Source of the DNA: Candidatus Blackburnbacteria bacterium RIFCSPHIGHO2_01_FULL_43_15b
GTDB taxonomy: Bacteria; Patescibacteriota; Microgenomatia; UBA8517; UBA10165
Reading direction: 5' to 3'
NCBI GenBank assembly: GCA_001816385.1
Contig: MHBW01000011.1
Span: 1-42,880, forward strand
DNA length: 42,880 bases
Shown here in pieces: positions 1-42,880 of this stretch (position 1 is the stretch's first letter; each line of letters starts with the position of its first letter). A program made the translations under genes and the position numbers. The notes under the pieces are model-generated. The model made no database searches. It saw only the letters and a list, made by a program, of their open reading frames with translations, and was not told the origin of the DNA.

Positions 1-180
1 GGATATTTCACTCCTTTTGAGGTATTCTTAGCTAAGTTAAATAACCAAAGGGTTGCGATTCAATCTGGAATGTAGGTTGCCGCCAAAGTGGTGCGCGCAC
101 TCTACAATAAGCAAGTCCCCAAAAAGACAAGCCCAAAACAAGAGTCGCGCGCACCACCCCATATTTCTCCGTTACTGATG

Positions 181-717
181 CTACTTTAAATCGAGGCTTC
201 TGAGGTACTCCTTAAAATCTCCTTTCAAATCTTCATGTCTTAAAGCCAAATCTACAATTGTTTTCAAATACCCCAGTCTTGATCCGCAATCGTGATATTC
301 ACTGTTTTGAATCTCCTGGGCATAAATCTCCGCACCGTTCTCCATCATCACATTCAATCCGTCAACATATACCAACTCTTGCCCGGGCTTAACCTTTTCA
401 GCAGCACGTCTTAAGGCCAGGAAGATTTCCGGTGTAAATATAAATCCTGCTAACGTGGCCAAATTGGAAGGCGATTCAGCCTCGCTGCCAGGCTTTTCTA
501 CAATCTTTGAAACACGCATAAGTCCTTCTCCTAATTCCTCTCCCCCCGCATACCCATATTTTTTAAAGTCTGCCGGATCCGTTGTCCTCATTCCTCCCAA
601 AATCGTACTGCCGGTCTTTTCGTAAGCGGCCAGAAGCTGCTCTGTAACCGAAGGGGTTGCGTCCATGAATTCATCACCCCAAAAGACAATAAATGGCTCA
701 TCTCCCATCACCATCAC
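181..717 (-). pseudogene. galU: C-terminal portion of UTP-glucose-1-phosphate uridylyltransferase (GalU-like), N-terminus missing
   Basis: GDEPFIVFWGDEF...AGFIFTPEIF...YHDCGSRLGYLKTIVDLAL is GalU-like. The N-terminal nucleotide-binding part (GxGTR region) is absent, and the frame is interrupted upstream by a palindromic repeat. Confidence 0.7.
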
Positions 718-737
718 AATTAAGCCATCTAGCTTTT

Positions 738-850
738 GTCATTCCGAGCGCAGCCTCGCCAAAGGCGGGCGCAGTGGGGAATCTCTCATACATGCGAGTT
801 CTAAAATCTCGAACGGGTCGAGAGATTCTTCGCCTTCGGCTCAGAATGAC
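738..850. repeat. gtcattccgag...cagaatgaca palindromic repeat (family A)
   Basis: Ends gtcattc / gaatgac are inverted; related copies occur throughout the window. Confidence 0.8.
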
Positions 851-1218
851 AATAATACCTCATAGTCTTCCTCCCCTTATCTCATTTTCCCACTTTCAAC
901 GTCCCATAACTAGCATTTTCCTACAGGGTATTGACATATGCTCATAACCCCGTGTGCAATTATTTTAATTGACTTGCCCCAAAAGCGAGTTTTTTGCTCT
1001 ATAACATAGTTTCAGATGGAGGAACTGCATGAAGTGGGACCGAATTAGCCCGCGCATGGAGCGCGACCACATCATTGACAACACCACAATTCCCTTACTA
1101 CACAACAATTTATCCACGCCCTAGTGGGGATGACAGGTACTTGCTCTACCCATACCACTTGTGTTACACTCTTGACAAGAGCTCAGGAAATACTGAGTTC
1201 TTTGTGGTTAAATAGGAT

Positions 1219-1401
1219 ATGAACCCGATAACGTTTCTAACCGAGGTCATTACTGAACTTAAGAAAGTTGTCTGGCCATCACGGAACCAAACAATACAGG
1301 CAACGGTACTGGTTATTGCCATTTCGTTGATCGTAGGATTGTATGTTGGAGGGTTGGATTATATATTCACAACAGCCTTGAACAAATTGTTATTTAAGTA
1401 A
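1219..1401 (+). CDS. secE: Preprotein translocase subunit SecE
   Basis: 60 aa, ITELKKVVWPSRNQTIQAT motif plus one TM helix, directly before nusG. Confidence 0.93.
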   Translation: MNPITFLTEVITELKKVVWPSRNQTIQATVLVIAISLIVGLYVGGLDYIFTTALNKLLFK

Positions 1402-1403
1402 AT

Positions 1404-2150
1404 ATGTCAGACGATACAAAAGATTTACTAGCTGAAGAAAACACAGGTATAGATTCTGGCTCTGCGGCCGGAACGACAAGTGTTTCAGAAGAAGAGCAAG
1501 ACGACGCACTTCCCGCCGCAAAAGCCGATACAGAGGCAGCCCCGGCAGCCGCCACAGGTTTGGAAGAGCGAGGCTCAGGCTCAAAAAAGCTTTCCGGCCA
1601 CATTATCATTTCCAAAACTGACGATCCTCGCGCCCATTGGTATGTTGTCCACACAACATCCGGCCATGAAGCTCGAGTTGCCGAATCTTTAAGGCAAAGA
1701 ATCGAGACTATGAGTTTAACTGATAAGGTTTTTGAAGTTTTAATCCCCACCCAGGACCGCGTTGTAATCCGCTCTGGCAGAAAAGTCACAGTCAAAGAAA
1801 AAATTTTCCCCGGCTATATCTTAGTTAAAATGATTCTGGACGAAGATGCCTGGCTGGCTGTCAGAACAACCCAAGGCGTGACAGGATTCGTCGGCGCGGG
1901 CAACAAGCCTACACCTCTTTCCGAAGCCGAAGTTTCCAATATCGAAAAGTTTACCTCAGCTCCCGCGGCAAGATATAAGGTTCGCTTTTCTGTGAGCGAA
2001 GCTGTCAAGATCACAGACGGACCGTTCACAGAATTTTTAGGCACAATTTCCGAGATGGATGAAGAACGCGGAAAAGTAAAAGTTATGGTATCCATATTCG
2101 GCAGGGAAACACCGGTGGAACTTGATTTTCTTCAGATTGCAAAAGTATAA
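1404..2150 (+). CDS. nusG: Transcription termination/antitermination protein NusG with acidic N-terminal extension
   Basis: [11 protein letters not shown]...FPGYILVKM...[12 protein letters not shown] and a KOW-like C-terminus; about 65-75 extra N-terminal residues. Confidence 0.95.
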
Positions 2151-2163
2151 CAGATTTCTAATC

Positions 2164-2592
2164 ATGGCTGCAAAAAAAATCAAAACACTAATAAAACTAA
2201 ATCTACCAGCGGGGGAAGCAACTCCTGCTCCACCTGTGGGAACAGCACTTGGGCAACACGGACTTCCAATCATGGACTTCGTCCGCTCATACAATGAAAA
2301 AACCGCCTCTCAAAAGGGTAATATTGTCCCTGTGGTCATCACGATTTACGAAGACCGATCTTTTACTTTTGAAACAAAACTTGCTCCAGTTTCTGCTTTA
2401 ATAAAGAAAGAATTAAAGCTTGAAAAAGGCAGCGGCACGCCCAACAAACAACCTGTTGGCGTTTTAAGCCAGGAACAGTTGAGAAAAATTGCCGAAAATA
2501 AATTGCCGGATTTGAACACAAATGACATAGGCGCCGCGATGAGAATAGTTGCCGGAACAGCAAGATCAATGGGAGTAAAAGTGACAGTATAA
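2164..2592 (+). CDS. rplK: 50S ribosomal protein L11
   Basis: [24 protein letters not shown]...[10 protein letters not shown]. Confidence 0.97.
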
Positions 2593-2594
2593 GC

Positions 2595-2672
2595 TGTCAT
2601 CCTCGCGAAAGCGGGGAACTATATAAATAGATTCCTGCTTCCGATCGCCTCGCGAAGCGGGCAGGAATGACA
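2595..2672. repeat. Family A repeat between rplK and rplA
   Basis: tgtcatcctcgcgaaagcgggg...gcgaagcgggcaggaatgaca. Confidence 0.8.
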
Positions 2673-2680
2673 AGGAAAAT

Positions 2681-3346
2681 ATGTCTAAAACTAAAACAAA
2701 AATTATTGACGATTCAATCGCAGTGAAGTCTCACACCTCCGCCATCCCCAAAACCGAGAAGGTCAGGGGCAAAAAGTATCAGGAAGCAAAAAGTAAGGTA
2801 GACGCGGAAAAATCTTATCCACTTCCTGAAGCACTTCAATTGGTTAAAGTGACTTCGTGCGCAAAATTTAGCGGACCTGTTCAGCTCCATTTAGTTTTAA
2901 TAAAAGGCAGCATTAACAAGGTTTTAGATCTTCCCTACGCCAGCGGAAAAACCAAAAAGGTTGAGGTGGCAAGCGACGAAACTATCACAAAACTGCAAAG
3001 TAGCAAAATTAATTTTGATGTATTGATTGCACATCCTTCGATGATGTCAAAACTTGTGCCTTTCGCAAAAGTTTTGGGGCCAAGAGGATTAATGCCCAAT
3101 CCTAAAAATGGAACAATTTCGGACAATCCCGAAGAAGCAGCCAAAAAATTTGGCGGTAATTCTTTGCAAGTAAAGTCTGAGGCCAAGGCTCCGCTTGTCC
3201 ATACCATAATCGGAAAAATTGACCAGCCGGAGAAAGAGCTGGAAGAAAATTTCAAATTTATTACAGATGTAGTTGGCGCACGCAATATCCAAAAGGCAGT
3301 TATTGCAGCAACTATGGGACCGGCAATTAAGGTTATTGTTGCGTAA
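2681..3346 (+). CDS. rplA: 50S ribosomal protein L1
   Basis: LGPRGLMPNPKNGTI signature. Confidence 0.96.
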   Translation: MSKTKTKIIDDSIAVKSHTSAIPKTEKVRGKKYQEAKSKVDAEKSYPLPEALQLVKVTSCAKFSGPVQLHLVLIKGSINKVLDLPYASGKTKKVEVASDETITKLQSSKINFDVLIAHPSMMSKLVPFAKVLGPRGLMPNPKNGTISDNPEEAAKKFGGNSLQVKSEAKAPLVHTIIGKIDQPEKELEENFKFITDVVGARNIQKAVIAATMGPAIKVIVA

Positions 3347-3369
3347 GTCAGCTTGAAATAGTAAGATAT

Positions 3370-3524
3370 AACCAATCCAAAGACCGTAGGTGTCCGAAAA
3401 CAAAAAAGTCGAAGGGCTTATTCCTACCGAGGTAATGAATGTAGTAGCGCAATTTACTGCGCGCCACAACAGCGCAGACTAAAGTCTGCTAATACACCTC
3501 GGTAAATGCCGAGGTTTCGTTTTT
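3370..3524 (+). promoter_or_regulatory. L10 leader-type autoregulatory RNA with terminal hairpin
   Basis: Upstream of rplJ; ccaaagaccgtaggtg ... ttattcctaccgaggt ... cctcggtaaatgccgaggtttcgttttt, matching the remembered L10 leader (RF00557) arrangement. Confidence 0.75.
3441..3495. repeat. Family B repeat (gtagtagcGCAATTTACTGCgc...GCAGACTAAAGTCTGCtaatac) inside the L10 leader
   Basis: Same architecture as copies at 15374-15417, ~36700-36775 and 40970-41490. Confidence 0.75.
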
Positions 3525-3530
3525 AAAAAA

Positions 3531-4085
3531 ATGAAAAAAGCACAAAAAATCGAAGTTTTAGAAGCCCTTTCCGGGAAGCTTTCTGGTGCCAAATCGGCAA
3601 CCGTTGTTAACTACCAGGGTTTAGCAACAAAAGACCTTCAAGTTTTAAGAGCGGAACTTAGCAAGGTCGGTGGAACTTTTACCGTTGTCAAAAATACACT
3701 ACTCAAGTTGGCGCTTGACAAAACACAAGCCGGACAAGATATACCCACCAATGCTCTGGATGGCCCAACAGCAATTATTTTGGCCAAAGATGACGAAGTC
3801 GCGCCTTTATCTGCCTTAGCAAAATTTGCTAAAGAAAGGGCTTTGCCAAAACTTAAATTTGGAGTTTTTGATAATGTCATAGTGGACAGCGAAAAACTGG
3901 AGATTCTCTCGAAACTTCCAAACAAAACCACACTTTATGCTCAATTAATCGGCACAATTGCCGGACCAGCGTATGGGTTGGTAGGAACCTTAAATGCGAA
4001 TTTACAAATGTTGGTTTACATTTTTGACCAAAGGTCAAGACAGCAAGCTAACCTATTAAAGGCGGTGATTACGAATGGCAAATAA
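3531..4085 (+). CDS. rplJ: 50S ribosomal protein L10
   Basis: NYQGLATKDLQVLRAELSKVGGTFTVVKNTLLKLAL. Confidence 0.95.
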   Translation: MKKAQKIEVLEALSGKLSGAKSATVVNYQGLATKDLQVLRAELSKVGGTFTVVKNTLLKLALDKTQAGQDIPTNALDGPTAIILAKDDEVAPLSALAKFAKERALPKLKFGVFDNVIVDSEKLEILSKLPNKTTLYAQLIGTIAGPAYGLVGTLNANLQMLVYIFDQRSRQQANLLKAVITNGK

Positions 4086-4479
4086 TATAGAAAAACTCGT
4101 TGAAGAAATCAAAGGTCTAACCGTAATGGAATTGGCTGAGTTGGTAAAAACTCTTCAAGAAGAACTTGGAGTGTCTGCAATGCCTGTGGCAGCACCTGAC
4201 CAGCCTATAGCTGCAGCCAATGGCGAAGCAGCAGGCAATGCTCAGAGCGAGCAAGCCGCCGGAACAGGAGTTCAAACCGTAGTCTTGGCAAATGCAGGAA
4301 CAAACAAGATTGCAGTTATTAAAGCTTTGCGCGAAATCAATCCTAATCTTGGGTTGAAGGAAGCCAAAGATTTAGCCGAAGCTGCTCCGAAAGAAGTTGT
4401 AGTAGACGTTAAAGCAGATGAAGCAAAAGCTGCAAAAGAAAAGCTTGAAGCAGCAGGAGCTACGGTTGAGTTAAAGTGA
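4075..4479 (+). CDS. rplL: 50S ribosomal protein L7/L12
   Basis: TNKIAVIKALREINPNLGLKEAKDLAEAAPKEV...KEKLEAAGATVELK. Confidence 0.97.
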   Translation: MANNIEKLVEEIKGLTVMELAELVKTLQEELGVSAMPVAAPDQPIAAANGEAAGNAQSEQAAGTGVQTVVLANAGTNKIAVIKALREINPNLGLKEAKDLAEAAPKEVVVDVKADEAKAAKEKLEAAGATVELK

Positions 4480-4602
4480 CACTCGGCGTGTCATCTCTAC
4501 AAACCTGAGGCGCTCAGAGCCGTGGGTCTGAGCGCAGTCGAAGGAGCCAAATTCCCTCACACCACACGAGGGAATTTTGTGTTCACGTGTTATAACATAC
4601 CT

Positions 4603-4866
4603 ATGGGAAAGTACATAACTCAAAATCCCGCTATTTTGGGAGGAAAGCCAATTATTAGTGGAACCCGGATGTCTGTGGAAGCGATTTTGGAACTTCTAGC
4701 CTCTGGCATCGAAATAAAAGAAATAACAAAAGAGTACCCTTTCCTAAAGAAAGCTCAAGTTCAAGCCGCGATTGATTACGCCACCAAAGTTGTCTCTCGC
4801 GAAGAGAAATACATTAACTCGCTCACTATAATCAACGAAGACTCAGCCGACTCCCATCCTTATTAA
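4603..4866 (+). CDS. DUF433 family protein (possible antitoxin-like)
   Basis: NPAILGGKPIISGTRMSVEAILELLASG signature. Confidence 0.85.
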   Translation: MGKYITQNPAILGGKPIISGTRMSVEAILELLASGIEIKEITKEYPFLKKAQVQAAIDYATKVVSREEKYINSLTIINEDSADSHPY

Positions 4867-4966
4867 CCCTTCTACTGGCACTCACAACACAGGTTTTCTC
4901 TAAGTCTAATTCCACTTTACTCAAACGAAGTGGCAATTAACTTATCTACAAGCGGTGGTAGTCACT

Positions 4967-5851
4967 TTATGCGGATAAAGTGGTCAGATACTTTAATATT
5001 TCCTCTTCAACTCCAATCCCTGTCTCTTTTTGAAACTTTGCCCAGCGCGGAGCAGAATTTACCTCCAAAATATACACTTTCCCTGTTTCATTATCGCGAA
5101 TGACATCAACTCCGGCCACATCAATTCCTAATGCTTTCGCCGCCGAAGCCGCAAGCCTGTAAGTTTCCTGTTCTGCAAGGGGTCGCCTTGCAGGGCGCGA
5201 TACATCGAGACTTTGTACGTATCGCCGCCATTTTGTTGACAACGTCACAGTACCCATAACCTTACCGCCAATTACAAACACCCTTTCCCTTTGTGTGATC
5301 TTTATAAATTCCTGCGCTAAAAACCTTTTCCCTTCTTTCTCCAAGTCCTCTAGTCGTCCCTTAATCTCCTCTAGCTCTCCTTTATCTTTAACCAGCCACA
5401 CGGCATGTCCCTGTTTTCCATAAGTGCCCTTAATAATAAACGGATAACCAAACTTTTGAGGCGCTTTATTCAATAAAAGTGCCAGCGATCCAAAGATTGT
5501 GCTCGGCATAGGTATTCCTGCTTTTACTAATAAAAGAGTTTCGAGCGATTTCTTAAGCGGTGCATGTGCCGCGGGTCCCCTTGCAAAGATACTGTCCACA
5601 AGTGGAATTTTATTTTTAACTGCGTACTGGGCAACAATTGCTGCATCTTCAGAGCGTTCTCCTACTAATCTAATATAAATCACGACAAAATTTTTCAGAT
5701 CCTCTCCGCTAATTCTTAAAACACAATCCCCAGAGGAGTATTCAAGTTGCGAAAAAGAAGCAGCCACGACTTCAACTCCCAGCCGGACTCCCGCTTTCAC
5801 AAAAGGTTGTAAATGTTTTGTCCCACCGCCAACCAAAATTAGAATTTTCAT
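4967..5851 (-). CDS. RimK-like ATP-grasp ligase
   Basis: GYPFIIKGTYGKQGHAVWLV...FLAQEFIKITQRERVFVIGGKVMG...GVDVIRDNETGKVYILEVNSAPRW ATP-grasp pattern. Confidence 0.85.
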   Translation of the reverse strand: MKILILVGGGTKHLQPFVKAGVRLGVEVVAASFSQLEYSSGDCVLRISGEDLKNFVVIYIRLVGERSEDAAIVAQYAVKNKIPLVDSIFARGPAAHAPLKKSLETLLLVKAGIPMPSTIFGSLALLLNKAPQKFGYPFIIKGTYGKQGHAVWLVKDKGELEEIKGRLEDLEKEGKRFLAQEFIKITQRERVFVIGGKVMGTVTLSTKWRRYVQSLDVSRPARRPLAEQETYRLAASAAKALGIDVAGVDVIRDNETGKVYILEVNSAPRWAKFQKETGIGVEEEILKYLTTLSA

Positions 5852-7170
5852 TTCTTATACGTAGCCGAAGAGAAATTCTGATTTCTTTTATTTGGGTCAA
5901 CGACAAATCCCTCAAGATCCCGCCGCCCAATAATCATTGGGGTCTTTAATCTCTTCCGATCTGCAACTCCAGCCTGGGTTGTAATTCTTTTTCCTGCCAA
6001 CCAAAAAGTTATATTAACAACCGGTCTTTTTTGTTCACCCAAAGAACTTAAAAATCTCCTATTCCAAAGAACGTTGTTCCTTTCCAAAAGTCCCAAACTC
6101 AAAGCGTGCGCTCTATCAATGGCTGTGCTTTTCGCTCCGGTGTCAATTTTTGCAGCGATCATTCTGCTTTTTTTGCCCTTGCCGTTTTTCTTAATTTTCA
6201 CTTGCTCAAAAATTCCGACGCTGGGAGTTTCCGTATCGGATTTTTTCTTATTGACAGAGCTTGCGTGGAAAATGGCTTTGGCCACCTTTATCCCATGCTC
6301 CGCGTCGTGAATATGCAAATCCTCAACCTTTTCCAAACGTTTTCTCAAACCCGAAAGATTAGCCAGTTGAATTTGCAAACCCGGTTGAGAATTTATTTCC
6401 AAAACCAAAGGCCCGCGCTCAGGTGACAAAACAATATCTACTCCAACTAAATTTAACTCCGAAACCATTTGAGCTTTAACTGCAATTTCCAAAATGTGAT
6501 TCCAATATGGAATTTTCAAACCCGCAAGTTTACTCTGCGTACCAGGTTTGTAGACAATTAATTCCCCATGGTAAACCGCCTCGGTAGTTATTCCCGTTTC
6601 TAAATCAATGCCCACTCCAATTGCGCCTTTGTGAAGATTGGCTTTGCCGCCCGACTCGTGAGTCGGAAGCCTGAGCATTGCCATCACCGGCACTTTGTTA
6701 AAAACCATAATTCGGACATCCGGCGTTCCCCGATACGCAAACCGGCGAAAAACTTTGTGTCTTCCCACATATTCTTCGCAAAAAGCAACATCAGGAACAC
6801 TTCCAATAGAATAAGCGCCTTCCAAAATATCCAAAATATGCAAGTTAAAATCTTCAGCATAGAGTTTTTTCCTTTGCGTGGTAATCCAGGCTTTTCCGTC
6901 AGAAGATTTTTTGCGAATAACAATTATTCCGTCGCCATATGAACTTTTGCTGGGTTTTAGAGCAAAAGAGGAAGGAATATTGCTCCAATCAAAATTGACA
7001 ATATCTTCATTTTTTCTAAAAACTTTATAAAGTTCAGGGGTGGGGATTCCGCTTCTGCCCAAAATTCTTTTAGTTATAATTTTTGAACGCGCAATTCGCC
7101 GCCCACGAGCGGAAGTGTTGGCAAAAAGACCATTGCGGGCGTTAAGACCAAGGATTGAAGAAAATTTCAT
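5848..7170 (-). CDS. Alpha-L-glutamate-ligase-like ATP-grasp fused to RimB-like retropepsin (Zn_protease/DUF785-type) domain
   Basis: N-terminal ATP-grasp (SFALKPSKSSYGDGI...LVGVDIVLSPERGPLVLEINSQPGLQIQLAN); C-terminal RMIAAKIDTGAKSTAIDRAHAL aspartic-protease-like motif. Confidence 0.8.
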   Translation of the reverse strand: MKFSSILGLNARNGLFANTSARGRRIARSKIITKRILGRSGIPTPELYKVFRKNEDIVNFDWSNIPSSFALKPSKSSYGDGIIVIRKKSSDGKAWITTQRKKLYAEDFNLHILDILEGAYSIGSVPDVAFCEEYVGRHKVFRRFAYRGTPDVRIMVFNKVPVMAMLRLPTHESGGKANLHKGAIGVGIDLETGITTEAVYHGELIVYKPGTQSKLAGLKIPYWNHILEIAVKAQMVSELNLVGVDIVLSPERGPLVLEINSQPGLQIQLANLSGLRKRLEKVEDLHIHDAEHGIKVAKAIFHASSVNKKKSDTETPSVGIFEQVKIKKNGKGKKSRMIAAKIDTGAKSTAIDRAHALSLGLLERNNVLWNRRFLSSLGEQKRPVVNITFWLAGKRITTQAGVADRKRLKTPMIIGRRDLEGFVVDPNKRNQNFSSATYKK

Positions 7171-7190
7171 GCTAATTTGAAAATTAAAAA

Positions 7191-8021
7191 CTACTTACGC
7201 AGCAAGGTCCGGAATCTCCACATTTCTAATAATCTCAAGCCCATATAGCGGCCGAGGAAAAGATCAAACAGGAGTGCTGTAACTAAAACCAGTTCCGGAT
7301 GCAAAAGCGCGAAAAGCTGGAGTGGTTTGTACGACAAAATAACAAACGCCAAAACCGCCAAAATCAAAGTTTCAAAAGTTAAAGAGGCGGCAAATTCAAC
7401 ATTTTTCCCCAACTGCACGCGTGTAAATTCTTCAACCAGCAAAACCATTATTAACAATGGGAAAATTGAGATGTTGGCAAAATCCAAACCGGAAACATAA
7501 GGGGACGCAAAAAGCACAACCAAAACTGACAAAGAAACAAGCCATAAAATCAGGCTCATGCGGGGTAAATAAGCAAGCTTGGCTTTAATTTTGCGAAGAC
7601 CTATCCGAACAATTGTTGAGATTAAGACGATGAGCAAAAACAAGGCAATCCCCACAACCGGGCCAATAGCCGCAAAAACTACTCCTAAAGCAGCCGGGAA
7701 AAAAATTCCAAAACCCCGCAAACCAACTAAATGGCGGGCGCCGGCAATAAAGGTAGTGACCACAGGCAGCAGTAAAAGCAAAACAATTGTTTCAATCGAA
7801 ACGCCCGAGTAAATCGCGTTCCTGATAGCGTACTTTACAGGGCTGGCGTAAGCAGCTCCCAAAACTTGCTCCTTTAAAGCCTCCCGCATCTCTAACACAT
7901 CCAAAGTGGGAGGAGAAAAAACCGCGTCAACAGACGGCGCGGCAAGTGCGCTTCGGGCAAAAAACACAAAAACAAAAAGAAGAACAAAACAAGCTCCAAT
8001 AGAAAAGGTGATCTTTTTCAT
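7191..8021 (-). CDS. Multipass membrane protein resembling the 7TM module of inactive-transglutaminase/7TM proteins
   Basis: Signal-like N-terminus, then about seven hydrophobic segments; GVSIETIVLLLLLPVVTTFIAGARHLVGLRGFGIFFPAALGVVF; adjacent to ATP-grasp/retropepsin. Confidence 0.7.
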   Translation of the reverse strand: MKKITFSIGACFVLLFVFVFFARSALAAPSVDAVFSPPTLDVLEMREALKEQVLGAAYASPVKYAIRNAIYSGVSIETIVLLLLLPVVTTFIAGARHLVGLRGFGIFFPAALGVVFAAIGPVVGIALFLLIVLISTIVRIGLRKIKAKLAYLPRMSLILWLVSLSVLVVLFASPYVSGLDFANISIFPLLIMVLLVEEFTRVQLGKNVEFAASLTFETLILAVLAFVILSYKPLQLFALLHPELVLVTALLFDLFLGRYMGLRLLEMWRFRTLLRK

Positions 8022-8053
8022 ACGCAGGAGAGATTTTACCACTTCGGAAGCTG

Positions 8054-8275
8054 TTACTCCATATCTTTAGGTTGTATGCCCAGAAGCCAAAGGACGGCTT
8101 CTTTTTTATAACGACGGTCTCCGCGGGAGTTGATGCGGATCGCGGGAAGTTTGCCCTTTTTGCCCCAGCGCTTGATCGTTAAGGGCGAGACACGTAAAAC
8201 TTCTGCCACCTCTCGAACAGTGAGGAGATCTGGCAGTTCATCAATTTTTAAAGCTATGCGAGCTCTGGGTGCCAT
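8054..8275 (-). CDS. MerR/excisionase-type HTH DNA-binding protein
   Basis: LLTVREVAEVLRVSPLTIKRWGKKGKLPAIRINSRGDRRYKKEAV. Confidence 0.85.
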   Translation of the reverse strand: MAPRARIALKIDELPDLLTVREVAEVLRVSPLTIKRWGKKGKLPAIRINSRGDRRYKKEAVLWLLGIQPKDME

Positions 8276-8362
8276 TTGTAATAATTTCTATAAAGAAACA
8301 TATCAGACCCCCACGAACCCTGTCAAGGGGCAAACGTGTATAAAAATTGTAAGAATTGTCTA

Positions 8363-8391
8363 TTGACAAATACTATAGCCAAGACTAGAAA
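8363..8391 (+). promoter_or_regulatory. Putative sigma70-type promoter TTGACA-N17-TAGAAA
   Basis: Direct reading; the -10 ends 5 nt before the GTG start at 8397. Confidence 0.5.
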
Positions 8392-8396
8392 TAAAT

Positions 8397-10058
8397 GTGC
8401 CGGCTCTTGCGGAACTTAGGCTAAGCAGGCGAACTTTGTTGGCTGTACCACTCTCTGCCGGAGTGGCTTCTATGGCATGTAGCAACCCAGAAAAGGCTGG
8501 AGTTCCTACTCCCAAACCCTCAGCCTCGCCAACCCCGGAGATAATTATTCCCAGCTTAAACAGTGAGACCTCCGGAAAAAGTTGGGTTATTCAAAAAGAT
8601 ACGGTCAGGCCTGCTCTGATCAGCGGCAACACGGTTTTCTACAACGACAAAGACGGATACGCAATCGCCATGGAAGCAAAAACCAGAAAACAGCTTTGGA
8701 AATCTCCAGAGACATGCGTTCTTGCTGCCGCAGACGAAAGTCGCGTGATCACAATTGATAACCAAAGCAACATTATCCTTAGGGCTGCAAATAATTTTAG
8801 AGAGGTTAAGAAAATTCCACCCCCTATACCCAACCTTCCCCAAGAAAGACTTAAGAATTTATATCCTGGAGGGTTAGTTCTGACTTCCACTTCATTAATT
8901 GTTCCCCACAAGGAAACAATCATGGGCACAAAGGATGGTTTTTCCGTTTATGGCAAACAGACCGGAGAAAAACTTTGGGGTTCTGATAGTAAAGACCATT
9001 TCGATTTCCTTGAGGCAGTGGATGGTAAAGTCATTGCGGGGTCCGAGGGGTTTATTTACATGCTCGACGAAAAATCAGGAGAGGAACTAGGTAAACTCCC
9101 TGCTTCCAAAAGCAACCGATGGGTATGGGAAATACACGATAACATACTGGTCACAGTCAAAAACTCCGAACCGGATCAATATAAAGCAATAGAATCAAGC
9201 GTCTACATCTGGGATCTTGGGCAGAGCAAACAAGTTACAACAGTGCAGCTTCGGTCAGGATATTATGATCAAACTTTGGACCGCCAAATAACAACCTGCC
9301 TAGACTTCTGTAAAGGTCTTGATACTGTTCACATATTTTCTCATCCCCCCTCCTACGGCAGCTCACCCGATAGCAAGGGTTACATTATTTTGGCTGAAGT
9401 CCCTTTGGGTTCAAAACCACCCAGCGGCTCCTACGGACATTTCTTTATGTTTCTTGACTACACCCCGCCAAGATACAGTATGAGCGAGGTTGAAAACTTT
9501 ACGGTGGTCTCCTCCAGAACCGTCTTTAGCACGAAAGAAGATATTGGAGTCTTAATTTACACAGATTCTTCATTTACCACTTTCCCATACCTGGAGCGCC
9601 CCACCAGAGAAGGTAGCCTGCCGCTCAGAAAGGAGGCAAGCGTCTACCGTTGGGAACCATTAACAACTTTTACCACCTATACCGAACTCGTGAATGTTCC
9701 ACTATTGGAATTGGTCGACAAAATCAACAACATCGTCATTGCTACAAGTTGTAACAAAAAACTAGGAGTGCAAGCCGACGGATCCCTAAAAATCTTCGGT
9801 CTTGCTCCCGAAAAAAATCGCTCCAGTTATGTTTGGGTATGGGATTCTGGCAGACGTGATCCTCTCGAAATTATTCCGTTCCCAGAAGACAACTCACTAA
9901 TAGTAATCGGTGAATCTATTATAAAAATTGACGCCACTACAGGAAAGCAAACTCAGCTTGTTGGATTCACAGGAGCACCGCCTAAGCATGTTCGATACAA
10001 AGAGGGTTCTATCTATGTTGAAACAAACGACGGCAGATTGTTCGCTTTCCACTTCTAA
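8397..10058 (+). CDS. Secreted PQQ/beta-propeller-like protein with RR signal and lipobox-like Cys
   Basis: N-terminus LRLSRRTLLAVPLSAGVASMAC; repeated propeller-like blades (VFYNDKDGYAIAMEAKTRKQLWKS; FSVYGKQTGEKLWGSD; FIYMLDEKSGEELGKL). Confidence 0.7.
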   Translation: MPALAELRLSRRTLLAVPLSAGVASMACSNPEKAGVPTPKPSASPTPEIIIPSLNSETSGKSWVIQKDTVRPALISGNTVFYNDKDGYAIAMEAKTRKQLWKSPETCVLAAADESRVITIDNQSNIILRAANNFREVKKIPPPIPNLPQERLKNLYPGGLVLTSTSLIVPHKETIMGTKDGFSVYGKQTGEKLWGSDSKDHFDFLEAVDGKVIAGSEGFIYMLDEKSGEELGKLPASKSNRWVWEIHDNILVTVKNSEPDQYKAIESSVYIWDLGQSKQVTTVQLRSGYYDQTLDRQITTCLDFCKGLDTVHIFSHPPSYGSSPDSKGYIILAEVPLGSKPPSGSYGHFFMFLDYTPPRYSMSEVENFTVVSSRTVFSTKEDIGVLIYTDSSFTTFPYLERPTREGSLPLRKEASVYRWEPLTTFTTYTELVNVPLLELVDKINNIVIATSCNKKLGVQADGSLKIFGLAPEKNRSSYVWVWDSGRRDPLEIIPFPEDNSLIVIGESIIKIDATTGKQTQLVGFTGAPPKHVRYKEGSIYVETNDGRLFAFHF

Positions 10059-10067
10059 ATACGCACC

Positions 10068-12443
10068 ATGCCTGCCCAATCCGAACTTACTCGCAGAGGT
10101 CTTATTAATAAAGCTTCCGGGCTTGTCCTTTTGCCCCAATTTCGTCCCGATTTTGCCACTTTAACTGAACAAAGTGAAACCCCATCAAATCCATTTTTGT
10201 TAGGCCAACAGGTCTCACTCGACTCGCGCGGTAAGGTTGTTGTTTCCAATCTTTTTACAGGCGTTGAAAGGCAACTCCAACTTCCCGTTGGAGATATTTT
10301 TGGCGTTCCCAAAATTTCACCAAATGGGGAAACAGCAGCGTTGTGGTGTGCAGAGCCCAGGGTGAGACGCTCGTCTCTTTTTCTGGCAAATCTTGCCAAC
10401 CCAAACGTACCCCCTGAAAAAATTTTCGAAAGCACAGGCAGCGACGAAACAGCATATATTCGGTGGTCACCAGACAGCCAATGGGTAAATGTTACCCACG
10501 GAACATCTAGAGAACCTGTCTGGAAACTGTTTTTTCTACCTGAGAAAAAGCAATACTGGGGCGAGTACTATTCAGGCGGCACAGTTACCTTCTCGCCAAA
10601 CGGCAGGTGGATGCTTGAAGCAAAAACCGAATGGCGAATGCTTTTTGACCTCCAGACAACAAACGTCACCCGGTGGAGACAACCTATGACAGGATCTCCT
10701 TTTGACACATGGTCACCGGACAGTTCTCGCGTAGCTTTTGTTACAACAGACGGAAGAGACAAAAACTTACTTTGCATAACCAATATAGAAGCTAACCAAT
10801 TGCAGGTCGTGGGGACCGGATCTACACCTTTTGGCTTTTCGCCCGACAATAGATTTTTCGTTTACCTCGAGTCTGACGTTCCTACCAGAGTTGCGATTTT
10901 TGATACAACTACGGGCAGAAAAGGAACGCTTGCAAACTTAAGCAACTTTTATCAAGGAGCCGAGGTTTTATTTCTCGATAACACCAGGTTTCGCATGGTT
11001 ACACACGAAGTCGTGGGTAACAACATGAGTCGACAGGATATGGCCGCAAGCAGTGTGGTCAACGCCGAGACAGGCCAGATAGAAGAGCAAAAAAGGATAA
11101 AGCTTGGCGACGATATAAGATTATTCAGCCGATACACTTTCCCGGATCCACCTCTTTTTACTAATTCAGATTGGATCAGTGGGGTTTCTCTAGGGGTTGA
11201 AAATCCAACTCTTTATGCAATTTCCCTAGAAACTGGCGACGTATTAAAAACTACTAACGTTACCTCCGTGGCCGCAGGTTACAGCGATACACAGCTATTC
11301 GTATTGCAACAACAAGCAGCAATTCGAACGCCAAAGGACATTGTCTATTTGCCCAAAAATGGGAAACTGTACCAATTGGCAGGCCAGGGAACAGCCCAAT
11401 TACTGCAAATTGATACTCCGGATAAAACAATTAATATACCACGTCACATCTTAGAATCTTTGCCCCAAGGCGAAACTCTTGGATTTGTCTTGGGAGATAT
11501 GGTTACCGCGGACGGAAAAACCTGGTGGTATCTTCGCAACAACAAGCGTTACCTAATAAGCAACCCGGATAAATTTATAGCCAACTTGCGCTTCGACAGA
11601 AGGAAGCATGTTGTTTCTGAGTGGGCACTTCAATCGGTTGAAGTGGGCGATGAATCTCACGAAGGAAAAGAATTTTTCCAGGATTATGACGGCATGTATA
11701 AGACAGCCCAACAAGACGGTGGAAGAATGATTTTATTTATCAGCGGATATGACACGAATAGCGAAAAACATGCGGGCACTTGGGATAAGTTAATGTCTTA
11801 CCTGGTCGTCAAAGGCTGGAAATATACCCAATATCTCAATGGCACATATAACGTTGAGGTTGATCCTTACACCCATCAAATTGTTCCTCGGAAGTATGAC
11901 GAAGAACATACTAAACGTTATCCTCCGGAGAATTCTCCAAGGTTTGACTGGCTGTTGACACGATACAAAATGCTGTTTCCTCGCACAAAATTTATTTTAG
12001 TCGGTCATAGCTTGGGCGGTTACATGGCCTTCCACCTTGCTCAACAACACATGGATGCGGTTGAAACTGTTATCACTCTTGATAGTCCGCTTAAAGGTCT
12101 TGATCGCACTTTGTGGAACGAGTACGCAGACGTCATTGCAGGCTCGCTTGGGAAAGATTGCGGAGAATATCTTGTTGCCTTAGGAGATAATCCAAACACT
12201 GTCCGGGAAGTGGAAATGCAGGCAATTAGGTTAACAGAAAACGGTGTGCGCTTGTTTACTTTTGCAAATGAAGATGATTGGTTTGTAAGGAAAGGAGTTG
12301 CGCTTCTTGACGGCTCGGTACAATCCCTTTGGCAATTGGGACATTTTCCTTTTGGCAATAGCGTCACCGAAATTTTTACAGGGCATGGACAAATTCTTCG
12401 GGATAGGGGTGTTATGCAAACTCTTGCCGCTATTCTAGCTTAA
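10068..12443 (+). CDS. TolB/WD40-like propeller fused to alpha/beta-hydrolase (lipase-like)
   Basis: Repeated WSPDS(Q/S) / FSPNGRW / FSPDNRF blades, then FILVGHSLGGYMAFHLAQQ nucleophile elbow; N-terminal TRRGLINKASGLVLL. Confidence 0.75.
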   Translation: MPAQSELTRRGLINKASGLVLLPQFRPDFATLTEQSETPSNPFLLGQQVSLDSRGKVVVSNLFTGVERQLQLPVGDIFGVPKISPNGETAALWCAEPRVRRSSLFLANLANPNVPPEKIFESTGSDETAYIRWSPDSQWVNVTHGTSREPVWKLFFLPEKKQYWGEYYSGGTVTFSPNGRWMLEAKTEWRMLFDLQTTNVTRWRQPMTGSPFDTWSPDSSRVAFVTTDGRDKNLLCITNIEANQLQVVGTGSTPFGFSPDNRFFVYLESDVPTRVAIFDTTTGRKGTLANLSNFYQGAEVLFLDNTRFRMVTHEVVGNNMSRQDMAASSVVNAETGQIEEQKRIKLGDDIRLFSRYTFPDPPLFTNSDWISGVSLGVENPTLYAISLETGDVLKTTNVTSVAAGYSDTQLFVLQQQAAIRTPKDIVYLPKNGKLYQLAGQGTAQLLQIDTPDKTINIPRHILESLPQGETLGFVLGDMVTADGKTWWYLRNNKRYLISNPDKFIANLRFDRRKHVVSEWALQSVEVGDESHEGKEFFQDYDGMYKTAQQDGGRMILFISGYDTNSEKHAGTWDKLMSYLVVKGWKYTQYLNGTYNVEVDPYTHQIVPRKYDEEHTKRYPPENSPRFDWLLTRYKMLFPRTKFILVGHSLGGYMAFHLAQQHMDAVETVITLDSPLKGLDRTLWNEYADVIAGSLGKDCGEYLVALGDNPNTVREVEMQAIRLTENGVRLFTFANEDDWFVRKGVALLDGSVQSLWQLGHFPFGNSVTEIFTGHGQILRDRGVMQTLAAILA

Positions 12444-13008
12444 GAAGTCCACACTAATTGTGCACCACTTAAAAGATCATTTGCACTTATTGCGCAATAT
12501 TGGTGCTCACATTAATCTCAGCAGTAGCCAACGTCCGTAAACCGAATTTTACCCAATCCAAAGCCACCCTGAGCTCAAGTGAAACGACGAACTTATGCGA
12601 AAATAGCACACGAACACTATTTTTACTCATCATTTTGTTTTTGCAGGTATTCTGGTACTCATGCTTGTATAAAGCACCACTTCTCGCATTGTGGCATTTT
12701 CTCAAGTACACAGCTTTACATCAAGAAGCTGTTTTTAGCTGACCGTGCTTTTGGCAGAAGAAAAGCATTCATCCACACCTAAAATCATGGTTTTCTGCTT
12801 TTTGATGATTAACCAAAATATGATTAGTGAACAGCCCAACAACAGCTCTTAGAGTTTTTGACAGGGCTTGCAGGGCATTTAAAGGGCCAGGATTGTAATT
12901 ACCCCATAATCAAACTTATCCACAACCGATAACAATAAATGTGTGTATCGTGCCTACAACTTTTCCCTTCACTCATTTTTCCTCCCCTCGTTTTTCCTCA
13001 CTCTATTC

Positions 13009-13052
13009 AGCCTTGACTGTTTTCCCGCGATCGCGGATTTATAGTCAAGGCT
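13009..13052. promoter_or_regulatory. GATC-centred palindrome downstream of paaX-like gene 1
   Basis: AGCCTTGACTGTTTTCCCGCGATCGCGGATTTATAGTCAAGGCT. Confidence 0.75.
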
Positions 13053-13076
13053 AATCGTAAAAAAGACTGACAAAAA

Positions 13077-13829
13077 TCAAATGGTGTTGAGAAGTTTAAG
13101 TGCAGGAACACGTGTCCAATCGGAAGGCAAAAATTCCTGGGGAAGCAGCGGATCGCCCGCTAGCGTTTGCATGAACAAACCATAGGCTTCCTTATAATGC
13201 TTATTGCCCCGCGCACGTTCCCCTTCTCTTAACTTTGATATAACCTCCAGATAACGTGAGTTAAGCTTATCAAGTTTCCAAACCTTCAAAGCAAGCCTTT
13301 TAAAATCCTTTTCCCAAAGTTTTTTGGCAGCCAAAACATAAACTACATCATCCAAACCTTGGGCTCTGAAAAATTCGCGAATATCCTCCTCAAAATGGTA
13401 AGGGCTAATCCAGATCGACTTTTGAAGCATGCCAAACCCCAACTCCGTGAGTTTAGCGCGCAAACGATCTCGGACTTTTTTATGCGTTTCGGGCACGTCA
13501 AATATGACCATCATAAAATTGCCATCCCACTTTCTGCCTGCCGCAGCCAGAAGCGGGAAAGTCCGCTTTACCTCTCCGCTCCCTTGATTCGTAAGCTCAA
13601 GATGTACCCGACCTTTTGAGTCTGTGACTCGGCTAATATTGCCAGTTGATAAGAGTCGAGAAACAGTGGAAACGTAGCTTTGCCTTTTATATCTTGCTGG
13701 CACGAAACCATACTGTGTTTCCATTATGGTAGGAATTAAGCCACCCAACAACCGAAATTCTTCCAGAGCTCCCCCGCTCAGAGCAGCTCCTAGCAATACG
13801 TAATCTTTTAACCTTAGTATTTTGCCCAT
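13077..13829 (-). CDS. PaaX-like transcriptional regulator (Cas2-like fold domain)
   Basis: GRKWDGNFMMVIFDVPETHKKVRDRLRAKLTELGFGMLQKSIWISPYHFEEDI. Confidence 0.75.
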   Translation of the reverse strand: MGKILRLKDYVLLGAALSGGALEEFRLLGGLIPTIMETQYGFVPARYKRQSYVSTVSRLLSTGNISRVTDSKGRVHLELTNQGSGEVKRTFPLLAAAGRKWDGNFMMVIFDVPETHKKVRDRLRAKLTELGFGMLQKSIWISPYHFEEDIREFFRAQGLDDVVYVLAAKKLWEKDFKRLALKVWKLDKLNSRYLEVISKLREGERARGNKHYKEAYGLFMQTLAGDPLLPQEFLPSDWTRVPALKLLNTI

Positions 13830-13838
13830 TTTTCTGTT

Positions 13839-13884
13839 TAGCCTTGACTATAAATCCGCGATCGCGGGTCTACAATCAAGGATA
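13839..13884. promoter_or_regulatory. GATC-centred palindrome upstream of paaX-like gene 1 (putative operator)
   Basis: TAGCCTTGACTATAAATCCGCGATCGCGGGTCTACAATCAAGGATA; 10 bp from the start codon. Confidence 0.7.
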
Positions 13885-13939
13885 GCGTGTGAAAATTGAG
13901 ACGTCAAGACGAAAAAAGGAAAAGGCCATTGAGGTGAGT

Positions 13940-14920
13940 TCAATTGGTCTTTTGGCGCAGTTTGGAGAGAAGAACTAACCAGGGGAAAACAAAAAGAGCT
14001 GTGGCTACCCTTCTAACACGCCCACGCTGGGTAACAAGCCGCCAAAGCCACTCAAATCCTGCAACACTTACCCCTTGGGGCACACGGGGTACAATACCCG
14101 CCGTATAATCAAAAGCTCCCCCGACAACCATTGCCACTCGCACATTAAGACTGCTAAGGTGCCTATGAACCCAAAACTCCTGCTTCGGGTGCCCAAAGGC
14201 AACAAACAAAAGATGTGGTTTAAATTTATTGATCCGCACTATGCATTCCTGCTCAATTTTCGCCTGGGCATTGTCTGCCGGCTCCCCCTTCCTGTTTAGC
14301 CACGGCCCGTTTTCATCTATAATTTTGAATTGACTGGAAACTGGAAAATGGAAACTGGAAGTCAGCTGCCGCGATGCAGCGCTTGCCACTCCCGGCTTTC
14401 CACCCAAGAGGCACACCCGCCACCCTTTTTGCGCTGCAATAGCCACAAGCTCTTCAAAAACCACTCTCCCGGCAACAACCTCACCTGCGCTAAACAACCA
14501 CTTGCGGTTAAAAAATACAGAAAAGACAATCCCCAGGCCTGTTTTTAACATGTCAACAAATTTTAAGCCGCGAATATCGCTTATTGGTGCGGAAATATAT
14601 TTTTGTGCCAGAATCACGCCTATCCCATCCGGTAGAGAAAGGCTTGCGCGCTGCAGTATACTGGCAAAGTAAGAGTCTTGTGCGCCAGCCACCAGAATCT
14701 CAGGATTTGGAGTAACAATAAACAACTTCTCTCCAGCCTCAGAACTTAAGAAACGTAAGATATCACTTAGCACTTCATCCTTGCGAGTGCTATCCACTGG
14801 AATATCCAATATTGGCACGACTTTACGGCCTTTTATAGAATTTTTATAGATAGTTTTTTGACCGTTAATAACCGTTAGTGGGGATTTACGCATGATTTCT
14901 CTGACCTTTCTGTTAACCAA
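13940..14920 (-). CDS. WecG/TagA/CpsF family glycosyltransferase
   Basis: FIVTPNPEILVAGAQD...SLSLPDGIGVILAQK...PHLLFVAFGHPKQEFWVHRH...VVGGAFDYTAGIVPRVPQ. Confidence 0.9.
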   Translation of the reverse strand: MVNRKVREIMRKSPLTVINGQKTIYKNSIKGRKVVPILDIPVDSTRKDEVLSDILRFLSSEAGEKLFIVTPNPEILVAGAQDSYFASILQRASLSLPDGIGVILAQKYISAPISDIRGLKFVDMLKTGLGIVFSVFFNRKWLFSAGEVVAGRVVFEELVAIAAQKGWRVCLLGGKPGVASAASRQLTSSFHFPVSSQFKIIDENGPWLNRKGEPADNAQAKIEQECIVRINKFKPHLLFVAFGHPKQEFWVHRHLSSLNVRVAMVVGGAFDYTAGIVPRVPQGVSVAGFEWLWRLVTQRGRVRRVATALFVFPWLVLLSKLRQKTN

Positions 14921-15373
14921 TGGTAAGGCAACTGTAAGAAAAGTGCAAAATTTTGTAGGTTTTGGATCTTTTGTGTAGACCTTTGTACATTTTCTATAGG
15001 TCTTTGCCTACTATAAATACTGCTCTCCCCTACCGTAGTGGAGCCTAGTTATTACAAGTCGGGTAATCATTTTTGTATGTTTTTATATCTTTTGTTTTTG
15101 TATACATATACACCTCAAGAATTTGATCTTAAGACATACCTAACTACTATATTTATCTACACACAAACTAGCTCAACCACTTGTTATTCCTACAAGACAC
15201 GAAAGATACGCGAATTATTCGCGGTTGCTTTTGGTAGGCTTAGCTATTCGTAAAGTATTATCAGCTTGTCTGCTGAGACGTTGTCGGACACCACTCATGA
15301 AAATTTTAGACTGACCACCTTACGTGTCTCCCTTATCGTGTCTTACTCGAACTGACAAATCTACTATTCTGTT

Positions 15374-15417
15374 GTAGTAGCAGAATTCATTCTGCGCGGA
15401 TTGAAATCCGCTACTAC
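15374..15417. repeat. Family B repeat, intact palindromic copy
   Basis: GTAGTAGC-AGAATTCATTCT-GCGC-GGATTGAAATCC-GCTACTAC. Confidence 0.85.
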
Positions 15418-15510
15418 ATAGAAGTCTATATCGTGCAGAATATCCCACTACCCAGATCCCCACTCACGAGTGGGGATCTACCCAACCACAGAATGCAAAA
15501 TCCGGGCAGC

Positions 15511-15608
15511 GTCATCGCGAGGAATGGTGAGCGTAGCCGAATCAGACGTGGCGATCTCTTGGTATAAAGATTGCTTCGCCCCGTTATAAGCAGTGTCTCG
15601 CAATGACA
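15511..15608. repeat. Family A repeat, gtcatcgcgaggaatggtgagcg... subtype
   Basis: Closely matches 27125-27205, which lies inside argS. Confidence 0.8.
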
Positions 15609-16149
15609 ATCATTTATTACATTAGTAACAAACTTGTTTATTCTTTTGCCCGGAAGAATTTTTGTGCCCAATTTTCGTGCTTTTCTTGACTTAATGCTGT
15701 AAAATCCTACACAACTCCTTTTTTGCTGTTGAAAAAAGTGCCAATACTGCCATCCTACTACGGGATACGATTCCTTCGCTATAACAGCGTTATTTAAGTA
15801 ATAGCTGCAACTTTCCACCAGCTTTTACACAATCGGGGTTAAAATTCGCCGCAAACATACTCTTGCGGTAAATATAGCCTCCTTGCTAGGTTGTTGCGGT
15901 AATACTTCGAAACGGTTTTCTTCCAACCTTCGGCTGTGCGGAAATCCAATATTAGGTTCAAGTTAAGTACTATAATTCACTTACAATTATGCGGAAATTA
16001 AAATCTAGCCTCGAAAAAGGCATAATTCTTGTGTAAACGGGTTTCTTAGGATCAACGTGGTATGGATTGATGGTGTAATAAGCTAGTTGTAGTCTGTTTT
16101 AACAATATAGATTCCTGCTTTCGCAGGAATGACAACACGGAAACCAGCT

Positions 16150-17157
16150 TTAGCGTTTAGCAATGCTTCGTTTGTATAGGTCTAAATTCTCTAATGCCGC
16201 ACCTGTCCCTTTGACCACACACAACAATGGATCTTCTGCCATGTGGGCTGGAACTCCTGTTTCTTCAACCATTAATCGGTCAAAATTGTTAAGCATACTT
16301 GTTCCGCCTGACATGGTTATGCCGCGTTCAATGATGTCTGATGCCAATTCCGGCGGAGTATCTTCCAAAACCCCCTTAACCGCACCAATAATCTGCAATA
16401 ACGTCGGCCTTATTGCCTCGGTAACTTCTGCTGCTGTCAAATTAATCGTTCTGGGCAAGCCCAAAACCTGATCTCGCCCAGAAACTTCCATTGTCGAAGA
16501 GCCATCTGGCGACTTTGTAGCCGATCCAATTCTTATCTTAACCAACTCTGCCGTCTGATCGCCAATTATCAAGTTATGTTTCTTACGGACATGGTTTGCT
16601 ATAGATTCATCTATTTTGTTACCCCCTACCCTTACAGATTTGTGAATAACAACACCGCCCAAACAAATAACTGCCGCTTCTGCCGAACCTCCTCCTATGT
16701 CCAAAATCATATGCCCCGAAGCGGCGGTGACCGGAATTTTGGCCCCAATGGCGGCAGCCAGCGGCTCATCAATCAAATAAGCAGTTCGGGCACCGGCTGA
16801 AAGCGTGGCGTCTAAGGCCGCGCGGCGCTCCACTTGCGTACAGCCGGCTGGCACGCAAACCATAACCTCCGGCCGCAAAAAAGAAAACCGCGGAGATACC
16901 TTGGCAATAAAATACCTCAGCATTGCCTCGGTTACTTGATAATCGGCGATAACTCCATCCCTCATCGGCCGCAAAGCGGTCAAGTTCTCAGGTGTTCGAC
17001 CAAGCATCCGCTTGGCTTCATTGCCAACAGCAATTACTCTATTTTCTTCAATAGAAACAGCAACAACCGTTGGTTCGTTAGCAGCCAATCCTTGCCCCGC
17101 TACCCAAACTAATGTATTTGCGGTACCCAAATCTATCGCTATTCGTTGACTTAACAT
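16150..17157 (-). CDS. mreB: Rod shape-determining protein MreB
   Basis: RIAIDLGTANTLVWV...LIDEPLAAAIGAKIPV...MILDIGGGSAEAAVI...GGTSMLNNFDRLMVEETGVP. Confidence 0.93.
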   Translation of the reverse strand: MLSQRIAIDLGTANTLVWVAGQGLAANEPTVVAVSIEENRVIAVGNEAKRMLGRTPENLTALRPMRDGVIADYQVTEAMLRYFIAKVSPRFSFLRPEVMVCVPAGCTQVERRAALDATLSAGARTAYLIDEPLAAAIGAKIPVTAASGHMILDIGGGSAEAAVICLGGVVIHKSVRVGGNKIDESIANHVRKKHNLIIGDQTAELVKIRIGSATKSPDGSSTMEVSGRDQVLGLPRTINLTAAEVTEAIRPTLLQIIGAVKGVLEDTPPELASDIIERGITMSGGTSMLNNFDRLMVEETGVPAHMAEDPLLCVVKGTGAALENLDLYKRSIAKR

Positions 17158-17386
17158 ATTAAAATCACAAATCTCAAGCACCAAGATACAAACAAGCACC
17201 AAATCTAAAAAAATTACAAACTGTTTGGAATTTGTATATTTGAAATTTGTTTGTTTCTTGGAATTTATTACTTCTGACTCTTATTTATATATTTAGACAC
17301 ATTATTTTAGCCAACCCTTACCTCAGGCAGTATAGCATTCTGGCAAACTACCACAACGCTAAAAATGGTATACTTTCTACAGAATC

Positions 17387-18658
17387 ATGATTAAGCTCCG
17401 CATTCTTATCTTATTAATCACCATCGCGTTCGTTGTCGGCGCCGGCTACCTTGTTTCTTTAATCGCCCGCGGCTATCGCTTTGATTCTCAGACATTAAAT
17501 TTGCGCCCGCGCGGACTTTTTGTCGTTACCTCAGTCCCCAACGGCGCCCAGGTTTTAATAAACGGCAAGCTGGAATCGGCAACTAACGCAACTATTTCCC
17601 TGCCGCCCGACTCATACGATATTCAGCTTAAAAAGGATGGCTATTTGGTTTGGCAAAAACACGTAATTATCAAAAAGGAGGAAGTAACCAAAATTGACGC
17701 CTATCTTTTCCCCGCCGCACCTTCCCTTTCATCTTTAACCTTTACAGGCGCGACAAAACCCATCCTTTCTCCCGATAAAACCAAACTTGTGTACGGCATC
17801 CCGGATAGCGACAAAACTGATCCTGATAAAGTTGGTATTTGGGTGATGGACTTAGCCGATCTGCCAATTGGCTTTTCTCGAGAGCCCAGAAAAATATCTG
17901 ATCTTGATCCCGCAGAGCTCGACTGGCAATGGTCGCCGGACTCAAGGCAGATACTCATCAAAAAGGATACAAACTACTACGTTCTGGATATCTCTTCCCA
18001 AACTTTCCTTATTTCCCTGATTCCATTGACGCCCGAAAAACTCTCAGCAACCCTTATTAAGTGGCAGCAGGACCTGGGTAAAAAAACGGATGAAAACATG
18101 CGCGATCTTCCCCCCCCACTTGCCCAAGTTTTAAAAGACGCTCTTCTTTCTTTCTCTCCTGACGGTAACAAAGTACTTTACACTGCATCAAACGATGCCA
18201 CAATCCCCAACGGGCTCGTTTCTCCTCTTCCCGGATCCTCAACGCAAAAAGAAGAACGTAATATTAAAAAAGGCAACACTTACGTTTATGATCTAAAAGA
18301 GGATAGAAGCTTCCTCATATATAGCGGCACGGTTGCACCCGAAGTCAACTTGATCAAAGAAGCCTCCGTCTCCGCCGCAGCCACGACATCAGATCAACCG
18401 AAAAACCGAGTACCCATAAACCGAAAACCGTCCGCTTTTATTCGTTGGTTCCCCACATCAAACCATCTCATACTAGCTGAAAATAACAAAATAGCCATCA
18501 TGGATTATGATGGCACAAACCAGCAAACAATTTATGCCGGCCCTTATTCTTATCCCTACGCTGTGCCCTTCCCCAACTCATCCAGGCTTTTGATTTTAAC
18601 GAATTTGGGTGCCGGTCAAGACATCATTGGCAACCTCTATGCCATTAGTCTCAAGTAG
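17387..18658 (+). CDS. Membrane-anchored PEGA-domain protein with propeller-like repeats
   Basis: N-terminal TM; GLFVVTSVPNGAQVLINGKLESATNATISLPPDSYDIQLKKDGYLVW (PEGA); WSPDSRQILI blade. Confidence 0.75.
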   Translation: MIKLRILILLITIAFVVGAGYLVSLIARGYRFDSQTLNLRPRGLFVVTSVPNGAQVLINGKLESATNATISLPPDSYDIQLKKDGYLVWQKHVIIKKEEVTKIDAYLFPAAPSLSSLTFTGATKPILSPDKTKLVYGIPDSDKTDPDKVGIWVMDLADLPIGFSREPRKISDLDPAELDWQWSPDSRQILIKKDTNYYVLDISSQTFLISLIPLTPEKLSATLIKWQQDLGKKTDENMRDLPPPLAQVLKDALLSFSPDGNKVLYTASNDATIPNGLVSPLPGSSTQKEERNIKKGNTYVYDLKEDRSFLIYSGTVAPEVNLIKEASVSAAATTSDQPKNRVPINRKPSAFIRWFPTSNHLILAENNKIAIMDYDGTNQQTIYAGPYSYPYAVPFPNSSRLLILTNLGAGQDIIGNLYAISLK

Positions 18659-18662
18659 CTTG

Positions 18663-18735
18663 CGCCGCTGGAAGGAGTCGAACCCTCAACCTTACCCTTA
18701 GGACGGGTCTGCTCTATCCTTTGAGCTACAGCGGC
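18663..18735 (-). tRNA. tRNA-Arg (anticodon CCU), CCA not encoded
   Basis: GCCGCTG-TA-GCTC..GAGC-A-GACCC GTCCTAA GGGTA..GAGGGTTCGACTCCTTC-CAGCGGC-G cloverleaf. Confidence 0.9.
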
Positions 18736-18953
18736 AAATTTAATTGTCGCAATTACTGAACGCAGTGCGAACCTACTTTGAACGAAACTGACCCGCCCCG
18801 CGGCTCCTCTTGACGGAGCAAGAGTACGGAGCCGCTCCCACCCCAGCCGCGCCTTCGGCGCGGTGAGCAGGCGGGCGAAAATTCCTTCCCCCCAACCCCC
18901 TTCCTTTTCGCCCGCCTGAATGCCTGCCCGCCAAAGTTTTAACGGCGGCGGGG

Positions 18954-18988
18954 ACGGCCAGAATTTTTTGCGAGCGGACGGCGGGACC
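18954..18988. repeat. Left copy of perfect 35-bp inverted repeat
   Basis: acggccagaattttttgcgagcggacggcgggacc; exact reverse complement at 22967-23001. Confidence 0.92.
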
Positions 18989-19021
18989 TCAAAATGGGTG
19001 GTAGGTGGGTCTAGAATAATA

Positions 19022-22000
19022 TTACCTCGAACTTCTTATTCTTTCCATAACTTCCATTTCCTCTTTTGTCGACTTGCTTAGTTTATGGATAAATTTCACA
19101 CCATTTAAATCCAAATCTTCATATTGTCCTTCCGGGCTTAAACTACGACCTTTTATAACTGAATCATTGCCACCGCCTCTAGCCATCTTCGCCTTCATCG
19201 GTTCGGCAACTATTAAATCAACAAAAAGATTAAAATATCTGTCCATACTTGTATCGCCTTTGTATACAACGGTGTAGGTTGGTTCTAATAAAATAACTGG
19301 TTCTTCTTTTCGATCTTTTGTCATTTTAATTATAGATCGGGCAAGGCTTGCATTTAACAAATCCTGTTTAGGAATTCTATCTTTGGCTTCCTCAATGCCT
19401 CTTTCTTCGATTTCGTCTCTAATATCTTGCGACAATCTGTTTAAATCAACAAGATACGCGACTTTACAATTAGGATCCCCAACATATCCCATTAACTGAT
19501 TGGCATAACTTCCTTCGGCATAATGCTGGCAAGAGCTATTGCCAAGTGGATATTTACCGGCTTGCCACAACATTTGAGCGTTATCCGTAAAAATCATTGC
19601 AAGCCTCCTTTTTTCTCCAAAATCAATTTTCTCCTTCAAGATAAATTCAACATTGCTGATATCTTGGACTAACGGGCTGTCTTTGAAATATTTTTTGAGC
19701 CTTTCCAAAACGCTTGTTATTGTTTCTCCACCTTTTTTGCCTTCCTTCTCAGCCATTCTATTGGTGGCTATCAACTTATTTGATAAATCCAGCAGGCGTA
19801 ATAAATCAATAGTGGATTTTAGTTCTTGCCTTTTTTGATAAAATTGTTCCAGATTTTTAGCATTGTTTTTATCAAGTTGGTATTCCCCCCAGATATCGGA
19901 ATTTAGTGCGTTTTGATAATTTTCTTCTACTTCCCTTGTTTTTTGCTCGATTGCCTGTCTCATTTCTGAAGTAAAAAGTTCATCAGCAGTCATTTTTTTC
20001 TGATCTTCCAGTCTTGAGTAATTACTTTCTAATACTTTTCTTAATTCTGCGGGTAAATAAGCGGAAATAAAGCCAACAGTATTTTTTATTTTTGATGACG
20101 GCGTGATTTCGGCACTTGCTGACAAAATCAATTCAATTCCTTGCCTAACTCGCGACAAGTTGTTGAAATTTATTATGGCGTCAATGCTTCTCGCGTCAGA
20201 AGAAATGTTTTTTATTTCACTATCAATTATTTCTGATTGCCTATCCGGTGTTTTTGCCATTTCAGTGAATATCGCTTCAAGCGTTTTTGAAATAAATTCA
20301 TTTTTGTTTTGCCCCATTTCCGGGTTAAAAATATGCCTGTGTTGTAAAACCGCTTCTTGTAAAATATGCTGAATCTGCTTTGGTTTGTCCGAACCTGTTT
20401 CGGCAACCATAATATCGCCAATCTCTGAAAAATAATCGCCCCTCCATATTTCAAGTTGTTCTTCGGACAAATGACCTACTTGATTTTTAACCCCCTCGTT
20501 CTTTAAGTCATAACGCCAATTTTTCCAGCCTCCTACTGTGTCAATATTTGCTACTATTTCAGCGACATATTCTTTAAGCGAAGGGAATCGTCCAAGATAA
20601 GTACAAATTGGTTCCAGATCACCCCATTCTTTTCCAATCGCCTCGATTTTTTCAGCGGTAATATTCTCGTTAGGCAGAATTTCTTGGAATTTTCTAGTTG
20701 CTACTTCTTTGACTAGAGAAACCAACTCATTTAAATTTTTTGCTTCTTTGGAAAATATTTCTGAAATTTCAGGCGGTAATTGTTTTCCCCGCGACTGTTC
20801 TTCGTAATCTTCATCACGGTCATACTGATCATCATCAGACTGATAGCTTTTTATTTTTTCAATTCTATTCAAAAAAACAATCCTTCTTAGCAATTCGGAC
20901 AAGGAATCCGCATCTTGTTTGGAGCCAAAATCAATAGTTGCTAATTTTTCGCCTAACAATTTTAGGATTTGAGTATCAGTTTCCAAAACATTTGTTATTC
21001 CATAAAGCAGGCTGTCTTTCTTGCTACTTTCTTTTCGTATATTGGAAAAAAGTTTTTGAAATTTATCTAATAGTCCTTCGCTTTCGCAAGCCCAATCCAG
21101 TTCCAATACTTGCAGAAAAACATTTTGAGGAATATTGCTGTATTTTTCGCTCCATGTTTTGTATAACGGAAAAATAGAGAGATCAAAACCTTTTAAAATT
21201 GATAGGGATTTAAGGGATTTATCTCTCAACTCTTTACTGGGAATTTTTTGAATTTCTCCAATAAACTGCATATCATGCCAATCGGCTTGTTTTGGCGAAG
21301 TAGAATAAAGCCACGCATGGAGATTTTCCTTAAGTTGACTATTTAGAAAGCCGCTGTCGTTTCGCAATAATTTTTTCAAAACGGCATATTTGATCGTAGA
21401 ATCGATATTTTCATTAAATACTAAGCCGAAAAGCGCGCGGTTTGAATCGGAATTATCCAATCGCATAAGCGTATAAAACGCACCTTCTTGAAGCGGATCG
21501 AGTCCCCATTTTGAATCGGCGATTTCTTTTTGTTTTGCTCTTGCTGAAATAATTTCCGAAAATTCCTGACCGACGCTTGCTTCGCCATTTTTTGTCAAAC
21601 CCGCCAAAATATCAAAAGCCTTCCGTCGTTCTGCAAAGGGCAGTTCATTATTTTTTGTTATCTCTTTTTGCTCGGCAAAAAATTCTTGGAAAATTGGTTC
21701 ACATTCGGAAAAATGAGATTTTAATTTAATAACCAAGTCCCATTTCCTCTCATTTATATAACCTGTGTATTGGGTTTTGACGAATTCCGTTATATCTAAA
21801 TCAGGCAAAAACTTTTCCTTTATTTTTTCTATACTATCTTTGTTTCCTCTTTCAAAGTTGGCGAGCAACGCCTGTTCTGCTAAAGCCACATATTCCGGAC
21901 TCAACAGCTTTTCGTCAGAAATTGAAAATACTTCTTGAATTTTAACTACATTATTAACATTGCCGGATTTTAAATTATTCAATATTAAAACATGAGAAGT

Positions 22001-22552
22001 TTCCGCAAAGGACTGATCATCGATGTTAAACTTTCTTTTGATATCCAAGGCTTTTCGCAAATCTTTATCCGCGGGGCAATAACTGCTTACATAATTTCCG
22101 ATTTTTAAAATAACCGCCTTTTTTGCTGCCTCTTGAAATTCAGGCTGAGTGTAAACTTCACCTGAAACAGAAAGATTAGACGCGATATCTTCCATTTCTT
22201 TTAAATCTGCTGAACTCAATGTTTTTAGCATTGCCTTTTTAGCTTCTTCTTGAAGTTTAGGGTCAGCTTCCAGCTCACCGGCAGGAATATTGAATTTCTG
22301 TTGAATCGAGCGAGCATTTCGCAATGATTCTTCGGCATATCTACTATCATACGAGTCGCCACCAACTCGCGAAAGAAATGATTCTAATTTTGATTTTGCC
22401 TCTTGTTTTGCTTTTCCAAAATTTTCTTTCTTAACCAAATTATAGGCGGCGGTATAATCCTCGCCAGTGCCTTTAGGGCCAATAATATCTTTTAATCTAT
22501 TGGCCTCTTTCTGTGCTTTTTCTAAATTGTATGGTTTAAAATTTTCAGGCAT
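19022..22552 (-). CDS. ~1180-aa predominantly helical protein of unknown function with repeated helical units
   Basis: Single long ORF; N-terminal units such as IQQKFNIPAGELEADPKLQEEAKKAMLKTLSSADLKEM and IKRKFNIDDQSF...; C-terminal YPLGNSSCQHYAEGSYANQLMGYVGDPNCKVAYLVDLN block. Confidence 0.85.
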   Translation of the reverse strand: MPENFKPYNLEKAQKEANRLKDIIGPKGTGEDYTAAYNLVKKENFGKAKQEAKSKLESFLSRVGGDSYDSRYAEESLRNARSIQQKFNIPAGELEADPKLQEEAKKAMLKTLSSADLKEMEDIASNLSVSGEVYTQPEFQEAAKKAVILKIGNYVSSYCPADKDLRKALDIKRKFNIDDQSFAETSHVLILNNLKSGNVNNVVKIQEVFSISDEKLLSPEYVALAEQALLANFERGNKDSIEKIKEKFLPDLDITEFVKTQYTGYINERKWDLVIKLKSHFSECEPIFQEFFAEQKEITKNNELPFAERRKAFDILAGLTKNGEASVGQEFSEIISARAKQKEIADSKWGLDPLQEGAFYTLMRLDNSDSNRALFGLVFNENIDSTIKYAVLKKLLRNDSGFLNSQLKENLHAWLYSTSPKQADWHDMQFIGEIQKIPSKELRDKSLKSLSILKGFDLSIFPLYKTWSEKYSNIPQNVFLQVLELDWACESEGLLDKFQKLFSNIRKESSKKDSLLYGITNVLETDTQILKLLGEKLATIDFGSKQDADSLSELLRRIVFLNRIEKIKSYQSDDDQYDRDEDYEEQSRGKQLPPEISEIFSKEAKNLNELVSLVKEVATRKFQEILPNENITAEKIEAIGKEWGDLEPICTYLGRFPSLKEYVAEIVANIDTVGGWKNWRYDLKNEGVKNQVGHLSEEQLEIWRGDYFSEIGDIMVAETGSDKPKQIQHILQEAVLQHRHIFNPEMGQNKNEFISKTLEAIFTEMAKTPDRQSEIIDSEIKNISSDARSIDAIINFNNLSRVRQGIELILSASAEITPSSKIKNTVGFISAYLPAELRKVLESNYSRLEDQKKMTADELFTSEMRQAIEQKTREVEENYQNALNSDIWGEYQLDKNNAKNLEQFYQKRQELKSTIDLLRLLDLSNKLIATNRMAEKEGKKGGETITSVLERLKKYFKDSPLVQDISNVEFILKEKIDFGEKRRLAMIFTDNAQMLWQAGKYPLGNSSCQHYAEGSYANQLMGYVGDPNCKVAYLVDLNRLSQDIRDEIEERGIEEAKDRIPKQDLLNASLARSIIKMTKDRKEEPVILLEPTYTVVYKGDTSMDRYFNLFVDLIVAEPMKAKMARGGGNDSVIKGRSLSPEGQYEDLDLNGVKFIHKLSKSTKEEMEVMERIRSSR

Positions 22553-22553
22553 A

Positions 22554-22769
22554 TTATTTTCTAAATAAATTCTCAATAGAAACACCGAGGGCTTTGGCTA
22601 TTCGTTCAAGTGTATCTACTGTTGGATTGGGGTTTTCCCCTGATTCTATTTTCACAATTGTATTATAAGCAACTTCCGCCTCTTTTGATAGGCGGTCTTG
22701 AGAGAGATTCTTCTCTTTTCTGTATCGTCTTATGTTTTTTGCGATTGTGGATAATTTCTTGTTTGACAT
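22554..22769 (-). CDS. XRE-family HTH regulator
   Basis: IAKNIRRYRKEKNLSQDRLSKEAEVAYNTIVKIESGENPNPTVDTLERIAKALGVSIENLF; stop lies 1 nt before the ATG of the large ORF. Confidence 0.93.
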   Translation of the reverse strand: MSNKKLSTIAKNIRRYRKEKNLSQDRLSKEAEVAYNTIVKIESGENPNPTVDTLERIAKALGVSIENLFRK

Positions 22770-22966
22770 TTGCCTAGTTTGGTAATACTATTAAAATAGG
22801 TATCAAGGTTGTTGCCTGCTGTAAACTTTATGCTCAATATAATAGTACCAAATAAACTAAAGATGGTCAAAAGTTTTTCAACATTAGGGAGTAGAATTTC
22901 AAAAACGCGCGCACGGGAGGGTGGGGCAAGCGTTTTTTCCTCTTTTGTTTTCGGGTTTCTTTTTTT

Positions 22967-23001
22967 GGTCCCGCCGTCCGCTCGCAAAAAATTCTGGCCG
23001 T
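22967..23001. repeat. Right copy of perfect 35-bp inverted repeat
   Basis: ggtcccgccgtccgctcgcaaaaaattctggccgt. Confidence 0.92.
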
Positions 23002-23131
23002 TTAATCAGGCGGGCGAAGCCCGCAACAAAACAAATGTTTTGTATCCAATTTTTTCCTTTCCGCCTTCGGCGGAATGCGAAGCCAGTTTTTAATCCCGCG
23101 CTTTACCGCCAAAGGCGACTAACAACAAAAT

Positions 23132-24790
23132 ATGACAAAATACTTTCTCTACGCAAGAAAATCTACCGAGGACGAGGAACGCCAAGTGATGAGCATTGAA
23201 GCCCAGCTCGCGGAGTTGGCGGAATTTGCCAAGCGGGAAAACATTGAAATTGCCGAAACTTTTATTGAAAGCAAAAGCGCAAAGAAGCCGGGGCGAGAAG
23301 TGTTTAACGAGATGATGAGCAAGGTGCAAGAGAGTAAAGCTCCAGTTGGACTTCTCGCGTGGCATCCGGATCGCCTCGCCCGCAATAGCGTTGATGGCGG
23401 TTTGATAATCTACTCCATAGACACCACTAAAATCGCTTCTTTGCGCTTCCCCACATTTTGGTTTGAGCCAACTCCGCAAGGGCTTTTTATGCTTCAAGTC
23501 GCCTTTGGCCAATCAAAATATTATTCCGACAATTTGTCGGAAAACGTAAAGCGCGGGATTCGCCAAAAACTCAGGCGCGGAGAGTGGCCCGGCCTTGCGC
23601 CGTTCGGGTATGTGAATAATCCCAAAACAAGAACGATTGAGCCAGACGCAACAAAAGTACGAGTGATAAAGAAAGCATTTGAGGAATACGCGCAAGGCCG
23701 TCATACACTTTTATCTTTAGGCGAACGCCTGAGTTTTTGGGGCGTGGTGAGCGGGACCGGAAAACCGCTTTGCAAGGCAACACTTCAAAGAATGCTTACA
23801 AACAAGGTATATCTCGGCTTAATCGTCCATAACGGCGAAACTTACGAGGGCGGTTTTCCGGCAATTGTTTCCAGAGCGACTTTTGAGAAAGTGCAAGAGG
23901 TGCTAAAGAACCGAGCCAAGCCGCGCCATTCTAAGAAACGGCACAACTTCCCATTCACCGGACTACTCACTTGTGGTGAGTGCGGCGCGGCCATTACCGC
24001 ACAATACGCGCATGGACACGGCGGCACTTACAAATACTACCGTTGCACCAAACGGCTTGGCTCGTGTTCGCAAAGTTATCTGCGCGAGGACCTGCTCACC
24101 GAACAGCTGAAAGAGGAAATCTCAAAAGTCGCTCTTTGCGAAGACTGGAAAGAAAAAATGTTGGCGCAAGTGGAAATGTGGGAAAAAGAAAATATCCAGT
24201 CTTCGCAATCTTTCGCCCAAAATCTGGAAAAGGAAATCAAAGAAACAGAAGGAAAGCTCGATAGATTGGTAAACGCCTTTTTGGACGGAAGCATTGAAAA
24301 AGAAACTTATCTCGCCAAAAAGGACGAACTTATCACCACCAAAACAGACCTCCAGCGAAGGAAGTCTGATTTTGGGCGAAAGGGAAACAATTGGATCGAA
24401 CCTTTGCGCGAATGGATTTTAACCGCTCACCACGCCGAAAAACTGGCTTTGTCCAACGAATTTGATGAAATCAAATCGTTGGTGGAAAAAATTGGAACGA
24501 ACCGCCGTTTGCTTTCCCAAAAAACTGAATTTGAATTCGTCCGACCGTACGATTTAATTCCGAAATACAGGGCTTTTTGCGAAGCGAGACCCGCCGAAGG
24601 CGGGGCGAGCGAGCAACAAAACGCCTCTGAATTTGAAAAATGTCTGAATTGGTCGGGGTGGGTGGAATTGAACCACCTACTTCTCGCACCCGAAGCGAGC
24701 GGTCTACCGATGACCTACACCCCGATAAAGCCATTTTACCACACAAAAGTGCTAGCTACTTTTGGTACTCAAAGAGTTCATGTTCTTTAA
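23132..24790 (+). CDS. Large serine recombinase (resolvase + recombinase + zinc-ribbon domains)
   Basis: YFLYARKSTEDEERQVMSIEAQL...NLSENVKRGIRQKLRRGEWPGLAPFGYVNN...GLLTCGECGAAITAQYAHGHGGTYKYYRC; the 3' end reads through the tRNA-Pro gene, so the true C-terminus is uncertain. Confidence 0.88.
   Translation: MTKYFLYARKSTEDEERQVMSIEAQLAELAEFAKRENIEIAETFIESKSAKKPGREVFNEMMSKVQESKAPVGLLAWHPDRLARNSVDGGLIIYSIDTTKIASLRFPTFWFEPTPQGLFMLQVAFGQSKYYSDNLSENVKRGIRQKLRRGEWPGLAPFGYVNNPKTRTIEPDATKVRVIKKAFEEYAQGRHTLLSLGERLSFWGVVSGTGKPLCKATLQRMLTNKVYLGLIVHNGETYEGGFPAIVSRATFEKVQEVLKNRAKPRHSKKRHNFPFTGLLTCGECGAAITAQYAHGHGGTYKYYRCTKRLGSCSQSYLREDLLTEQLKEEISKVALCEDWKEKMLAQVEMWEKENIQSSQSFAQNLEKEIKETEGKLDRLVNAFLDGSIEKETYLAKKDELITTKTDLQRRKSDFGRKGNNWIEPLREWILTAHHAEKLALSNEFDEIKSLVEKIGTNRRLLSQKTEFEFVRPYDLIPKYRAFCEARPAEGGASEQQNASEFEKCLNWSGWVELNHLLLAPEASGLPMTYTPIKPFYHTKVLATFGTQRVHVL
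24650..24724 (-). tRNA. tRNA-Pro (anticodon CGG) with encoded CCA
   Basis: CGGGGTG-TA-GGTC..GACC-GCTCGC TTCGGGT GCGAG..GGTGGTTCAATTCCACC-CACCCCG-A-CCA. Confidence 0.9.
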
Positions 24791-25310
24791 ACCATAACCC
24801 AATCTCAAATTCTGCCTCAATGGGCACTCCAGAACAATGGACAAGATTATAAACTGCCCTCCTGCCAAAGGCCGACAAAGTTGGAGAATCATATGTATAA
24901 TCCCCTCTTATCGTTCCCGGAGGAGCATCAATCGGATAGGTTGGTCCCACATGTTTTTTAACAATTTCAACTGACCCCGGGCCTTCTAAAACCATAGCCA
25001 CAACCGGCCCTGACTTCATAAAATCCAAAAGCCATTGGTGGATCATTTTGCCCAATTTAATCGGGTCGTCGGTGCCTAAATCTTCGTTAGGATCTTTGCC
25101 ATTCTCCTTCCAAAACTCCAGGCTTCTCGTTCCCACTTTTTCAAACCAGGCCTCATCTTTATCGTAATGCTTGCGCAACAGATCCTCATCAACCCAAACC
25201 ATCTTCATCCCAACAATTTTTAAACCCAATTTTTCAAAACGGGAGAGAATTTCTCCCACCATGCCTCTTTTAACCCCATCCGGCTTTACTGCTAAAAAAG
25301 TACGCTCCAT
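24756..25310 (-). CDS. ndk: Nucleoside diphosphate kinase
   Basis: ERTFLAVKPDGVKRGMVGEI...GPVVAMVLEG...PGTIRGDY...NLVHCSGVPIEAEFEI; contains an insertion relative to short NDKs. Confidence 0.92.
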   Translation of the reverse strand: MERTFLAVKPDGVKRGMVGEILSRFEKLGLKIVGMKMVWVDEDLLRKHYDKDEAWFEKVGTRSLEFWKENGKDPNEDLGTDDPIKLGKMIHQWLLDFMKSGPVVAMVLEGPGSVEIVKKHVGPTYPIDAPPGTIRGDYTYDSPTLSAFGRRAVYNLVHCSGVPIEAEFEIGLWFKEHELFEYQK

Positions 25311-25315
25311 AAAAA

Positions 25316-26761
25316 TCAACTTCTGAGCAGCTTGCGAAAACGCTCAGGATTGTCAAACGGTCCAACTATGGCCAAATTTAATCTATCTTCTTGGAAAAAA
25401 CTACCTGCCACGCGGTAAACATCTTCCGCAGTTACGTTGTCAATTCCACTTAAAACATCTTCAACCGTTCTCAACCTGCCTTCCAAAAGATAATGCTCGC
25501 CAAAAAAATCCGAGACGTTTTCCGTATCTTCAAGGCTTAACAAAAACCTACCTTTGGCGTATTCCTTGGCTTTTGAGAGCTCCTTCTCCGTCACCTTGTC
25601 ATTCTGAGCCGCAGGCGAAGAATCTCTGGCGGATGCCATATCCCTCGCATGTGCGAGAGATCCCTCACTAACGTTCAGGATGACATCCAAAATCACTTTT
25701 ATCGCTTCGTCAACTTTCCCCAATTCCACCCCCGCGCGGGCGGCCAAATACCCCGCGTCCGTATAATGTTGAACACTTGTGTGTATATAATATGCTAGAC
25801 CACGCTTTTCGCGGACTTGGCTAAAGAGACGGGACGACATCCCCCCGCCTAAAATCGCCGACAAAACCGTTTCTATATACCGGTCTTTATGTCCCAAGGG
25901 ATTACCGGAAAACCCCAAAACCAGGTGGGCCTGTTCTGTGAGCTTGGTGACCAGCCTTACGTCTGGGGCAACCCGACCATTGTCATTCTGCCTCACCACT
26001 CTGTCATCCTCGCGAATGCGGGGATCCAAAAACGACTTGTCGTCCCCATGCAAATGGGGATCCAAAAATACGTTTCTGGTATGGATTCCTGCCTGCGCAG
26101 GAATGACACCCTTCTCGTTCAGGGTGGCATGGTCTCCGAACCATTTTTCCGCCAACTCCTCAATCTTCCTCTGCTCAAACTTTCCCGCCACAGAAATAAC
26201 CATATTCTTTGGCTGGTAAAGCTTTTTTCTAAATTCCACAAAATCGTTTTTCGTCACTCTTTTGATATTGGCCGGTTTGCCCGCAATATCGTGCCCCAGG
26301 GAAGTTTTATCGCCATATAGAAGTTCTTCAAAACTTGTCGCAACTTTTTGTGGCGGCAAATCTTCATACATCGCAATTTCCTGAATAATTACCCCCTTTT
26401 CGCGTTCAATTTCCTGTGGTTCCAAAAGCGGCTCAAAGACCATATCAGACAATACATCAAATGCTAATTCTACATGTTTTTGTGTCACTTTTAAGTGGTA
26501 GGCTGTTCTTTCTTTGTCGGTTGAAGCGTTAATTTCGGCGCCTATAGAATCCGCTGCAGTTGAAACAGCCTGCGCCGAAGGATAGCGGCTGGTACCCTTA
26601 AAAACCATGTGCTCTAAAAAATGAGCCAAACCTGCCACACGGGTATTTTCATCACGGGAACCCGCCCGAACAAATACTTGAACCGTACAGGATTCCACCC
26701 CAGGAACAGAGGAAGTAATGAGAGTAATACCGTTTGATAATGTAGATTTATTCAATTTCAT
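25316..26761 (-). CDS. M16 family zinc peptidase with two in-frame repeat-derived insertions
   Basis: GLAHFLEHMVFKGT (HxxEH) ; insertions VIPAQAGIHTRNVFLDPHLHGDDKSFLDPRIREDDR and ILNVSEGSLAHARDMASARDSSPAAQNDK. Confidence 0.9.
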   Translation of the reverse strand: MKLNKSTLSNGITLITSSVPGVESCTVQVFVRAGSRDENTRVAGLAHFLEHMVFKGTSRYPSAQAVSTAADSIGAEINASTDKERTAYHLKVTQKHVELAFDVLSDMVFEPLLEPQEIEREKGVIIQEIAMYEDLPPQKVATSFEELLYGDKTSLGHDIAGKPANIKRVTKNDFVEFRKKLYQPKNMVISVAGKFEQRKIEELAEKWFGDHATLNEKGVIPAQAGIHTRNVFLDPHLHGDDKSFLDPRIREDDRVVRQNDNGRVAPDVRLVTKLTEQAHLVLGFSGNPLGHKDRYIETVLSAILGGGMSSRLFSQVREKRGLAYYIHTSVQHYTDAGYLAARAGVELGKVDEAIKVILDVILNVSEGSLAHARDMASARDSSPAAQNDKVTEKELSKAKEYAKGRFLLSLEDTENVSDFFGEHYLLEGRLRTVEDVLSGIDNVTAEDVYRVAGSFFQEDRLNLAIVGPFDNPERFRKLLRS

Positions 26762-26771
26762 AAGTAGAAAG

Positions 26772-28883
26772 TTACATCTTCTGGGGCGCTTCAATCCCCA
26801 ACAACCCCAGGCCTGTTTTGAGAATATTCCCCACCGCTTGGGTAAGAACAAGACGAAATGTAAACTTGTCATTCCCACGAAAGTGGGAACCCATACAGAT
26901 ATCTTTATAGTTCTCCGCCTGCGCGGGGATGACAGCTTTTTGGTGGCCATGGTCAACGTTGGGAGGCAAAATCCTGTGTTGATTGTAAAAAGCGTTATAT
27001 TTTTGGGCTAAATCAAACAAGAAATTGCAGACAAGATTTGGAGAATGGGTTTTGGCTGCTTCTTCAACAACTTCCGGGAATTTATAAAAAGTGCGCAAAA
27101 CGGCAAGTTCCTCCGACCCCATTACGTCATCGCGAGGAATGGTGAGCGAAATCGAGCCAGACGTGGCAATCTCTAGAGATTGCTTCACTGCGTTCGCAAT
27201 GACAGACTTGCATCGAGCGTATGTGTATTGCAAATATGGCGCGGAGTTGCCTTCCAGGGCCATAACTTTGTCCCAGTCAAAAACTATGTTGGAAGAAGGA
27301 TGATGCGACAGATCAAAGTATTTTACTGCACCAACCCCAACAGCAACTCCAACATCGTTCGACGGGTAGGAAGTGCCAAGTGTACGGGTGGCGGGAGCGG
27401 AGGGAGTCCCGCCGAGTGACCGCAGGGAGCCTGCGACCGAGGACGTCGGGTGGGACGAGCTCCCGACAGGACCCGAAGCAGGTGATTTGACAGGACCCCG
27501 AGCAGCCAAGGCGCGTGCTCTTTCTATTGCTTCTTCAAGCACCTCTTCCAAATGTACCGTATCCCCCTTTCTGGTCGAAAATTTCTTCCCGGAAGGTGCC
27601 AGGTACAAACCATGCTTTATATGCACAAACCGAGTCGGAACGACTCGTCCTGAGCTCGGCGAAGGATCCCCCCACCCTAGCAACCTAACAGCCTCAAAAA
27701 GCTGCTGAAAATGCAGGGCCTGTTCTGCCCCCACCTCATACAAGATCAAACTAGGATCCCATTCTTTTAGTCGAAACTTAACTGTTGCTAAATCCCGGGT
27801 AAAATAATTCGTTGCGCCATCAGACTTGACCAAAATCGCCGGCGGCAGAACTTGTCCTGAGCTTGCCGAGGGAAACTCCACAATTAAAGCTCCCTCGCTT
27901 TCTTTGGCAATTCCCCGAACTTTGCATTCTTCGACTACTTCGGGCATTAATTTTTCGTAAAAACTTTCACCATACGCATAATCAATCGTTACTCCCAGCA
28001 AATCGTAAATGCGATTAAACTCGGTTAAGGAAATATCTTTGACCTTTTGCCAAATCTCGCGGGCATCAGGGTCACCTTCCTCTAGCCTTTTAAACCACTC
28101 CCGCGCCCCGTCCATAAGTTCCGGCCTCTCCTCCGCCTCTTTATTAAATTCAACATACATTCTTTCTAAATCTTCGATGGTCAAGTTCTCAATTTTTGCA
28201 TTTTGATTTACCATTCTGGTGGGAGCTTTGCTCATGATTTTTGCAATTAGCATTCCGAATTGTCTTCCCCAATCCCCAAGATGGTTATCGCCAATCACAC
28301 GCGCCCCCAAAAACTTGTAAAGGTTGTAAATTGCCTGGCCAATAATTGTTGAACGAAGATGCCCGATTCCAAAAGGCTTGGCTATATTTGGGCCGGAATA
28401 ATCAACAATTACAGTTTGACCGGCAAAGACGTCTGAGCTTCCATAAGATTCCCCCAATTCCCCGACTTTCCCCATTCCCCCTACCAACATTTCTTTTGCA
28501 AGCCAAAAATTAATAAAGCCAGGAGCAACAACATCAATTTTTTCTACCAGACCTTCAAGTGTTTTGTCCTTCTCCAACTTTTCCTTTATCTTTTCTGCCA
28601 ACTTCAGAGGTGAGGTAAAACCTGTCCCATCAACCCCTTCTTCTGTCATTTCGGGCTCAGACCCGGAATCTATAACGTATTCGTTTCTGAGCAAAGCAAA
28701 TATATCAATATTTCTGGTTCCCCGCCTGCGCGGGGATGACATTTTTTTAAATACAGCCATCGCAATGTTTGAGCTGTAGTCCCCATGAGCTTCCACGGAA
28801 GGATGTTCAAGTTTTGGCTCAATGTCCTGCCCGGTTAATTCTTTAACTACCTTTGCAATAGCATTTCTTAGTTGTTCGCGCAT
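26772..28883 (-). CDS. argS: Arginyl-tRNA synthetase with several in-frame repeat-derived insertions
   Basis: FGIGHLRSTIIGQAIYNLYKFLG...LAPSGKKFSTRKGDTVHLEE...KYFDLSHHPSSNIVFDWDKVMALEGNSAPYLQYTYAR; insertions such as MSSPRRRGTRNIDIF..., VIANAVKQSLEIATSGSISLTIPRDDV, VIPAQAENYKDICMGSHFRGND. Confidence 0.92.
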   Translation of the reverse strand: MREQLRNAIAKVVKELTGQDIEPKLEHPSVEAHGDYSSNIAMAVFKKMSSPRRRGTRNIDIFALLRNEYVIDSGSEPEMTEEGVDGTGFTSPLKLAEKIKEKLEKDKTLEGLVEKIDVVAPGFINFWLAKEMLVGGMGKVGELGESYGSSDVFAGQTVIVDYSGPNIAKPFGIGHLRSTIIGQAIYNLYKFLGARVIGDNHLGDWGRQFGMLIAKIMSKAPTRMVNQNAKIENLTIEDLERMYVEFNKEAEERPELMDGAREWFKRLEEGDPDAREIWQKVKDISLTEFNRIYDLLGVTIDYAYGESFYEKLMPEVVEECKVRGIAKESEGALIVEFPSASSGQVLPPAILVKSDGATNYFTRDLATVKFRLKEWDPSLILYEVGAEQALHFQQLFEAVRLLGWGDPSPSSGRVVPTRFVHIKHGLYLAPSGKKFSTRKGDTVHLEEVLEEAIERARALAARGPVKSPASGPVGSSSHPTSSVAGSLRSLGGTPSAPATRTLGTSYPSNDVGVAVGVGAVKYFDLSHHPSSNIVFDWDKVMALEGNSAPYLQYTYARCKSVIANAVKQSLEIATSGSISLTIPRDDVMGSEELAVLRTFYKFPEVVEEAAKTHSPNLVCNFLFDLAQKYNAFYNQHRILPPNVDHGHQKAVIPAQAENYKDICMGSHFRGNDKFTFRLVLTQAVGNILKTGLGLLGIEAPQKM

Positions 28884-28955
28884 TTGCCCAATTGTACCTT
28901 TTTAGATTCCCCAAGGGAAGAATGGAAGAATAGAAGAAATGAAGTTACCGTCCTC

Positions 28956-28979
28956 ATTATTCCCACGATCGTTTCAACA
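28956..28979. promoter_or_regulatory. Degenerate GATC-centred palindrome overlapping the 3' end of paaX-like gene 2
   Basis: attattcccacgatcgtttcaaca resembles the upstream palindrome attattgacacgatcgtgtcaataat. Confidence 0.45.
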
Positions 28980-29487
28980 TTGCGTCAAGGTATGCATCTT
29001 CAGATTCAATCACAGCCACCCAATCTTCGACTTCCAGCTTCGTAATCAGTCGTCTTAATTTTTCTGTCACATTTTTCTTTCCAACCCAAACGCTCTTCTG
29101 CCAGCTTCTGAACCCCCAGTCCTTCAATCTTCTTCTAAATAAATCCCTTACTCCCCTTTTTGCCTCCGGCACATCAAAGATCACTAGTCTCCACTTCCCG
29201 TCCCACTTCTCTTCCGAAGACGATAGGTCGCCCAAAGCATCTTCCCCCAAGTTGGTCAACCTAAAAACAATCTGCTCAGCCTTTGCATCTCCAAACTCAA
29301 CCAGTCCCCGTTCTCTCATACGCTTAATTGCCTCTACTAATTTTGTTTTCTTTCGAGGATAACCTGATCCACCGTAGGCATAAAGATGGGAGTTGTTAAC
29401 AAAGTGATTAAAATCAATTAATCCGTCAACTGCTTTTTCTAAGGCAAAAAGTGTAAACTCACTCAAGCTCCCCTTTCGAATTTTCAT
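28957..29487 (-). CDS. PaaX-like transcriptional regulator (Cas2-like fold domain), gene 2
   Basis: EEKWDGKWRLVIFDVPEAKRGVRDLFRRRLKDWGFRSWQKSVWVGKKNVTEKLRRLI; N-terminal wHTH-like region. Confidence 0.78.
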   Translation of the reverse strand: MKIRKGSLSEFTLFALEKAVDGLIDFNHFVNNSHLYAYGGSGYPRKKTKLVEAIKRMRERGLVEFGDAKAEQIVFRLTNLGEDALGDLSSSEEKWDGKWRLVIFDVPEAKRGVRDLFRRRLKDWGFRSWQKSVWVGKKNVTEKLRRLITKLEVEDWVAVIESEDAYLDAMLKRSWE

Positions 29488-29501
29488 TATTCCAAAGTAG
29501 C

Positions 29502-29527
29502 ATTATTGACACGATCGTGTCAATAAT
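29502..29527. promoter_or_regulatory. Perfect 26-bp palindrome between paaX-like gene 2 and the F1-ATPase-like operon (putative operator)
   Basis: ATTATTGACACGATCGTGTCAATAAT equals its own reverse complement; contains TTGACA on both strands. Confidence 0.85.
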
Positions 29528-29573
29528 GTAGCGTGTTCTTGATTTATACCTGTACAAGATGTAACCTGAAAAT

Positions 29574-30365
29574 ATGCGACGCGCTTGCCCATTGACAGGG
29601 TTCCACCTTGTCAATACCACCTTAGCATTTGCCACTCTGACCTTCCTGGTATTTGCCCACCCTGCCAAAATTTCCGCTCAATCTGTAGGTTATGCCTTTC
29701 CTGTTGACGACTCCAGTGCTGTAATTGGAGATATGCTAACTTTGCGGGACGGCAAACTTGTTCGCACTGACAAGCCTTACGACAACGAAATTTTCGGAGC
29801 GCTGCAAAACAAGCCCGCGCTTCTTTTCAAAGTCCAAGGGACAGTTAACGGCCGGCCTATTGTCAAAGACGGTATTGCTATGGTAAACGTAACCGCCGAT
29901 AACGGCCCCATTTCTTACGGCGATGTTATCACTTCCTCAAAAAACCCCGGCAAAGGACAAAAAGCAACCAAATCAGGGTACGTTTTGGGAGTCTCCATGG
30001 GCAACTTAAAAGAAGGCACAGGCCAAATATTGGTTTCAATTAAACCTGAATATGCCGAAATCACAACAGCAGTTGGCGCGGCAAGGCTTCTCAACTATGT
30101 TAACGAATCAATATTCCGCACCCAACGTAATCCGGAAAAGTTTTTAAAAGGCATCCAATACGTTGCCGCGGGGGCCGTTGCTCTAGCTGCTTTTGTTCTG
30201 GCATTTTTGACTTTTTCAAAAGCGGTGGTCAAAGGGATAGAATCTGTCGGACGAAACCCTATGGCTAAAGGAACAATTTATGTGTCCATTGTAATTAATT
30301 TGATAATGACTGCAACAACGGTTGGATTTGGCATTTTGGCAGCCGTCGTCATTATCAGTTTTTAA
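29574..30365 (+). CDS. Secreted-domain / F-type ATPase subunit c-like hairpin fusion protein
   Basis: Signal peptide (TTLAFATLTFLVFAHPAKISAQS), ~120-aa ectodomain, then two TM helices joined by KGIESVGRNPMAKGTI, which aligns with the c-subunit polar loop (EAIGRNPEAQxKI); first gene of an F1 cluster. Confidence 0.7.
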   Translation: MRRACPLTGFHLVNTTLAFATLTFLVFAHPAKISAQSVGYAFPVDDSSAVIGDMLTLRDGKLVRTDKPYDNEIFGALQNKPALLFKVQGTVNGRPIVKDGIAMVNVTADNGPISYGDVITSSKNPGKGQKATKSGYVLGVSMGNLKEGTGQILVSIKPEYAEITTAVGAARLLNYVNESIFRTQRNPEKFLKGIQYVAAGAVALAAFVLAFLTFSKAVVKGIESVGRNPMAKGTIYVSIVINLIMTATTVGFGILAAVVIISF

Positions 30366-30545
30366 CCTTGCTTTTGTCGCGCAAAGTAGTTACAAATGAA
30401 ATGTCACCCCGCTCAGCGGGATCCAAAAAATGTCATCCTCAACCTGATCGAGGATCTATATAAATAATCTTATATAGATTCCTGCCTACGCAGGAATGAC
30501 AAAAGGGTATGCGTTATTCCCACGAAGGTGGGAATCCAAAAATAC

Positions 30546-31073
30546 ATGGACTTAACTTTACTCTCATCATTTCTCCTCCTGGCCGTGGCTTTGTCTGTAG
30601 CTAATTCTATTCTTGTAGTTAAATTCATACTCGAGACGCGGCGCGCCAACTCTACCTCACAAGAAGCGCAAAAACTAAAATCTCAAAACAAAGTTTTGCA
30701 GCTTGTACAAGCCGAAAACCAGAAAATTATCGAGTCCGCAAACGAAAAGTACGCAAAATATTTATCAGACCTTGAAAAAGAGATTGACAAAAAGGTTGAA
30801 AAATTAATTGAAGAAACGTCAAAAGAGTTAAAAAGCTCCCTGGCTAAGTCTCAAAAAGACAGTTTCCAAATAAAACAGGAGGCTATGCAAAGTATTAACC
30901 AGGAATTAGCCCAATACAAAAAGGAAAAAATAGAAATGATTGACGAGAACATTGTTGGAATCATGGAAAAAACCCTCTCCTTAGTTTTAACGCGCCGCTT
31001 AACGCTTAAAGACCACGAGGATTTAGTGCGCGATGCCCTGGCCCAAGCCCGAGCGGAAAAGTTCCTCCCATGA
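30546..31073 (+). CDS. atpF: F-type ATPase subunit b-like
   Basis: Single N-terminal TM then a long charged coiled coil; located before delta and alpha. Confidence 0.75.
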   Translation: MDLTLLSSFLLLAVALSVANSILVVKFILETRRANSTSQEAQKLKSQNKVLQLVQAENQKIIESANEKYAKYLSDLEKEIDKKVEKLIEETSKELKSSLAKSQKDSFQIKQEAMQSINQELAQYKKEKIEMIDENIVGIMEKTLSLVLTRRLTLKDHEDLVRDALAQARAEKFLP

Positions 31074-31318
31074 AAGAGACTAAAAAACCACCCGTCTTAA
31101 CGCTTTTTCTTCCCTTTGAAGCCTCCCGGGAATTTGCGAAAGAAATTCGTGATAATCTGCAAAGGAAAACCCCCGGACTTATCCTGGATATAAAGCTTGA
31201 CCCCACCCTTTTAGGCGGCACAACCATTGTTTATAAAAACCAACTTCGCGATTATTCTCTCAAAGAGTCTCTTTCCCAAAACAGGATAAAACTTGCCCAA
31301 AAATTTAAACAGATGTGA
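31070..31318 (+). CDS. atpH: F-type ATPase delta-like, C-terminal domain only (82 aa)
   Basis: DIKLDPTLLGGTTIVYKNQLRDYSLKESLSQNRIKLA matches the delta C-terminal DpsliGGv.i..gd...D.Sv...L..l pattern. Confidence 0.75.
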   Translation: MKETKKPPVLTLFLPFEASREFAKEIRDNLQRKTPGLILDIKLDPTLLGGTTIVYKNQLRDYSLKESLSQNRIKLAQKFKQM

Positions 31319-31336
31319 AGCTTTGAGGCTAAAAAA

Positions 31337-32764
31337 ATGAATAAACAGTCACAAAAATCAAAAGAGGTTGGACTGGTAATGTCTGTTAGGGATTACATGG
31401 TTACTCTTAACGGCCTGCCTGAAATTTCTATAAACGAAATTATCAAAAACAAGTCCACAGGCGCACATGCCTGGATCAGCAAACTAGACGGAGAAGTGGT
31501 CGAAGCCTTCCTGTTTGATCAAAACACACCCGCCTACCCGGGAGACGTTTTTTTCAGGACAGGCGAACCGCTTTCCGTGCCCGCTTCAGAAGGCCTTTTG
31601 GGCCGTATTATCTCGCCTTTAGGTCTCCCGCTAGATGGCAAATCTGCGGCGCACTCGCCCACTTCCATGCTGCTTGAAAAAAGTCCTCCCAAGATAGATC
31701 AAAGACGCTTAATTACTGATCAGTTGGTTACAGGCTTTGCGGCAGTTGACAGTCTTTTGCCTCTGGGCAAAGGGCAAAGAGAGCTGGTCTTAGGCGATCC
31801 CAGAAGCGGTAAATCAGTCTTTTTGGCCGAGATTTTTGCCAACCAAAAAGATACCGGCGTTATTTGCATCTGGGCAGCCATAGGACAACCAATCGTCCAG
31901 ATAAAAGGCGTTGTTGAGAATTTAAAAAAACTTGGGGCGCTGAAAAATACAATAGTTGTAGCAACTTCTTCCTCAGAACCCGTGCCAGTTATTTTTTTGA
32001 CCCCCCATGCAGCTCTCTCAATTGCCGAGTATTTTCAAGAGCAAGGTCGTGATGTTTTGGTTGTATTAGACGACATGGGGACGCATGCCAAAACTTACAG
32101 GGCAATTTCACTTTTAGCCAGAAGAAAGCCAGGACGCGAAGCCTACCCGGGAGACACTTTCTGGCAGCATGCCCGTCTTTTGGAAAGGGCCGGCAATTTT
32201 ACAAAAGGCTCAATTACCGTCCTGCCGGTTATTGAGGTTGACTTGTCAGAATTTACAACTTTTATTCCCACCAACCTCATGGCCACAACGGACGGACATC
32301 TTCTTTTTCGCGCCGATCTTTCAAACCAGGGACAACGGCCGGCCATTGACATTGCGCGCTCTGTTACCCGTGTTGGCCGCCAAACCCAAACGCATCTGCA
32401 AAACTTGTTATCAGACCGCGTCAAATCAATTTTGGCTCGCTCCAAAGAACTTGCCACATTAAGTCATTTAGCCTCCACTCTCCCCCAGGAAACACAAACA
32501 GCCATTGCCCAATCACAAGCCATAGAAGAGATTTTGCGCCAGGAAGGAACCTGCCTCTCCGAAGAGGTGCAAACAATACTTTTTGGTTTGGTCTTTACAA
32601 ACTTGGGCAAAACAAAAGATGTGAAGTTTTGGGCGACACTTAAAAAAACGCTGCCTGAAAAGGTCAGGAAAGATAAGGCTTTGCAGAAGCTGGCAGGTGA
32701 TGTTTTAAAGTTTGAAACGCTTGAAGATTTAACAAAAGCATTAGAAAAATCAAAGATCAAATAA
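31337..32764 (+). CDS. atpA: F-type ATPase subunit alpha-like
   Basis: GDPRSGKS P-loop; ARRKPGREAYPGDTFWQHARLLERAG; TFIPTNLMATTDGHLLF; RPAIDIARSVTRVG. Confidence 0.9.
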   Translation: MNKQSQKSKEVGLVMSVRDYMVTLNGLPEISINEIIKNKSTGAHAWISKLDGEVVEAFLFDQNTPAYPGDVFFRTGEPLSVPASEGLLGRIISPLGLPLDGKSAAHSPTSMLLEKSPPKIDQRRLITDQLVTGFAAVDSLLPLGKGQRELVLGDPRSGKSVFLAEIFANQKDTGVICIWAAIGQPIVQIKGVVENLKKLGALKNTIVVATSSSEPVPVIFLTPHAALSIAEYFQEQGRDVLVVLDDMGTHAKTYRAISLLARRKPGREAYPGDTFWQHARLLERAGNFTKGSITVLPVIEVDLSEFTTFIPTNLMATTDGHLLFRADLSNQGQRPAIDIARSVTRVGRQTQTHLQNLLSDRVKSILARSKELATLSHLASTLPQETQTAIAQSQAIEEILRQEGTCLSEEVQTILFGLVFTNLGKTKDVKFWATLKKTLPEKVRKDKALQKLAGDVLKFETLEDLTKALEKSKIK

Positions 32765-32837
32765 TGTCATCCTCACCAGAATGGGAACTCAAGGGATGTC
32801 GTCCTCGTGAAGGCAGGGATCCAAAAACGACTTGTCG

Positions 32838-32965
32838 TCCCCATGCAAATGGGGATCCAAAAATATCTATGTAGTATAGATTCCCGCCTGCGCGGGAATG
32901 ACAGGTGGGGGCGCGGGAATGACAAGTGGGGGCGCGGGAATGACAAAGGTGGCAGGAATGGCAGA
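32838..32965 (+). repeat. Long direct repeat copy 1 (family A plus ggtgggggcgcgggaatgaca tandem units)
   Basis: Identical to 33946-34052 except for one extra 21-bp unit. Confidence 0.85.
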
Positions 32966-33027
32966 TGTTTAAACGTTTAAATGTTTGAAAATTCATTAAA
33001 AATTGTAAATTGTAAATTCTTTAAGGT

Positions 33028-33912
33028 ATGTCTTCAATTCAATCTTTAACCGCTGATATTGAGTTTGCGCAAAATTTAGGGCACGTTGCCCAATCTTATT
33101 CGTCTTTGGCTGCTTCAAAATTGGCCAAAATCAGAACCAAAATTGAAGGCACCAGAACTTTCTTCAGCGAAGTTGCCGCCCTTTACCACGCAATTCGTGA
33201 AGTGGGTGCTAGAAAATATAAAATAGAGCCCGAAAAGAACAGCAAAACAGCTTCAGTTTTACTCACTTCCAACCAACGTTTTTATGGCTCAACCAACACC
33301 TCTGTCACCGAGCTTTTTTTATCCTCAACCACCCCTCGTGACGACTTGCTCGTCATTGGCCATGTGGGTAACGAGCTAATTGCCAAACCGCACAAATCTT
33401 TTGTTTTTCAAAAAGATATTCCCACAAGCCAAGAGCTGTCAACCCTTGCGGAATCGCTGGCAGGCTACGCCCGCATTTTGGTCTTCTACCCGCTGACTAA
33501 AAGTATTTTGGAAGTGGTGCCACAGGTCAAAGACGTTACCGAAAGTCTGGATGCTGAGCGCAGTCGAAGCATGGTTGATGTGACGGCAAGTATAGATTCC
33601 CACCCCGCTGAAAGCGAGGCTCGCCCTTGGCGGCTTCGCGGGAATGACGCGGCCAACCTTGACTTTCTCTTTGAACCGGAGATAAAAAAAATGATAGAAT
33701 TTTTTAAAGATCAGGCGACAACGCTTTTAGTTGGGCAGGCCTTTTTGGAGGCAGAACTGGCCAGAGAGGCAGCCCGTCTTGTTGCAATGGACACTTCCCA
33801 ACAAAGAGCTAAAGAATATGTGCAAACGCAAACTGCAGCTTTGCGAAACTTAAAAAATATTTATGCCAACAAACACCTTTTGGAAGGGTTTTTGGGGGTG
33901 GTGGAAGACTAA
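33028..33912 (+). CDS. atpG: F-type ATPase subunit gamma-like with in-frame repeat insertion
   Basis: Position between alpha and beta; N/C-terminal helical segments (EAARLVAMDTSQQRAKEYVQTQTAALRNLKNIYANKHLLEGFLGVV); insertion VTESLDAERSRSMVDVTASIDSHPAESEARPWRLRGNDAANLDF. Confidence 0.8.
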   Translation: MSSIQSLTADIEFAQNLGHVAQSYSSLAASKLAKIRTKIEGTRTFFSEVAALYHAIREVGARKYKIEPEKNSKTASVLLTSNQRFYGSTNTSVTELFLSSTTPRDDLLVIGHVGNELIAKPHKSFVFQKDIPTSQELSTLAESLAGYARILVFYPLTKSILEVVPQVKDVTESLDAERSRSMVDVTASIDSHPAESEARPWRLRGNDAANLDFLFEPEIKKMIEFFKDQATTLLVGQAFLEAELAREAARLVAMDTSQQRAKEYVQTQTAALRNLKNIYANKHLLEGFLGVVED

Positions 33913-33945
33913 TGGTGTCGCGTGTCGTCACAAGTAGCACTGTCA

Positions 33946-34052
33946 TCCCCATGCAAATGGGGATCCAAAAATATCTATGTAGTATAGATTCCCGCCTGCG
34001 CGGGAATGACAGGTGGGGGCGCGGGAATGACAAAGGTGGCAGGAATGGCAGA
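33946..34052 (+). repeat. Long direct repeat copy 2
   Basis: tccccatgcaaatggggatccaaaaatatctatgtagtatagattcccgcctgcgcgggaatgacaggtgggggcgcgggaatgacaaaggtggcaggaatggcaga. Confidence 0.85.
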
Positions 34053-34065
34053 AGAGGTTGACAAT

Positions 34066-35433
34066 ATGTCTCATTTTAAAGGAATTATCAAATCAGTCAC
34101 AGGGCAAACGGTGGTGGTTGTCATTACCTCCTCCACTCTCCCTCAAAGCGGAGAGATCGCGCATGTATCAAAGTCGCCAGAGATTAAACTGGAAGTTTTG
34201 GCAAGGATTGATACAGAAGTAACTTGTTTAATACTGTCTGAATCCAATACTCTCCTTGTGCGCGGCCAAAAAGTGGAAGGAACAGGCAAACCACTTTCTG
34301 TCCCCGTGGGTAAACAAGTTTTGGGTAAAATGCTCAATCTTTTTGGAGAAAGTTCCGAAGGAGAGGACAATTTTGATCTTCTTGCCCCGATTTACGCCCC
34401 AGCCCCATCATTCTCGCTTGCTGTTAACCCCACCGAGATATTAGAAACCGGTATAAAAGTGATTGATTTTGCCATGCCCATACCGCGGGGGGGAAAAGTT
34501 GGCGTTGTTGGCGGGGCGGGCATGGGCAAAACCGTTCTTTTGACAGAAATTATTTTAAACATTATAAACCGACAAGAAGCCTACACTGTTTTTGCCGGCA
34601 TCGGGGAACGCATAAGGGAAGCGCAAGAACTCTACCAGCGCTTAAAAGCCTTGAAAGTTTTGGATAAAAGCAGTCTGGTGATCGGGCAAATGCACGAAAA
34701 TGCGGCTAACCGCTTTAGGATAGCCCAAGCTGCTGCCACTATCGCCGAGCATTTCCGCGATAAAGGCAATGACGTGCTCTTCTTTGCTGACAACATGTTC
34801 CGTTTTGTCCAAGCAGGAAGCGAGGTTTCGCAAATTTTGGGGGAAATTCCCTCAGAACAATTTTACCAGGCATCTTTACAAAACCAGGTGGCAGAAATTG
34901 AAGACCGTCTAGTCTCAACTGAAGACGCCGCCATTACTTCTATCCAAACAGTTTACGTCCCGGCAGATGATTTTTCCGATCCTGCCGTGTCGGCGATTAT
35001 GACCTTTTTGGATACGGTTATTATTTTATCTCGCGGCAACGCACAGCTTGACCTCCATCCCCCCGTCGACCTTTTGCAGTCATCATCTTCTTTTCTTAAA
35101 AGACAAATTTTGGGGGAGCGCCATTTTGAAGTTTACACGCGCTTTAATGGGTTATTATCAAGCTATGTCAGACTTTCCCACATTGCGGCAATTGTCGGCG
35201 AAGAAGAATTGGGAGCTGCCGACAGGCTGACTTTTAAACGGACAAGGAAAGTTATTAATTATTTAACCCAGCCCTTTTTTGCCACAGAATCTCAAACTGG
35301 AAGGAAAGGAACGCATGTTAAAAGAGAAGATGCAGTTACCGACATTGAGGCGATACTCGCCGGAAAATTAGACAATGTGCCGGATGAGAAATTAAAATAC
35401 ATAGGGACGCTTAAAGAAGCGAAGCTGATTTAA
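34066..35433 (+). CDS. atpD: F-type ATPase subunit beta-like
   Basis: GGAGMGKT P-loop; GIGERIREAQELY; DNMFRFVQAGSEVSQILGEIPS; YVPADDFSDPA. Confidence 0.9.
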   Translation: MSHFKGIIKSVTGQTVVVVITSSTLPQSGEIAHVSKSPEIKLEVLARIDTEVTCLILSESNTLLVRGQKVEGTGKPLSVPVGKQVLGKMLNLFGESSEGEDNFDLLAPIYAPAPSFSLAVNPTEILETGIKVIDFAMPIPRGGKVGVVGGAGMGKTVLLTEIILNIINRQEAYTVFAGIGERIREAQELYQRLKALKVLDKSSLVIGQMHENAANRFRIAQAAATIAEHFRDKGNDVLFFADNMFRFVQAGSEVSQILGEIPSEQFYQASLQNQVAEIEDRLVSTEDAAITSIQTVYVPADDFSDPAVSAIMTFLDTVIILSRGNAQLDLHPPVDLLQSSSSFLKRQILGERHFEVYTRFNGLLSSYVRLSHIAAIVGEEELGAADRLTFKRTRKVINYLTQPFFATESQTGRKGTHVKREDAVTDIEAILAGKLDNVPDEKLKYIGTLKEAKLI

Positions 35434-35571
35434 TTTAAAATTTGAAATTTTGGGTGTCATCCCGCATATAGTGCGGGATCCAATCAATTAATATAGATTC
35501 CGTATCGAGTACGGGATGACAGATAGGTACGTGTCATCCCTGCGTAGGCAGGGATCCAAAAATATACATAC

Positions 35572-35748
35572 ATGTACTATACCAAAAAGTATCAGGTTCA
35601 CACACTTGTCTACTACGAGCCTTTCGAGGAGGTTAAAGAGGCAATCTTAAGAGAAAAACAGTTAAAAAAGTGGAAAAGGTCTTGGAAAATAAAGTTAATT
35701 GAGTCAATCAACCATAATTGGGAAGATTTATACGACAAGATTGTTTAA
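35572..35748 (+). pseudogene. C-terminal fragment of GIY-YIG nuclease family protein
   Basis: MYYTKKYQVHTLVYYEPFEEVKEAILREKQLKKWKRSWKIKLIESINHNWEDLYDKIV; the catalytic GIY-YIG half is absent and replaced by a family A repeat. Confidence 0.85.
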
Positions 35749-35797
35749 AATATTTATATAGATTCCTGCTTCCGCAGGAATAACAGAAATTGTTGTC

Positions 35798-36070
35798 ATG
35801 GTTTTTCATTTATTTATATCCTCTCCATTTCAAAAGCTCTACGAGGGGGATGTGGAATATGTTAGTTCCGAGAATTCTTCCGGTAAGTTTGATATTCTCC
35901 CCCACCATGCTAATTTTATTTCGATAATTGAAGATAAGGAAATAATTGCCAAAACAGCAAACGGGAAAGTGGAAACTTTTAAATTTCTCAAAGCGATAAT
36001 GCTTTTTCAGGATAACAGTTTAAAAATCTATACTGACCTCTCTCCCTCGTACTCTGAAAGCATACTGTAA
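35798..36070 (+). CDS. atpC: F-type ATPase epsilon-like, beta-sandwich domain only
   Basis: 90 aa; FHLFISSPFQKLYEGDVEYVSSENSSGKFDILPHHANFISII; no C-terminal helical hairpin. Confidence 0.8.
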   Translation: MVFHLFISSPFQKLYEGDVEYVSSENSSGKFDILPHHANFISIIEDKEIIAKTANGKVETFKFLKAIMLFQDNSLKIYTDLSPSYSESIL

Positions 36071-36134
36071 TTCCACGGTGTCATCTTCGTATAAATTTCT
36101 TCCCCAATTCTTCCCGTTTATTGCAAAAAGACTA

Positions 36135-36162
36135 TTGACAAATTAAACAGAACCATTAGGAT
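36135..36162 (+). promoter_or_regulatory. Putative promoter TTGACA-N16-TAGGAT before the giant surface protein
   Basis: Direct reading. Confidence 0.35.
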
Positions 36163-36261
36163 GGATAAAGACCCTTGTGAAATTTGGAAATTTTCCTAAG
36201 TTTTGAGGCTAAAAAACCGTCATTCTCGCGAAGCGGGCAGGAATGACAACCGACTGCCCAG

Positions 36262-39200
36262 ATGTCTGCCAAAATATTTGATCTTTTAACCAACCCAATT
36301 GCGCGCCGCCGCCTCCGCAGGGTTTTGCGTTCCCGCGTCCACAGTGTCGTCCTCGCGAAAGCGGGGATCCAAAAATACTTATGTAGTATAGATTCCCGCT
36401 TTCGCGGGAATGACAGGTGGGGGCGCGGGAATGACAGCCCCCTCCCCACACACCGCCTAATCTCCATTCATGACGCGGCAAAATATATTGGTGTCTCACC
36501 AGATACCTTGAGAAACTGGGGAAAAGCAGGAAAGCTTACCCCCTTGAGAACCCAAGGAGGGCAACGCCGCTACCGGCTGCGCGAGTTAAATCAACTGATC
36601 GCCATTAGACAGCCGGTTTTCTACCAACAGGTCAAAGACGGTGTCACCCTGAGCAATCAGAATCACAAATCGAGAATGCCTGCAATAGCACAAACGCCTA
36701 CTAACGTAGTAGCGAAATTCATTTCGCGTTTACCCCGTAGGGCCTGGCGCAGAATAAATTCTGCTATTACAACGAATGCAGGCAGGCCAATAACAACCCT
36801 TGGCGACAAGGCAGCCATTCTTCTCTCTTTAGGTATCGTTGGTGTTATAACCGTTTCAGTCTGGTCTGGGGTTTCTTTGGCAGCTAAACGACACAACAAA
36901 GGTGTCATCCCTGCGCAGGCAGGGATCCAAAAAGATTTTTGGATTCCTGGTCAAGCCAGGAATGACAGGTGGGGGCGCGGGAATGACAATGGAGGCGGGA
37001 ATGACAAGGGTGGTGGTGGGCAGGTTCTTTCTGCTGCTGACCGACTCGGAAGCGTGGGCGGTATCCTCTCCACAAGTGACGAGTCCGGCAACTTGCAACT
37101 TGAAATTACTGTTCCCACCAAAATTGAGGGTGGACTCCAAATCGGAGGAAAAGAAGTTTTGCCGGCCTCCGAAGTCGTCAGTTCTCTTCAGGGTAAGGTT
37201 GGAGCGCTAAAATTGGTTGCCGGAACAGATATATCAATAGATGGCTTAACTATAACAGACACTTCCAAACTGGATACAATCCGCGGGCGAGGAGGCTGTT
37301 CGGCCTGTATTACCAATGCAGACGTTGCTGATGACTTAACCCTTTCGGGAGGTACTATTAACAATACGGCGATCGGCGCCTCAACCGCCTCAACAGGAGC
37401 ATTTACCACCCTGGCTGTTTCCTCCACACTTGCCGTAACCGGCGCAACAACACTTTCTAGCACTCTTACCGTATCGGGTGCTAGCACTCTCTCCTCGACG
37501 CTGGCAGTAACAGGAGCAACAACACTAAACGGCAACGTAACCCTTGGGGACGCAACCTCTGACTCCCTAACCTTTACCGGTCGTGCTGCTTCAAACTTCA
37601 TCCCAACTACTACCGGAACGTATGATTTGGGCTCATCTGATTTGAAATGGAGCAGGCTTTATTTAACCGGTGTGGCCACAATCGGCGGACAATCAACATT
37701 CACCTCTGCGCCAACAGGGACTGGCGTTGGTGACGGAGTCATCTATATAAACCCTGCCTCATCTGACAGCTCCTATACTCTTTTTGGAATTGCTGTAAAT
37801 GGAACAGAGAAGTTGAGAATGGATGCCGATGGCAATATTACGGTTCAAGGAACCGTCATTGGAGCAAGCGGACAAGGAATTGGCTATTGGCAGCGCTCAT
37901 CGACAACTATTTCTCCGGCTACTGCCAATGACATTGTTTCCTATTCATCCAACAATACTACCAATGCTCTTGCTGTTACCGCAACAGGTGCCTCTACCAA
38001 TGCTATTAATTTTACTGCTGATTCTGTTACTACCGGCAATGGACTGTCCCTTTCGGTTGACGGGCTAACTACAGGAAATGGAATATCCCTCACTTCTACT
38101 TCCACAGCCGGAGGAGCATCTGGTGCCTCATACCTCCTCAATCTAGCTCGATCTGGCACAAACTCTAATGCTTCCCACACAGCTTATGGACTTTACTCTG
38201 CTGTCACAGACACCGGAACTACTTCTACCAATATAGCCGGCTACTTCTCGGCCTCCGGTGCCAGCACCAATTACGGATTATTGGTCAATGCAGGGAATGT
38301 CGGCATCGGGACTATCACGCCGTCATCAGTTTTAACAGTCTCCGGAACAATGACCCAATCAGGCGGGGCAACATCAATAAACGATAGCTCAAACTACAAC
38401 ACAACCATAAATACCGGAACATCTACAGGTGCTGTCAGCATCGGCAACTCCAGCGCCGGAGCTATTGCCCTCTCTACAAGCTCCACTTTTGGAGTCACTA
38501 CCACCACCTCAGCCCAAACATACACCAGCGCCAATGTCTCGGGGACTACCACCTCCTCCGGGTTTGTCTTTACTGATAATGCTACTCTCACTGGAACAGC
38601 AGCATATATTGGTTCAACAGGGGTGACTACAGGAACTTTGCTCAATGTTGACACCGGCTCGGCTAATACTTTGACTACAGGCAAACTCTTGAGCTTAACA
38701 TCAGCTGCTACTTCCCTCACATCAGGCTCGCTTCTTTCTTCAAGCTATACCGGAACTGTCGGATCAGGCTGGACAGGAGGATTAAATATTTTTGACTACT
38801 CGCCCTCTTCCGCCCCTTCGACTGCCCCGACAGGCGATATACTGAGGGTGACACTGGGAGCTAATGCCACAAACTTTGCCGGAAACCTTCTTAACCTTAC
38901 TGACAACTCAACCTCTATATTTTCTGTATCCAAAGCTGCTGTAACTGCATCAATACCATTCAATCAAACATCTTCCGGAGACGTTTCTCTAGCTTATGAC
39001 ATGACTTTTATCAACCCGACAGCTTCGTATATTACCTCAGCTGCCCCCCTATACCTCGTTGCCGGAGAAAGCTTTAATTCTTCAGACTTAACTTTGCGCA
39101 CATATAACCTGGGTGAAATTGTTTTAGATTCTGCTGTCACCACAGGCAATGGCGTCAACTTCAATAACGCAACTTTGACTACAGGAGTTGGAGTAAACAT

Positions 39201-41850
39201 TGCCTCCACCACCCTAACTACTGGTAAGCTGGTTAATATCGCGCCCACTTTTGCCGGGGCTGCTGTGACAGGTTATGGACAGTATATCAACGGGGCTGAT
39301 TCAACAACTTCAGCCAATACTGATTACAACCTCTATTCCACTTTGGCTTTGAGTGGGACTGCTGCCAAAATAGGTGTAGGTTTATACTCGACAGTTACAT
39401 CCAGCTCAACCACAGGAGATACACTGATTGCTGCTGATTTAGCTTCTTCTTCAACAGGAGTATTGGGAGCTACCACCAGAAGTAATTATGGACTAAGAAG
39501 TATTCCTGTTAACTCCGGCGCCAACAATAATGCCAGCTCTATCATTAATATGTACGGCGGGTATTTTAATCCCCAATCAACAGGACCAACAACCGGCACA
39601 ACCAGTGTTTATGGGCTGTATGCCAAAACCCTGGCTACCCATGCCTCTGATGCCGGGACTGTTAACCAATATGGGTTGTATGTTGCCAATGATGCAACAG
39701 CTTCAACAAACGGGACATCAACTAAATACGGGCTTTATATCGAAGCCCTCTCGGGAGCTGATTCAAACTACGGCGCATATTTTGGCAGTAATGTGGGAAT
39801 AAATACCACAACTCCCGGAGGAAGGCTGGATGTCGCCGGAACAACTGATGCTTTCGGCTTAAAACTTTCCCAGGCATCAACTGCCATAACAACAGCTGCC
39901 AATACCCTGCTTAATGTCTCTTCCGCGACAGCCGATACATCAAACCATCTCGTATTAATCGAAAATACATCAGCAACCTCAAACTATGGCAACGGCGGGG
40001 CGGACTCAGGAATTGTCAAGATAACCAGCTCCTCAACCGGGACCGTCGGCACAACTACTACCAACCCCAATGTGGCAGGGTTGTTTGTCTCAACAGCTGA
40101 TGGGGACACAATTTCAACTCTGGTGAGAAACGCGGCAACAACCATTACTATGGCAGATGTGGGAACTGTCGGCGCCCAGGCTGACCCTGGAGTTTTGACT
40201 GTCGAAGGGGCAGATACAACAAATGTCACACTTTATAATTTGATAGCTGCCTACAATTCAACCACACGGTCAGACGCAGCATCGGTTTTTAGGGTTAGGG
40301 CAGACGGCAATGTTTACGGTGAAGCAGCCTTCAACTCCACCGGAGCAGATTATGCCGAATACTTTCCAACCAAGGACACAACTATTGGAACAGGAGAGAT
40401 AGTAAGTATAAGTCAACCTGTCATCCCGAGCCCTTCGACTTCGCTCAGGACAGGCTCCGCCGAGGGATCCAATGTCATCCCCGATCCAGTCGGGGATCCA
40501 AAAATAGATTCCGGCTCGGGGGCCGGAATGACAGGGGCGGATGACAAAGGAACCATCTCCCGCTCTTCCACCCCTTATGACAAAAAGATCCTTGGTGTCA
40601 TCTCCGACAACCCCTCGGTTGTTGGAAACGCTGCCGGCGGTAAGCACGAAAACGACCCGCATTACAAATTAGTAGGTTTACTTGGCCAGGTTAACGTCAA
40701 AGTTTCCGCTGAAAACGGCCCGATAGAAAAAGGAGATTATCTCACTTCTTCGTCCACCCCCGGAGTGGCCATGAAGGCCACCAGACCGGGACAGGTGATA
40801 GGTAAAGCACTTGAAGGGTTTGATTCCTCTTCCTGTGTCATTCCCGCGGAGGTGGAAGGTGAGGTTGGAATGACGGGGTTATGCCAGGGCAAAATCCTCA
40901 CCTTTGTCAACCCTACCTTTGCCGATCCTGGAGACGTCCTGGCCACCCTCATGCTAGACTCTACAGGCAATGTAGTAGCGGACTTCAGTCCGCGCCTACC
41001 TGAAAATCGCGGAATGAATTCCGCTAATACGAACGTAGGCGCCGATGGCGCGACTACGAACTCTGTCATTCCCGCGCTTCCTGTTGTCATTCCCGCGGAG
41101 GCGGGAATCTATACAGATACTAATGGATCCCCGACTGGATCGTGGATGACAACTCTCCAGCTTCTTTCCTCCCGCCTGGATGAGTTGGAAAAAAAGACCT
41201 CCGTCATTGCGAGCGACAGCGGGGCAATCTCTGCTTCTGCCAGTACTAGCGAAATTAATTTCGCGCCTTCCCTTGATGCGCAGACTGAAAGTCTGCTAAT
41301 ACAAAAGGGTCTTACTGTCCTTGGTGCAAGCAATTTCAACGAAGTAGGCGTTACCGGTAACTTAACTGTGGGGTTGCTACAGATCAGCTCCACCTTGGAG
41401 GGTGAGCGCGCAATAAATTGCGCTACTACGAAAGTAGGCGCCGATGGCGCTACTACGGATTGCAGTAGCGGACTTCAGTCCGCGCCTGCATCCACCTCCC
41501 TCCGTGTCCTTGGTACCCTTAAATTCCAGGACGCCTTTGGCGACGGGGTCTCCATCGATCAATATGGTAATGTCAAAATCGCAGGAACTGTCACCGCCAA
41601 AAAATATAATGTTGGCACAACTGATGCCAACTCCACCTCTTTAGGTTCCGGCGTCATCCCTGCCGGCGCCACATCCGTAACCATCAGCACAACTGCTGTC
41701 ACATCGTCTTCGGCAATATTTGTAACGCCGGAAACCAAGACCTCTCGGACATTAGCTGTCACCGAGAAAATTTCTGGAAAATCCTTTAAAGTAGAAATTA
41801 CAGAAACTAGAACCACAGACCTAAAGTTTAAGTGGTTTATCGTGAACTGA
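36262..41850 (+). CDS. Giant MerR-HTH / transmembrane / fibre-like surface protein
   Basis: HTH RLISIHDAAKYIGVSPDTLRNWGKAGKLTPLRTQGGQRRYRLRELNQLI; TM AAILLSLGIVGVITVSVWSGVSLAA; long Thr/Ser/Gly repeats (TGATTLSSTLTVSGASTLSSTLAVTGATTL; YGLY.. units); DYAEYFPTKD and ILGVISDNPSVVGN...NGPIEKGDYLTSSSTPGVAMKA block. Confidence 0.85.
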   Translation: MSAKIFDLLTNPIARRRLRRVLRSRVHSVVLAKAGIQKYLCSIDSRFRGNDRWGRGNDSPLPTHRLISIHDAAKYIGVSPDTLRNWGKAGKLTPLRTQGGQRRYRLRELNQLIAIRQPVFYQQVKDGVTLSNQNHKSRMPAIAQTPTNVVAKFISRLPRRAWRRINSAITTNAGRPITTLGDKAAILLSLGIVGVITVSVWSGVSLAAKRHNKGVIPAQAGIQKDFWIPGQARNDRWGRGNDNGGGNDKGGGGQVLSAADRLGSVGGILSTSDESGNLQLEITVPTKIEGGLQIGGKEVLPASEVVSSLQGKVGALKLVAGTDISIDGLTITDTSKLDTIRGRGGCSACITNADVADDLTLSGGTINNTAIGASTASTGAFTTLAVSSTLAVTGATTLSSTLTVSGASTLSSTLAVTGATTLNGNVTLGDATSDSLTFTGRAASNFIPTTTGTYDLGSSDLKWSRLYLTGVATIGGQSTFTSAPTGTGVGDGVIYINPASSDSSYTLFGIAVNGTEKLRMDADGNITVQGTVIGASGQGIGYWQRSSTTISPATANDIVSYSSNNTTNALAVTATGASTNAINFTADSVTTGNGLSLSVDGLTTGNGISLTSTSTAGGASGASYLLNLARSGTNSNASHTAYGLYSAVTDTGTTSTNIAGYFSASGASTNYGLLVNAGNVGIGTITPSSVLTVSGTMTQSGGATSINDSSNYNTTINTGTSTGAVSIGNSSAGAIALSTSSTFGVTTTTSAQTYTSANVSGTTTSSGFVFTDNATLTGTAAYIGSTGVTTGTLLNVDTGSANTLTTGKLLSLTSAATSLTSGSLLSSSYTGTVGSGWTGGLNIFDYSPSSAPSTAPTGDILRVTLGANATNFAGNLLNLTDNSTSIFSVSKAAVTASIPFNQTSSGDVSLAYDMTFINPTASYITSAAPLYLVAGESFNSSDLTLRTYNLGEIVLDSAVTTGNGVNFNNATLTTGVGVNIASTTLTTGKLVNIAPTFAGAAVTGYGQYINGADSTTSANTDYNLYSTLALSGTAAKIGVGLYSTVTSSSTTGDTLIAADLASSSTGVLGATTRSNYGLRSIPVNSGANNNASSIINMYGGYFNPQSTGPTTGTTSVYGLYAKTLATHASDAGTVNQYGLYVANDATASTNGTSTKYGLYIEALSGADSNYGAYFGSNVGINTTTPGGRLDVAGTTDAFGLKLSQASTAITTAANTLLNVSSATADTSNHLVLIENTSATSNYGNGGADSGIVKITSSSTGTVGTTTTNPNVAGLFVSTADGDTISTLVRNAATTITMADVGTVGAQADPGVLTVEGADTTNVTLYNLIAAYNSTTRSDAASVFRVRADGNVYGEAAFNSTGADYAEYFPTKDTTIGTGEIVSISQPVIPSPSTSLRTGSAEGSNVIPDPVGDPKIDSGSGAGMTGADDKGTISRSSTPYDKKILGVISDNPSVVGNAAGGKHENDPHYKLVGLLGQVNVKVSAENGPIEKGDYLTSSSTPGVAMKATRPGQVIGKALEGFDSSSCVIPAEVEGEVGMTGLCQGKILTFVNPTFADPGDVLATLMLDSTGNVVADFSPRLPENRGMNSANTNVGADGATTNSVIPALPVVIPAEAGIYTDTNGSPTGSWMTTLQLLSSRLDELEKKTSVIASDSGAISASASTSEINFAPSLDAQTESLLIQKGLTVLGASNFNEVGVTGNLTVGLLQISSTLEGERAINCATTKVGADGATTDCSSGLQSAPASTSLRVLGTLKFQDAFGDGVSIDQYGNVKIAGTVTAKKYNVGTTDANSTSLGSGVIPAGATSVTISTTAVTSSSAIFVTPETKTSRTLAVTEKISGKSFKVEITETRTTDLKFKWFIVN
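40419..40533 (+). repeat. Repeat-derived in-frame insertion in the giant protein
   Basis: gtcatcccgagcccttcgacttcgctcagg...ccggaatgaca, translated VIPSPSTSLRTGSAEGSNVIPDPVGDPKIDSGSGAGMT. Confidence 0.8.
40976..41122 (+). repeat. Cluster of family B and A repeats translated in frame
   Basis: GCGGACTTCAGTCCGC, GCGGAATGAATTCCGC, GGCGCCGATGGCGC, followed by gtcattcccgcggaggcggg. Confidence 0.75.
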
Positions 41851-41995
41851 CACACCCTGTCATCCCGAGTCGCTTTTCGTCATTCCGAGCGTTAGCGAGA
41901 AATCTCGCAACTTGTTTGCGCACCCCTTGCATACGCAAGAGATTCTTCGGCTAATCGCCTCAGAATGACAAGGGATGCTGTTACGCTCAAAACAT

Positions 41996-42436
41996 ATGAA
42001 AATTTCTAAAGTTCAACAACAGGTTATTGAAGAAAACATTGCCAAAACAATGGCAGAAATTGCCGCCGCCGAAAACCCCCGCCAAGACTCCCGGACTTGG
42101 ACTCATCCGGAGGGCTATAAATACCTGGTCCAATGGAAAAAAATAACAGCTGCCATTCCCGATCTGATCGGGAATCCATACAAATATTTTTATAGATTCC
42201 GTGTCAAGCACGGAATGACACCACCGTCATTGCGAGGAGGCGTAGCCGACGCGGCCAGAAGTGTAGTTCGAAATATTGAAGAAAGGGATGCGACACAAGA
42301 TAAATTCCTAAACTCTCACCCGGGATCCTCTTTAGCCAGTATCGGCATAGACTTAAAATCCTTTAATTCCTCTATGCATCCTTTAAAGGAGTTTAGCAGA
42401 AGATTTAACTTACGAAGTTTTCCTGGAACTCATTAA
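41996..42436 (+). pseudogene. Possible four-helix-bundle family protein, repeat-interrupted and probably frameshifted
   Basis: ARSVVRNIEER resembles the four-helix-bundle (S23-like) motif; family A/B-like repeat inside (IPDLIGNPYKYFYRFRVKHGMT); coding-like sequence continues in another frame to ~42556. Confidence 0.4.
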
Positions 42437-42553
42437 TAAAACAGACTACCTTTTAAGAGTCCTTGTTCAGTCTTTGGAGAAAAAACTAAAGGACGATAAA
42501 AAAGGTTATCAAATAGAGCAAGCCAAAATTAAAGACCGACTTAAATGGAAAAA

Positions 42554-42880
42554 ATGAAACGCCACCTTCCTTTCACTGTCATTCCTGGCTTGACCAGGAA
42601 TCTATATAGATATTTTTGGTTCCCCGCATTCGCGGGGATGACACGGGGTGTGGCGGGAGTACTAAGGGTTGTTAAAGGAAGTTATTTAGCCCTGTTTTGG
42701 CTGCTGTTAAAAATCCCTGGTTACAAAAAACTTTCTGTATATCTCCAAAAAGCCACAGCTTGTGTATTAACAATGTTTATATTGTTGTCTTCTATCTCCT
42801 CTATTTTCCTCTATAGTCCTTTATTCCGGAAGTCTGTCAGTGCTGTTTGGTATGATGATAATTGGGCATACAGAAAAAGA
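42554..42880 (+). CDS. Membrane/surface protein, N-terminal part, cut by window end (possible DUF2341 start)
   Basis: Open frame to window end; N-terminus repeat-derived (VIPGLTRNLYRYFWFPAFAGMT), hydrophobic helix, then VWYDDNWAYRKR. Confidence 0.5.
   Translation, partial: MKRHLPFTVIPGLTRNLYRYFWFPAFAGMTRGVAGVLRVVKGSYLALFWLLLKIPGYKKLSVYLQKATACVLTMFILLSSISSIFLYSPLFRKSVSAVWYDDNWAYRKR

Follow-up and report, generated by a model that had tools for sequence, protein, structure and literature searches.

An F1-type gene cluster of Candidatus Blackburnbacteria opens with a protein in which a subunit c hairpin, devoid of the usual ion-binding carboxylate, is fused to a secreted ectodomain, and it contains no recognised subunit a. 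This anatomy, its conservation and the absence of the usual ion path are directly established. We somewhat favour the view that such clusters encode a second, dedicated F1-type rotary ATPase of Candidate Phyla Radiation (CPR) bacteria, the c-derived rotor of which works a crown of ectodomains mechanically, likely on surface fibres. It is plausible, if a little doubtful, that they form a phylum-wide CPR class of F1-driven, ion-independent rotary machines, with a c-derived ring and exchangeable extracellular domains working fibres.

The fusion protein and its c-type hairpin

The window (the whole stretch of 42,880 nt that was analysed) contains the following features:

29574..30365, + strand: c-like fusion protein, ORF of 263 aa (basis: sequence, profile and AlphaFold/Foldseek), with signal peptide aa 1-35, ectodomain ~36-165, juxtamembrane helix 169-184 and subunit-c-type hairpin 187-262
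30249..30260, + strand: GRNP codons, aa 226-229 of the cytoplasmic loop, which corresponds to the loop of canonical c that docks on gamma/epsilon
30312..30314, + strand: Ala247 codon, canonical Glu/Asp site (R+20, see below)
30546..31073, + strand: b-like subunit of the peripheral stalk, a coiled coil after a single N-terminal TM (weak ATP-synt_B match, E 0.65)
31070..31318, + strand: delta (OSCP), C-terminal part only, 82 aa (PF00213, profile 114-167 of 172)
31337..32764, + strand: alpha, Walker A and Arg finger present, short N-terminus
33028..33912, + strand: gamma, rotor shaft
34006..35433, + strand: beta, catalytic residues intact
35798..36073, + strand: epsilon, beta-sandwich domain only, 90 aa
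36262..41850, + strand: giant single-pass fibre-like protein, 1862 aa, putative linked partner

The sequence-only reading had described the product of the first of these genes as a signal peptide, an ectodomain and a C-terminal helical hairpin, and had placed the gene at the head of an F1 cluster. The ORF and the AlphaFold model (a monomer prediction with pLDDT 89 and helices at 169-184, 187-227 and 229-262) agree with that layout, and gene order in the window and in relatives bears out the position. Ala35 is the likely cleavage residue of the signal peptide and is nearly invariant across orthologues. The ectodomain is beta-rich.

The hairpin has two helices and a cytoplasmic R-x-P loop, as in subunit c (PF00137), and the proposed alignment of its loop with that of the canonical protein holds for the GRNP motif, in profiles and in structure. 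Against 17 canonical c proteins of relatives, profile–profile comparison gives a probability of 96.7 (E 3.3e-10). When the sequence profile of the hairpin is compared with the PDB, only ATP synthase c subunits fall below E 0.5 (best 1.1e-4). In Foldseek, the hairpin of the AlphaFold model superposes on c subunits, mostly with rmsd 1.3-2.1 Å and with TM up to 0.87. The window protein by itself has no Pfam match; a distant orthologue (L208) exceeds the PF00137 cut-off. Judged from these profiles and models, the hairpin is a real subunit c homologue.

At the position 20 residues past the loop arginine (R+20), Glu is present in 20/20 canonical c proteins of the same genomes. In the window fusion, the loop of which reads ESVGRNPMA (with R227 as the loop Arg), R+20 is Ala247, the replacement that had been read from the sequence. 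Between 186 and 263, acidic residues are limited to E188 and E223, both outside the membrane cores. The further claim that neither helix core offers a substitute carboxylate extends to the orthologues: none of the 81 that were aligned has Asp or Glu in the core of TM1 or TM2 (R+20 is I, V, A, L, F, T or G), and in the divergent fusion set neither acid occurs at R+20. The helix cores of a few orthologues hold His or Lys/Arg, mostly near the ends. The loop, EA[L/I/V]GRNPLA, is near-invariant in the aligned orthologues (Glu(-4), GRNP, [L/M] and A(+4) in 81/81), while the membrane helices drift. In TM2, Asn occurs at R+15 in 73/81 and Thr at R+19 in 52/81. The GxGxG packing motif by which canonical c is recognised in TM1 has largely gone from the fusions, the Ig-type fusions excepted. 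Outcomes set in advance as contrary to the assignment (Asp or Glu in TM2, no c-like structure, a hairpin unrelated to atp genes) were sought, and none appeared.

Cluster composition, distribution and surface genes

Fusion clusters keep the conserved order c-b-delta-alpha-gamma-beta-epsilon, and in none of them was a subunit a recognised. Among the neighbours of the clusters, no conserved multi-TM protein or extra membrane subunit replacing a was recognised; the recurrent neighbours identified are leuS, iPGM, Fic and other housekeeping or accessory genes. The alpha3beta3gamma set of F1Fo ATP synthases is present with its catalytic residues, and conservation across the F1-like clusters is 100% for the P-loop Lys-Thr and the catalytic Glu-Arg of beta and for the Arg finger of alpha. 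The peripheral stalk of F1Fo (b and delta) stands in the gene order, with delta partial and b weak by Pfam in the window. The start codon given for the b-like gene is a probable one (the listed ORF opens at GTG 30528, within a repeat), and the true start of beta may fall 3′ of a repeat ending at ~34052. Epsilon has a median length of 91 aa in F1-like clusters versus 140 aa in canonical operons; that of the window matches the beta-sandwich domain only and is too short for the inhibitory domain. In known bacterial enzymes, the helical domain of epsilon restrains ATP hydrolysis, so that its absence fits an ATPase.

A hidden canonical a or c elsewhere in the source genome (904,670 bases, 96.8% complete) was looked for without result: PF00119 and PF00137 find no match in this ~97% complete assembly, and the second canonical atpE/atpB for which a search had been proposed is absent from it. 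The only other ATP-synt_ab match, a 421-aa frame at C25, is possibly Rho.

The relatives compared were 142 Microgenomates-type CPR genomes (Daviesbacteria, Woesebacteria, Levybacteria, Roizmanbacteria, Amesbacteria, Gottesmanbacteria and others). The full-length fusion is found in 58/142 and canonical a with c in 60/142 (both systems in 27 genomes, fusion only in 31, canonical only in 33, neither in 51), and the two distributions are independent, with no association. Canonical operons, in the order a-c-b-delta-alpha-gamma-beta-epsilon, sit at separate places in the same genomes. The 27 genomes with a fusion beside a separate canonical operon thus point to a parallel machine and not to a decayed synthase. 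In a tree of alpha and beta, 92 F1-like loci split from 20 canonical CPR loci with support 1.0; the canonical sequences come from CPR only and the root was imposed, so that the tree gives the split and not its direction.

Structure comparison places the fold of the window-type ectodomain with phage capsid decoration and head-fibre proteins (phi29 gp8.5, DUF2190, preneck appendage barrel); unlike in those proteins, the fold here belongs to a cellular membrane rotor protein. Across the phylum, the domain joined to the carboxylate-less hairpin is of the phage-decoration, the invasin-like Ig or the NHL-propeller type. Ig/invasin-like fusions of 664-820 aa are L208-L211 and L213, NHL-propeller fusions are L219 and L212, and fusions to another decoration-like domain, as judged by sequence pattern, include L216-L226 and others. 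Large ectodomains occur (a 507-aa propeller, a 2589-aa protein, strings of Ig domains). The Ig-type fusions preserve the canonical glycine pattern of TM1 better than the others and form the branch closest to canonical F1; they appear to be an intermediate.

The fibre-like protein next to the window cluster consists of a BldC/MerR-like HTH, one TM (~aa 180), repeats, a Peptidase_G2-type domain and a conserved C-terminal domain. Its Peptidase_G2-type domain is homologous to the ectodomain of the fusion (E 3.9e-12). A fibre-like gene directly adjoins 60/92 clusters versus 7/191 background blocks of seven genes, and about a third of clusters have no immediate fibre neighbour. The same criterion was applied to clusters and blocks (composition STGN at least 0.33 and KRE below 0.13, loosened from at least 0.36 and below 0.12 after near misses, along with a change in the definition of a neighbour). 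By group, fibres adjoin 41/62 Microgenomates-type clusters (Fisher P 2e-24 against 7/191) and 8/13 and 11/17 other clusters (1e-7 and 5e-10), values that are optimistic because loci and blocks are not independent. Exactly one TM lies near the N-terminus in 67/73 N-complete fibre genes, a MerR/BldC-like motif is found in 24/73, and many C-complete ones finish in a similar strand (FDYFIVE, FKWFIVN). Genomic adjacency, the basis for pairing the two proteins, suggests that fusion and fibre are partners. As a separate observation, the cytoplasmic N-terminal end of a giant surface fibre anchored in the membrane is a BldC/MerR-like DNA-binding HTH, at 36262-41850 of the window and among the fibre genes of L076-L152.

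Proposed mechanism, alternatives and precedents

In our best reading of these genes, the F1 motor would hydrolyse ATP and the c-derived rotor would turn or anchor a crown of ectodomains that works with surface fibres, probably for attachment. We infer the ring, its rotation and the function of the machine. Several copies of the fusion would form a c-type ring that docks through the conserved EAxGRNPLA loop onto gamma and epsilon. ATP hydrolysis by F1 would turn this ring against the b/delta stalk, and the work would pass mechanically to the outside crown; with neither subunit a nor carboxylate, it would not go into an ion gradient. The neighbouring surface fibre, which contains the ectodomain-homologous domain, is the likely substrate, and the likely role is host or surface attachment, by moving, twisting, loading or releasing fibres. 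The sequence-only reading had put forward, conditionally, a ring that displays ectodomains and is coupled to F1 without the usual proton transport. All of the checks proposed with that reading and run here favour it, and the proposal is strengthened because a canonical operon coexists, ectodomains swap, epsilon is short and a fibre gene is linked. Against a full ring, large ectodomains on every protomer would crowd unless linkers splay them; the source genome has no hairpin-only partner gene. This crowding and the membrane footing of b without subunit a are the main weaknesses of the mechanism. Further points against it are the largely missing packing motif in TM1, the weak Pfam match of b, the c fusions that stand away from F1 genes, and a tie to fibres by adjacency that about a third of clusters do not show.

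A turning crown has to be weighed against a static anchor or scaffold, in which the hairpins only tether F1 or display adhesins and ATP is used for conformational switching or regulation. Ectodomains of adhesin and decoration types are in keeping with such a role, the very large ones suit few copies better than a full ring, and the peripheral stalk is reduced in the clade of the window (delta of 82 aa, short alpha N-terminus). However, gamma, b, delta and epsilon are all kept, with a complete catalytic set and the invariant loop, and an anchor would need no stator and shaft in such strict gene order; we regard it as rather unlikely. We think it improbable that the ring is a channel or platform for export or assembly of the neighbouring fibre, with F1 acting like FliI/ArlI-type ATPases. 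The genomic link to fibre genes is strong and the decoration-type ectodomain resembles domains within fibres, but the fibres have an ordinary single N-proximal TM, insertable by Sec, c rings are lipid-plugged in known structures, and a b/delta stalk with a gamma shaft favours torque over unfolding.

It is very improbable that the cluster is an ion pump or synthase with an unconventional site (the TM2 Asn at R+15 or Thr at R+19) and an unrecognised replacement of subunit a. These residues are frequent, as given above, and a canonical synthase alongside does not exclude a second specificity, yet Asn is not reversibly protonatable and is missing at R+15 from most of the divergent fusions. Nor was a conserved multi-TM neighbour recognised in the clusters or a PF00119 match found in the source genome, and to our knowledge the rotors of known rotary ATPases use a carboxylate. 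To the view that the cluster is what remains of an ordinary ATP synthase decaying in cells with reduced genomes we give almost no credence. The clusters are indeed found in reduced genomes, many of them without canonical a and c, but loop and catalytic residues are conserved, the F1-like clan is distinct from the canonical one, and both systems are present in 27 genomes; the relaxed constraint or frequent pseudogenes that decay would need were not seen. The clusters are conserved and are found along with canonical operons, and on these grounds we reject a decayed canonical synthase.

The favoured F1-driven rotor can be compared with several known machines. Archaellum and flagellar motors perform energy-driven turning of a structure outside the cell, but their parts (ArlI/ArlJ or MotAB/FliG) are unrelated to those of the present machine, for which rotation is predicted. 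Bacterial F1Fo ATP synthase shares with the cluster the gene order of the alpha, beta, gamma, delta, epsilon and b homologues, a c-type hairpin with the EAxGRNP loop and intact catalytic residues. Unlike F1Fo, the present system has no subunit a, no TM2 carboxylate, a secreted ectodomain fused to c, a short epsilon and a separate clan in the alpha and beta tree.

The closest precedent, itself without a c homologue, is the F1-like X0 ATPase of mycoplasmas (Type 2/3, e.g., the gliding motor of M. mobile; PMC3369863, PMC12994834, PMC8406192, PMC11864180), a working precedent for F1 on surface systems (PMC12994834; gliding, PMC11864180). Its alpha-like subunit is without the N-terminal helix (PMC12994834), a point of likeness to the present system, where alpha of the window has a short N-terminus. 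Its X0 proteins (12-TM Protein 1, cytosolic Protein 2, Protein 5) have no recognised similarity to c, b or delta (PMC3369863). Both systems combine F1-like alpha, beta, gamma and epsilon with the lack of an Fo ion path in genome-reduced bacteria. The mycoplasma ATPase is coupled to a surface system, and the genes here suggest a similar link. In contrast to mycoplasmas, the present system retains homologues of c, b and delta, with ectodomains fused to c, the phylum is a different one, and the window cluster contains no gene for a 12-TM or other extra subunit.

In the open-access literature searched, we found no description of c-ectodomain fusions in CPR. The available passages of an ATP synthase survey give canonical loss in 30% of CPR and make no mention of the fusion system (PMC10656485). 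The parts belong to a known kind; what the open-access literature searched does not show is their combination: a carboxylate-less c-derived rotor, the lack of a, exchangeable ectodomains and phylum-wide occurrence. If the proposal is true, this is an ATP-powered surface rotor built from ATP synthase parts and, if rotation is shown, a new class of machine. Some CPR "ATP synthase" annotations probably denote a different machine, unable to make ATP in the usual way, which affects inference of energy metabolism for a very large bacterial radiation. With its clear c-type rotor, the system would also make it possible to test the idea, put forward for mycoplasmas, that F1 can drive surface mechanics.

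Variation among clusters and dispersed repeats

The orthologues stand in atp-like clusters, as the sequence-only reading would have it, with rare exceptions: the c fusions L212 (G147 C8) and L217 (G443 C5) have no F1 genes next to them, and their neighbours are very large proteins of surface type. Besides L217 on C5, G443 has a full cluster on C1 (L216). Two complete c fusions per genome, each near its own divergent gamma gene, are present in G111 (C13, C17) and G078 (C32, C30). In the window, L075 and L095, only the C-terminal part of delta remains (81-92 aa), and other clusters have a delta of ~160 aa. In Woesebacteria-type clusters (L105, L107, L109, L114, L120, L137, L140, L150, L154), a gene of one family is found near c or between it and b; the L105 copy was identified as phosphoglycerate mutase (iPGM).

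Upstream of the window cluster, at 23132-24790, the sequence suggests a serine-recombinase-like gene of 552 aa. Dispersed palindromic repeats of ~100 nt lie between cluster genes and within coding frames, at the following positions:

26001-26118, 30403-30545, 32796-32965, 33940-34052, 35531-35565: palindromic repeats
35752-35792, 36344-36456, 36902-37008, 40478-40506, 41054-41118: palindromic repeats (continued)

In the M16-like peptidase, argS-like and fibre frames, the repeats translate as ...PAQAGIQ...GND.
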